39,951 nucleotides of DNA from the NCBI GenBank assembly GCA_016875025.1, contig VGSH01000016.1, positions 1 to 39,951 on the forward strand. Direction: 5' to 3'. Source of the DNA: Deltaproteobacteria bacterium. GTDB lineage: Bacteria; Desulfobacterota; WTBG01; CAIYCZ01; CAIRTM01. The translations under genes were made by a program, and so were the position numbers. Below the pieces are notes generated by a model. It searched no databases. It saw nothing but the letters and a program-made list of their open reading frames with translations, and had not been told where the DNA came from. Below, one piece after another: positions 1 to 39,951 of this stretch (the stretch's first letter is position 1; each line of letters opens with the position of its first letter).

Positions 1-23
1 ACCAATTAAAACTGTTTGATTGA

Positions 24-101
24 AGCCACCTTGGGTGGCTCAAGGTTTATCAATCCGCTTTGAGCGGTTCACATGTTTCAAGCCTCCGGCTTTGCCGGAG
101 G
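24..101. repeat. Cluster of three small perfect hairpins at the window edge
   Basis: Three short perfect stems follow each other: 24-30/34-40, 55-59/63-67 and 83-90/94-101, each with a 3-base loop. No T-tract follows any of them, so they look like intergenic palindromic repeats rather than clean terminators. They directly precede a headless gene fragment, so this repeat cluster may be what replaced the fragment's 5' end. The true left boundary lies outside the window. Confidence 0.5.
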
Positions 102-108
102 TATATGA

Positions 109-354
109 CTGCGACACAGTCTCGAGGGCAGCACTCTGAATTTTAAAGCATCATCACCCGGCATTGATGAAATCAGCGTGATTGCCACGCGTGTTCCGAT
201 TGAGATTTTCCCGCCTGCAGAGGTTGAGCCGGGCCCGATCAGGGCCATTAAAACCGGACGGCAGGAAACCGCACGCGGCATAGACCGGTTGCTGAGGTAT
301 TTTGAAACTGATGTATGGGCGGCGGCTCACAGGAACATACAAACGCTGGAGTGA
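109..354 (+). pseudogene. 3' remnant of an unrecognised protein-coding gene
   Basis: The frame ending at TGA 352-354 is open back to a stop at 106-108. It encodes about 81 residues of protein-like sequence, with an IEIFPPAEVEPGPIRAIKTG stretch and a C-terminal RLLRYFETDVW segment. There is no ATG, GTG or TTG near the left end, and the upstream bases are hairpin repeats. The most likely reading is the C-terminus of a gene cut off by repeat insertion or recombination. It ends 20 bp from the convergent dUTPase stop. I do not recognise the family. Overlapping frames on the other strand have less protein-like composition. Confidence 0.4.
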
Positions 355-373
355 CGCGGGCGGGGCTGTCCGC

Positions 374-823
374 TCAGCGGCCGGTATGGCCGAAGCCGCC
401 GCTCCCGCGGCCGGTTTCAGGCAGGTCTTCCACAACGTTCAGCTGTGCGGCCGCAACCGGCGCGACCACCATCTGGGCAATGCGCTCACCGCGGCGGACG
501 GTGAACGGCTCCTGGCCGAGGTTGGCCATGATGATCTTTATTTCCCCGCGATAATCAGCATCGATTGTACCGGGCGCGTTGAGCAGCGTTATGCCGTGCG
601 CGGCTGCAAGCCCGCTGCGCGGCCTGATCTGGGCCTCAAAACCTTCCGGCAGCGCAATTGCTATGCCCGCGGGCACCAGCGCGCGCTCTCCCGGTGCAAG
701 CACGATATCGGCATCGAGCGCGGCATACAGATCCATGCCGGCGGCGTGCGGCGTCATGTAGCGGGGCAGGGGCAAATCTTCACTGCCGGGCAGCTGTTTG
801 ATCAGAACATCAACGGTTGTCAC
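374..823 (-). CDS. dut: deoxyuridine 5'-triphosphate nucleotidohydrolase (dUTPase)
   Basis: Hydrolyses dUTP to dUMP and pyrophosphate, keeping uracil out of DNA and supplying dUMP for thymidylate synthesis; a cytosolic homotrimer in this family. All five trimeric dUTPase motifs are visible in 149 residues: AAGMDLYA (27-34), PRSGLA (68-73), [10 protein letters not shown] (85-94, holding the catalytic acidic residues), RGERIAQMV (111-119) and the C-terminal glycine-rich arm [11 protein letters not shown] (138-148). The length is normal. The start is GTG at 823, chosen because a purine-rich ribosome site (AAGGAAAGGA) lies just upstream and no ATG fits the conserved N-terminus. It is the last of three leftward genes but is separated from the transglycosylase by a repeat, so it may be transcribed separately. 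Confidence 0.95.
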
Positions 824-843
824 GATTTTCCTTTCCTTCAGCC

Positions 844-965
844 GACTGTTGAAAAACGCCCATCTGCGGCGTTGCGCTCATCATTCGTCACTGCGACGTA
901 CGGAAAAGTACGCCTCATTCCTCATGATAACGCACGTCTTGCATAGGAGCATTTTTGAACAGCCT
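844..965. repeat. Dispersed intergenic repeat with GTTGAAAAA-type inverted ends
   Basis: The left end GACTGTTGAAAAA (from 844) and right end TTTTTGAACAGCC (to 965) are imperfect inverted repeats of each other. The core (CATCTGCGGCGTTGCGCTCA, then GTACGCCTCA) recurs inside the element at 2479-2597, and in inverted orientation at 7487-7545. It occupies most of the gap between dut and the transglycosylase gene and probably transcribes as a stem-loop. It looks like a non-coding MITE-like or REP-like family; no transposase copy is present here. Confidence 0.6.
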
Positions 966-986
966 TTATCCTTAGCACTCTATTGG

Positions 987-1568
987 TCAGCGCATACTCA
1001 GATATTCGCGATGGTATTGCAGAACACGCCTGACATAGGTGCGTGTTTCGGGGTAGGGCGGCACGGCATTTGAACTTTGAACAGCGCCGGGGCCGGCATT
1101 ATAGGCTGCAAGCGCAAGCGTGACATTGCCGCCGAATGTATCAAGCATCTGGCGCAGGTAGCGCACCCCGCCCCGGAGATTGTCGTAGGGGTCAAACGGA
1201 TCATCAACCATGAGATCCCGGGCTGTGCCGGGCATGAGCTGCATGAGCCCCTGCGCGCCCTTGCGCGAGACCGCGTGCGGGTTAAAGGCCGATTCCGCCT
1301 TGATGACCGCCTTTACCAGGGCAAAATCCATCTGATGCTCGCGGCACAGCATGCGGATGATATGATCGTATTGGCGGTCATTGAAAGAGCTGAAACTGAT
1401 GGAGCTTGTAGTGCCGGTAACTACAGGGCGGTATTTCGGGCTGGTCGGCATATTGGTAAAATGCATAACGCCCCGCTCATCGGTATACTTATAAATTTCC
1501 GCTGTGGCGGCAGAAACATTGATCAACAGGAGGATTGAAAAGAATGCAGCTGCACGTATATATCGCAT
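987..1568 (-). CDS. periplasmic lytic transglycosylase (SLT domain) with DUF4124 N-terminus
   Basis: Cleaves peptidoglycan glycan strands to 1,6-anhydro-muropeptides in the periplasm. The 193 residues start with a signal peptide (hydrophobic 6-22). A DUF4124-like segment (YKYTDERGVMHFTNMP, about 26-41) follows, then an SLT/goose-lysozyme-like catalytic domain (about 68-190). The catalytic Glu92 lies in KAESAFNP, followed by GAQGLMQLMPGTA and the AAYNAGPGAV motif near the C-terminus, all typical of family 1 enzymes. The start ATG at 1568 lies 3 bp after the stop of the upstream inositol-phosphatase gene, so the two are probably translationally coupled. Specificity (exo or endo) cannot be read from the sequence. 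Confidence 0.92.
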   Translation of the reverse strand: MRYIRAAAFFSILLLINVSAATAEIYKYTDERGVMHFTNMPTSPKYRPVVTGTTSSISFSSFNDRQYDHIIRMLCREHQMDFALVKAVIKAESAFNPHAVSRKGAQGLMQLMPGTARDLMVDDPFDPYDNLRGGVRYLRQMLDTFGGNVTLALAAYNAGPGAVQSSNAVPPYPETRTYVRRVLQYHREYLSMR

Positions 1569-1571
1569 GGC

Positions 1572-2354
1572 TCAGCTCCGCCTGCAGGAAAGGAGGTCAA
1601 CTAGAGCGTCGTGCAGACGGCCGTTGGTTGCCAGCACAGTTCCCGACTCAAGGCACAGGTCGCGGCCGTCAAAGCCGCTTACGCGGCCGCCCGCCTCCTG
1701 CACGATCAGGACTCCGGCTGCCATGTCCCAGGGTTTGAGCTTCATTTCCCAGAATCCGTCAAAGCGCCCAGCGGCAACATAGCACAGATCAAGCGCGGCC
1801 GCTCCGTCGCGGCGGATGGCTCGGGCTTTTTTTATTATACGCGCGAAGTGGTCAAGGTTGTCCGCGTCGCTGTCGTGTACGTCATAGGGAAACCCCGTAC
1901 ACAGCATCGCCTGATCGAGCTGCGCTGTGTCTGAGACGCGCACGGGTGCGCTGTTGCAGTGGGCACCCCGGCCGCGGCAGGCGCTGAACAGCTCATCGCG
2001 CAGCGGATCAAGCACTGCTCCCCACTCGATTCGCCCGGACTGTTCAAAGGCCAGTGAAACACAGAAAAAAGGGTAGCCGTGCGCGAAATTCGTTGTCCCG
2101 TCAAGCGGGTCAAGTATCCAGCGCGCAGTGCTGTTGCCTGTAATTTCATTCCGTTCCTCAGCCAGAACTCCGCACTGTGGCGTTGCCTGCTGCAGAAAAG
2201 ACACCACGGCCTCTTCTGCACGGCGGTCAGCATCGGTGACAAGGTCGAGCTTGCCCTTGTGCGTGATGCCGGTTGCCCGGCCGCAGGAGCTTTTCACTAC
2301 GGCTGCACCGCGGCGCAGGGCCTCAAGGCCGATTGTGATCAATTCTTTTTCCAT
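1572..2354 (-). CDS. suhB: inositol monophosphatase family protein
   Basis: A Mg-dependent, Li-sensitive phosphatase-fold enzyme. Bacterial members dephosphorylate inositol-1-phosphate or related sugar phosphates, and E. coli SuhB also acts in rRNA antitermination. The 260 residues contain the metal-binding set: the EE pair at 66-67 (LAEERNE), DPLDGTTNF at 82-90 and WDMAAGVLIVQEAGG in the C-terminal half. Length is normal for the family. ATG at 2354 is used, with a short AGG just upstream. It leads a leftward pair with the transglycosylase (3-bp gap). The substrate is not determined; a 3'-phosphoadenosine phosphatase (CysQ) is less likely because the DPLDGTTNFAHG motif is of the SuhB kind. 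Confidence 0.88.
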   Translation of the reverse strand: MEKELITIGLEALRRGAAVVKSSCGRATGITHKGKLDLVTDADRRAEEAVVSFLQQATPQCGVLAEERNEITGNSTARWILDPLDGTTNFAHGYPFFCVSLAFEQSGRIEWGAVLDPLRDELFSACRGRGAHCNSAPVRVSDTAQLDQAMLCTGFPYDVHDSDADNLDHFARIIKKARAIRRDGAAALDLCYVAAGRFDGFWEMKLKPWDMAAGVLIVQEAGGRVSGFDGRDLCLESGTVLATNGRLHDALVDLLSCRRS

Positions 2355-2478
2355 AACCTGTCACGTACCCTGCGGGATGCATGGGGCTGCAAAGGCGTAA
2401 GCCATAACGGCCGGGCTATGGTATGTTTTCGGCTGTTACGGATCAAAACTATATCATAAAATGTTCAGGCTTGACACC

Positions 2479-2597
2479 CTCGTAAAAAGTCCGGATGCTG
2501 CGTTGCGCTTCATTCTTCCCGACACGTCGGGACGGCGTACGGCAGGTACGCCTCACTCCTTCGGATTTGCGAGCCTTGCCTGCGAACTTTTTACGAG
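2479..2597. repeat. Dispersed repeat with perfect CTCGTAAAAAGT inverted ends
   Basis: CTCGTAAAAAGT at 2479-2490 and its exact complement ACTTTTTACGAG at 2586-2597 bound a 119-bp element lying 76 bp before the metK promoter. Its core (GCTGCGTTGCGCTTCAT, then GTACGCCTCACTCC) resembles the core of the repeat at 844-965, although the ends differ. It also contains an inner palindrome around CCCGACACGTCGGGA. No protein is encoded in it with any confidence. Confidence 0.65.
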
Positions 2598-2672
2598 CGT
2601 TTCGTGAAAAAGAGCATTTTCTGACTTTGTACGATTTCATCAGGGCCGTCGCTGAGCGGGTATTTTTTTGGT

Positions 2673-2701
2673 TTGACATCCGCAGGCGTCTGGCATATAA
2701 A
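2673..2701 (+). promoter_or_regulatory. Predicted sigma70 promoter of metK
   Basis: TTGACA at 2673-2678, a 17-bp spacer, and TATAAA at 2696-2701. The -35 is a full consensus match and the -10 matches 5 of 6. The -10 lies about 55 bp before the metK ATG. I see no SAM riboswitch fold in this short leader. Confidence 0.75.
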
Positions 2702-2755
2702 TCCTCGATACGTGATTGTTTTTTGTGTGAACCTGAATGTGAAAGGATGTGCCCC

Positions 2756-3919
2756 ATGTCTATGACTGATTATCTGTTTTCTTCAGAATCAATTACCGAA
2801 GGCCATCCGGATAAGGTTGCCGACCGCATCTCGGATTCAATTCTTGATGCCATCATGGCGCAGGATAAAAAGTGCCGGGTCGCCTGTGAAACAATGGTGA
2901 CAACAGGGCTGGCTCTGATTGCCGGTGAAATCACCACCGACTGCTATGTTGACATGCCCGGTATCGTGCGCAGCGCGATCAAAGACATCGGCTATACGGA
3001 TGCGGCCATGGGGTTTGACTGGGAAACCTGCGCGGTACTGACCTCGATTGACAAGCAGTCGCCTGATATCGCCATGGGCGTTGATGAGCATGCCGGCCAT
3101 GAGCAGGGCGCGGGCGATCAGGGCCTCATGTTCGGCTATGCCTGCAATGAGACCCCGGAGCTGATGCCCATGCCGATTCAGTTCGCGCACGGGCTTACCC
3201 GCCGTCTGGCATTTGTCCGCAAGGAGGGGCTGCTTGATTTCCTGCGGCCTGACGGTAAATCCCAGGTAACCATCCAGTATGTCAACAACAAGCCCGTGCG
3301 GGTGGATGCGGTCGTTGTTGCCACGCAGCACACGCCGCAGGTCAAGGATAAGGATCTGAAGGAAGGCATCATCGAGGAAGTTGTCAAAAAAGTTATACCC
3401 GCTGATATGATGGACGAAAATACAAAATTTTATATCAATGCCACCGGCCGTTTTGTGATCGGCGGTCCGCAGGGGGACTGCGGTCTTACCGGCCGCAAGA
3501 TCATTGCCGATACCTACGGCGGCATGGGCCGCCACGGCGGCGGCGCGTTTTCCGGCAAGGATCCCTCCAAGGTCGACCGTTCAGCCTGCTATATGGCGCG
3601 CTATGCGGCCAAGAATGTAGTTGCCGCAGGCCTTGCAACGCATTGTGAAGTGCAGCTTGCCTATGCCATCGGCGTGGCCCACCCGGTTTCGGTTATGGTC
3701 AACACGTTCGGCACCAGCGTAATATCTCCCGACAAAATAGCCGCGCTCATGAACGAGGTGTTTGATTTCCGGCCCGCCGAGATCATCAAGCAGCTCAACC
3801 TGCTGCGGCCGGTGTATACCCCGACCTCTTCCTATGGACATTTCGGCCGGGAAGAAGACGGTTTCACCTGGGAGAAAACCGACAAGGCCGATATCCTCAG
3901 AGAAAAAGCCGGTATTTGA
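2756..3919 (+). CDS. metK: S-adenosylmethionine synthase
   Basis: Makes S-adenosylmethionine from methionine and ATP in the cytosol, releasing phosphate and pyrophosphate. The 387 residues match the normal family length. Signature segments are [19 protein letters not shown] near the N-terminus, [10 protein letters not shown] in the middle, and the glycine-rich [19 protein letters not shown]/phosphate-binding motif in the second half. ATG 2756 is chosen because the conserved protein begins there (TDYLFSSES) and AAGGA lies 8-9 bases upstream. The open frame continues upstream through repeat sequence and is not coding. The gene is monocistronic: its own promoter at 2673 and a strong terminator at 3951. 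Confidence 0.97.
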
Positions 3920-3950
3920 TCCGGCACAGAATTTTTTAGGTGTGCATACG

Positions 3951-3977
3951 CCCGGGCCCTGTGGCCCGGGTTTTTTT
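3951..3977 (+). terminator. Intrinsic terminator of metK
   Basis: An 8-bp perfect GC stem (CCCGGGCC / GGCCCGGG, 3951-3958 and 3963-3970) with a CTGT loop is followed by seven T (3971-3977), 32 bp after the metK stop. It is a textbook Rho-independent terminator. Confidence 0.92.
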
Positions 3978-3983
3978 GTGAAA

Positions 3984-4203
3984 AAAATTCACTGTGCAAA
4001 CCGCCGGGCTTTAGCTATAAGTGTGTGCAGAAGACGGCTTGAGTACATAATGTAATGCGTGAGCAGCCATGTGCGGTATTTGCGGAAAAATTAATTTCAG
4101 CACTGATCACACCCCGGACCGGGCGCTGATCGAGCGCATGTGTGCTGCGTTGAGCCATCGCGGCCCTGATGACAGCGGCGTGCATATTGCCGGGCGCGCC
4201 GGT
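3984..4203 (+). repeat. Left copy of an asnB 5'-end direct repeat
   Basis: The segment from about 3984 (AAAATTCACTGTGCAAA) through the ATG at 4069 to 4203 is a second copy of about 9179-9396. The upstream part is diverged but alignable, sharing CTGTGCAAA and GGCTATAAGTG-like blocks. From the ATG the two copies are identical at 134 of 135 positions. Homology stops abruptly at 4203/9396. Together the copies bracket a 5-kb accessory block. Confidence 0.85.
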
Positions 4204-4230
4204 ATTAAACCTGCTTCTGGGGGCGTATAA
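4069..4230 (+). pseudogene. asnB: Truncated 5' fragment of asnB (glutamine-hydrolysing asparagine synthase)
   Basis: ATG 4069 opens with MCGICGKIN, including the Cys2 nucleophile of class II glutamine amidotransferases. It continues for 45 codons almost identical to the intact asnB at 9262. After codon 45 it runs into unrelated sequence and stops at TAA 4228-4230 (53 residues). The single difference in the shared part changes Arg to Ser in the ALRHRGPDD motif. The purine-rich site present upstream of intact asnB (GAGGGA) is altered here (GAGCAG). The fragment lacks most of the glutaminase domain and all of the synthetase domain, so it cannot be functional. Confidence 0.85.
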
Positions 4231-4253
4231 GCGCCAGATCACCGGGCTTGATT

Positions 4254-4316
4254 GACTGATAGGCACTTGTTTTGCGATGGGCAGACTATAAAACAGGCGC
4301 GGCTGTGTGCCAAGTC
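4254..4316 (-). repeat. Promoter-bearing repeat, copy A (short)
   Basis: The shortest copy of a four-member family (A 4254, B 5208, C 6640, D 8884). It keeps the core GATGGGCAGACTATAAAACA. Read leftward it has a -35 of TTGGCA (complement of 4308-4313), a 17-bp spacer and a -10 of TATAGT (complement of 4285-4290). Similarity to the other copies ends soon after. It points toward the broken asnB fragment, antisense to it. Confidence 0.7.
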
Positions 4317-4622
4317 ATAGGGTAAAAGGGGATTTATTTTCTTGGGATCAGGCTTGGCGCGCAGGTTGCGGTCATCGTAAAGAGTTTGACCGCGACAGGC
4401 GGCGCATCGCGCTTGACCTTGCCGCTGCGGCTGACGCAGCACGGGAGGATAATGCCGAAGAGCAAGCCCTGCGAAGGAAATATGTCAGTTCCGGACCGAA
4501 GCCCAGGGGATTAGCCTCGCTCGGCACCCTGGGCGATGCCCTGCGCCGGCTGACGGAAAAAAAGGCGGCAGGGATCAACGGACGCGTCCCGGTATTCCCT
4601 TCTGCTCCCCCTGCTGTCCCCC
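4317..4622. other. Degenerate stretch with no recognised gene
   Basis: An open frame on the + strand (4307-4642, about 111 codons) is rich in Ala, Arg and Asp. It has no recognisable family, no ribosome site, and starts inside repeat copy A, so I do not call it a gene. The stretch may hold decayed remains of genes from the island. The PIN-toxin frame becomes recognisable just after it. Confidence 0.3.
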
Positions 4623-4985
4623 TTTGCCGTTATTGTTGGTGAACCTGAACGTAATCGAATCGTTGAACTTACGACCGGGAACACGCTTATAGGGCCGGGC
4701 TCCATTCCATGGGAAATCGGCAATGCCTTTTCCGCCATGTTTAAGCAGAACAGATTAACCCTGAAGGAAGCCCAGAAGGGTTTTGCGATATTCCAAAGTA
4801 TTCCTGTTCGATATATGGAGGCGGATTTCAACAACGTCTTAAAGCTGTCAAAACATTCCAAAATGTATGCTTATGATGCTTACTTCCTCGATTGCGCGCT
4901 TCGGCGCAAAGCACCGCTTTTGACACTGGATCGCACTATGAAAGCAGCGGCCCAAAAACTTAAAATTGAAACACTGGAGGTTTAA
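4623..4985 (+). pseudogene. PIN-domain (VapC-like) toxin, N-terminally truncated
   Basis: The frame ending at TAA 4983-4985 reads as a PIN-domain ribonuclease toxin from about FAVIVGEPERNRIVEL (codon at 4623). It then has PWEIGNA (conserved Glu), YDAYFLDCA (conserved Asp) and LLTLDRTM (fourth acidic position). The N-terminal strand with the first catalytic Asp is missing. The frame upstream is open only to a stop at 4551-4553 and holds no ATG, GTG or TTG; the first ATG (4737) would leave only 82 residues and lose the front third. Known VapC toxins need the acidic cluster for RNA cleavage, so this copy is probably inactive. It lies directly upstream of an intact antitoxin. Confidence 0.75.
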
Positions 4986-4986
4986 A

Positions 4987-5205
4987 ATGCAGGTATATAC
5001 CTATTCAGAGGCCAGACAGAAGCTTGCTTTTGTACTTGAACAGGCTGAAGATACCGGGAAGGTACTCATAAAAAGAAAAGACGGCAGGACGTTCGCACTG
5101 GTGCCGGAGAGAAACGCGCAATCTCCATTAAATGTACCATCGATTAAAGCTAACATTACCACCAAGGAAATTGTTGATTTAATTCGAGACGGACGCGAAA
5201 GATAG
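4987..5205 (+). CDS. Phd/YefM-type antitoxin
   Basis: A 72-residue protein with the Phd/YefM N-terminal DNA-binding fold pattern (QVYTYSEARQKLAFVLEQAE, then VLIKRKDGRTFALVP) and a short C-terminal helix that would bind the toxin. Antitoxins of this family neutralise the partner toxin and repress their own operon. ATG 4987 is chosen because a GGAGG ribosome site overlaps the end of the toxin frame 7-11 bases upstream; the start lies one base after the toxin stop. The order toxin-then-antitoxin is the reverse of most phd/doc and vapBC loci. As the toxin looks broken, this may be a surviving orphan antitoxin. Confidence 0.85.
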   Translation: MQVYTYSEARQKLAFVLEQAEDTGKVLIKRKDGRTFALVPERNAQSPLNVPSIKANITTKEIVDLIRDGRER

Positions 5206-5207
5206 TT

Positions 5208-5456
5208 GATAGTTGATAGGAACTTGCTTTGTGATGGGCAGACTATAAAACAGGGTCGATTGTGTGTCAGGAGAGATGTCGGCGCACGATGTGGGTACGT
5301 CCGGCGGGCCAGCAAAGAACACTGGGATGAACTATAGTGCGGTACGGCACCCGGTCGGACAATTTATGCCTTATGTCAACCGGCGGGGCTGTTTTTGCGC
5401 GCAGCCGTCCCGATCAGCCTTGATGGGTGTTTTCATAGAAAGGCTTCAAAGGGGTA
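5208..5456 (-). repeat. Promoter-bearing repeat, copy B
   Basis: About 250 bp alignable end to end with copy D (8884-9132). Shared blocks include GATAGGAACTTGCTTTG, GATGGGCAGACTATAAAACA, TTGTGTGTCA, TGTGGG, TTATGTCA, CGCGCAG and AGGCTTCAAAGG. Read leftward, a -35 CTGACA (complement of 5265-5270), 17-bp spacer and -10 TATAGT (complement of 5242-5247) form a promoter. It fires toward the antitoxin's 3' end, so it could make antisense RNA to the toxin-antitoxin pair. Confidence 0.75.
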
Positions 5457-5603
5457 ATCGGGATCAATACAATCATATGAGAGGCATGGCTCACCGGCTG
5501 GCTCGCGATTCAACCGGACGTACAGTTCATCAGCAACCCAGGCGGTGTCGGCAGCCGGGGCGAATTCTTTTTTTAAAGTATTTTCCTGGCTGTGAAAACG
5601 CAT
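5433..5603 (-). pseudogene. Short leftward ORF, probable gene remnant
   Basis: A 56-residue reading frame from ATG 5603 to TGA 5433-5435 with protein-like composition, ending in SYDCIDPDYPFEAFL. The same frame continues upstream past a stop (AVY-stop-ICAAHQNIG), suggesting the tail of an older, larger gene. Its last codons lie inside repeat copy B. Copy D has a matching YAFEACL-stop in the same place, so the repeat seems to include the 3' tip of a gene. I recognise no family. Confidence 0.3.
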
Positions 5604-5722
5604 GCCGATATTCTGATGGGCTGCGCAAATTCAGTAGACCGCCCCTGTTCTGATGCCTGGACCGTGAACCGTGAACACCAATAGTGCCCATCCCTCCTGG
5701 CACCGAACTCCACACTTCCGGC

Positions 5723-6547
5723 TCAATACTGCCCGTCGGCGATGCGTATCCAGCCCTCGGGGAGGAGATCCCGCGTATCAAAATTCCGTGTATCCCCGTC
5801 CAGGCCAAACCAGCGAAGGGGCGCGATAACTTTTTTTGAAGGGTTGCACGCGAGCCAGGCCCCCCACCATGAATAGGACGAATTGGCGATGATAAAATCA
5901 TCGCACAACGACATTAAACACAGGTCGAAACGATTATCCGCGGTATCTGAAACGATAAACCGTGCATTGTCAAAAAGCCGCTGCTGCCTGCACCAGGCAG
6001 GGTCATCAGAGAAAACTATCACATTGCGACCTGGATCAAAATGTTGCAGGGCCGCTTCATAATAGGTCAGCGGCAGATTGAAATGATTTTTGCTGTTGAT
6101 AAGGTAATCGGTGCGGCGCACATGCAGAGCGACCGGATTTTGCACAGTGGCGATCATCGCCTTGCAGCTGCTCAGGATTTCATCCTTAAAAACAAAATCC
6201 TTACGAATTTCGTCCGCGATATGCCTGAAATATTTCTCGGACTGGAAATATCCCAGCAGACTCACATTATCAGGGCATGAGTACAGCAGCTCTTCATCGC
6301 AATGGAAGAAACGTTCACGCACCGTACGGGTACGCCATTTTTTTAAGAGACCGACCCTAACCCGAAGGTCAAAAGCATCGAAAAGTTCCGTCCTGATTTT
6401 ATTTCCGATGCCGTCGTCAACCGGCTGTGTATGGTTGGGGATACATATATCGGCTCCGGCATTGTACGCGATGCCCTTCAAGGCCGCATACTGAAACATC
6501 TGGTTGGCGAGCCGTCCCATCCGGCCGAGTGCGTTGAACCCGATCAT
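5723..6547 (-). CDS. GT11 family glycosyltransferase (alpha-1,2-fucosyltransferase type)
   Basis: Transfers L-fucose, or a related L-sugar, from its GDP-sugar to a galactoside acceptor on a surface glycan. The 274 residues show the GT11 pattern: an N-terminal GRMGRLANQMFQYAAL segment (8-23), the donor-site HVRRTDY motif (142-148) and a C-terminal DFIIANSSYSWWGAWL motif. ATG 6547 is preferred because AAGGAAG lies about 13 bases upstream and the family's N-terminal strand begins there; a TTG at 6589 would add 14 residues but has no ribosome site. The gene sits in the direct-repeat-bounded island and lies about 120 bp downstream of the leftward promoter carried by repeat copy C. No gmd/fcl GDP-fucose genes are in the window. 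Confidence 0.88.
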   Translation of the reverse strand: MIGFNALGRMGRLANQMFQYAALKGIAYNAGADICIPNHTQPVDDGIGNKIRTELFDAFDLRVRVGLLKKWRTRTVRERFFHCDEELLYSCPDNVSLLGYFQSEKYFRHIADEIRKDFVFKDEILSSCKAMIATVQNPVALHVRRTDYLINSKNHFNLPLTYYEAALQHFDPGRNVIVFSDDPAWCRQQRLFDNARFIVSDTADNRFDLCLMSLCDDFIIANSSYSWWGAWLACNPSKKVIAPLRWFGLDGDTRNFDTRDLLPEGWIRIADGQY

Positions 6548-6666
6548 ACTGCGCTTAATCTTCCTTTGCGCGGCCAGTTCCGAGAACAAAAAGTTCGGAG
6601 CGTGGAGTTCGTAACCCGGAGCGGTATAACTACTGAACTGAGAGGAACTTGCTTTACGATGGGCAA

Positions 6667-6695
6667 AGTATAAAACAGGGGCGGTTGTGTGTCAA
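6667..6695 (-). promoter_or_regulatory. Leftward sigma70 promoter in repeat C, upstream of the GT11 gene
   Basis: On the minus strand: TTGACA (complement of 6690-6695), 17-bp spacer, TATACT (complement of 6667-6672). The -35 is perfect and the -10 matches 5 of 6. It lies about 120 bp before the GT11 start with no gene between, so it is the natural promoter for that gene. Confidence 0.75.
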
Positions 6696-6750
6696 CAGCA
6701 CTGTCGGCGCAATTCTAGGCAGGCAGGGTCGGGCAATCAATAAACAGCGT

Positions 6751-7036
6751 CAGATTTGTCCAAAATAAATTATTGGATCGCTGCTGAAGGCCCTCAGGCC
6801 GGGGCCGTCCCGTCCCGTCCGGCAAGGAAGACCTCATTTCATTATCGGCCCGTGTGCCGGAATATTTCAAACGGGCCAGGCACGCCCCCGCGATTGTTGT
6901 CTACAGCAGTGCGCCCGGGCCGTGTATACAATGAATTTTACAGGACGTGCCGTTGCATCGGCAGTGCAAAAACTGCCGGATGGGACGGCACGGTTCCGGC
7001 CTGAGGGCCTGTTCTAAATTATTTTGGACACTACTG
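6751..7036. mobile_element. 286-bp MITE-like element with 9-bp target duplication
   Basis: The ends are imperfect terminal inverted repeats of roughly 65 bp: left CAGATTTGTCCAAAATAAAT, right complement CAGTAGTGTCCAAAATAATT. Matching inner blocks are GGCCCTCAGGCCGG and CCGTCCC(G/A)TCCGGCA. A perfect 9-bp direct repeat AAACAGCGT flanks it (6742-6750 and 7037-7045). The inside is too short for a transposase, and the only open frame (6756-7004) lies within the inverted repeats and is not convincing. It is therefore a non-autonomous element moved in trans. I cannot assign the parent IS family from the ends alone. Confidence 0.85.
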
Positions 7037-7280
7037 AAACAGCGTGATTAAAAATTGTGCGGTGTGGCGCGCGGTCTGATATGGGGCTTTATGCCAACAG
7101 GCACAGCTCTTTGTGCGTGCAGCCGTCCCGGTCAGCCGTGATGGGTTTTTTCATAGATAGGATATTCCAAGGTGGTGGACATGCAAAAAGTTTATTCTTT
7201 ACCCCTTGGCAGGCTGGAGAAAAAATCATTTCAAACAGGCTGTTCAAAACTGCCCAGATGCAGGGCGCTCAAAATTATTT

Positions 7281-7308
7281 GCAGGGGCATGGCATGCCGT
7301 GCCCCTGC
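7281..7308. repeat. GC-rich palindrome
   Basis: GCAGGGGCA at 7281 pairs with TGCCCCTGC ending at 7308 around a GGCATGCC centre. The same palindrome type appears at about 26467-26494. It would form a stable hairpin in either transcript direction. No T-tract follows. Confidence 0.55.
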
Positions 7309-7357
7309 CGTGCGTCACCGTGATCCCGCTATGCATATAACAAAATTCTGTAATCAC

Positions 7358-7464
7358 GTTGTCATTTCGAGTTCCGACGCAGTAGGAGAGAGAAATCTTT
7401 CCTTCTGAATCAGGATCTCTCCCGGAGCCAGGCCTGAGCGCAGCCCAAGGGGGGCGAGATGACG
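7358..7464. repeat. GTCATTTCGA-type intergenic inverted repeat, copy 1
   Basis: Begins TTGTCATTTCGA and ends in the complement-like GGGCGAGATGACG, with GGAGAGAGAAATCTTT and GGATCTCTCCC in between, which pair internally. A second, shorter copy lies at 8803-8875. It is non-coding and of a kind I know as widespread in environmental Gram-negative genomes. Confidence 0.55.
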
Positions 7465-7486
7465 CCTTTTTTCATTACGACACAGT

Positions 7487-7545
7487 CTGTACGCCGCAGC
7501 GACGGGTGATGAGCGCAACGCCGCAGATGGGGACGGCCTGTTAGC
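7487..7545 (-). repeat. Partial inverted copy of the 844-965 repeat
   Basis: The complement of this stretch reads CCCATCTGCGGCGTTGCGCT and then CGTCGCTGCGGCGTAC, matching the core of 844-965. Only the left half of the element is present. The remainder of 7177-7672 holds other repeats and no gene I can support. Confidence 0.6.
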
Positions 7546-7672
7546 ACTGTAACGGTCGCCACGGATATAATCGAATCAAGCCAATAAACAATTTCGACGT
7601 ATATCCAGAACCCGGCGGCATGTACATTCACTGACTGATGTACTATGTAGCTATGTAGGATGGAGCCTTGTC

Positions 7673-8641
7673 TTATATTTTGTCCCTTTCGGCCTGCTCG
7701 CGTATCCACGCATAGGTCAGAGCAAGCCCCTCGGCAAGCGGACGCACCGGCGCCCAGCCGAGCTTTTCACGCAGCAGGCGATTATCCGAAGTGCGGCCCC
7801 TGACGCCCTCAGGGCCCGGCACATGCCGCAGGAGCGCTGTTTTCCCCGCGATGTTCAAGATCATCCCGGCCAGCCGGTCAATTGACACCATCTCCTCGGA
7901 CCCGATATTTACCGGGCCGCTGAAATCAGAGCGCATCAGCCTGAGCGTGCCCTCGAGACATTCATCAATATACAAAAAAGAGCGTGTCTGCTCACCAGTG
8001 CCCCATATCTCGAGAGTTCCGCCGTCCGGCAGCAGGGCAACCTTGCGGCACAGGGCGGCGGGAGCTTTTTCGCGGCCGCACTTCCAGGCCCCCCGGGGGC
8101 CGAATATATTATGATAGCGGGCAATGCGCACCTTCAGGCCGTAATTGCGGGCAAAGGCCAGATACAGGCGTTCGCTGAAGAGCTTTTCCCAGCCGTACTC
8201 GCTGTCGGGCTCTGCCGGATACACGGAATCCTCGGCGCACTGCGGATTATCGGGATTGTTCTGATTATGGCGGGGATACACACAGGCCGATGACGCGTAA
8301 AAAACACGGCCCGCGCCGCTCCTGCTGCAGGCTTCAAGCACATTGAGATTGATCAGCGCCGAGTTATGCATGATATCGGCATCATGCTCACCGGTAAAAA
8401 CGTACCCCGCGCCCCCCATGTCGGCGGCCAGCTGATAGACTTCATCGCAGCGCAGGTCAAAAACCCGGGCGCACAGGCTCGGATCGCGCAGATCACCCCT
8501 GATGAAATCGTCGGCAGCGCTTTCCTCGAATTCAGGGTTTTTGATATCAACACCACGCACCCAGGCACCATCGTTTTTAAGCTGCCTGACAAGGTGGCTG
8601 CCGATAAATCCGCCCGCGCCGCATACAAGTATTCTCTTCAT
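7673..8641 (-). CDS. GDP-mannose 3,5-epimerase-type NAD-dependent sugar epimerase
   Basis: A 322-residue extended-SDR enzyme. The N-terminal GAGGFIGSH (8-16) is the NAD-binding glycine motif; Y149-x3-K153 is the catalytic pair. It carries the hallmarks of plant-type GDP-mannose 3,5-epimerase: AADMGGAGYVFTGEHDADIM (73-92), SSACVYP with the catalytic Cys120, CGREKAPAALCRK with Lys192, the QTRSFLYIDECLEGTLRLM block, and PGPEGVRGRTSDN near the C-terminus. That enzyme converts GDP-D-mannose to GDP-L-galactose (and GDP-L-gulose). The ATG at 8641 fits the first strand exactly. It lies downstream of the leftward promoter in repeat D and in the same island as a GT11 transferase. Other epimerase specificities are possible but less likely given the Cys and Lys motifs. 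Confidence 0.87.
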   Translation of the reverse strand: MKRILVCGAGGFIGSHLVRQLKNDGAWVRGVDIKNPEFEESAADDFIRGDLRDPSLCARVFDLRCDEVYQLAADMGGAGYVFTGEHDADIMHNSALINLNVLEACSRSGAGRVFYASSACVYPRHNQNNPDNPQCAEDSVYPAEPDSEYGWEKLFSERLYLAFARNYGLKVRIARYHNIFGPRGAWKCGREKAPAALCRKVALLPDGGTLEIWGTGEQTRSFLYIDECLEGTLRLMRSDFSGPVNIGSEEMVSIDRLAGMILNIAGKTALLRHVPGPEGVRGRTSDNRLLREKLGWAPVRPLAEGLALTYAWIREQAERDKI

Positions 8642-8802
8642 CGCTTACCGGGCCTCATGCATGCCATTTCGCATACCGTCTCAGGCTCAGCCGCGCGGGC
8701 CCCTTTGTGAGCCGCGTCCGCTTGAGCGCCGTGCCGGGTTTGGTTTCGGAATAGAGCGGTTCAACCTGACCCCTTTTCTCTTGTTACTATAACCATGTAT
8801 GC

Positions 8803-8875
8803 ATTGTCATCTCGACCGCAGGGATAGATCCCGACTTTTTTATAAAGATTTCTCGCTACGCTTCGAAATGACAAC
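8803..8875. repeat. GTCATTTCGA-type intergenic inverted repeat, copy 2
   Basis: TTGTCATCTCGA (8804-8815) and TCGAAATGACAA (8863-8874) are near-perfect inverted ends around a GGGAT-AGATCCC and AAGATTTCTCGC core. It lies in the leader between promoter D and the epimerase, so it would be transcribed as a hairpin. The remaining 8642-8802 holds nothing I recognise. Confidence 0.55.
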
Positions 8876-8883
8876 CGGAATAC

Positions 8884-9132
8884 AGTTGATAGGAACTTGC
8901 TTTGCGATGGGCAGACTATAAAACAGGGGAGCTTGTGTGTCAAGAACAATGCCGGCGCACTATGTGGGCGGCTCAGGGGCGGGCAACAAAAAAGGTGTAA
9001 TGAAATATTGAGCGGTGCGGCAGGCGCATCTGATACGGATATCTTATGTCACCCCACAGGGCAGTCTGTGCGCGCAGCTTTGCTGTTCAGCCCTGATGGA
9101 GTTTTATAGACAGGCTTCAAAGGCGTAAGCAG
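8884..9132 (-). repeat. Promoter-bearing repeat, copy D (complete)
   Basis: The uninterrupted reference copy, about 250 bp, from AGTTGATAGGAACTTGCTTT to AGGCTTCAAAGGCGTAA. It aligns with B along its whole length and with C once the MITE-like insert is removed. It ends about 50 bp before the right asnB direct repeat begins, so the repeat family and the asnB duplication are neighbours on both sides of the island (copy A follows the left asnB fragment). Confidence 0.8.
8915..8943 (-). promoter_or_regulatory. Leftward sigma70 promoter in repeat D, upstream of the epimerase
   Basis: On the minus strand: TTGACA (complement of 8938-8943), 17-bp spacer, TATAGT (complement of 8915-8920). It has a perfect -35 and spacing, with a -10 matching 5 of 6. 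The transcript would run about 270 bp through the 8803-8875 hairpin before reaching the epimerase ATG. Confidence 0.72.
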
Positions 9133-9178
9133 GTTATAAAAAAGAGTGCTTACATAACGACGCTTTTACGGCTTTATT

Positions 9179-9396
9179 AAAATTTCGCTGTGCAAATCGC
9201 TACGCTTTGGCTATAAGTGAATTCAAAATCTGGTTTGATCGGATACTCCTCTGAGGGAGCCATGTGCGGTATTTGCGGAAAAATTAATTTCAGCACTGAT
9301 CACACCCCGGACCGGGCGCTGATCGAGCGCATGTGTGCTGCGTTGCGCCATCGCGGCCCTGATGACAGCGGCGTGCATATTGCCGGGCGCGCCGGT
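9179..9396 (+). repeat. Right copy of the asnB 5'-end direct repeat
   Basis: Counterpart of 3984-4203: AAAATTTCGCTGTGCAAA and GGCTATAAGTG upstream, then the first 45 codons of intact asnB. The near identity inside the coding part, compared with the weaker match upstream, suggests recent exchange or duplication of the coding end. Confidence 0.85.
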
Positions 9397-11160
9397 CTGG
9401 GACACTGCCGCCTGAGCATCATTGATCTGTCTCCGGCCGGGCATCAGCCCATGTGCAATGAGGACGGCAGCGTCTGGGTGGTGCACAACGGCGAGGTGTA
9501 TAATTTCCCGGAATTGCGCGTTGAGCTTCAGGCCAAGGGCCACTGTTTCAGTTCGAACACCGATACCGAAGTCATTGTGCATCTGTATGAGGACATGGGG
9601 CCGGAGTGCGTTGAGCGCCTGCGCGGCATGTTTGCCTTTGCCGTGTGGGACGGGCGCACGCAGGAGCTTTTCTGCGCCCGCGACCGGGTGGGAAAAAAGC
9701 CGCTGGTGTATGCTGAGACCGCCGACGGTTTCGTGTTTGCCTCTGAGATCAAGGCCCTTGTGCAGGATCCGTCCATCAGCCGCGATCTCAATATTGAGGC
9801 TCTGCACCATTATCTGACCTGTCAGTATGTGCCGGGGCCGGGTACTGTTTTCAGGCAGATCAGGAAACTGCCGCCCGCGCACACGCTCAGCCTGAAGAAC
9901 GGCCGCGTCTCGATCAGGCGCTACTGGGATCTGGCCTATGAGCCCAAAACGGAGGCGGTTGATGAAACCGAGCTGGTTGAGCATTTCAGCGCGGTTTTTC
10001 AGGAAGCGGTGCGGATACGGCTCAGAAGCGATGTGCCCCTGGGCGCATTTCTGAGCGGCGGGCTTGACTCCAGCGCGGTCGTGGCGCAGATGAGCGCTCT
10101 CATGGACCGGCCCGTGAAGACGTTCGCCATCGGGTTTGAGGACCAGGACTTTAATGAGCTGCCGTACGCGCGGCAGGTTGCCGGCCTGTTCGGCTGCGAG
10201 CATACCGAATATGTCGTCAAGCCGGATGCCCTGCGGGTGCTGCCGGAAATTATACGGCATTATGATGAGCCCTATGCCGATCCTTCCTGCGTGCCCACAT
10301 GGTACGTTGCCGAACTCACCCGCAGGCATGTCACGGTTGCGCTCAACGGCGACGGGGGCGATGAATCATTCGCGGGTTATGAACGCTACTATGCCAACCT
10401 GATGGCAGCGCGGGTGCCGGGTTTGATGTGCGCGCCGCTGCGCGTTCTCGCGCGGTTTTTACCGCACCGGCAGGCGCGCTGGAGCTCTCTTCGGCGGGCG
10501 AAGCGTTTTCTGTCCGGCCTGTATGCCGATCCTGCGCAGCGCTATATCGGCTGGCTGTGTTATTTTACGGAAGCGATGAAGAGCGACTTGTATGAACCTG
10601 CGTTCGCGCAGGCGCTCGGCTGCTGTGATTCTGTGGACCTGATGGCTGAGGCGCTGCAGCGATGCCGTGCCCCGGCACTGCTTGACCGCATGCTTGCAGC
10701 GGATGTGGCCCTGTATCTTCCCTATGACCTGCTTGTCAAGGTCGATATCGCCAGCATGGCGCACGCTCTGGAAGCGCGTTCGCCGTTTCTGGATCATGAG
10801 CTGATGGAGTTTGCCGCTCGTTTGCCGGCGCGGATGAAGCTGCGCGGCAGCATGTCAAAATACTGCGTGAAAAAAGCCTTTGAGAAAAAGCTGCCGCCCG
10901 AAATCCTGCATCGCAAAAAAATGGGTTTCGGCGTGCCCCTGCAGCGCTGGTTCCGGGAAGAGCTCAGGCAGCCCGCGCATGACGTTCTGCTTGACCGGCG
11001 CACAACCTCGCGCGGGTATTTCCGGCGCGCGGCCGTGGAAAAGCTTTTGCACGAGCACATGCAGGGCCGCGCAGATCACAGCTACCGGCTGTGGGCCCTG
11101 TTCTACCTTGAGCTGTGGCACCGGATCATCATCGACCGGTCGGACAGTATCGGCATATAG
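9262..11160 (+). CDS. asnB: asparagine synthase (glutamine-hydrolysing)
   Basis: Makes asparagine from aspartate, ATP and glutamine-derived ammonia; relatives in glycan clusters can amidate sugars instead. The 632 residues comprise an N-terminal class II glutaminase domain (about 2-210), with the Cys2 nucleophile after Met1 and the LRHRGPDDSG motif, and a C-terminal synthetase domain with the pyrophosphate-binding LSGGLDSS motif at 264-271. NGDGGDESFAGYERY and KVDIASMAHALEARSPFLDHE follow. ATG 9262 is fixed by the need for Cys2; GAGGGA lies just upstream. The frame stays open 45 bp further up but that part is not conserved. Its 5' end is duplicated at 4069. Archease follows after 10 bp, so the two are probably co-transcribed. 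Confidence 0.93.
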   Translation: MCGICGKINFSTDHTPDRALIERMCAALRHRGPDDSGVHIAGRAGLGHCRLSIIDLSPAGHQPMCNEDGSVWVVHNGEVYNFPELRVELQAKGHCFSSNTDTEVIVHLYEDMGPECVERLRGMFAFAVWDGRTQELFCARDRVGKKPLVYAETADGFVFASEIKALVQDPSISRDLNIEALHHYLTCQYVPGPGTVFRQIRKLPPAHTLSLKNGRVSIRRYWDLAYEPKTEAVDETELVEHFSAVFQEAVRIRLRSDVPLGAFLSGGLDSSAVVAQMSALMDRPVKTFAIGFEDQDFNELPYARQVAGLFGCEHTEYVVKPDALRVLPEIIRHYDEPYADPSCVPTWYVAELTRRHVTVALNGDGGDESFAGYERYYANLMAARVPGLMCAPLRVLARFLPHRQARWSSLRRAKRFLSGLYADPAQRYIGWLCYFTEAMKSDLYEPAFAQALGCCDSVDLMAEALQRCRAPALLDRMLAADVALYLPYDLLVKVDIASMAHALEARSPFLDHELMEFAARLPARMKLRGSMSKYCVKKAFEKKLPPEILHRKKMGFGVPLQRWFREELRQPAHDVLLDRRTTSRGYFRRAAVEKLLHEHMQGRADHSYRLWALFYLELWHRIIIDRSDSIGI

Positions 11161-11170
11161 CGCAAGCGCC

Positions 11171-11599
11171 ATGGTGAACCCCTCCGCTGTCTACGAACTC
11201 ATCGACCATACCGCTGATATCGGTGTGCGCGTGTGCGGCACCAGCATGGCTGAGCTGTTTGAGCATGCTGCGTTTGCCCTGTTTGACGTTATGCTTGATA
11301 CCTCCGGCGTGCAGCCTGTTTTTGAGCGGGAGTTTGCCTGCAGGCGCGATTCAATCGAAGAACTGCTGGTGGAGTGGCTGGGCACCCTGTTGTATGTGTT
11401 TGACACCGAGCGCATCGTGTTTGCGCGTTTCTGTGTGGAAAGGCTTGACGGGCAGCTTCTTGCAGCCAGCGCCTTTGGTGAGCACTATGACTCCGGCCGG
11501 CATGATCTCAAGACCCTGATCAAGGCGGTTACCTATCACGGCCTGTGCGTGCAGCAGACACATGCGGGGTATGCTGCCACCGTGATTTTTGATACCTGA
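11171..11599 (+). CDS. archease (RtcB RNA-ligase cofactor protein)
   Basis: Archease helps the RtcB tRNA/RNA ligase through guanylylation and multiple turnover. The 142 residues show the family's signature IDHTADIGVRVCG near the N-terminus, the LFEHAAFALFDVM helix, and conserved acidic residues including a C-terminal Asp (VIFDT) that in the family coordinate metal. ATG 11171 starts 10 bp after asnB ends. No rtcB gene lies in this window, so the partner must be elsewhere. No obvious terminator follows before the next promoter at 11642. Confidence 0.9.
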   Translation: MVNPSAVYELIDHTADIGVRVCGTSMAELFEHAAFALFDVMLDTSGVQPVFEREFACRRDSIEELLVEWLGTLLYVFDTERIVFARFCVERLDGQLLAASAFGEHYDSGRHDLKTLIKAVTYHGLCVQQTHAGYAATVIFDT

Positions 11600-11641
11600 G
11601 CCGGGCGCCTTCCGTGGCCTGCCCCTTCCCCTTTTTTCTCC

Positions 11642-11670
11642 TTGACTCATGCGGGGTGCCTGCCTATACT
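11642..11670 (+). promoter_or_regulatory. Predicted sigma70 promoter of the PaaK-type gene
   Basis: TTGACT 11642-11647, 17-bp spacer, TATACT 11665-11670. The bases just before the -10 (GCCTGCC) are identical to those of the promoter at 14478-14507. The leader to the ATG at 11811 is about 130 nt. Confidence 0.72.
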
Positions 11671-11810
11671 CGTAGGCGGTCAAAATGTGGTGGTTTTTCA
11701 GTGCGTCCTGCGTTTCCATGGACGATTTTTTATTCTCTGCCGCCATCTGTACGCAGTGTTCTTGACCAGCACTCTGGCCGGACGTAGATGACGAAAGGTT
11801 TGCCAAAGAC

Positions 11811-13109
11811 ATGTTCTGGGAAGAGACGATTGAAACCATGCCGCTGCCCGATCTGCAGGCCCTTCAGTTCGAGCGCCTGAAAACGACGGTTGCGCGCGCG
11901 GCGAATGCCCCCTTTTATAAAAAAGTGTTCGCGAAGAGCGGGCTTGAGCCTGCAGCTATCAAAAGCCTTGATGACATCAGGCGCATTCCGTTCACGACCA
12001 AGGAGGATTTGCGCGAATCCTGGCCCTACGGGCTGCTTGCTGTTGCAAAAGAAGAGCTGGTACGCATGCACTCATCTTCGGGCACAACCGGCCGCTCAAC
12101 CGTGATATTCCATACGGCCGCGGATCTTGATGCCTGGACCGATATTCTGACCCGCTCCATGTTCATGACCGGCATGCGCAAAGCGGATGTGTTTCAAAAC
12201 ATGATGACCTACGGCCTGTTCACCGGCGGGCTTGGCTTTCATTACGGGGCCGAGCGCCTGGGTGCGCTCACGATTCCGGTGGGCGCCGGCAACAGCAGGC
12301 GCCAGATACAGCTCATGCGCGATTTTGATACAACGGTCATTCATATCATTCCCAGCTATGCCCTGCACCTGACCGAGGTGTTTGAGGAACTGGAGGTTGA
12401 ACCCCGACGGGATACCCGATTGCGCATAGCCTTTCTGGGCGCTGAGCCTCACTCGGAAAAAACACGCCAGAGAATTGAGGAATTCTACGGTCTGAAGGCC
12501 TTCAACTCCTACGGGCTCTCTGAGATGAACGGCCCCGGTGTCGGTTTCGAGTGCCAGTGCCAGGCAGGCCTGCATGTGTGGGAGGATAATTTCCTGATGG
12601 AAATCGTCGATCCTGACACGCTCGAGCCGGTTGCTGACGGCATGGAAGGCGAACTGGTGATGACAACGCTCAGGCGCGCAGGCATGCCGATTCTGCGCTA
12701 CCGGACCAAGGACCTCACGCGCATTATTGCCGGGCCGTGCGCCTGCGGCAGAACCCACCGCCGCATTGAGCGCATCACCGGCCGCACCGATGATATGCTC
12801 ATCATCAAGGGCGTGAATATATTTCCCGTGCAGATCGAAAAAAAGCTGATGGAAATCGACGGGGTGGGCACTAATTTCCAGATCATTCTTGAGCGCAAGG
12901 GCTATAATGATCACATGATCGTGCGGGTCGAGGTCGCGCGGGAGTTTTTCTCAGGCGATTTGAAGCAGCTTGAGCTTTTGCGAAAGCACATTACCGAAGA
13001 GCTGCGCAGCGATATTCTTATAACGCCCCGCGTTGATCTGCTCGAGCCGAATACGCTGCCGAAAACCGAAGGCAAGGCCGTGCGCGTGATAGACAACCGC
13101 ACGGATTAA
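11811..13109 (+). CDS. paaK: phenylacetate-CoA ligase family protein
   Basis: Activates an aryl acid such as phenylacetate with ATP and CoA via an acyl-adenylate. The 432 residues match PaaK-type ligases. The P-loop-like SSSGTTGRST lies near 88-97, NSYGLSEMNGPG in the middle, and YRTKDLTRI plus CACGRTHRRIERITGRTDDMLIIKG introduce the C-terminal lid domain (about 340-432), which ends in LPKTEGKAVRV. ATG 11811 fits the family N-terminus. Context: a DAHP synthase and a double-ACT protein follow. In many anaerobes this trio or pair accompanies aryl-pyruvate and aromatic amino-acid metabolism, so indoleacetate or other aryl acetates are also candidate substrates. Confidence 0.9.
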   Translation: MFWEETIETMPLPDLQALQFERLKTTVARAANAPFYKKVFAKSGLEPAAIKSLDDIRRIPFTTKEDLRESWPYGLLAVAKEELVRMHSSSGTTGRSTVIFHTAADLDAWTDILTRSMFMTGMRKADVFQNMMTYGLFTGGLGFHYGAERLGALTIPVGAGNSRRQIQLMRDFDTTVIHIIPSYALHLTEVFEELEVEPRRDTRLRIAFLGAEPHSEKTRQRIEEFYGLKAFNSYGLSEMNGPGVGFECQCQAGLHVWEDNFLMEIVDPDTLEPVADGMEGELVMTTLRRAGMPILRYRTKDLTRIIAGPCACGRTHRRIERITGRTDDMLIIKGVNIFPVQIEKKLMEIDGVGTNFQIILERKGYNDHMIVRVEVAREFFSGDLKQLELLRKHITEELRSDILITPRVDLLEPNTLPKTEGKAVRVIDNRTD

Positions 13110-13110
13110 C

Positions 13111-13341
13111 AGGCTGCTGAAAAACATCCATCTGTCCCGCTGTAGCGGGACTGTGTTCATTCCCGCCATGGCGGGATCACTGCTGCGCGCGGCAGGGGCG
13201 AAAAATTTTTCGCCCTCGGGCAGGCACAGGGGCCTGCCCCTACAAAATCTACGGGTCTCTTTTTCGTGTTCGCACGCCTTGCATCCGGATCCATCCTTCG
13301 CAGCAGATCTGCTGCGAAGGATACATGTTTTTTAACAGCCC
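13111..13341. repeat. Composite palindromic intergenic element
   Basis: Outer ends AGGCTGCTGAAAAACATCC (13111) and, inverted, GGATACATG...TTAACAGCC (to about 13340) bracket five nested palindromes: CCCGCTGTAGCGGG, CCCGCCATGGCGGG, AGGGGCGAAAAATTTTTCGCCC, a GGGCAGGCACAGGGGCCTGCCCC block and CCTTCGCAGCAGATCTGCTGCGAAGG. It fills the gap between the PaaK and DAHP-synthase genes. No gene is seen. It may limit read-through between the two. Confidence 0.65.
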
Positions 13342-13395
13342 CCAGGGAATTTTTTTACAGCCTGTGCAATAACTTTTTAACGAGGAGTGACACCG

Positions 13396-14415
13396 ATGCT
13401 GATCGTCATGGATAAAAACGCGAGCCCGCCGCAGATCGATGCGGTCATTAAGCTGATCAATGATATGGGCTTCACCCCGGTGCCCGTGCCCGGTTCCCAG
13501 CGCACCGCGATCGGTATCGTGGGCAATTCCGGCCCGCTTGATTCAGCGCCGTTTCTGGCGCTGGAGGGTGTCAAAGATGCGATTCACGTTTCCAAGCCCT
13601 ACAAAATGGTGTCACGCGATTTCAAGGCCGAGGATACAGTGATTGAGTTCGGTGACGTCTGCGTCGGCGGCGGCCATCAGGCGGTTATGGCCGGCCCCTG
13701 CGCGGTAGAAAGCCTTGAGCAGTGCCTGGAAACCGCTCGGGTGGTCAAGGCGGCCGGCGCGCGCTTTTTCAGGGGCGGCGCGTATAAGCCCCGCACTTCG
13801 CCCTACAGCTTCCAGGGCCTGGGAGAAAAGGGCCTGGAGATACTGCGTGCTGTGCGCAAAGAGACCGGCCTTCTGATCGTGACCGAGGCCATTGATCACG
13901 AGAACATCGCGCTGGTGGAGCAGGTTGCCGACATCGTCCAGATCGGTGCGCGCAACATGCAGAATTTCAGCCTGCTTAAGCGCGCGGGCAGAAGCCCGAA
14001 GCCGATTCTGCTCAAGCGCGGCATGTCGGCAACGATTGAGGAACTGCTGATGGCGGCTGAGTATATTTCTTCCGAGGGCAATCAGCGCATCATTCTGTGC
14101 GAGCGCGGCGTGCGCACGTTTGCCGATCACTCGCGCAACACGCTCGACCTGAGCGCGATTCCGGCTGTGCGTGCGCTCAGCCATCTGCCCATAATTGTAG
14201 ATCCCAGCCACGCGGCCGGCCGGCGCGATCAGGTGATACCGCTTGCCCGGGCAGCCGTGGCGGTCGGCGCGGACGGTTTGATGATCGAGGTACACTGCGA
14301 CCCGACCAATGCTCTTTCAGACGGGCCGCAGTCGCTGTACCCGGATCAATTCGAACAACTGATGCGCGAAGTGGTCGCGCTCTCGGGCCTGGTCTCCCAA
14401 GAGCCGCCTCGTTAG
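13396..14415 (+). CDS. aroF: 3-deoxy-7-phosphoheptulonate synthase, class I-beta with N-terminal regulatory domain
   Basis: Catalyses the first shikimate-pathway step, joining phosphoenolpyruvate and erythrose 4-phosphate to DAHP in the cytosol. The 339 residues have an N-terminal ferredoxin-like domain (about 1-70, [18 protein letters not shown]), as in feedback-regulated I-beta enzymes, then the TIM barrel. Metal and substrate residues are visible in GPCAVES (Cys), [22 protein letters not shown] (His) and EVHCDP (Glu, Asp). ATG 13396 is chosen because GAGGAG lies 8 bases upstream and the family starts MLIV; a GTG at 13387 would overlap that site. It follows the composite repeat and precedes the ACT-domain gene with its own promoter. 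Confidence 0.95.
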
Positions 14416-14477
14416 GGCGGGCTGAAACCCCTGCCCGGTGTGGTTTTTGCGGCCCGGTAACCGGAAGTTGTTTTTTA

Positions 14478-14507
14478 TTGACACGTTCGCGCCCGCCTGC
14501 CTATACT
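14478..14507 (+). promoter_or_regulatory. Predicted sigma70 promoter of the double-ACT gene
   Basis: TTGACA 14478-14483, 18-bp spacer, TATACT 14502-14507. It shares GCCTGCCTATACT with the promoter at 11642-11670. The short leader runs to ATG 14544. Confidence 0.72.
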
Positions 14508-14543
14508 TGCTGCTGCTGTGCGCTTTCGCAGTGACCACTAATC

Positions 14544-15017
14544 ATGATGGGACATAGTGCCATGACCGCTTTCCAGATTTGTGTTCCGGCTGAAAACAAG
14601 CCCGGCATGCTTGCAAGTGTTACCTCGGTTATTGCCCGCGCCAAGATCAATCTGCGGGCCATCACCATCACATCGTTTGGCGGCAGCGGATTTTTTCACA
14701 TACTTGTCGATGATCCGCAGGAGGCCCACCGTGCGCTTAAAAACGCCGGCATCGACAATTCTCTCAAGGAGGTTGTCGCTGTTTTAATCGATGACCGGCC
14801 CGGCAGCCTCAACCGGCTTGTGCAGCTGCTCTGCAGCAGCGGCATCAATGTTGAAAATGCCTACGGTTTTGTGGTCGAAAGCCACAAGAATGCGGTCTTT
14901 GTGGTCGACGTCGACAAGCTTGATGAAACCCTCGCTGTGCTGAAGCGCGAGAAGTTCACAACCCTTGACGCCGAGGCGCTCAACGCAATCGAGCCGTTTC
15001 ATTACATGAAATATTAA
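14544..15017 (+). CDS. tandem ACT-domain amino-acid-binding protein
   Basis: A 157-residue cytosolic sensor-type protein made of two ACT domains: ICVPAENKPGMLASVTSVIARAKINLRAITI (first) and VAVLIDDRPGSLNRLVQLLCSSGINVENAYG (second). Both have the N-(K/R)PG-x-L loop that binds small ligands, usually amino acids, at the dimer interface. It has no enzymatic domain. Relatives are often found beside PaaK-type ligases and indolepyruvate oxidoreductases, which fits the PaaK gene two genes upstream; aromatic amino acids are the likely ligands (inference). ATG 14544 is the first in frame; ATG 14562 is an alternative, as neither has a strong ribosome site. Confidence 0.88.
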   Translation: MMGHSAMTAFQICVPAENKPGMLASVTSVIARAKINLRAITITSFGGSGFFHILVDDPQEAHRALKNAGIDNSLKEVVAVLIDDRPGSLNRLVQLLCSSGINVENAYGFVVESHKNAVFVVDVDKLDETLAVLKREKFTTLDAEALNAIEPFHYMKY

Positions 15018-15027
15018 GATGCCCCTG

Positions 15028-15049
15028 CAGCAGAGAATGCTGTTTTTTT
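15028..15049 (+). terminator. Probable intrinsic terminator after the ACT gene
   Basis: Short stem CAGCA / TGCTG (15028-15032, 15038-15042) followed by seven T (15043-15049), 11 bp after the stop. The stem is only 5-6 bp, so it would be modest in strength. Confidence 0.5.
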
Positions 15050-15149
15050 ATATACCGCAACAGTACGGCGTATAAGCCGCACAGCAGCAATGGCCGGTGC
15101 AGTACGAGTGGCCGGGCGTGGCAGAAAAATTTCATGGAGGGAGTGAAGA

Positions 15150-16166
15150 ATGAAAAAATATCCGGCAATTTTGGGACTTCTTGTCTGCACGGCGGCAGTT
15201 TGCGGCTTTTCAAGCCCGGCAAAGGCCGATGTCATCAACCTGTCCTACAGCATTTTTTTTCCGGCTACGCATGAACAGTGCATCGCCGGTGAAAACTGGG
15301 CCCGGGAGATCGAGAAGCGCAGCGGCGGCCGGGTGAAGATCAATGTGTATTCCGGAGGTACGCTTGCCAAGGCCAATGAAACCTATAACGCGGTCAGTGG
15401 CGGCATCGCCGACATCGGCATGTCGTGTTTTGCCTACACCCAGGGCCGTTTTCCGGTAATGGAGGCGGTTGACCTGCCGCTGGGATATCCGGACGGCAAA
15501 ATCGCCACCCTTGTGGCGAATGAATTTTACAACACAATGCAGCCCGCCGAATTGAACGATGTCAAGGTTTTGTATTTGCATGCGCACGGCCCGGGCCTGC
15601 TGCACACCAAGAAACCCGTTAAAACTCTGGCTGACATGAAGGGCCTGAAAGTGCGCTCCACCGGTTTCAGCGGCAAGGTCGTTTCCGCGCTGGGCGGAAC
15701 TCCGGTCGCGATGCCGCAGCCTGACACCTATGAGGCACTGCAAAAAGGCGTGGTTGACGGAACGTTCGCTCCGATGGAAACTTTGAAGGGCTGGAAGCAG
15801 GGCGAGGTCATCAAATACACAACCAACACCCGTGATATCGGCTATACAACCGGCATGTACGTGGTCATGAACAAGCAGAAATGGGAGAAACTTCCCTCTG
15901 ATATTCAGCAGATTTTTACCGACGTCAGCCGGGAGTGGATAGGCGTGCATGGCGACACCTGGGACAAGGTTGACCGGGACGGCTTGGCGTTTACGCGCCA
16001 GCGGGGCAATGAGATCATCGAGCTTGACACGCAGCAGAATGCACTTTGGGCTGCCGCAGTGAAGCCGGTACTGGATGAGTATATCGCGGGGATGCAGAAG
16101 AAAAATCTGCCCGGCGAGCAGGCCGTAACCGAGCTTCAAAATCTTATCAGGCAGCATAAAAAATAG
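15150..16166 (+). CDS. dctP: TRAP transporter substrate-binding protein (DctP family)
   Basis: The periplasmic receptor of a sodium- or proton-driven TRAP importer for an organic acid. The 338 residues open with a Sec signal peptide (hydrophobic 6-22, SSPAKAD cleavage region). The DctP-family fold follows, including GGRVKINVYSGG, the KGLKVRSTGFSG segment whose Arg normally clamps the substrate carboxylate, and QPDTYEALQKGVVDG. GGAGGGAG lies ahead of ATG 15150. A stable 17-bp hairpin after the stop separates it from the membrane subunits. The substrate cannot be read; the downstream aldehyde dehydrogenase hints at a semialdehyde or acid degradation route. Confidence 0.93.
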   Translation: MKKYPAILGLLVCTAAVCGFSSPAKADVINLSYSIFFPATHEQCIAGENWAREIEKRSGGRVKINVYSGGTLAKANETYNAVSGGIADIGMSCFAYTQGRFPVMEAVDLPLGYPDGKIATLVANEFYNTMQPAELNDVKVLYLHAHGPGLLHTKKPVKTLADMKGLKVRSTGFSGKVVSALGGTPVAMPQPDTYEALQKGVVDGTFAPMETLKGWKQGEVIKYTTNTRDIGYTTGMYVVMNKQKWEKLPSDIQQIFTDVSREWIGVHGDTWDKVDRDGLAFTRQRGNEIIELDTQQNALWAAAVKPVLDEYIAGMQKKNLPGEQAVTELQNLIRQHKK

Positions 16167-16173
16167 AGCGCAT

Positions 16174-16216
16174 TCACCGGGGCGGCTGCCACTCCTGCCG
16201 GCGGCCGCCCCGGTGA
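16174..16216 (+). promoter_or_regulatory. Intercistronic hairpin between dctP and dctQ
   Basis: A near-perfect 17-bp stem (TCACCGGGGCGGCTGCC with GGCGGCCGCCCCGGTGA) and a 9-base loop, no T-tract. Placed between receptor and membrane-subunit genes, it is suited to protect the dctP mRNA 3' end or partly stop transcription. That would give more receptor than permease. Confidence 0.7.
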
Positions 16217-16263
16217 CTATATCCACCCGGCCCGCCTGCTTGCACTGTGCCGTTCATACTCCC

Positions 16264-16749
16264 ATGAAAAAAATTGAATTCTATATTGAACGATCAGCCG
16301 ATGCCTGCAACGCCGTTGCGGCCGTTGCGGTCGTTGCGATGACGTTTGTCATCATGTGCGATGTGGTGATGCGGTTTTTCAGGATAGCGCTTCCCGGCGC
16401 CTATGACATGGTCAGCCTGCTGGGTGCCGTTGTGGCAGCCTTCGCGCTGACCTCCACATCGATTCAGCGCGGGCATATCGCGGTTGATTTTGTGCATGCA
16501 AAGGTGCCGCAGCGCTACCGGCCGCTGCTTGACATGTTCAACGAGTTAGCCGGCAGCGTGTTTTTCGCTTTGCTGGCCTGGCAGTGCCTGGCCTATGCGG
16601 CAGCGCTCAAAACCGCAGGTGAAGTCTCGCTCACGATTAAAATTCCAATCCATCCGTTTGTGACGGGCATCGGACTGAACTGCGCGCTGCTGTCGGTGTA
16701 TCTGCTGCTGCAACTTGCGCGGGCAGCGCGGGGGGGGCTCAGGCGATGA
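16264..16749 (+). CDS. dctQ: TRAP transporter small membrane subunit (DctQ family)
   Basis: A 161-residue inner-membrane protein with four predicted helices, the small TRAP subunit that pairs with DctM. Conserved features include the first helix VVAMTFVIMCDVVMRFF, the GAYDMVSLLGAVVAAFAL segment and HIAVDFV after helix two. ATG 16264 (MKKIEFYIERS) is chosen over an in-frame ATG at 16213 that lies inside the intercistronic hairpin. It overlaps dctM by 4 bases (ATGA), indicating translational coupling. Confidence 0.92.
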   Translation: MKKIEFYIERSADACNAVAAVAVVAMTFVIMCDVVMRFFRIALPGAYDMVSLLGAVVAAFALTSTSIQRGHIAVDFVHAKVPQRYRPLLDMFNELAGSVFFALLAWQCLAYAAALKTAGEVSLTIKIPIHPFVTGIGLNCALLSVYLLLQLARAARGGLRR

Positions 16750-18047
16750 CCCCCACGCTTATCGGGCTGCTGGGCCTTGCGGCCCTGGTGTTGCTGCTGT
16801 TTACGAGGATTCCGGTCGGTTTCCTCATGGCTATTATCGGCTTTGTGGGCTTTAGCTGGATAGTTTCACTCGACGGCGGCCTGAGGCTTATCGCCAATGA
16901 TGTGTATTCCGTATTTTCCTCCTACAACCTGACCGTGATTCCGCTTTTCGTGTTCATGGGGCAGCTGGCCTTTCATTCCGGGATCAGCACCCGCCTTTTT
17001 GACGCAGCATACAAGTGCACAGCCAGGCTTCCCGGCGGGCTTGCCATAGCCACCATCGGGGCCTGCGCCGGGTTTTCGGCCATTTGCGGATCGACCAATG
17101 CAACGGCTGCGACCATGGCGGCTGCCACGCTGCCGGAAATGAAGCGCTATAACTACAGCCCCGGCCTGGCAACCGGGGTGGTTGCGGCAGGGGGCAGCCT
17201 CGGCATTCTGATTCCGCCGAGCGTGATATTTATCGTCTACGGCATCATGACCGAGCAGTCAATCGGCAAGCTGTTCCTGGCCGGCATCGTGCCCGGCATT
17301 CTGCTCTCGCTGATGTTTGTTGCCGCGATTGTTATCTGGGTAATGCTCAGGCCTGAGCTGGCCCCTGCCGGACCCCGGACGACATTGAAAGAAAAAATAC
17401 GCTCCCTTTCCGGGCTGGGAGAGACCCTCACGCTGTTCGTGCTGGTCATGGGAGGGCTGTTCTGCGGGCTTTTTACGCCCACGGAGGCCGGCGGTGTCGG
17501 CGCGTTCGGCACGCTGGCCATTGCCCTTATCCGCCGGAAAATCGACTGGCAGGGCTTCAAGGCCGCGCTGAATGAAACCACGCGCATATCGTGCATGATC
17601 ATGATGATCGTTGCCGGGGCCACGATCTTCGGTCATTTCCTGGCGGTCTCGAGGATTCCGTTTGATATAGCCGGCTGGATATCGGGCCTTGACCTGCACC
17701 GCAGCCTGATCATGCTGCTGATTATAGCGATCTATATCGTGGGCGGCTGCTTTATCGACGCGCTGGCCCTGGTTATGCTGACAACCCCGATATTCTATCC
17801 GGTGATCATGCGCCTGGGTTTCGATCCGGTCTGGTTCGGGGTCATGGTTGTCATGCTGACGCAGATCGGCGTTATAACGCCGCCGGTCGGCGTGAACGTG
17901 TATGTTGTCAGCGGGGTTGCGCGCGATGTGCCCCTGCATGTGATTTTCAAGGGCGTTATTCCGCTGCTGATAGCGCTGATCGTTGCCACCCTGCTGCTGA
18001 TCCCGTTTCCGCAGATCGCGCTGTTTCTTCCCGGTTTTATGAAATAG
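16746..18047 (+). CDS. dctM: TRAP transporter large membrane subunit (DctM family)
   Basis: The 433-residue multi-spanning subunit that forms the transport path. Family marks: FTRIPVGFLMAIIG near the N-terminus, SAICGSTNATAATMAAATLPEM, GGSLGILIPPSVIFIVYG and the late TQIGVITPPVGVNVYVVSG motif. Length is normal for DctM. The start overlaps the dctQ stop. The aldehyde dehydrogenase gene follows 50 bp later with its own good ribosome site and is likely in the same operon. Confidence 0.95.
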   Translation: MTPTLIGLLGLAALVLLLFTRIPVGFLMAIIGFVGFSWIVSLDGGLRLIANDVYSVFSSYNLTVIPLFVFMGQLAFHSGISTRLFDAAYKCTARLPGGLAIATIGACAGFSAICGSTNATAATMAAATLPEMKRYNYSPGLATGVVAAGGSLGILIPPSVIFIVYGIMTEQSIGKLFLAGIVPGILLSLMFVAAIVIWVMLRPELAPAGPRTTLKEKIRSLSGLGETLTLFVLVMGGLFCGLFTPTEAGGVGAFGTLAIALIRRKIDWQGFKAALNETTRISCMIMMIVAGATIFGHFLAVSRIPFDIAGWISGLDLHRSLIMLLIIAIYIVGGCFIDALALVMLTTPIFYPVIMRLGFDPVWFGVMVVMLTQIGVITPPVGVNVYVVSGVARDVPLHVIFKGVIPLLIALIVATLLLIPFPQIALFLPGFMK

Positions 18048-18097
18048 CGGACAGCTCGTACGCAATGCTGTCGGCTTCCCTATAAAGGAGTCATGTC

Positions 18098-19519
18098 ATG
18101 TTTATCAACGGACAATGGGAAACAGGTGCCGCCGTTTTTGAGGTGTATAATCCGGCAACCGGCGAGGCGGTCGGCAGCGTGCCGGACGGCACGCGCGCTG
18201 ATGCGGCGCGCGCGATTGATGCTGCCGGGAGGGCTTTCGCGTCATGGTCACAGACGACCGCCTACGCGCGCTCGGAGCTTCTGTACCGGGCCTGGCAGCT
18301 GATGCGCGAACGGCGCGACGAGCTGGCGCGCACCATGACGCTGGAGCAGGGCAAGCCCCTGAAGGCCGCGCGCAACGAGGTGCAGTACGCCTCCGATTTT
18401 CTGCTGTGGTTTGCTGAGGAAGCCAAACGCGTGTACGGCCGCACGATCCCGGCACCGCGGCCGGATCAGCGCTTTATCGTGCTGCATCAGCCGGTTGGTG
18501 TTGTGGCGGCGATCACGCCCTGGAATTATCCCGTATCCATGATAACGCGTAAGGTCGCGCCTGCCCTTGCAGCGGGCTGCACCATCGTACTCAAGCCGTC
18601 AGAGGCCACGCCGCTGTGCGCGGTTGAAGTGTTCAAAATACTGCATGAAGCCGGCATACCGGATGGCGTGGTGAACCTCGTTACAGCGCTCGATCCTGAG
18701 CCGATCGGTCTTGAGTTTGTTGAAAACCCCCGGGTTAAAAAAATTACGTTCACCGGTTCCACGGAAGTGGGCAAACTGCTTGCAGGCAGGGCTGCCGCTC
18801 AGGTCAAGCGCATTTCAATGGAGCTGGGCGGGCACGCGCCGTTTATCGTGCTCGATGACGCTGACCCGGTGCGCGCGGCCAAGGGCTGTCTGCTGGTGAA
18901 GTTTTTGAATACCGGCCAGGCCTGCATCAGTCCCAACCGTCTGCTTGTGCACCGCAGCATTGTCGAACCCTTTGCAGCCGAGTTCAAAAAACGTGCCTCG
19001 GCCATGAAAGCCGGCAGCGGTTTTGACGAGGGCGTGAGCATCGGGCCGCTGGTGAACCGCGAGGCTCTCGAGAAGATCGAGTGCCAGGTTGCGGATGCGC
19101 TGCACAAAGGCGCAACAATTGAGACCGGCGGTGCGCGCCTGACTGAAAACGGTCTTGACCGGGGTTTTTTCTACGCGCCGACGCTGTTAAACAATGTTAC
19201 GCCGAAGATGCGCATATATCGCGAGGAAACTTTCGGGCCGGTGGCCCCGCTCATTGCTTTTGACAGTGACCAAGAAGCGCTGGCCATGGCCAACGATACC
19301 CGCTACGGCCTTGCGGCTTATATCTACACGCAGGACATAGCGCGCGCCATGCGGATGCTCGAAGGGCTTCGCTTTGCGATTGTCGGCATCAACGACATCA
19401 ATCCTACGGCCGCGGCCGCACCCTTTGGCGGTATGCAGGAAAGCGGCCTGGGCCGCGAGGGCGGACAGGAAGGCATTGCCGAATATCTGGAAGTGAAGCT
19501 GGCAGGAATTTCAATTTAA
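18098..19519 (+). CDS. NAD(P)-dependent aldehyde dehydrogenase, succinate-semialdehyde type
   Basis: Oxidises an aldehyde to the acid. The 473 residues are full length for the family. Motifs: ITPWNYPVSM (cofactor fold), FTGSTEVGK, MELGGHAPF with the general base Glu242, and NTGQACISPNR with the catalytic Cys276. EETFGPVAP and PFGGMQESGLGREGG lie near the C-terminus. The overall pattern is closest to succinate-semialdehyde dehydrogenases (GabD-like), but substrate cannot be fixed by eye. An AAAGGAG ribosome site precedes ATG 18098. Position after dctPQM suggests it processes the imported compound or its breakdown product. Confidence 0.92.
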   Translation: MFINGQWETGAAVFEVYNPATGEAVGSVPDGTRADAARAIDAAGRAFASWSQTTAYARSELLYRAWQLMRERRDELARTMTLEQGKPLKAARNEVQYASDFLLWFAEEAKRVYGRTIPAPRPDQRFIVLHQPVGVVAAITPWNYPVSMITRKVAPALAAGCTIVLKPSEATPLCAVEVFKILHEAGIPDGVVNLVTALDPEPIGLEFVENPRVKKITFTGSTEVGKLLAGRAAAQVKRISMELGGHAPFIVLDDADPVRAAKGCLLVKFLNTGQACISPNRLLVHRSIVEPFAAEFKKRASAMKAGSGFDEGVSIGPLVNREALEKIECQVADALHKGATIETGGARLTENGLDRGFFYAPTLLNNVTPKMRIYREETFGPVAPLIAFDSDQEALAMANDTRYGLAAYIYTQDIARAMRMLEGLRFAIVGINDINPTAAAAPFGGMQESGLGREGGQEGIAEYLEVKLAGISI

Positions 19520-19520
19520 C

Positions 19521-19650
19521 AGGCTGTTGAAAAACTCCCATTTGTCGTGGCTGCCTTTTTTATGGATCGCTATCGGGATCGGGTTCGGGATCGAAATTTT
19601 AAAACCTTCGATTGCGATACCGATTCCGATAGCAATTGAAAAAGGTGTTT
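19521..19650. repeat. GTTGAAAAAC-type repeat with a long imperfect hairpin
   Basis: Starts AGGCTGTTGAAAAACTCCC one base after the aldehyde dehydrogenase stop. It continues into a hairpin with arms of about 30 bases, GGATCGCTATCGGGATCGGG on the left and a matching TATCGGAATCGG-like complement on the right, around a TTTTAAAA centre. It probably acts as a transcript end or processing site. Confidence 0.55.
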
Positions 19651-19706
19651 TCGGCTGCGGCTGTTGCCTGTCAAAGGCGCTTGGTTAAACACAGGGGGTA
19701 TTATCA

Positions 19707-20375
19707 GTGAGCATTGCGGATACATACCGGCGCCTGCGCTCTGAAATTCCACGGCATGTTACCATTGTTGTTGCCGCCAAGACGCGCAGCGTGCCGGAAA
19801 TGCTCGAGGTGATTGAAGCCGGGGCAACCGATATCGGGCACAATTATGTGCAGGAGGCCGAGCAGGCGCGCGCGGCCCTGGGGCCTGCGGCCGGCCGGGT
19901 AAGGTGGCATCTGATCGGGCATCTGCAGACCAATAAAATCAACAAAGCCCTCCAGGTTTTCGATGTTATTCAAACCGTCGATTCGCTGGATACTGCCCGG
20001 GCTATTGATAAGCGCGCAGCCGTGCTCGGGCTGGTGGTGCCCGTGTATATTGAAATCAACAGTGCGGTTGAAGCGTCCAAGTCCGGCGTTGTGCCTGAGC
20101 TTGAGGCCGTTATTGCCCTTGCCCGCGGCGTGTGCGCTCTCAAACATGTGCGCCTCGAGGGACTTATGACGATGGGGCCGCTGAACGGCGATGATGATCA
20201 GGTGCGTGCAGCCTTTAGAAAAACCCACTGTCTGTTTGAACGCCTGCGCGAGCTTGAACTGTCCGGAGCACACCTGCATACTCTTTCAATGGGCATGACC
20301 GATTCCTACCGCAGTGCCATCGAAGAAGGCGCAACCATGGTCAGGCCCGGTACGATCGTGTTTGGCCCTCGCTGA
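19707..20375 (+). CDS. YggS/PROSC-family pyridoxal phosphate homeostasis protein
   Basis: A cytosolic PLP-binding TIM-barrel protein that handles free PLP and affects amino-acid balance; the family has no firmly known catalytic reaction. The 222 residues contain VAAKTRS with the PLP lysine (Lys25), GHNYVQE, HLIGHLQTNK, EGLMTMGP, LSMGMTDSYRSAIEEGATMVRPG and a final IVFGPR, all diagnostic. The start is GTG 19707; no ATG fits. It stands alone between a repeat and a long AT-rich leader, with no detected partner genes. Confidence 0.93.
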   Translation: MSIADTYRRLRSEIPRHVTIVVAAKTRSVPEMLEVIEAGATDIGHNYVQEAEQARAALGPAAGRVRWHLIGHLQTNKINKALQVFDVIQTVDSLDTARAIDKRAAVLGLVVPVYIEINSAVEASKSGVVPELEAVIALARGVCALKHVRLEGLMTMGPLNGDDDQVRAAFRKTHCLFERLRELELSGAHLHTLSMGMTDSYRSAIEEGATMVRPGTIVFGPR

Positions 20376-20428
20376 GAGCGAATATCGACCCTATTTTTCA
20401 GGTTTTTATTTACAGCAGTGTCTTTTTT

Positions 20429-20457
20429 TTGAGACAGAGTGCTTTTTGTCGTATAAT
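20429..20457 (+). promoter_or_regulatory. Strong predicted sigma70 promoter of the large secreted-protein gene
   Basis: TTGAGA 20429-20434, 17-bp spacer, TATAAT 20452-20457: a perfect -10 and a -35 matching 5 of 6. It opens an AT-rich leader of about 290 nt before ATG 20754. I recognise no riboswitch in the leader. Confidence 0.72.
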
Positions 20458-20600
20458 AAAAAATAGCTAGCTAAAAACAGTTAATTAGGATCTATAATTA
20501 TTATATGTGTCTCAAAAATAAGAACAGTGATTGTTTTGTAAGTGCAGGTGGGGTTGGATAATTTTTGTAACTGTTTGAAAGTATTTGTGTTTTTAAATTG

Positions 20601-20623
20601 TTGCAATGGTATGCATATTGCAA
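20601..20623. promoter_or_regulatory. Inverted repeat in the leader, possible operator or hairpin
   Basis: TTGCAAT (20601-20607) and ATTGCAA (20617-20623) are perfect 7-bp inverted arms separated by 9 bases, in the AT-rich leader about 145 bp after the -10. This could be a regulator-binding dyad or an RNA stem. Confidence 0.35.
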
Positions 20624-20753
20624 ATATACTGCTAAGATAATTGGCAGGGATGGTAGTGCTTCATTTGATCGTATGGTACATTTATATAGTTTAGAGAGAT
20701 AAGGCACTTTCAAATGTAAGGTAGTATTTAAACAAGAATTGCATGGAGGTAGT

Positions 20754-23700
20754 ATGAAGACACTGAAAGCAGGAATTATAATTGTATGCATGTTGTGCAT
20801 GGCGGGCCCTGTTTTTGCCGCAGATGCATATTCCCCTTGTGCACGAGTGCCTCTTCAAGAGGCCCGCGATGCCATGGTGAGCGACAGCGAGGTTACGGTT
20901 ACGCAGATTGCAGTGGCTACATGGGGAGATCCTGCCTATTACTATGAGCTGAAACCAAACGGCATGGCACCTCAGGACGGCTTGATTATTTACCCCGGTG
21001 GCTATGTTGATGAAAGAGCCTATGCTGTCATGGCACGCGACATTGCAAAGGCCGGTTTTCTGGTTGTGCTGGTTCCCATGCCTTCCTGTTTGGCTGCTTT
21101 TGACAACGAGGGGCGAGCCTCTGATGTTATAGCCAATAATCCCGGTATTACAACATGGTCCATTGGAGGCCATTCTCTGGGAGGCGTTGCAGCCGGCTGG
21201 ATGATTACGTGTAATAGCTGTGCCAATATCGAAAAGATCAAGGGAGTAGTTCTGTGGGCATCCTATCCTGATGCATTGCAGCCGTTAACAAATAAGCCGG
21301 TAAAGGTTATTTCCATTTGGGGCACAAAAGACGGTCTGACAACGGAACAAACCATAAATAATTCAAAACCGAACTTGCCTGCCGATACGGTCTATGTCGG
21401 GCTTAAAGGAGCCAATCATACGCAGTTCGGTTGGTACGGTCTGCATGCAACGGATTATACCTATCTGAGTACCGGTACTCAAGGCAAGGTTGATAACGCG
21501 GCTGATATCAGCCGCGAGGAGCAGCATAATCTGATTCTCAGCTATACGATTAGTTTTCTGGATTCATTGACCCCGGGTACGCTTAATATTCCGGCTGCTG
21601 TGGGTGAGGTGACGGCTGATGACGGTTCAGTGTGGGAGAAGGTTTCTGGACCCGGCTTTATCGACCGTAACAATACTGATATAGTTGCATTGACTCCGTA
21701 CAAGGGCAACCTGTATGCCCTGACCCGCAATGATGTGACGGGCTTTGAACTGTGGAAAACACAGCCGGCCCAGGGATGGCAGCGTATACATGTGCAGGGT
21801 CTTACCGACCAGAGTAATTATTACGGATATCTGGCGCAACCAAACGGTTTAGATTATTTTCCTCCGGAAATTTACAATCCAATGATGAATATCTGGGGTG
21901 ATATGATCGAGTTCAAGGATCGTTTGTATGTGGGCGTTTCTACGGGGTATCAGGGTTCGGCCCTGTTTGGCTCAAGCGGTGCGTTTATCTGGCGTACGGA
22001 TGGGGTCGATTGGACGCCGGTCATCGGTGGCCATACTTCGACCGCTACGGGAACGCTGACCGAAATTTCCAGCTGCGGCAACAATGACGGTTCAACAACT
22101 GCTGTTTTTACCGACAGCAGCAAGAGCTGGACGACCAACAGTCTTGCAAATTGTACTATTAAAGTTGATGCTTCGTATACAGCTGCAACTCACGGTGAAT
22201 CAGGAGTTGTCGTCCCCGGCAAGCGTCTGTTTATGGTCGTTTCCAATACTGCGACTGCGTTGACAGTGCAGCAGAGCGAGATAGCTACAGCTACCGCGGA
22301 GAGCACCTGGTGCGCTGAGAACGATATGGGCGGCGGCGATACGGGCCGGCCGTGGAGTTATCTTGCGGGTTTCACCACCGGTGCCGCCTATGCAATAACA
22401 TGCGGTGACCATTCGCAGGGCTTTGGCGATCCGTGGAACAAGTCAATTATTGATTTCGAAATATTGAATAACGAGCTTTATGCATCGATCGGGCTCAATT
22501 ATAAGCAGGGTGCCCGAGTTATGAAGACGACGGATGGCCTGGTCTGGGCCGCGGATTCGTCGTACAGTTTCGGCAATATCCACGGAACGGACTGGCGCGA
22601 CGGTAGCACTTTGACCGATGCAGAGTGTGCCACTAACGCCGGCACGGCCAAAGGTGCTCCAGTCAGTTCAAGCGCGACAAAAATGGTTAAAACGAGCGTC
22701 ACGGGCACGGAGACCCTGCTGATCGGCGGAACCGGAACGGCCGGGTGTAACGGACGCGGCGCACGCATCTATCGCCGGGATGGTAATAATGTCTGGACCC
22801 CGATTGTCGATTATCTGGTTGATGATAATATAGTGGGCAGCAATGAAAGCGGATTCGGATGGAATATCGGCGGGCAATTTTTCCGCAGTGCATTCCAGGC
22901 CTGGAGCTGGGTTGAGTATCTCGATACGCTTTTAGTCGGCGTTGCCAAGCTTGAAGCCGGTGGTATGATATATCATACTGACAGCGCATCGGAAGATGAT
23001 GGCGCCTGGAATTTCAGCATGGGTGGTGCAGACCGTGTAAAAGACCCGGTGACCGGCGTTGCGGACACATCTCCTGATCCGGCATATAACGGATTCGGTG
23101 ACGTGCTTAATACAGGGTTCTTTCTGCACAATTATAACGATACGATCTATGTCGGAACACTTGTAACCAATCAAAGCATACAGTTTGCCGCCAATCCGGT
23201 TGAGGGTGCGGAAATATGGAAAGGCTCAGGGCCGGGTGACGCTATTAATTGGACACGGGTAAGCGGAGACGGATTGGGTGACTCAACCGTGCTGCAGTTT
23301 CAGTCGTTCGCGGATTATAATCAAAAAATGTATCTGGTCGCATCAACAGTTAACTCGTCAAACTTCAGGGGCAATGAGCCGACTGATTACACCGGTGCGG
23401 TTGTGTACCGCCTTGCCGAGGAGGCGCCGGAGTGCCTCGATGACGATGACTGCGATCCGGGCTACGAATGTATTGATGGAGTATGCGAACCAATTCCGGA
23501 CGGTCCGCCCTCTCTCGGCGACGGCCCGTTTCTGGCAGCCGGCCCCTGGCCGCTGCTGCCGACCGAAGCTGAAAGCCCGATGTATCTTGACGCCAACTAC
23601 GACGTGCTGTGGACGTTCAGCGATGATTTTGCCTCCTGCTCAGGCGACTGCACGCACGCGGCCGAGTATCAGGCAGTCGGCGCCGACACTTGGACATCTC

Positions 23701-24236
23701 TTGACGTTACGGCCAATGCAGCCAGGGGCACAGCCCGTGTGACGCTGCCGGTAGAGAGCCTGCAGAATGCAACGACGTACGCCTTCCGCTATTCAGTAAC
23801 CGACTGCGCTTCTCAGACAACGGAGTCGAATACGTATTATTTCCGGGTTGCGGTAACGGATGCGCCGCCGGTGATCACAGGCGGCCCGTGGCTGGCAGCC
23901 GGTACGTGGCCTCTGCTGCCGACCTCGGCCGCACAGGCCATGGTGCTTGACCAGAATTATGACGTACTGTGGACGTTCAGCGATGACTATGCGTTTTGCA
24001 GCGGTCTGTGCACGCACCGTGCGCGGTATCGCAGGATTGTCGATGACGGATCGTGGATTTGGGAATGGCTGCCGGTAACAACGGATGCCACGGGCAAGAA
24101 TCGTGCGCGGGTTACGCTGCCGATTGAGAGCATGGAGCCCGGCGAGTACATGTTTTACTTTGATGTGCGGGATTGCGCGGGTCAGAGGACTTCAGCGCCG
24201 AAGGTGTATTATTTCAAGGTTGAGGCTGATAACTGA
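20754..24236 (+). CDS. Large secreted multidomain protein: alpha/beta hydrolase, propeller-like region, tandem C-terminal repeats
   Basis: 1160 residues, with a signal peptide at 1-25 (hydrophobic, ending GPVFAADAY), so exported. Domain 1 (about 40-260) is an alpha/beta hydrolase with a visible triad: Ser141 in GGHSLGG, Asp193 in GTKDG, His222 in GANHTQFG. A middle region (about 285-885) has repeated short units such as NLYALTRNDVTGFELWKT, RLYVGVSTGYQG and TIYVGTLVTNQS, typical of beta-propeller blades. Cys-rich ECLDDDDCDPGYECIDGVCE starts at residue 893. Two homologous repeats follow (about 920-1035 and 1043-1160), each with LAAG.WPLLPT, a VLWTFSDD, CSG.CTH block and a YYF strand near the end; the paired cysteines suggest disulfides. 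ATG 20754 has GGAGGT upstream. Substrate and localisation after export are unknown; an esterase or depolymerase at the cell surface is an inference. Confidence 0.85.
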   Translation: MKTLKAGIIIVCMLCMAGPVFAADAYSPCARVPLQEARDAMVSDSEVTVTQIAVATWGDPAYYYELKPNGMAPQDGLIIYPGGYVDERAYAVMARDIAKAGFLVVLVPMPSCLAAFDNEGRASDVIANNPGITTWSIGGHSLGGVAAGWMITCNSCANIEKIKGVVLWASYPDALQPLTNKPVKVISIWGTKDGLTTEQTINNSKPNLPADTVYVGLKGANHTQFGWYGLHATDYTYLSTGTQGKVDNAADISREEQHNLILSYTISFLDSLTPGTLNIPAAVGEVTADDGSVWEKVSGPGFIDRNNTDIVALTPYKGNLYALTRNDVTGFELWKTQPAQGWQRIHVQGLTDQSNYYGYLAQPNGLDYFPPEIYNPMMNIWGDMIEFKDRLYVGVSTGYQGSALFGSSGAFIWRTDGVDWTPVIGGHTSTATGTLTEISSCGNNDGSTTAVFTDSSKSWTTNSLANCTIKVDASYTAATHGESGVVVPGKRLFMVVSNTATALTVQQSEIATATAESTWCAENDMGGGDTGRPWSYLAGFTTGAAYAITCGDHSQGFGDPWNKSIIDFEILNNELYASIGLNYKQGARVMKTTDGLVWAADSSYSFGNIHGTDWRDGSTLTDAECATNAGTAKGAPVSSSATKMVKTSVTGTETLLIGGTGTAGCNGRGARIYRRDGNNVWTPIVDYLVDDNIVGSNESGFGWNIGGQFFRSAFQAWSWVEYLDTLLVGVAKLEAGGMIYHTDSASEDDGAWNFSMGGADRVKDPVTGVADTSPDPAYNGFGDVLNTGFFLHNYNDTIYVGTLVTNQSIQFAANPVEGAEIWKGSGPGDAINWTRVSGDGLGDSTVLQFQSFADYNQKMYLVASTVNSSNFRGNEPTDYTGAVVYRLAEEAPECLDDDDCDPGYECIDGVCEPIPDGPPSLGDGPFLAAGPWPLLPTEAESPMYLDANYDVLWTFSDDFASCSGDCTHAAEYQAVGADTWTSLDVTANAARGTARVTLPVESLQNATTYAFRYSVTDCASQTTESNTYYFRVAVTDAPPVITGGPWLAAGTWPLLPTSAAQAMVLDQNYDVLWTFSDDYAFCSGLCTHRARYRRIVDDGSWIWEWLPVTTDATGKNRARVTLPIESMEPGEYMFYFDVRDCAGQRTSAPKVYYFKVEADN

Positions 24237-24293
24237 GGCGTGTGTGCCGGGGGATAGTATCTTCTCCCGGCAGATGTAAGTACACAACACAGG

Positions 24294-24323
24294 CAGGGCC
24301 GCTCGCGCGGCCCTGTTTTTTTT
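24294..24323 (+). terminator. Intrinsic terminator of the secreted-protein gene
   Basis: Stem CAGGGCCG / CGGCCCTG around CTCGCG (24294-24315), followed by eight or more T (24316-24323), 58 bp after the stop. A strong Rho-independent terminator that isolates the gene from the next. Confidence 0.9.
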
Positions 24324-24381
24324 GTGGCGGTTGTGGTATTGCTTGTGCAGACTTTTCATCGCAGAACAGGGGAATTTTTTT

Positions 24382-24939
24382 ATGGACTACGCAAGCATTC
24401 AGGAAGCCGAGCAGGACTACAATCGCAAGCTGGAAATTGATTTTGTGAATGTGCTCAAGCGCACGGCGCGCCATCCCGGCCCTGATGAGCTGCGCGCGCG
24501 CCTGGTCCGGTTTTTGCGCAATAACGCTGTCGGCACGCTTGCGACCTGCTGGCAGGATGTTCCGCGCTCAACACCGGTGCGCTACAAAAGCCGGGATGTC
24601 GATATCTACATCCTGACCGAGGGCGGGGGGAAGATTTATACTATCCGCCGCAACCCGAACGTATCCTTCAGCGTGTACGGCCGCTACGCCGGGTTCACGA
24701 CCTGCCGCTGTGTTCAAATCTGGGGCCGGGCCTCGATTATCGAAACACGCGAGGACGCCTGGGCCGAAGCGCTTGATATCATGGGTCTCAAGGCGCGGCC
24801 TGACCTGGACGCGGTTGATCTTGCTTCCGTGCAGGCAAGCATGTGCATTATTAAAATCGTTCCGCAGCGCGCCCGTATTCTCAATCTCCCGGTCGGGATT
24901 TTAAACGCGGAAGTCATATTCACGCAGCTGCCGGCCTGA
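24382..24939 (+). CDS. Pyridoxamine 5'-phosphate oxidase-like flavin-binding protein
   Basis: A 185-residue protein of the split-barrel FMN-binding fold. The central part reads NNAVGTLATCWQDVPRSTPVRYKSRDVDIYILTEGGGKIYTIRRNPNVSFSVYG, the pattern of PPOX-class proteins (small-molecule or F420/FMN-dependent reductases). GRASIIE follows in the second half of the barrel. Length is usual. ATG 24382 is preferred (CAGGGGA upstream); the frame is open further up into the terminator region. True pyridoxamine phosphate oxidase is not claimed; the substrate is unknown. Confidence 0.82.
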   Translation: MDYASIQEAEQDYNRKLEIDFVNVLKRTARHPGPDELRARLVRFLRNNAVGTLATCWQDVPRSTPVRYKSRDVDIYILTEGGGKIYTIRRNPNVSFSVYGRYAGFTTCRCVQIWGRASIIETREDAWAEALDIMGLKARPDLDAVDLASVQASMCIIKIVPQRARILNLPVGILNAEVIFTQLPA

Positions 24940-24972
24940 GCCTGCAAACCGCCACATGCGCGCTGTGCCGGT

Positions 24973-25001
24973 TTGTGCTGAGGTTTGGTGTCTGATATAC
25001 T
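24973..25001 (+). promoter_or_regulatory. Candidate promoter of the MgtC/DUF4010 gene
   Basis: TTGTGC 24973-24978, 17-bp spacer, TATACT 24996-25001. The -35 matches 4 of 6 and the -10 matches 5 of 6. Position is about 55 bp before ATG 25057. Confidence 0.45.
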
Positions 25002-25056
25002 GTCCGGCACACCGACGGCCCTGCCGTAATATGGCGGGGCAACAGAAGGACCGCAT

Positions 25057-26322
25057 ATGAATATACCCGCCATGCCTGAATTGACCGACCTGTTTATCCG
25101 TTTCGGGATCGCGCTGGCGCTGGGCCTGTTCATCGGCTTTGAGCGCGAAAAGGAAAAGCATGAAACATTCGCCGGCATACGCACCTTTCCGCTCATATCG
25201 CTTCTGGGGTGTACGGCCGCGCTGATTAATGACCGTTATGCGGCCTGGGCTTTTGCTGTCTGCTTTGTGACGTTTTCGGCAATGATTATCACCGCGTATT
25301 TTTCAGGACGCGAGCGTTCCGGCGGCATTACAACAGCGGTTGCGGCCTACCTGTGTTTTCTGTTCGGGGCGCTCGTGTGGTGGCAGCTCACTGCCCTGGC
25401 AGCCGCGCTTGCGGTGGTAACCGTATTGCTGCTTGCGACCAAGAGGCCGCTTGAGGGCCTGTCGCAGAGAATTGAGGGCCGTGAGATTGCCGCAGCCCTG
25501 CAGTTCGGCGTTATCACGCTGATTATACTGCCGGTTCTGCCGAACGAGACATTCGGCCCGTTGGATGTCATCAACCCCTACACCATCTGGCTGATGGTTG
25601 TGCTGATTGCCGGCATTAATTTTGTCGGCTATATCCTGATTAAAACACTGGGTGCCCGGCAGGGTATCGGTCTTGCGGGGCTGCTGGGCGGGCTGGCCTC
25701 CAGTACCGCACTGACGCTCGGTTTCAGCCGCCGCAGCCGCCTTGAGCCTTCATTTGCTCCGGAATTTGCATTTGCGATTGTTGTTGCTTCGGCCGTCATG
25801 TTCGCGCGGGTGCTGGTTGAGGTTTTTGCCGTGCATCCTCCTGTGGGCAGGCTGCTGCTGCTTCCGCTGTGCAGTGCCGGCGGGGCAGGAGTGCTGTGCT
25901 GTGCGGTGCTGTGGTTCCTGCGCCGCAACTCCCGCTCTGCTGAGGCCTGTCCGGGGGAGCATGTCAGCGCGCGCAACCCCTTTGAATTGTGGCCGGCAGT
26001 CTGGTTCGGTCTGCTGTTCGGATGTATTCTGTTTATTGCCCGGGCAGGGCAGGTGTATTTCGGCACAGCCGGTATTTATGTTTCAAGCATTGTAACCGGC
26101 TTTGCCGATGTCGATCCGATTGCGCTGTCGCTTTCAAATCTGGCTCGGGCCGATCTTGACGACATGATCGCGGCCCGGGGCATCACGCTCGCGGCCCTTG
26201 CCAACACGTTTGTCAAGATGCTGATTACTCTGATCGGCGGCAGGGCCCTGTTCCGGTACTGCTTCCCGATTTTCGGGGTTATGATCGTGGTCGGCGTGTT
26301 TGTGTCTTTCGTGATGATGTAG
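25057..26322 (+). CDS. MgtC/SapB-DUF4010 family inner-membrane protein
   Basis: 421 residues, about 12 hydrophobic segments. The N-terminal part (LFIRFGIALALGLFIGFEREK, then FAGIRTFPLISLLG) is the MgtC/SapB-type domain. The C-terminal part (about 170-421: NPYTIWLMVVLIAGINFVGYI, GLLGGLASSTALTLGFSRRS, and a late SLSNLARADLDDMIAARG loop) matches DUF4010. Family function is unsettled; links to magnesium or ion homeostasis come from MgtC alone. It has its own probable promoter and is followed by a repeat, so is likely monocistronic. Confidence 0.85.
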   Translation: MNIPAMPELTDLFIRFGIALALGLFIGFEREKEKHETFAGIRTFPLISLLGCTAALINDRYAAWAFAVCFVTFSAMIITAYFSGRERSGGITTAVAAYLCFLFGALVWWQLTALAAALAVVTVLLLATKRPLEGLSQRIEGREIAAALQFGVITLIILPVLPNETFGPLDVINPYTIWLMVVLIAGINFVGYILIKTLGARQGIGLAGLLGGLASSTALTLGFSRRSRLEPSFAPEFAFAIVVASAVMFARVLVEVFAVHPPVGRLLLLPLCSAGGAGVLCCAVLWFLRRNSRSAEACPGEHVSARNPFELWPAVWFGLLFGCILFIARAGQVYFGTAGIYVSSIVTGFADVDPIALSLSNLARADLDDMIAARGITLAALANTFVKMLITLIGGRALFRYCFPIFGVMIVVGVFVSFVMM

Positions 26323-26330
26323 TCGTGCCG

Positions 26331-26500
26331 GGCGGTTGAAAAACGTCCACCCTCCGCAGCAGATCTACTGCGGAGGACGGGCACATCTGTCACGCTATAG
26401 CGTGATTGCGCTCATTCCCGATGAATCGGGATCACTCCCCGCAGAGGCGGGACATGACGGTTTCTGGTAGGGGCACGGCATGCCGTGCCCCTGCAAACCA
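26331..26500. repeat. Composite palindromic intergenic element
   Basis: Begins GGCGGTTGAAAAACGTCC, 8 bp after the stop of the membrane protein. It strings together CCTCCGCAGCAGATCTACTGCGGAGG, CACGCTATAGCGTG, TCCCGATGAATCGGGA, CCCCGCAGAGGCGGG and GGGGCACGGCATGCCGTGCCCC. It lies between convergent genes, where such hairpin arrays can end transcription from both sides. No coding sequence is supported in it. Confidence 0.65.
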
Positions 26501-26524
26501 TGACTTCGCGTGCATAACGTCTGC

Positions 26525-27346
26525 TTATTTATTTGCACGTGAGGGCGGCTGCCCGGCCGGCTGCGGGCTCTCAATTGAAACGAGCTCAGCGGTAAAACTG
26601 CCCACAGCGACTTTACTTTTTACCAGAACGGGTATGCGGCGCTCATCAGCGCTTACCCATATCTGCATCCTGGCGTCTGGATTTTTTTTAAACACCCCTT
26701 CGATCCGGCGCAGGTCGGGTTCAACCAGCCAGGTGTCCCACAGCCGGCCTCCGCTTTGTACCGTTTCCCGTCCTCGAACGTTTGCGACCCCCTGCATGCA
26801 GCGCTTGCGGTCTGCAACGGGCCGCGACAGCTCAAGGTTTTCGCTCAGCTCCTGCATGCGGAAAAAATAAAATATCGATAACGGATCGAATGCGCCCGGC
26901 AAGAGCTTAACCAGCCGTTTTTTTTCGTTTTTAGCGGTGTGGGCTGTGTTCGATTCCCAGTCAAAGCTGATGGAAAGATTCTTGACTTCAAAGCGCTTTT
27001 GCTTGAACTCGGTGTAGCGCAGCGCGCGGGTCATATCCGCATCAGCCCAGGACTCTATGCGGTCATGAACCGGATAGATTGCCGCGACAAGCGGTGTCGT
27101 TTGCGCGGTCATGACAAAATGCCAGGCTGGTTTGCCATCCAGATCTGTCATGGGCATGATCTCAAGGGTGGCCTCGGCGGCCTTGATTCCGGCCCAGTAC
27201 ACCGCATAGTGCAATTTTTCTCCGGGCGCGAACGGAAATGGCTGCAGGGGCGATGCAATGACGGGCTCATGGCTGCACCAGCAGATGGCAGTGATTGCCA
27301 GCAGTAAACATGCTGCCAAGCGGATAAGGCGTTGAGTGGATGTCAT
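26525..27346 (-). CDS. DUF3108 domain-containing periplasmic protein
   Basis: 273 residues with an N-terminal signal segment (LIRLAACLLLAITAICW) and the DUF3108 pattern: FPFAPGEKLHYAVYWAGIKAAEATLEI at the start, a central YPVHDRIESWADADMTRALRYTE, and FDPLSIFYFFRM. It ends with the strand containing MQIWVSADERRIPVLVKSKVAVGSF. Members are exported beta-rich proteins of unknown function in Gram-negative bacteria. ATG 27346 is chosen because the signal peptide begins there; the open frame upstream runs through a repeat. It is separated by that repeat from the zinc-ribbon gene and may be transcribed on its own. Confidence 0.85.
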   Translation of the reverse strand: MTSTQRLIRLAACLLLAITAICWCSHEPVIASPLQPFPFAPGEKLHYAVYWAGIKAAEATLEIMPMTDLDGKPAWHFVMTAQTTPLVAAIYPVHDRIESWADADMTRALRYTEFKQKRFEVKNLSISFDWESNTAHTAKNEKKRLVKLLPGAFDPLSIFYFFRMQELSENLELSRPVADRKRCMQGVANVRGRETVQSGGRLWDTWLVEPDLRRIEGVFKKNPDARMQIWVSADERRIPVLVKSKVAVGSFTAELVSIESPQPAGQPPSRANK

Positions 27347-27373
27347 GTATCGGTTAACCCGAAAAGGTATGCA

Positions 27374-27503
27374 GCAGTCTATTGAAAAAAAACCATCCGC
27401 CGCAGCAGCACTCCTGCGGAGGACGGCCGCAGATACAAGACATCCAGCCGTGAGCACAACAGGCATATGGTTTGTAGGGGCAGGCCCCTGTGCCTGCCCG
27501 GGC
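27374..27503. repeat. Composite palindromic intergenic element
   Basis: Contains a CTATTGAAAAAAAACCATCC end, the CCGCAGCAGCACTCCTGCGG palindrome and a TAGGGGCAGGCCCCTGTGCCTGCCC block that runs up to the stop codon of the zinc-ribbon gene. It shares parts with the elements at 13111 and 26331. It probably acts as the transcript end for the leftward operon. Confidence 0.6.
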
Positions 27504-27985
27504 TACAGTTCGTAGAGCGTTTCGTCTCGCAGGGGTGTTGCGCGGCGGCGCTTCGCGGGGCTGCCGCCCGGTGCGAATGGATCTTCCTGCTCGAGGATAT
27601 CGCCCATGTCAGCCTCGATGCTGTCGGGGTCTTCGCCGGCTGCCATGCGCCGCAGTGCTTCCTGCATGCCGTCGCCGAGCTTAACGCCGGTCATTTCAGA
27701 GAATTTGCACATCAGGCCGGCTGCCTGGCGCGGATCGTCCTCATTCAGGTTCTCGGCCGCAGACGCCAGTCTGCCCATGGCCTCGCTCAGCCTGGCCTCA
27801 TCAATGGGCAGGTCCGCGTCAGCATCGCTGTCAGAGGCCCGGCCGATGCAGGCAAAAAGCGACATGCGCCGCTCAAGCCGGGCCTGGCAGCGCGGGCAGG
27901 CCGGCACAGCCGTGGTGTTTACGCTGCGGGAGAAAAAGTTGAAAATGGTGTTGCACGGGGTACAGTAAAATTCATAGATTGGCAT
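27503..27985 (-). CDS. FmdB-type zinc-ribbon protein
   Basis: 160 residues. The N-terminal MPIYEFYCTPCNTIFNFF and later CPRCQARLERRMSLF give the two CxxC pairs of an FmdB/CxxC-CxxC-SSSS regulatory zinc ribbon. The rest (about 55-160) is an acidic helical tail, MGRLASAAENLNEDDPRQAAGLMCKFSEMTGVKLGDGMQEALRRMAAGEDPDSIEADMGD, ending in a basic patch. Such proteins are presumed regulators or metal-binding adaptors; no specific role is known. It follows DUF4340 by 14 bp at the end of the ABC operon. Confidence 0.82.
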   Translation of the reverse strand: MPIYEFYCTPCNTIFNFFSRSVNTTAVPACPRCQARLERRMSLFACIGRASDSDADADLPIDEARLSEAMGRLASAAENLNEDDPRQAAGLMCKFSEMTGVKLGDGMQEALRRMAAGEDPDSIEADMGDILEQEDPFAPGGSPAKRRRATPLRDETLYEL

Positions 27986-27999
27986 GAATGATCTCCGCT

Positions 28000-29007
28000 T
28001 TACTCATTTTCCGGCGTATCTCCGTCCTGATCGGCTGGCTGAGCCGGGGGCGGATCAATAAAGAACTCCTCGCAGCTTTTCCGGTATTTTGCTGCGTCGA
28101 TCCAGGAAAGCGAAAACACATAGCGCGCGCACAGATCGCGTGCATGGCGCAGCTGTTCATCCGCAGGCTCTGAAGCGCCGAACACGATATCAAGAAAAGG
28201 CGGGCGGTCGCTCTCATCGTCCCGTTCAAAGAAACGAAGCGCAGCCGAGGAACCGTCCGTGAAATGCAGCGTGTGGGTCACAAGCGCCTCACCCGTCGGG
28301 GCCTGCTCGCGCGGCACATATTCGCCCACGCTCAGATCACGGAAAGCCTCGGTGAGCTTCCCCGTATCAGCAGGTAGTTTCCCTGCAGGCGCATTGTGCG
28401 GCGCGAGTATTCCGCTTGCATCATCGCGCTGCAGGCGAATCGTCGTCTGTGCGCAGCCGTAGTCTATGGCCGCAAGCAGCTCGGGCGCATACTGCAGTAT
28501 CTTGCGGTAGTGCCAGCGCCAGGGCTCAGTCCCGGTGTCGAGCGTGTTTGAGACCAGATAGACGGCAGGGTCGCCGGGCAGGCGCACAAACTGCGAGGCG
28601 TTGTCTTTAGGCTTGCCGACATATACTGTCGAAGAACCGGCTCCGGTCTGCAGGGTAATGGTGAGGGCGCCCTCCTCGCTCAGGTCAAAACGCGGCCATG
28701 TATCGGGATTTGATGTTGCGCGCTGCACAATGGCGGCCGTGTTGATAAACTCAAGCAGCTTGAGCATGGCGGCCGCATCAACCGGTATCAAAAGGTCGCT
28801 TTCGCGCAGGAACCATGACGCGCCCTGCGGCACGAGCTCGATGCTGTCTTGAGCGCGTGCGATGATAACGCTCTTCAGGTCTGCAGGGTTGACATAGGCA
28901 TGCAGGCTCTGAGCGGCCGGGCGTGTGTCGCGGTTCGATACGGCATAGATAACCGCTGCAGCAGCGATAATCAGCAGTGATATAAAGGTCACGTAGTTTT
29001 TTTTCAT
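28000..29007 (-). CDS. DUF4340 domain-containing membrane-anchored protein
   Basis: 335 residues with one N-terminal membrane helix (8-24) and an extracytoplasmic body. It has the two repeated DUF4340-type units, each with a SIELVPQGASWFLRES or STVYVGKPKDNASQFVRL pattern, and a C-terminal acidic/proline tail. DUF4340 proteins usually travel with GldG-like ABC genes, as here: the start overlaps the GldG-like stop by 4 bases. They are thought to be accessory subunits of the transporter. A role in envelope-linked transport is inference from this pairing. Confidence 0.85.
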   Translation of the reverse strand: MKKNYVTFISLLIIAAAAVIYAVSNRDTRPAAQSLHAYVNPADLKSVIIARAQDSIELVPQGASWFLRESDLLIPVDAAAMLKLLEFINTAAIVQRATSNPDTWPRFDLSEEGALTITLQTGAGSSTVYVGKPKDNASQFVRLPGDPAVYLVSNTLDTGTEPWRWHYRKILQYAPELLAAIDYGCAQTTIRLQRDDASGILAPHNAPAGKLPADTGKLTEAFRDLSVGEYVPREQAPTGEALVTHTLHFTDGSSAALRFFERDDESDRPPFLDIVFGASEPADEQLRHARDLCARYVFSLSWIDAAKYRKSCEEFFIDPPPAQPADQDGDTPENE

Positions 29008-30878
29008 GCGTTTCTCCGTTTCCCGAGCAGCGGTCTGCCTCCGGCGCGCCTGAAGTAGATATAGAGGCCTGCCAGCAGCACCAGCGACGGTACGACCGTA
29101 ATGTTTACTACGGCCAGGATTGTACCCAGGCGCTCGATGTCCTGGCGCAGGTTTTTACGCACATCGCGCCGCTTGCGTTTGAATTCGAGCTGCTCAATCT
29201 TGAAGCGGTCGATCTCTGCCTGCTGCTCGCGCGTCAGCGTGAGCAGGTTGTCCTGGCTTCTGGCGCTCTGCAATTGATTGAGCGTGCGCTGCAGTTCCTG
29301 AATTTTGTCGGTGAGTTCCTGCTCCACGCTGTACCATTTCGCCTGTGCCTTTTTTTCAATCTCCGCTACGCGCTCAAACGGACGCTGGAACGTGCCGCGC
29401 GACCTGATGGAGATCAGCTCGGTTGATCCTGTCATGAATTCCAGCGCATTGGTCAGAAAGGCGATATTGTGATTGAGCGGCTGGATAATGTTCTGCCCGA
29501 GAAAATTGAGATTGCGCAATGAGTAGCTGTTGCTGATAAAGTCGACGTCCCCGACCAGCAGCACGGTAACATCCTGATCAGCCTGCGCGAGGTGGCTCCC
29601 GGCATAGCTGCTGCCATCGGGCTTTTCAGCAAAGGCGGAGCGGAACCTTCCGGTTGCGAGCGCGGCCAGCGCAAGGGGGCCGTCGGCCGGTTGATATTTG
29701 TCGGCATTTTGAGGCGTGATGAGCGCCAGCTGGGATGAGCGGATCGTGCCGAGGGATCTGGACGTGCTGATCAACGCAGTGAACCCCACGCCCGAATCGG
29801 GCGCGGGCTTGAAAAATCCCGGCTCAATCAGCATCATCGATTCAAGCAGGGCTGTGATGATCTGATCGCGGTTGAAGCTGTCACCGTCGAGCGACAGCCA
29901 GAACGGGTACTGCACCGGACCGGAGCGGGAGCTGACCCGGGTGGAGTAGCGGCTGTCGGCAACGACAAGCTGATCATCGTAGTGCACCCCGATGGTTTTA
30001 AAAACAGTCGGCAGGTTTGAGCGCGAGCCAGTCTCGCGGCCGAATTGCGCTGCCTGCGATGTATCGGGCACGCTGCGCGCCGACGGGTCGACGATGAGAG
30101 CGGCCTTGCCTCCCCGCAGAATATACTGCTCGATCGCGTATTCGGTTTTTTCTGAAACAGCGAGCGGGTGCAGCACCAGCAGCAGATCAATGTCGCCCGG
30201 GATTTCCTCAAGCCCAACCGAGAGCACCCTGGTTTCAAAGGTACGCTCAAGCTCCTGCACGAACAGCCAGTCCTCAGCCGATGCCTGCTGCATCATCAGG
30301 GGCTGCGTGAATTGCTGTGATGAGAGCGCCATGCCTGAAAGCAGTCCCACGACCTTGCGGCCCCCGGTTTCCCGCGCGCGCGCGAGCAAACTGGCGATAT
30401 CATATTCCAGAAACGCTTCCCGGCGCGGATCAAAAAAGGGAATCGCATGGGTTTCGCCCTGGAACTGCAGGGCCGCGCCCATGAAAAAGGATGTGCCGTC
30501 CGCGATTTGCGCTCCGTGAATGCCGTAGCGCACGGCCATCTCTTCTTCATCCGAATCCGGACGCGGATCATAGACCTCAAGGCGCAGCCGGGGCGAAAGC
30601 GCAGCGAATTCGTTCAGCATTTCCTGTACACGCCGGCCGTAGTCTTTCAGCATGACCGGCAGGGTTTCGGCCGAGCGCGAGAAAAAATACTGGATCACGG
30701 CCTCGTCGTCGATGCCTGCGGCAATGGCGCGCGACCCCTCGGAAAGGCTGTAGAGCCTGTTGCCGGTAAGGTCCAGTTTTGCGTTGATGCGGGCGGCTAT
30801 AAAATTAAGGCATACAAGCGCAGCGCACATGATCAGGATGCTGGTGGCGCTGAACAGGCTGTTGATTTTCATGCGCAT
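29004..30878 (-). CDS. GldG-like ABC-associated transmembrane protein
   Basis: 624 residues with a helix near each end (about 8-29 and 590-612). In between is a large extracytoplasmic part with the Gld_G domain (KLDLTGNRLYSLSEGSR, IQYFFSRSAETLPVMLKDYGRRVQEML, LEVYDPRPDSDEEEMAVRYGI) and a long charged coiled coil (about 505-585). In Bacteroidota GldG belongs to the gliding ABC apparatus; in other phyla the same family forms an uncharacterised auxiliary transport system. It lies 6 bp after the permease gene and overlaps DUF4340. The organism need not glide. Confidence 0.88.
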   Translation of the reverse strand: MRMKINSLFSATSILIMCAALVCLNFIAARINAKLDLTGNRLYSLSEGSRAIAAGIDDEAVIQYFFSRSAETLPVMLKDYGRRVQEMLNEFAALSPRLRLEVYDPRPDSDEEEMAVRYGIHGAQIADGTSFFMGAALQFQGETHAIPFFDPRREAFLEYDIASLLARARETGGRKVVGLLSGMALSSQQFTQPLMMQQASAEDWLFVQELERTFETRVLSVGLEEIPGDIDLLLVLHPLAVSEKTEYAIEQYILRGGKAALIVDPSARSVPDTSQAAQFGRETGSRSNLPTVFKTIGVHYDDQLVVADSRYSTRVSSRSGPVQYPFWLSLDGDSFNRDQIITALLESMMLIEPGFFKPAPDSGVGFTALISTSRSLGTIRSSQLALITPQNADKYQPADGPLALAALATGRFRSAFAEKPDGSSYAGSHLAQADQDVTVLLVGDVDFISNSYSLRNLNFLGQNIIQPLNHNIAFLTNALEFMTGSTELISIRSRGTFQRPFERVAEIEKKAQAKWYSVEQELTDKIQELQRTLNQLQSARSQDNLLTLTREQQAEIDRFKIEQLEFKRKRRDVRKNLRQDIERLGTILAVVNITVVPSLVLLAGLYIYFRRAGGRPLLGKRRNA

Positions 30879-30884
30879 ACCCCC

Positions 30885-31622
30885 TTAGCTTTCGGTGCTG
30901 CCGTCAAGAACCGCAGCGTTCAGAATCAGGAAAAACACAATGATCGAGATGAAATAGATCACATCGCGCAAATCGATTACTCCCCGGATTGCCTGCTGAA
31001 AATGCGGGATGAATCCCAGACCTGACAGAAAATCAACAAGGCCTATCGGCAGAAATTCAAGGTATTCGTGAAACACGCCGAACCCGACCAGCAGGAAGAC
31101 AAAGCAGATGATCACCGACAGCACGAAGCTGATAACCTGATTGCGCGTCAGGGCGCTGGTGAAGCAGGTGACGGACAGAAAAGCGCCGGCCATCAGCCAG
31201 GACATCGCGTAGCCGGTCAGTATGGGACCCGGGTCAGGTGAGCCCAGGTACACCACCGTGATGACAATCGGAAATGTCAACAGCAGCGCTGCGAGAACGA
31301 ACAGCCAGGATGCCAGAAACTTGCCGGCAATCACCGCGGGCATGCCCAGCGGCAGGGTCGCAAGCGTCTCGATCGTGCCGGAACTTTTTTCTTCAGACCA
31401 CAGGCGCATGCCGATCGCGGGAATCAGGAACAGATACAGCCAGGGCTGGAAGCTGAAAAAAATGTCGAGGCTTGCCTGGTTTGATTCATAGAACCTGCCG
31501 AGAATAAAGGTGAATCCCATCTGGAAGGCAAGAAAAATTGTCAGGAAAATGAAGGCCAGCGGTGAGCAGGCATAGCCGCGCAGCTCTTTTTTAATGATAA
31601 TCCAGGCTGAGTGCATGCGCAT
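30885..31622 (-). CDS. ABC-2 type transporter permease (GldF-like)
   Basis: 245 residues with six predicted membrane helices. The N-terminus IIKKELRGYACSPLAFIFLTIFLAFQMGFTF and the internal RLWSEEKSSGTIETLATLPL motif are typical of ABC-2 permeases in GldF-type operons. It lies 8 bp after the ATPase gene and 6 bp before the GldG-like gene, so all four are one transcript. The substrate is unknown. Confidence 0.9.
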   Translation of the reverse strand: MRMHSAWIIIKKELRGYACSPLAFIFLTIFLAFQMGFTFILGRFYESNQASLDIFFSFQPWLYLFLIPAIGMRLWSEEKSSGTIETLATLPLGMPAVIAGKFLASWLFVLAALLLTFPIVITVVYLGSPDPGPILTGYAMSWLMAGAFLSVTCFTSALTRNQVISFVLSVIICFVFLLVGFGVFHEYLEFLPIGLVDFLSGLGFIPHFQQAIRGVIDLRDVIYFISIIVFFLILNAAVLDGSTES

Positions 31623-31630
31623 GTCTCCTT

Positions 31631-32542
31631 TTATTCCTTGGTTCGGGTCAGGTGGCGAAAAGCGTCATCGAGCGGCGCTTCGCAGTAGCAGGCTTCCTCG
31701 CAGTCAATGCCGGCGGCGGCCAGGCGCGCGCAGAGGCTTGCAGGCCGCTCAGCGGTGTTCAGCCGGAAGCGCTCAAAGCCGGCCGGTCCCGTGCCCAGGG
31801 CACTCAGCGCGCACCCGAGCACGCTCTCGGCCGCGCTTTTATCCTGCGCCCTGAGAGCCAGTATCGCAGCGGGGCTGCGGGGAACGCTGCGGCGCAAATC
31901 TCCGGGGGAGCCGTCCAGCACGAGCCTGCCTTCTGAAATAATAAGTATGCGTGAACACATGGCTTCAACCTCTTCGAGAATATGGGTTGAAACAATGATC
32001 GCCTTGTTCAGGCTCAGGTTTTTGATGAGCTTTCTGATTTCATTTTTCTGGTTGGGATCAAGTCCGTCGGTGGGTTCATCCAGCAGCAGAACCGGCGGGT
32101 CGTGGATGATCGCGGCCGCGAAGTTCAGCCGGCTGCGGTATCCTTTGGAAATCGTTCCGGTAAGCTGATGCCTGATCGCGCCCAGGTTGGCCGTTTCGAT
32201 CACCTGATCGACGCGCTGCCCGGCGTCCCTGAGCCTGTGCGCTTCGGCGATGAACGCCAGATATTCCCGGCTGGTCATTTCGCGGTACAGCGGCGTTGTT
32301 TCGGGCATATAGCCGATTTTTCTCTTGACGGCTATCGGGTCGGCGGCTATGTCGATACCGTCGATGGCGACGGTGCCGGCGCTCGGGTGCAGGTAGCCGG
32401 CCATCATGCGCAGTGTTGTTGATTTTCCGGCGCCGTTGGGTCCCAGAAAGCCCAGTACCTCACCTTTCGCAACTGTAAACGTAACATCATTGACCGCTGT
32501 AATCGGCCCGAATTTTTTTGTCAGGCTCCTTACCTGTATCAT
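31631..32542 (-). CDS. ABC transporter ATP-binding protein (GldA-like)
   Basis: 303 residues. Walker A GPNGAGKST at 34-42; a degenerate signature ISKGYRSRLNFAAA instead of LSGGQ, as is common in this subfamily; Walker B VLLLDEPTDGLDP; and the switch His in VSTHILEEVE. The last 90 residues form the C-terminal extension typical of Gld-type ATPases. ATG 32542 (MIQVRSLTKKFG) is chosen, with GAGGG upstream; an ATG at 32569 would add nine residues without conservation. It heads the leftward operon. Confidence 0.92.
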   Translation of the reverse strand: MIQVRSLTKKFGPITAVNDVTFTVAKGEVLGFLGPNGAGKSTTLRMMAGYLHPSAGTVAIDGIDIAADPIAVKRKIGYMPETTPLYREMTSREYLAFIAEAHRLRDAGQRVDQVIETANLGAIRHQLTGTISKGYRSRLNFAAAIIHDPPVLLLDEPTDGLDPNQKNEIRKLIKNLSLNKAIIVSTHILEEVEAMCSRILIISEGRLVLDGSPGDLRRSVPRSPAAILALRAQDKSAAESVLGCALSALGTGPAGFERFRLNTAERPASLCARLAAAGIDCEEACYCEAPLDDAFRHLTRTKE

Positions 32543-32625
32543 GGTTTTTCCCTCGCGTTGAATATGCACGGTGCAGTTAATTTTGCTCGGTTAACGGTAA
32601 AAAATTCATACCATGGAACCGAAAA

Positions 32626-32653
32626 AAAATAAAGCGGCTTCACCGCGTGTCAA
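32626..32653 (-). promoter_or_regulatory. Candidate promoter of the leftward ABC operon
   Basis: On the minus strand: TTGACA (complement of 32648-32653), 16-bp spacer, TATTTT (complement of 32626-32631), about 85 bp before the ATPase start. The 306-bp divergent gap (32543-32848) otherwise holds only a weak 43-codon frame (32613-32744) without a ribosome site and no clear rightward promoter. Confidence 0.5.
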
Positions 32654-32848
32654 TATGCCCGGCGAGATGTATTACATAAATTTTACACGGATGTTCGCAC
32701 GTCGGCGCAGGCGGGGTATATGCTCGAAATTTATTGTGGTTTGAAAAAATAATGGATATGATGAGTAGTCGTGGGGGAATGGCCTGCCGGACAGCCGCAG
32801 ACCCTCACGAGAAACCCTGCTGCATGCCTGTGAAATGCTGACACGCCC

Positions 32849-34498
32849 ATGAACCTTGCCGGAATCAAAAAATCAGACATCGCCAGGCGCCGCCTCTACC
32901 AGATCGAGCGTCTGGTTGTGCGCGAGGCCACGGATCTGTGGTGCAGGGAGCAGTCCTTTTACAGCGACAACTTCGCCTCGGACGTGCAGGTGGATATCAG
33001 CAGCAGGCGCATTGCCGTCAGCTTCGGCAACACGGCACGCATGCAGCACGGCACCCCCGAGGCAACCGTTAATGAGATGATGCGCGGGCTGATTCTTACC
33101 ATCGCCGCTGACGCTCAGGGCCGGCTGCTCCCCGATTACGCGGTTATCATGAAAAACATCCTGGATGTTTTCTTCCACCGCCTTCTGGAAATAGCGGATA
33201 AGAAATTTATTTACCAGCGCCTGCAGTCGCTGGAACTCGGTTTCGGAATCGTTTTCGGGCTGGGGCCCGACTTTTTTCCGCTGCGGGCCGAGAGACGCGT
33301 GCTGGAGGAAATTCTTACCAGCGTAAGCCTTTCCAGCGCCCGTGAAACGGCCGCGGCGCTGATTAACGACATCATCGAAGCCGGCAGTCTGGCGCAGCGT
33401 GAGCAGGGAGTCACGTTTCACATTTTCATGGGATCGGAGAATGCCGTGAGCTTTTTGAGCCTGCCGCTGGGCATGGAGCAGGCCAACTATATTGCGCTGC
33501 TGGGAACCCATACGCTGCGCTGCAATATCCTGGCGGAAGTCGGCAACGACAGGAACATCAGACGGGGTATTTTTAAAATTGATGCGCCCCAGAAACCGGC
33601 AAATTTTATTCACCACAAGGGTCTTACGCTTGACATCGATGAGCAGGAGCTCATGGACAAACTGTGCTCAACGCAGGCGCTGGATGCCGGTGATTTTTCC
33701 GCGCATGAACTGCTGTTCATCAGGGTGCTGTTTAACGAATATGTCGATCTTGCCCGCTTCCTGCTGTCCAGCGGCCGGATTTCGCCGGAGCTGCGCGTGC
33801 TGATCATATTTCCGCGCATCAATATTTTCAAACTGATGCACGCAGACAACAGCGCCATCCCTGAACATGAGCCTGCAACCATGGGTGAGCTTGCCGCGCT
33901 TGCCGGCTGCCGCTTTACGCTTGAGCAGACGACCGGGCCGCACAAAACCCTCCGGCGCCGCCATGTTCCCGAGAAGCTCATTCAGCAGCAGGTGCTGCTG
34001 ACAACGCAGGCCTTTGCCCGCTCGATTATCAGGCACGTTTATAAGCCGGTCAGCGATATTCGCCGGGGCAGCATCGCGATGGCCAATAAACGCTTTGCGG
34101 ACGCGCAGGCGCCCGGTATGCTGCGCCAGCGGCTCGACAGCATTTCGGCCTACTTGAAACGCCTGCAGGCAATTGAGCAGGTCGTGCTTGATTCGACGGG
34201 CACGGCGCTCGACCTTGATGCTTCCAGCCGGCCGCGCGAAAAGCACAAAGGCCGTGAGGCCCTGGCTGAAATTATCAGCGATATCCAGCTTGCGGAACTT
34301 GAGCAGGTGAAAGACATAGTTGTGGCCAAGATGATCGAATACCTCTCGTTTGTATCGGTGCGCCTTGAGCAGATCGAGCGCCTGTCCTCGCCGGGCATCA
34401 AGGATGACATCGCCCATGATATTGTCAGCCTCTCCCAGAACATTTTAAACCAGGCACGTTCATTTTATAAACTTATGACCGGCCGATCGCAGCACTGA
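32849..34498 (+). CDS. Hypothetical protein, 549 residues
   Basis: I do not recognise this protein. It has no signal peptide or membrane helix, so it is probably cytosolic. The N-terminal half mixes strands and helices (an SFGNTARMQHGTPEATVNEMMRG turn, a LSLPLGMEQANYIALLG stretch). The C-terminal 180 residues are helical and charged (QRLDSISAYLKRLQAIEQVVLD, ISDIQLAELEQVKDIVVAKMIEY, FVSVRLEQIERL) and could form coiled coils. Codon use resembles the neighbours, so it is likely a resident gene. The start has no clear ribosome site, but ATG 32849 is the first in a long clean frame. It precedes the nucleoside transporter by 41 bp. Confidence 0.8.
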   Translation: MNLAGIKKSDIARRRLYQIERLVVREATDLWCREQSFYSDNFASDVQVDISSRRIAVSFGNTARMQHGTPEATVNEMMRGLILTIAADAQGRLLPDYAVIMKNILDVFFHRLLEIADKKFIYQRLQSLELGFGIVFGLGPDFFPLRAERRVLEEILTSVSLSSARETAAALINDIIEAGSLAQREQGVTFHIFMGSENAVSFLSLPLGMEQANYIALLGTHTLRCNILAEVGNDRNIRRGIFKIDAPQKPANFIHHKGLTLDIDEQELMDKLCSTQALDAGDFSAHELLFIRVLFNEYVDLARFLLSSGRISPELRVLIIFPRINIFKLMHADNSAIPEHEPATMGELAALAGCRFTLEQTTGPHKTLRRRHVPEKLIQQQVLLTTQAFARSIIRHVYKPVSDIRRGSIAMANKRFADAQAPGMLRQRLDSISAYLKRLQAIEQVVLDSTGTALDLDASSRPREKHKGREALAEIISDIQLAELEQVKDIVVAKMIEYLSFVSVRLEQIERLSSPGIKDDIAHDIVSLSQNILNQARSFYKLMTGRSQH

Positions 34499-34539
34499 TA
34501 AGCGCTGCGCATCAGTGCCGTGCAGACGAAACATACAGT

Positions 34540-35850
34540 ATGGGCATGTACAATCTGGTCAGTTTCTGCGGCATTTTTATCATCATGGGCCTGGGCTGGC
34601 TGTTCTCGACGCACCGGCGCACAATCAACTGGCGCCTGCTCCGCGGGGCGCTTATCCTGCAGGCGGTCTTCGCGCTTTTTATTTTCAAGGTTCCGATTGG
34701 GTCCCGGCTGTTTCTGGGGATCAATTCTGCGGTCATTACCGTGCTGGAGGCCGCCTCGGCCGGCTCGCGCTTCGTGTTCGGCAGGCTGGCCCTTGCTCCG
34801 GGCGCAATCGGTGAGGCGGGTGAGCCGTCGCTTGGATTTTTTCTTGCGTTTCAGGCCTTCCCCACGATTATTTTCTTCTCAGCCCTGATGTCGATTCTAT
34901 ACTACATCGGCGTGCTGCCCTGGCTGATCAGCCGCTGTGCCGCCCTGTTTACAAGGCTTTTCGCCATCTCCGGAGCAGAGTCTCTGTGCGCTGCAAGCAA
35001 CATGTTCGTCGGGGTTGAATCAGCCCTGACCGTGAAGCCCTACCTGCGCACTATGACCCGCTCGGAACTCTGCACAGTGCTGACCTGCGGCATGGCCACG
35101 GTGGCTTCAAACGTGCTGGCCCTGTATGTCTTCACCCTGCAGGAGCAGTTTCCCGCCATTGCCGGGCATCTTGTTTCAGCCTCCATCATCGCCGCGCCTT
35201 CAGCCCTGATCATGTCCAAGCTGGTTGTGCCTGAAACGGGCGCGCCCGCAACGCTTGGCAGATCGGTTGCGCCCTTTTATGAGCGCGAGCACAGTGTGTT
35301 TGAGGCTGTTATCAACGGCGCCAATACCGGCGTGCGCGTGGTTGTGGGAATTGTGGCCCTGCTGCTGGCCGTGCTGGGCCTGGTGGCGCTGGTCGACCTT
35401 GGCATAATCGCGCTGGGCTCCTGGATCAACAGCGCTGCGGGCCTGCAGGTTGACTGGTCGCTGCGAGGCCTGGCGGGCCTGGTGTTTTATCCCTTGACCG
35501 TTATTATCGGGGTGCCGCTTGAAGATGCCGTGCTGATCGCGCGCATCATAGGCGAGCGCCTTATTGTAACCGAGGTCGTCTCCTATCAGCATCTGGCCGC
35601 AGCCATGGCTGACGGCGCGATTGCCAACCCGCGCTCAACCGTTATTGCCACCTATGCCCTGTGCGGATTTGCGCATCTGGCGTCCATGGCGATTTTCATC
35701 GGCGGGGTCTCGGCCCTGGTGCCGGATAAGACCGCGGAGCTGAGCCGGGTGGGGTTTCGCGCCCTGCTGGCCGCGACCCTGGCCTGCCTGCTCACGGCCT
35801 GCATTGCGGGGACATTTTACACCAGCGGCTCGATTCTTGGCGCGGGCTGA
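34540..35850 (+). CDS. CNT-family (NupC-like) nucleoside transporter
   Basis: 436 residues, about 10-12 hydrophobic segments. Family features: an N-terminal INWRLLRGALILQAVFALFIFKVP, the Nucleos_tra2_N and gate region FFSALMSILYYIGVLPWLI, ASNMFVGVESALTVKPYL (substrate-site helix), a later INGANTGVRVVVGIVALLLAV, and ATYALCGFAHLASMAIFIGGVSAL at the C-terminus. CNT proteins import nucleosides with sodium or protons across the inner membrane. ATG 34540 is used; ATG 34546 is equally possible. It could be co-transcribed with the upstream unknown gene. Confidence 0.9.
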   Translation: MGMYNLVSFCGIFIIMGLGWLFSTHRRTINWRLLRGALILQAVFALFIFKVPIGSRLFLGINSAVITVLEAASAGSRFVFGRLALAPGAIGEAGEPSLGFFLAFQAFPTIIFFSALMSILYYIGVLPWLISRCAALFTRLFAISGAESLCAASNMFVGVESALTVKPYLRTMTRSELCTVLTCGMATVASNVLALYVFTLQEQFPAIAGHLVSASIIAAPSALIMSKLVVPETGAPATLGRSVAPFYEREHSVFEAVINGANTGVRVVVGIVALLLAVLGLVALVDLGIIALGSWINSAAGLQVDWSLRGLAGLVFYPLTVIIGVPLEDAVLIARIIGERLIVTEVVSYQHLAAAMADGAIANPRSTVIATYALCGFAHLASMAIFIGGVSALVPDKTAELSRVGFRALLAATLACLLTACIAGTFYTSGSILGAG

Positions 35851-35870
35851 ACAAGGCCGGAGATGCATGC

Positions 35871-36167
35871 ATGAAATTTCGCAGAGCTGATATACTGTTT
35901 ATCCTGTTGATTCCCGTGGTCGTGCTGTGCCTGTGGCTGCTCACCACTGAGCAGACAACACTGCGCATACCCGTGGATGAAACGCACGCAGAAGCACTGC
36001 AGGCCTATCGCGATGACGGCAAGAAGGCGGCCGAACAGGTGTGCCGCACCTGTCACTCACAGGACACAACACCGCTTTCCAAAACCCATCCGCCTGAGTT
36101 CCGTTGCATGTTCTGCCATAAGCCCGCATCATCGCTCAGCAGCTCAGCAGGCACGGCCGCGCCATGA
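35871..36167 (+). CDS. Small membrane-anchored di-haem c-type cytochrome
   Basis: 98 residues: one N-terminal helix (8-24, ILFILLIPVVVLCLWLL) that anchors it with the C-terminal part in the periplasm. Two haem-attachment motifs follow, CRTCH (about 58-62) and CMFCH (about 79-83). It could pass electrons at the membrane surface; no redox partner gene is adjacent. GGAG lies 9 bases before ATG 35871. Its stop overlaps the start of the DUF721 gene by 4 bases. Confidence 0.85.
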   Translation: MKFRRADILFILLIPVVVLCLWLLTTEQTTLRIPVDETHAEALQAYRDDGKKAAEQVCRTCHSQDTTPLSKTHPPEFRCMFCHKPASSLSSSAGTAAP

Positions 36168-36628
36168 AGCGCACAGGCAGTACGCACGCAATGAACGAAC
36201 TGGTAGACAGGTTGCTGCCGGGTCTTGATGGCGGCCGCCGCGGTCAGGTGCTGCTGCCGCGCGTGTGGAGCGAGGCGGTCGGCGAGGTGTTCGCCCGCGA
36301 GTCCTGTCCGAGCATGCTTGTCGGCGGCGTGCTGCAGGTAGCGGTCAGCAACTCGAACTGGCTGCACGAAATGCGCTTCATGAAGGCGCAGATTCTGGAG
36401 CGGCTGCATGCCATGCTGCCGGATACGCCGATGAGCGATATCCGTTTCAAAGTTGGCCCTGTGCCGCGGCCGCAGGACCCGGTCGATACTGAGCCGCTGC
36501 CGGAATTGAGTCCCGGCGAACAGCTCCATATCAGTGAGCAGGCCGCCTGTATCAAGGATGAAGAGCTCAGAGGCGCGCTTGAGGCTGCCATGACCGCCCA
36601 TGCCAGAAACAAAAAAGCGGGCGCCTGA
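36164..36628 (+). CDS. DUF721/DciA-like protein
   Basis: 154 residues. The N-terminal half has the DUF721 (DciA) pattern: LPRVWSEAVGEVFARESCPSMLVGGVLQVAVSNSNWLHEMRFMKAQILERL, a KH-like fold that in DciA loads the replicative helicase. The rest is proline-rich and acidic and is unlikely to be conserved. ATG 36164 overlaps the cytochrome stop (ATGA); an ATG at 36191 would start nearer the conserved part. True DciA function is not proven, because many short DUF721 proteins exist. Confidence 0.78.
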   Translation: MKRTGSTHAMNELVDRLLPGLDGGRRGQVLLPRVWSEAVGEVFARESCPSMLVGGVLQVAVSNSNWLHEMRFMKAQILERLHAMLPDTPMSDIRFKVGPVPRPQDPVDTEPLPELSPGEQLHISEQAACIKDEELRGALEAAMTAHARNKKAGA

Positions 36629-36786
36629 CAGGCGGCACTATCCGTTAATACATAAAAATAAATCCGTCACCTTTTTTAAAAACCTGTTTTAGGATTCAGG
36701 ATAAACATGAAATCATCGAGAAAATGCCTGAGGTTGATCCGGCTATTCCTGGTTTATTTTTAACCTTTGCGTGAGGCCAAGTAATA

Positions 36787-37416
36787 ATGAAGACTATTCT
36801 TGGATATGATCCTGGGGGTAATGGCAATCATGGAGTTGCTGCATTGTCTGTGGATGATTCATATGCTCCTCTAAATATAATTGTCCAAACGAAAGGCACC
36901 ATAGATGAAGTGATACAATGGTTTTCAGGGCATGACAATGTCTGCGGCATAGGCATTGATAGCTTGACTAAATGGGCAACAGGCCACAGCGGTTGGAGAC
37001 CTGCTGATCATTGGTTGCGAAATACATATCCTGCTGTTGCCCCTAGTGTCGTTTCCCCAAATGCATTATATGGCTCTATGGTCATCGGTGGTGTAGCCGT
37101 GAAAAGCTGGTTCTTTAATAACCACCCGAATTCCATCATATCTGAAACGCACCCAAAAGTACTGTATTTTGCCATAACAAATCAAAGGCATGACTGGGCT
37201 AATACGGCTCCGGAAATGACAGACTTTCTGACGGACAGACTGGGAGGCATTCCATGCGAATTTGAGAATGACCATGAATTTGATAGCGCTCTTTCGTGTT
37301 ATGCAGTGCTTGAGTTTTTACGTGGGTACTGGCAGAATGACTTACATATCAGGACAGATGATAGATGTGGGCCATACATAGAACCATTTGGCAAATCGAT
37401 ATACGCATGGCCTTGA
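36787..37416 (+). CDS. DUF429/RNase-H-fold-like predicted nuclease
   Basis: 209 residues of AT-richer codon use than the genes to the left. The layout fits the RNase-H-like DUF429 group: Asp8 in GYDPGGNG on strand one, a second acidic residue in CGIGIDSLTK, SETHPKVLYFAI with Glu, and a C-terminal DHEFDSALSCYAVLEFLRG helix with Asp. This spacing is what metal-dependent RNase-H-fold nucleases show, but no activity is known for the family. It is followed after 59 bp by an HD-type gene, probably co-transcribed. The GC shift begins in the gap before it (36640-36786). Confidence 0.6.
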   Translation: MKTILGYDPGGNGNHGVAALSVDDSYAPLNIIVQTKGTIDEVIQWFSGHDNVCGIGIDSLTKWATGHSGWRPADHWLRNTYPAVAPSVVSPNALYGSMVIGGVAVKSWFFNNHPNSIISETHPKVLYFAITNQRHDWANTAPEMTDFLTDRLGGIPCEFENDHEFDSALSCYAVLEFLRGYWQNDLHIRTDDRCGPYIEPFGKSIYAWP

Positions 37417-37475
37417 GAAGGCAAGCCAACCGATCACGTCGTTTGGGTGGATTTTCGTATTAGGTGTTTCTATCG

Positions 37476-37955
37476 ATGATAACTCAAGATTTGGTCAGGG
37501 TTCTTCAGGAAAACTTTGCCTTGGATTGGTGTGGCATTCATGGCGTGTCCCACTGGGCGCGTGTGCGTGAGAATGGTCTTCAACTAGCTCGGTTGACTGG
37601 CGCAAATAAAAGAGTAGTGGAGGCTTTTGCCTTTGTCCACGATTCCTGTCGAAGCAATGACGGACTCGACCCAGGTCATGGTCTGCGGGCTGGCAAATTT
37701 GTACGCAATTTGGTTTCGAGAAGGATGCTCTTGTTTGCTCCGGATGAGCTTGAGCTGCTGGTTAGCGCTTGCGAGCACCACTCAAAGGGGGCCACAACCG
37801 GAGATATTACGATATGTACCTGCTGGGATGCGGACCGTTTGGATTTGGGCCGCGTTGGGATACAACCAGAACCGGCGTATTTATGTACAGATCCGGCCAA
37901 GAATTCTGCCCTGATTCGTTGGGCATATGAGCGTAGCGTTGCTGCATGGGCGTAA
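37476..37955 (+). CDS. HD-domain-like metal-dependent phosphohydrolase
   Basis: 159 residues. An HD-like set is visible: HGVSHWARV (first His), FAFVHDSCR (His-Asp pair), then HGLRAGKF, a CEHHSKG motif and CWDADRLDLGRVG (late Asp). HD proteins hydrolyse phosphoesters of nucleotides or nucleic acids; the substrate here is unknown. ATG 37476 is preferred to GTG 37464 because a TAGGTG lies 10 bases upstream and the N-terminus is cleaner. It pairs with the DUF429-like gene. Confidence 0.7.
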   Translation: MITQDLVRVLQENFALDWCGIHGVSHWARVRENGLQLARLTGANKRVVEAFAFVHDSCRSNDGLDPGHGLRAGKFVRNLVSRRMLLFAPDELELLVSACEHHSKGATTGDITICTCWDADRLDLGRVGIQPEPAYLCTDPAKNSALIRWAYERSVAAWA

Positions 37956-37984
37956 CAATGCTTCATAGTTACGGGTCTTTACAA

Positions 37985-38014
37985 TTGACAGGTTTAAAGG
38001 TGGTTAGTTATTAA
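37985..38014 (+). promoter_or_regulatory. Candidate promoter in the gap before the membrane-protein gene
   Basis: TTGACA 37985-37990, 18-bp spacer, TATTAA 38009-38014, about 267 bp before ATG 38281. The rest of this 325-bp gap (37956-38280) is AT-rich with no gene, repeat or clear hairpin that I can identify. Confidence 0.4.
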
Positions 38015-38280
38015 TTGAAATTTGAAGCAGGGGAAAATGTGGCACGGGCTCAAAAACCTGGAAACTATAAATGCTGCAAAGTGTCTGTATCGTTTCCATA
38101 TAGCCCCTCTAACCGAGCCTTGAAAACGGGTCAATTTTTAAAGAGCATTTATTAAGTCTTACGGGCTGTTAACCCCGTTTCGATTTACAAAAAAGGCAGA
38201 AGAGCTCTTGTAGCGTTTCGGGGAGCGAAGGGAATTGGGCCAGTAAATCTTCAGCAAACCTTAAATTTTAGGCAGTCGTC

Positions 38281-39837
38281 ATGACAGAAAACCAAAAAGA
38301 TATATCGAAAAAGAAAACTCGTCGTTGGCATTATATGCTTGTGCTTTTAGCACTGATCTTCATTGTCGGTTTAGCAATATTTATGATACGGCAATATGAA
38401 CAAAAGAAATTACAGGATAGCGCTAATAACTTTATTGAAAAGACGCGATCTGGACGCGGACAAACCGTAGCTACAGATGACCTTGATTGGCTCGACGGGT
38501 TTTTTGAAGATGACGATTTTGAAGCATTGTTTGTCCGAGCCAGACGCTCACTAGAAGATCCGCTTAACGCCAAAAAAATAAATCTGCTCCTTAATCTTCT
38601 TAAAAACGATCTACTTGTCGCTATAAATGGAGGCAACGGTTTTGGAATTTTCAGCAAAAGGGAACTGCCTGTTGTCACAACACTGGCTAAGATAGAACAA
38701 GACTTCAAAAAAAACGTTGTCGCAGGCGATAGAGCATACGTGAATAAAACAATTATTTTCCCTGCCAAGGTCAACCGCATTGAACGCATATCCACTGATT
38801 ATTATCTTATCGACCTGAAATGGAAGCAAGACAGTTTTTCTAATTTGCGTATTTTAATGAAACATGAAAATTTAGACCTCTCTGCGAAGCAAAAAAACCT
38901 AGAATTCTTGGCGGGCCTCAAGAAAAACGATGAAGTAACTTTATCTTGCGAAACATCTTCAGGAAGAAAGGCTGTTGCTATACCACTTATCTGCTCTGAA
39001 TGTCTCTCTTTTGACCACTGGCTTGACTTTACTGTTAATGATTACTTTATTGGCCTCGGGAGGAAGCTTAAAGGCAATAATCACAGTACTTTGAACTTAG
39101 TATCTACGGCTATTGCTACAGCAAGTCGCCTACCTGAATCAAGTCCATTATTTGAGGATATTCTTTCCAAGGACAAACTTATCCTAGAAATCAAAAAGCT
39201 CCCCACCATTCCAAACAATGAAATTAGGAAAATCACTGCCAAAATTCTGGCAACTGCGACTGCACACACCGATAAACATAAAAAACCTGAATTTAGTATC
39301 TCGTTTCCATTGGGGTGGCGTGAAATACCCAGAAACATCCTCGACGAACATGCAAAAATCCTTGCTAAGAGAAACCCAGATTATCCCGTGCAGCACTACG
39401 ACTATGGTTTTCAATTAGAATCCTCAGAAAATTGGTTTGAATACCCCTATATTCTTATCAAAATAGAAAACTCTGGACGGATTCCCCAAAAAGACCTGGA
39501 GAAATTTGAACAATTTCCTTTACAGGAAGATGCCGAGGAGTATGCAGGAAAATTTAGTTTTGGCGTATCAGAGATCCAAGCTGGTAAACTTATTTTTGAT
39601 AAACAAAATAGTATGATTTGGGGGAGGCTGGAGATGAATTCTGCCGGCATCGGGCCAATAACTACCTTACAGTCCATGATCCCAACAGAGAAAGGAATTA
39701 TAATAGTAGTAGGTTCTTGCTCTGCGGCCGATTCCTCAACATATGAACCAATTTTTCGCTCAATAATTCTATCAACTTTGCCTTCAACTGAACTTGTATA
39801 TCGGCCGAGATGGACTGACAATTTCCTGAATCCGTGA
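38281..39837 (+). CDS. Hypothetical membrane-anchored protein, 518 residues
   Basis: The N-terminus is basic (KKKTRRWHY), followed by one helix (about 18-37, MLVLLALIFIVGLAIFMI), so the remaining 480 residues are probably periplasmic. No catalytic motif is recognised. The central region holds KVNRIERISTDYYLIDLKW and SCETSSGRKAVAI, resembling a beta-barrel segment. The last 180 residues (ISFPLGWREIP, then IIIVVGSCSAADSSTYEPIFRSIILS) look like a PsbP/DcrB-type alpha-beta fold. The codon use is AT-rich compared with the core genes, suggesting transfer. ATG 38281 has no strong ribosome site. Function unknown. Confidence 0.78.
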   Translation: MTENQKDISKKKTRRWHYMLVLLALIFIVGLAIFMIRQYEQKKLQDSANNFIEKTRSGRGQTVATDDLDWLDGFFEDDDFEALFVRARRSLEDPLNAKKINLLLNLLKNDLLVAINGGNGFGIFSKRELPVVTTLAKIEQDFKKNVVAGDRAYVNKTIIFPAKVNRIERISTDYYLIDLKWKQDSFSNLRILMKHENLDLSAKQKNLEFLAGLKKNDEVTLSCETSSGRKAVAIPLICSECLSFDHWLDFTVNDYFIGLGRKLKGNNHSTLNLVSTAIATASRLPESSPLFEDILSKDKLILEIKKLPTIPNNEIRKITAKILATATAHTDKHKKPEFSISFPLGWREIPRNILDEHAKILAKRNPDYPVQHYDYGFQLESSENWFEYPYILIKIENSGRIPQKDLEKFEQFPLQEDAEEYAGKFSFGVSEIQAGKLIFDKQNSMIWGRLEMNSAGIGPITTLQSMIPTEKGIIIVVGSCSAADSSTYEPIFRSIILSTLPSTELVYRPRWTDNFLNP

Positions 39838-39861
39838 AGTTTGTTCCGAGTAAAAATAAAA

Positions 39862-39877
39862 GCCCTTGTTCGAGGGC
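39862..39877 (+). terminator. Weak hairpin after the last gene
   Basis: GCCCT / AGGGC stem (39862-39866, 39873-39877) 25 bp after the stop, without a T-tract. It could be part of a transcript end; the window closes 74 bp later. Confidence 0.25.
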
Positions 39878-39951
39878 GCAAGCACACTATTTTGCTCCGC
39901 GGCAAATCGTATGCGCGGCTGTTATAAAGATTTTGGCTTTTAATGTGATGC

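Follow-up and report, generated by a model that had tools for sequence, protein, structure and literature searches.

The window analysed here is a whole contig (C16, 39,951 nucleotides) of a bacterial genome assembled as 3.25 Mb in 254 contigs. It holds a 286-bp element (Table 1), and the 9-mer AAACAGCGT occurs exactly twice in the window, each time abutting one end of this element. Read inward, the left end is CAGATTTGTCCAAAAT and the right end CAGTAGTGTCCAAAAT, and 13 of the 16 terminal bases are equal. The perfect 9-bp duplication and the imperfect inverted ends around 286 bp, both described in the earlier note, were confirmed, and the coordinates given there are exact to the base. Inside the ends lies an inner palindrome, whose arms pair at 89% in the window copy and at 92% in many other copies. 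As single-strand DNA, the element has a fold of -79 kcal/mol against a shuffle mean of -45.3 kcal/mol (z -8.8), and none of 200 shuffles was as good. The longest frame in the window copy is 82 aa, and a transposase gene is absent.

Table 1. Positions of the element, its host repeat and neighbouring features in the window, and of split and short copies elsewhere in the genome.
Feature	Position	Strand	Remark
Host repeat copy A	4254-4338
Host repeat copy B	about 5211-5455		uninterrupted
Glycosyltransferase family 11 gene	5723-6589	-
Host repeat copy C, left part	6639-6750
Predicted sigma-70-like promoter	6695-6667	-	TTGACA-17-TATACT, 11/12
Target duplication, left copy	6742-6750		9 bp, AAACAGCGT
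MITE	6751-7036	+	286 bp; orientation set to put the IS-5'-type end left
Left end, IS-5'-type	6751-6774	+	CAGATTTGTCCAAAATAAATTATT
Inner palindrome arm	6788-6824	+	pairs with 6974-7010
Inner palindrome arm	6974-7010	-	pairs with 6788-6824
Right end, IS-3'-type	7013-7036	-	CAGTAGTGTCCAAAATAATTTAGA, read inward
Target duplication, right copy	7037-7045		9 bp, AAACAGCGT
Host repeat copy C, right part	7046-7176		set apart by the MITE
Short dispersed repeats	7209-7316, 7387-7463, 7488-7531		the last also inverted at 859-904
Host repeat copy D	about 8884-9123		uninterrupted
139-bp direct repeat	4065-4203 and 9258-9396		99% identical
Split MITE copy	L019 (C100) 1765-1888 and L076 (C10) 1-124		contigs joined by duplication GTAGTTATG
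Short derivative, 82-83 bp	L080, C1:2012-2094		perfect 9/9 duplication
Short derivative, 82-83 bp	L081, C7:13349-13430		8/9 duplication
Short derivative, 83 bp	L078, C5		diverged; perfect 9/9 duplication

The host repeat and its empty site

The element splits copy C of a host repeat that is present in the window as copies A to D. When the element and one AAACAGCGT are taken out, copy C aligns with the uninterrupted copies B and D. The alignment score of copy C with copy D is 173 when emptied and 112 when filled, with a maximum of 117 for a shuffled right flank; the corresponding scores with copy B are 179, 104 and 90, respectively. An exact empty site was found in a genome of the same genus (G001), where contig C95 reads CATAAACAGCGTGATTAAAAATTGTGC with a single AAACAGCGT, and this repeat copy scores 210 with the emptied and 130 with the filled sequence. 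The earlier note had located the empty site in the window itself: copies B and D are indeed colinear with the emptied copy C, while the clearest empty site is the one in G001, outside the window. Searching three window proteins by tblastn against the readable part of the G001 locus gave nothing. Its neighbours differ over that part, so the locus probably represents a different copy of the repeat and not the orthologous place.

The host repeat is multicopy in three genomes of the same family (G001, G002 and G008), and the MITE was found in none of the family genomes searched. The insertion is therefore younger than the spread of the repeat, so that the relative date proposed in the earlier note holds, and the G001 site supports the insertion into a pre-existing repeat.

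The predicted promoter in copy C points to the glycosyltransferase gene, and the MITE was inserted about 55 bp upstream of the predicted core promoter, which is untouched. The host repeat (copies A to D) bears such a predicted promoter on the minus strand and may itself be a mobile or amplified unit. Three further short dispersed repeats lie in this intergenic region, each with several matches in family genomes. In addition, an asparagine synthase gene starts with the right copy of the 139-bp direct repeat, and the left copy therefore looks like a stray copy of the gene start.

Copies, age and range of the element

MITE matches were obtained at 40 places in the own genome (E <= 8e-20, 72-100% identity, palindrome self-matches excluded). 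Three pairs of these places each represent two halves of a single copy, which limits the number of copies to 37 at most. For the analysis of duplications, 22 full-length copies were drawn from 30 rows; the remaining eight (L018, L019, L027, L029, L080, L083, L084 and L224) are truncated, interrupted or short, which makes an end-to-end alignment meaningless, and L019 and L080 were examined separately with the split and short copies. Perfect 9-bp duplications, each of a different sequence, flank 15 of the 22 full-length copies, and imperfect ones flank six (8/9 match in four, 7/9 in two), leaving the copy on C60 as the sole one without any duplication. Around the 15 perfectly duplicated copies, exact flank repeats of other lengths span 1-3 bases only. 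These counts clearly contradict the refuting case named in the earlier note, in which a second copy with independent target duplications would be lacking. Being short and multicopy, with inverted ends and independent duplications, the 286-bp element is supported as a MITE, a non-autonomous IS derivative.

Many contigs break off inside MITE copies, and half copies on separate contigs are joined by 9/9 duplications in the pairs C100/C10, C45/C37, C149/C168 and C79/C129; the chance of any 9/9 agreement among the 99 possible half-pairs is about 0.0016 under a random model. At a TA dinucleotide, the C100/C10 copy is interrupted by a different element, and since C100, on the other side, has the same GTAGTTATG, this element was a later insertion into the MITE. 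The short derivatives on C1 and C7 appear to share one common internal deletion, so mobility may require no more than the ends and 20-50 bp of inner sequence. A sequence with a CCTCCGGCTTTGCCGGAGG hairpin, which we take to resemble an IS200/IS605 end, cuts another copy (L018, C30, 1-216) close to its right end.

Divergence from the consensus is 0.3-5.6% in 19 of the 22 full-length copies and 17-29% in the other three, and the main burst therefore came after an older presence. The MITE was absent from 57 other genomes around the host (among them one from its genus and seven from its family), two of which have just 29- and 39-base matches to it. A scan of 395 phylum genomes for the 18-base right end gave exact matches only in the own genome (21 matches; reversed control, 0), and a search of viral contigs for the exact right end found none. 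The MITE has thus spread recently, in the lineage of one genome.

No frame of at least 100 codons spans the element in any of the 19 near-consensus copies, and a simple ORF count places most of these copies between genes, often within 150 bp of a gene. A 178-codon open frame, a candidate gene at most, runs across one old copy (L220, C14:26446-26730; 21% divergence). A coding function was considered and rejected: two stop-free frames run through the consensus, yet such a frame also appears in 506 of 2000 shuffles, and in the old copies the open frames are not those of the consensus. An RNA family was likewise rejected, with no Rfam match up to E 1 within 6500-7600.

Candidate sources of the transposase

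The earlier note expected a parent IS with the same inverted repeats and 9-bp duplications as the MITE. This IS was sought in the assembly and was not found; only a cousin is present. This is the sole intact DUF4372 IS4 found in the assembly (C7:21174-22489, L093 1005-2320; 1316 bp). Its transposase (388 aa) contains DUF4372 and DDE_Tnp_1 (PF01609; NCBIfam NF033592). The inverted ends of this IS, CAGTAGTGTCCCAACGTT, are perfect over 18 bp, and it is flanked by a perfect duplication of 9 bp, AGTTAATAC. A PF01609 search of the assembly gave two transposase genes only, the IS4 on C7 and an IS1380 on C52. The latter was rejected as parent because its ends differ. An IS256 parent was also rejected, since the PF00872 match is just one gene split over C90 and C198, and the two loci have no MITE-like end within two mismatches. 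The same was concluded for the element that splits the C100/C10 copy, inside which contig C10 begins, because its sequence begins C12 and C77 without a MITE end; we presumed it to be IS630-like from its final 36 aa by eye, and this stretch has no Pfam, NCBIfam or plasmid match.

Relatives of the IS were collected from plasmid matches and from the phylum, where the C7 protein as query found them in 26 of 297 genomes and the G051 protein in 32 of 395. Ends were located by inverted-repeat match and duplication only, independently of any motif. Among the 28 rows of DUF4372 IS4s, 13 have 9-bp duplications and one more has 10 bp; of the 14 rows without a duplication, seven have both end motifs and the others are cut or decayed. 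The plasmid loci show a 9-bp duplication in five of seven cases, and the ends of the Klebsiella and Arenibacter plasmid ISs (L184 and L187) were not recovered. In both sets the ends have the form CA----TGTC(C/T).

Six of these transposases form one IS4 clade with unequal ends (100/100 support), and a recognisable end is kept in five members (G051, G049, G319, G353 and G286). The 5' end is CACATCTGTCCAAAAT (CACTCTTGTCCAAAAA in G049), and the 3' end is CACTGCTGTCCAA(A/G)AT where intact (G051, G319 and G286). The two ends of the MITE, CAGATTTGTCCAAAAT and CAGTAGTGTCCAAAATAATTT, differ from each other in the same manner and stand in the same order. When 20 bp of each end were compared in matching order, using G051, G319, G286 and the left end of G353 (its 3' end is a fragment) and leaving out G049, the MITE agreed with the clade at 29-32 of 40 bases, while none of the 16 other ISs exceeded 26 of 40, whichever order was used. 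Because the ends match in the order of the clade, the TGTCCAAAAT-ended clade is the likely source of the transposase, and the parent type, as judged from sequence, is likely an IS4-family clade with DUF4372 and DDE_Tnp_1, whose ends are similar but not identical to those of the MITE. No member of this clade was detected in the assembly, where the G051 transposase as query (E <= 1e-70) finds only the C7 protein, with 34% identity. Nothing in the interior of the MITE was recognised in common with any IS, so descent by internal deletion can only be conjectured. As for target choice, both groups favour A at duplication position 1 (15 of 21 MITE targets and 15 of 20 IS targets), although the preference of the MITE is a weak one (P 0.004 without correction for the nine positions). 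At position 9, T is strong in the ISs (15/20) and seen in just 10 of 21 MITE targets.

We consider it highly probable that the MITE was moved by an IS4 transposase of the TGTCCAAAAT clade. The MITE would retain only two IS4-family ends around a long palindromic non-coding filler, and the transposase of an autonomous IS of this clade (IS4 family, DUF4372 and DDE_Tnp_1) would bind both unequal ends and insert the element at cuts staggered by 9 bp, in DNA that is A+T-rich and mostly intergenic. Gap repair would then give the 9-bp duplications, and one such insertion split copy C of the older promoter-bearing repeat. The earlier note had held that a transposase acts or acted in trans; the ends do point to an IS4-family type, and since the MITE codes for none, we infer the action in trans. 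The clade presumably supplied this transposase, and the autonomous partner has presumably been lost from the genome or is missing through the fragmented assembly.

Cross-mobilisation by the C7 IS4, which belongs to another clade and is still in the genome, appears quite unlikely, even though this IS has perfect ends, the same duplication length and a complete YREK motif (at residue 290, as in the G051 transposase), and its outer 11 bases (CAGTAGTGTCC) are those of the MITE right end. Past these 11 bp its ends diverge, with 24-26 of 40 matching bases against 29-32 for the other clade; they also equal each other, whereas those of the MITE are unequal, and there is a single copy of this IS against about 35 MITEs.

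Two further readings dispense with such a transposase or with the insertion itself. The strong hairpin, the small size and the mostly intergenic position would suit REP-type elements, recombination between repeats or a structured RNA gene family. We regard spread of this kind as extremely improbable, because perfect duplications at unrelated targets and an exact empty site are the signature of staggered-cut transposition, there is no Rfam match to E 1, and the open frames are no better than those of shuffles; as the main route it is already refuted by the duplications. An assembly artefact or contamination might be suspected in a genome of so many contigs, many of them ending within MITE copies. 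This deserves hardly any credence, since the window copy is embedded 6.7 kb deep in a contig of 40 kb, half copies are joined across contigs by their own duplications, and the host repeat is native to the family.

The end pair in other genomes and among known systems

Across the GTDB genome collection, 27 stretches contain the 19-base right end: 17 in Nitrospirae HyVt-545, four in two other Nitrospirota, three in two Ignavibacteria, two in one member of the Spirochaetaceae and one in a member of the Prolixibacteraceae. Their inner sequences, compared by eye, are unlike the MITE. A convincing second end, again of the unequal kind, is present in three of the 27 loci. In HyVt-545 (L096 and L106), CATAT(T/C)TGTCTAAAA lies at 579 and 472 bp, with flanks 8/9 alike, and in one member of the Ignavibacteriales (L100), CATATCTGTCCAAAAT lies at 252 bp with an 8-bp duplication one base out of register; two more loci (L102 and L119) have an end-like stretch with flanks that do not match. 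When the C7 protein was searched against the seven source genomes, one of them, an Ignavibacteria genome, yielded a full-length relative, whose ends are CACTACTGTCCAAAAT and CAATACTGTCCAATTA and which is flanked by a 9-bp duplication. Weaker pieces were found in three others; HyVt-545 gave no match. In Spirochaetaceae UBA1318 (L110 and L121), contigs end 23 bases past the start of the 19-base right end; such breaks are as expected for a multi-copy IS, and the C7 protein as query did not find an IS in that assembly. Non-autonomous elements with this kind of unequal end pair but unrelated filler occur in the own genome, HyVt-545 and Ignavibacteria, and a close partner was undetected in the first two. 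The end pair may be a persisting, travelling unit, and the MITE a parentless element that has outlived its partner and was maintained or lately spread within one species by a lost transposase or that of a cousin, a possibility that we hold as doubtful although not negligible.

According to Table 1 of De Palmenaer et al. (2008; PMC2266710), elements of the IS4Sa subgroup have the ends CA------T, a duplication of 8-10 bp, the YREK motif and a length of 1150-1750 bp. Judged by these tabulated features, and not by a tree with named IS4Sa elements, the ISs related to the MITE resemble this subgroup: they are mostly 1.25-1.46 kb, and the two checked (C7 and G051) have YREK. Both MITE ends have CA and T at position 9, and the 9-bp duplication is in the range; the MITE differs in being 286 bp without a transposase. 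ISPosp4 (IS4 family, Polaromonas JS666 plasmid, NC_007950), whose transposase is 57% identical to that of C7, has the ends CAGTAGTGTCCGG and a 9-bp duplication, but it lies on the C7 side of the tree, outside the clade matching the MITE ends. MIC231, a mobile insertion cassette with IS231 ends, is similar in being a non-autonomous relative of an IS4-family IS, but it belongs to the IS231 subgroup and has other ends. It is reportedly mobilised in trans and carries passenger DNA. Chunjie, a MITE of Geobacter uraniireducens, is described in PMC10969869 as 178-235 bp long, with inverted ends, direct repeats and about 38 mostly intergenic copies, and is similar in these respects. MITECca01 of Cardinium, a roughly 240-bp MITE with lineage-specific spread, differs, as described in PMC9769881, in its origin from an IS982-family element and in the presence of the intact parent. 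Among the matches listed in the open-licence literature, there was no paper on this MITE or on MITEs of DUF4372 IS4s. Since MIC231 and other IS-derived MITEs are known, an IS4-type MITE is of an expected, ordinary kind.

The ends of the MITE tie an anonymous repeat to a definite IS4 clade, and its 9-bp duplications allow the joining of broken contigs. The 286-bp and 83-bp forms together are a small test system for the parts of an IS4 end that are needed. At the locus itself, the insertion is clean and datable: a young, genome-specific MITE in a promoter repeat that is common to other genera of the family.

Follow-up and report, generated by a model that had tools for sequence, protein, structure and literature searches.

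The gene at positions 20754-24236 of the 39,951-nucleotide stretch of DNA analysed here (the window) encodes an exported protein in which a new member of a known hydrolase family stands in an uncommon architecture, and its 3' end belongs to a gene cassette which, as far as sequence comparison can tell, is subject to concerted evolution. It is likely to be an esterase that is secreted, binds its substrate through the propeller and is displayed by means of the tail; the substrate and the function of the tail are our inference. The fuller proposal, which we hold with somewhat better than even confidence, is as follows. A serine hydrolase, most likely of the esterase/lipase type, would be exported as a fusion to a beta-propeller that may bind or position its substrate, and a C-terminal pair of disulfide-bearing Ig-like domains would keep the enzyme on the cell surface or within the matrix. 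The tail would be a general display module that a number of exported proteins have in common; these are not otherwise related, and nearly all are beta-propellers. From the tail and stop codon to the 3'UTR hairpin and terminator, the 3' end would act as a cassette, the copies of which overwrite each other by gene conversion, or have spread recently, while the heads diverge, and a sigma-54 promoter would probably start transcription. The proposal builds on the architecture of the protein, the conserved triad, the sharing and the homogenisation of the tail and the boundaries of the cassette; from there it extends to an esterase activity, a propeller that binds the substrate, paired disulfides, a tail that anchors and a sigma-54 site that is in use.

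The gene, its surroundings and its promoter

The initial annotation had described a hydrolase reading frame of 1160 residues, and both its coordinates and its length were borne out, as were the export of the product, the Cys-rich segment and the strong terminator. The features of the locus, all on the plus strand, are listed below.

20429-20457, +: sigma-70-like site TTGAGA-17-TATAAT, 11/12 consensus, use uncertain
20607-20622, +: candidate sigma-54 type -24/-12 promoter, TGGTATGCATATTGCA, 147 nt before the ATG, exact GG-N10-GC spacing
20754-24236, +: complete CDS, 1160 aa, ATG at 20754, TGA at 24234-24236
20754-20819, +: Sec-type signal peptide, residues 1-22, MKTLKAGIIIVCMLCMAGPVFA/AD (read from the sequence: basic start, hydrophobic core, VFA/A-type site, no lipobox)
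20838-21578, +: alpha/beta hydrolase domain (Abhydrolase_5), residues 29-275, with Ser141, Asp193 and His222 (PF12695 and 9eh6 matches, conserved triad)
21606-23423, +: probable seven-bladed beta-propeller, residues 285-890 (family conserved in the class, strand-rich low-confidence model, mostly propeller-type Foldseek matches)
22047-22343, +: small beta insertion within the propeller, residues 432-530, about 100 residues (alignment reading, strands in the model)
23430-23489, +: Cys-rich linker, residues 893-912, C-x5-C-x5-C-x4-C (sequence)
23497-24323, +: homogenised 3' cassette of tail, stop codon, 3'UTR and terminator (BLASTN boundaries against C192, C107 and C180)
23502-23864, +: Ig-like C-terminal repeat 1, residues 917-1037, with Cys962, Cys966 and Cys1018 (repeat alignment, structure model, PDB matches)
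23865-24233, +: Ig-like C-terminal repeat 2, residues 1038-1160, with Cys1082, Cys1086 and Cys1141 (same evidence)
24246-24271, +: 3'UTR hairpin GCCGGG...CCCGGC, part of the shared cassette, similar behind the C180, C107 and C192 tails
24291-24318, +: Rho-independent terminator, 12 pairs, 8 of them G-C, common to other tail copies

In the sister species LaPlata_bin-1461, an uncultured deltaproteobacterium (G001; the genome from which the window comes is G000), the protein has an ortholog with 70% identity across the 1033 residues present on the ortholog's contig. The neighbouring genes (TRAP transporter, aldehyde dehydrogenase, YggS-like, PNPOx-like, MgtC/DUF4010) suggest no common pathway, and an Rfam search of the window gave no match. 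The view that the gene is independently controlled is supported, in that it forms a stand-alone transcription unit with a strong terminator.

Judged from sequence, the likeliest promoter is the sigma-54 site, not the sigma-70-like one. The pattern TGGYAYRNNNNTTGCW has a single match in the 40 kb window, where 0.11 is expected, and shuffled upstream regions match the score of the site in 1.1% of cases. The site lies in an 18-nt block that is 94% shared with the upstream region of the G001 ortholog, where it reads TGGTATGTATATTGCA and is found at -153; rpoN is present in the same genome as the window. If the sigma-54 site is used, the leader is about 120 nt long. The strong promoter proposed earlier is presumably the sigma-70-like site, which may be real, but the sequence conserved in the sister species is the sigma-54 one. 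In the 4.2 kb region there are 6 sigma-70-like matches vs 4.8 expected, the spacer upstream of the gene (31% G+C) being one in which such matches arise easily; the ortholog's contig ends short of the corresponding upstream position. The suggestion of heavy expression is unsupported, because the conserved promoter is of the sigma-54 type, so that expression would depend on an enhancer-binding activator. A promoter common to all tail genes was not found, a clear sigma-54 site being present only in the hydrolase gene and its ortholog.

Fold and family of the C-terminal repeats

The two C-terminal repeats are 53% identical over 120 columns (E 6e-41); the tandem repeats reported earlier are thus real, but about 120 residues long rather than 110. 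No convincing match to a well-described domain was found in Pfam: the K319L-like PKD family (PF22352) gave 25.4 bits with a cut-off of 27, and a partial hGDE_N match (24.1 vs 22.1 bits), limited to one edge of a sheet in repeat 2, is taken as a fold-level match. The AF2 model of the repeat pair (mean pLDDT 78) consists almost entirely of strands. It has 850 PDB matches at E<=0.001, and among the matches listed nearly all are antibody, FN3 or receptor Ig folds, with low TM-scores when both domains are taken together. The cut-off of HYR_4C (PF23237) was passed by a distant tail copy in G004 only, not by the window copy. From the all-beta model, the Ig-type PDB matches and the HYR_4C match of the G004 copy, the tail is predicted to be a new branch of the Ig-like superfamily, an Ig/Fn3-like sandwich with no fitting named family. 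The repeat was therefore rightly called unrecognised, but it is not a new fold. With HYR_4C, K319L-like PKD and Big_13, to which matches are weak or distant, the tail shares the Ig-type sandwich and the xDCxGQ/N strand end; it differs from them in that the window copy stays below all three cut-offs and in its conserved WxFSDDxxxC and CTH motifs and tandem C-terminal arrangement.

Of the three Cys in each repeat, the second is missing from several copies; the first and third vary least, and a disulfide likely joins these two. Segments resembling the Cys-rich linker precede the tail in C107 and in C12, C122, C140 and C118 of G001. The linker is of a short Cys-rich repeat type like Myxo_Cys_RPT (TIGR04201), but only the sister Kelch protein C118, not the window protein, comes near the cut-off of that model, falling just under it.

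Proteins that carry the tail

The tail ends at least four different exported proteins in G000 and seven in G001; these numbers are minima, because draft MAGs break at the tails. The other carriers in G000 are a 1407-residue propeller/FG-GAP protein (C107), a BspA-type LRR protein whose gene start is ambiguous (C192) and a 312-residue protein that consists of little besides signal peptide and tail (C15, the solo protein), and one contig (C180) starts inside a tail. In G001 the tail is found on the ortholog of the window hydrolase (C12), a propeller/FG-GAP protein (C86), two FG-GAP proteins (C122 and C103), another type of propeller (C140), a Kelch protein (C118) and a solo protein (C120). Within the genus, every protein whose end is seen has the tail as its very last part. 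Four other genera of the family have more distant copies, not all of them C-terminal, and a tail profile matched no genome outside the family in a 395-genome sample of the phylum. In G002 C231 and G007 C264 the repeat comes after the signal peptide, a position that would suit a general binding or spacing function no less than an anchor.

Possible role of the tail

That the tail is an attachment module is a reasoned inference, which its sharing by exported proteins suggests; the window protein has no sortase-type signal, transmembrane helix or lipobox to explain a hold at the surface. It is possible, though we think rather unlikely, that the tail simply serves for spacing or stability, as an Ig-like domain without a partner, and that the likeness of its copies within a genome is a by-product of repeat recombination. 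Ig/Fn3-like folds are common as bacterial spacers, the position of the tail varies in other genera, and elsewhere the hydrolase-propeller core has quite different tails. This explanation fits poorly with the invariably C-terminal location within the genus, and the conserved gene for signal peptide and tail alone (C15, G001 C120) has nothing to space.

A more specific version of attachment, which we regard as speculative and doubtful, would make the tandem Ig tail the handle of an undescribed surface-attachment system belonging to this bacterial family. The exchangeable cassette with its terminator would be copied by recombination onto propeller and LRR heads and would stay uniform because all copies fit one partner, possibly the solo tail protein or an outer-membrane receptor. 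If the uniformity does reflect one shared partner, the tail would mark, and help to find, the surface proteome of an uncultured lineage.

Unrelated exported heads with a common C-terminus also follow the logic of dedicated export or anchoring machines, such as those served by the T9SS C-terminal domain, MYXO-CTERM with myxosortase (PMC11980579) and GlyGly-CTERM with rhombosortase (PMC3237569), and the genome has two secretins. By analogy the tail might be a C-terminal targeting signal, but we consider this improbable. The window tail is made of two folded domains (about 240 residues) and has neither hydrophobic tail nor invariant terminal Cys; the sorting motif, hydrophobic helix and basic end of MYXO-CTERM, GlyGly-CTERM or PEP-CTERM are absent from the protein, which ends YYFKVEADN, and NCBIfam models of these sorting signals and of the T9SS C-terminal domain gave no match to it. 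A signal served by a rhomboid was rejected, since no rhomboid-type protease (PF01694) was found in the own assembly, with 14/14 controls positive. A targeting signal is also hard to reconcile with a repeat that can be near the N-terminus in sister genera.

The hydrolase domain

Residues 76-235 match the Abhydrolase_5 profile (PF12695) with E 1.6e-41 and 142 bits (cut-off 27), and the nearest solved structure, 9eh6, matches residues 71-235 (E 1.3e-39). The likeness covers the whole domain, the Ser-Asp-His residues and the GHSLGG and GxNHxQFGWYG motifs, Ser141, Asp193 and His222 aligning with GGHSLGG, GTLDG and GGNHAQFGWYG of 9eh6. The difference is one of architecture: 9eh6 is a 230-residue chain, whereas the window hydrolase carries a fused propeller and tail. 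An alignment of 23 sequences, the window protein and relatives from its class, has Ser and Asp in every one and His in each of the 21 that reach this position; most also have the PGG motif. The triad had been correctly assigned, at the exact positions, inside Abhydrolase_5. The hydrolase part of the full-length model has pLDDT <50, and the proximity of the triad residues is taken from the 9eh6 alignment. The putative activity is most likely of the esterase/lipase type, and the earlier suggestion of an esterase or depolymerase that binds to wall or matrix is plausible. Alpha/beta hydrolase folds are occasionally recruited without catalysis, but with such conservation of the triad and the PGG motif a non-catalytic binding or structural relic is very improbable.

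The probable propeller and its association with hydrolases

For residues 285-890 there was no Pfam match and no match among PDB sequences, and a profile of the propeller likewise found none among PDB sequences. The unit GFGD..(f/y)..(L/I)Y.....GA.iW recurs about seven times in this region (counted by eye). A full-length model of the 1160 residues, made from a shallow alignment of five rows, is strand-rich in the propeller region and has a mean pLDDT of 48.3; because the model is poor, only the type of its Foldseek matches was used. Most of them are to sensor propellers, sialidases, integrin, GH74 and DDB1, and their TM-scores are low. From the rhythm of the sequence and this low-confidence model, the region is probably a seven-bladed beta-propeller, and the propeller-like middle of about 600 residues proposed earlier is supported.

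The propeller profile has high-scoring matches in eight genomes of the class; in the remainder of the phylum sample its matches are weak. The five hydrolases fused to the propeller make up a single clade (support 96/93) that excludes the secreted, stand-alone Abhydrolase_5 proteins from this class, so on this phylogeny the fusion is old and was made once. The C-termini of the fusion proteins differ: the window protein and G001 C12 have the tandem Ig tail, G001 C11 a different Cys-rich end followed by a further domain, G014 C154 a short end, and G010 C374 a Thr-rich linker with a domain marked by NAGFNIYR; G007 C115 has a domain resembling the latter without the Thr-rich linker.

In lipoproteins of G006, G007 and G008, from the same bacterial family, a related propeller is also joined to an alpha/beta hydrolase, but in the opposite order, propeller first. 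These proteins differ from the window protein in their hydrolase, which belongs to another family (chlorophyllase/PETase-like) and is at the other end, in being apparently lipid-anchored, and in the lack of the Ig tail. That one propeller family is joined to hydrolases of two families, and at either end, speaks for a joint action of propeller and hydrolase, in the simplest case one in which the propeller would bind the substrate of the enzyme. Such order-swapped pairing points to an enzyme scaffold, the substrate of which is perhaps polyester- or lipid-like.

Concerted evolution of the 3' cassette

The tails resemble each other in DNA from about the start of repeat 1, past the stop codon and the 3'UTR hairpin, to a point in or just beyond the terminator, where the similarity ends: 24299 (C107), 24315 (C180) or 24323 (C192). 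In BLASTN comparisons the window cassette is 98% identical to C180 over 181 nt, 88% to C107 over 782 nt and 81% to C192 over 829 nt. The fuller 3'UTR gives a good score only behind tails, with no comparable score elsewhere in the genome. The terminator core alone was rejected as a marker of the cassette, as it is also found at other loci in the genus.

Within a genome the tails are 79-86% (G000) or 80-92% (G001) identical in DNA, vs 65-70% for orthologous pairs. A tree of repeat 1 groups all five non-solo G001 tails with full support but does not resolve the three G000 tails into a clade, and orthologous pairing of the tails (window with its G001 ortholog; C107 with C86) was rejected (p-AU 5e-57 and 3e-12). 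By contrast, each propeller head is placed with its ortholog, at moderate support (73/82 and 80/82). C107 shows the same pattern in place: compared with C86 of G001, head (69%) and downstream gene (77%) are orthologous, and the tail between them is 65% identical, whereas compared with the window gene the tail is 86% identical, the propeller 51% and the downstream gene unrelated (43%).

Tails that are alike within a genome, under heads that pair by orthology, indicate concerted evolution of the 3' cassette. Gene conversion among the tail copies seems to account best for this likeness; several recent transfers of the cassette into the same sites would be a less economical alternative. G001 contigs do break within the tail, but misassembly of one tail onto several heads is extremely improbable, given that every head-tail join is in frame, that the long copies differ by 8-21% in DNA, that two separately assembled species have the same head-tail pairs, and that C16 and C107 extend well beyond the tail, where the neighbour gene of C107 is conserved in C86.

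A literature search on 9eh6, the propeller-Abhydrolase_5 combination and C-terminal concerted evolution found nothing useful. Gene conversion in TprK (PMC10063172) resembles the present case in being ectopic recombination among scattered copies, but there variable regions are diversified from donor cassettes, whereas in the present case the homogenised cassette, terminator included, is a constant C-terminal part beneath non-homologous heads. With their conflicting head and tail trees, these genes offer a clean case of head-tail modularity among exported bacterial proteins. The solo genes C15 and C120, with 76% identity, follow orthology and are outside the tail exchange.

In locus L007 of the window's own genome, a single open frame (7545-9608, reverse strand) combines a histidine-kinase ATPase, a receiver domain, a sigma-54 activator domain and a Fis-type HTH, and it lies immediately upstream of, and on the same strand as, the gene of the 1407-aa propeller/FG-GAP tail protein (C107). 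It is possible that its product is a regulator of the tail proteins. The region upstream of the C107 gene (L007 7260-7545) has the sequence TGGCA(C/T)G-N4-GTGTA in common with that of its ortholog in the sister species (C86; L061 1-159), and this motif resembles a sigma-54 site except for the -12 element, which is GT instead of GC.

The solo protein, which consists only of a signal peptide and the tandem tail, is conserved (L009 7443-8381 in the window's genome, directly followed by two ABC transporter genes, and L062, approximately 6000-6840), and takes no part in the homogenisation of the tails.

Lipoproteins of about 900 aa, encoded in L107, L115, L120 and L124 (genomes G006, G008 and G007), have a propeller of the family seen in the 1160-residue protein and, after it, a chlorophyllase/PETase-like hydrolase, and are candidates for extracellular ester cleavage. 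There is also a pilin-like protein with an FSLIELL start (L110; G062, C78), in which one segment is related to the propeller's small beta insert (E 1.5e-11).

At L008 3699-3845, the tail gene of C192 has an LRR head that starts directly after a stop codon, without a signal peptide, which points to a frameshift, a pseudogene or an assembly error. In proteins encoded on two contigs of G004 (L041, L043) the tail-like repeats are preceded by a long N-terminal region dissimilar to the other heads.
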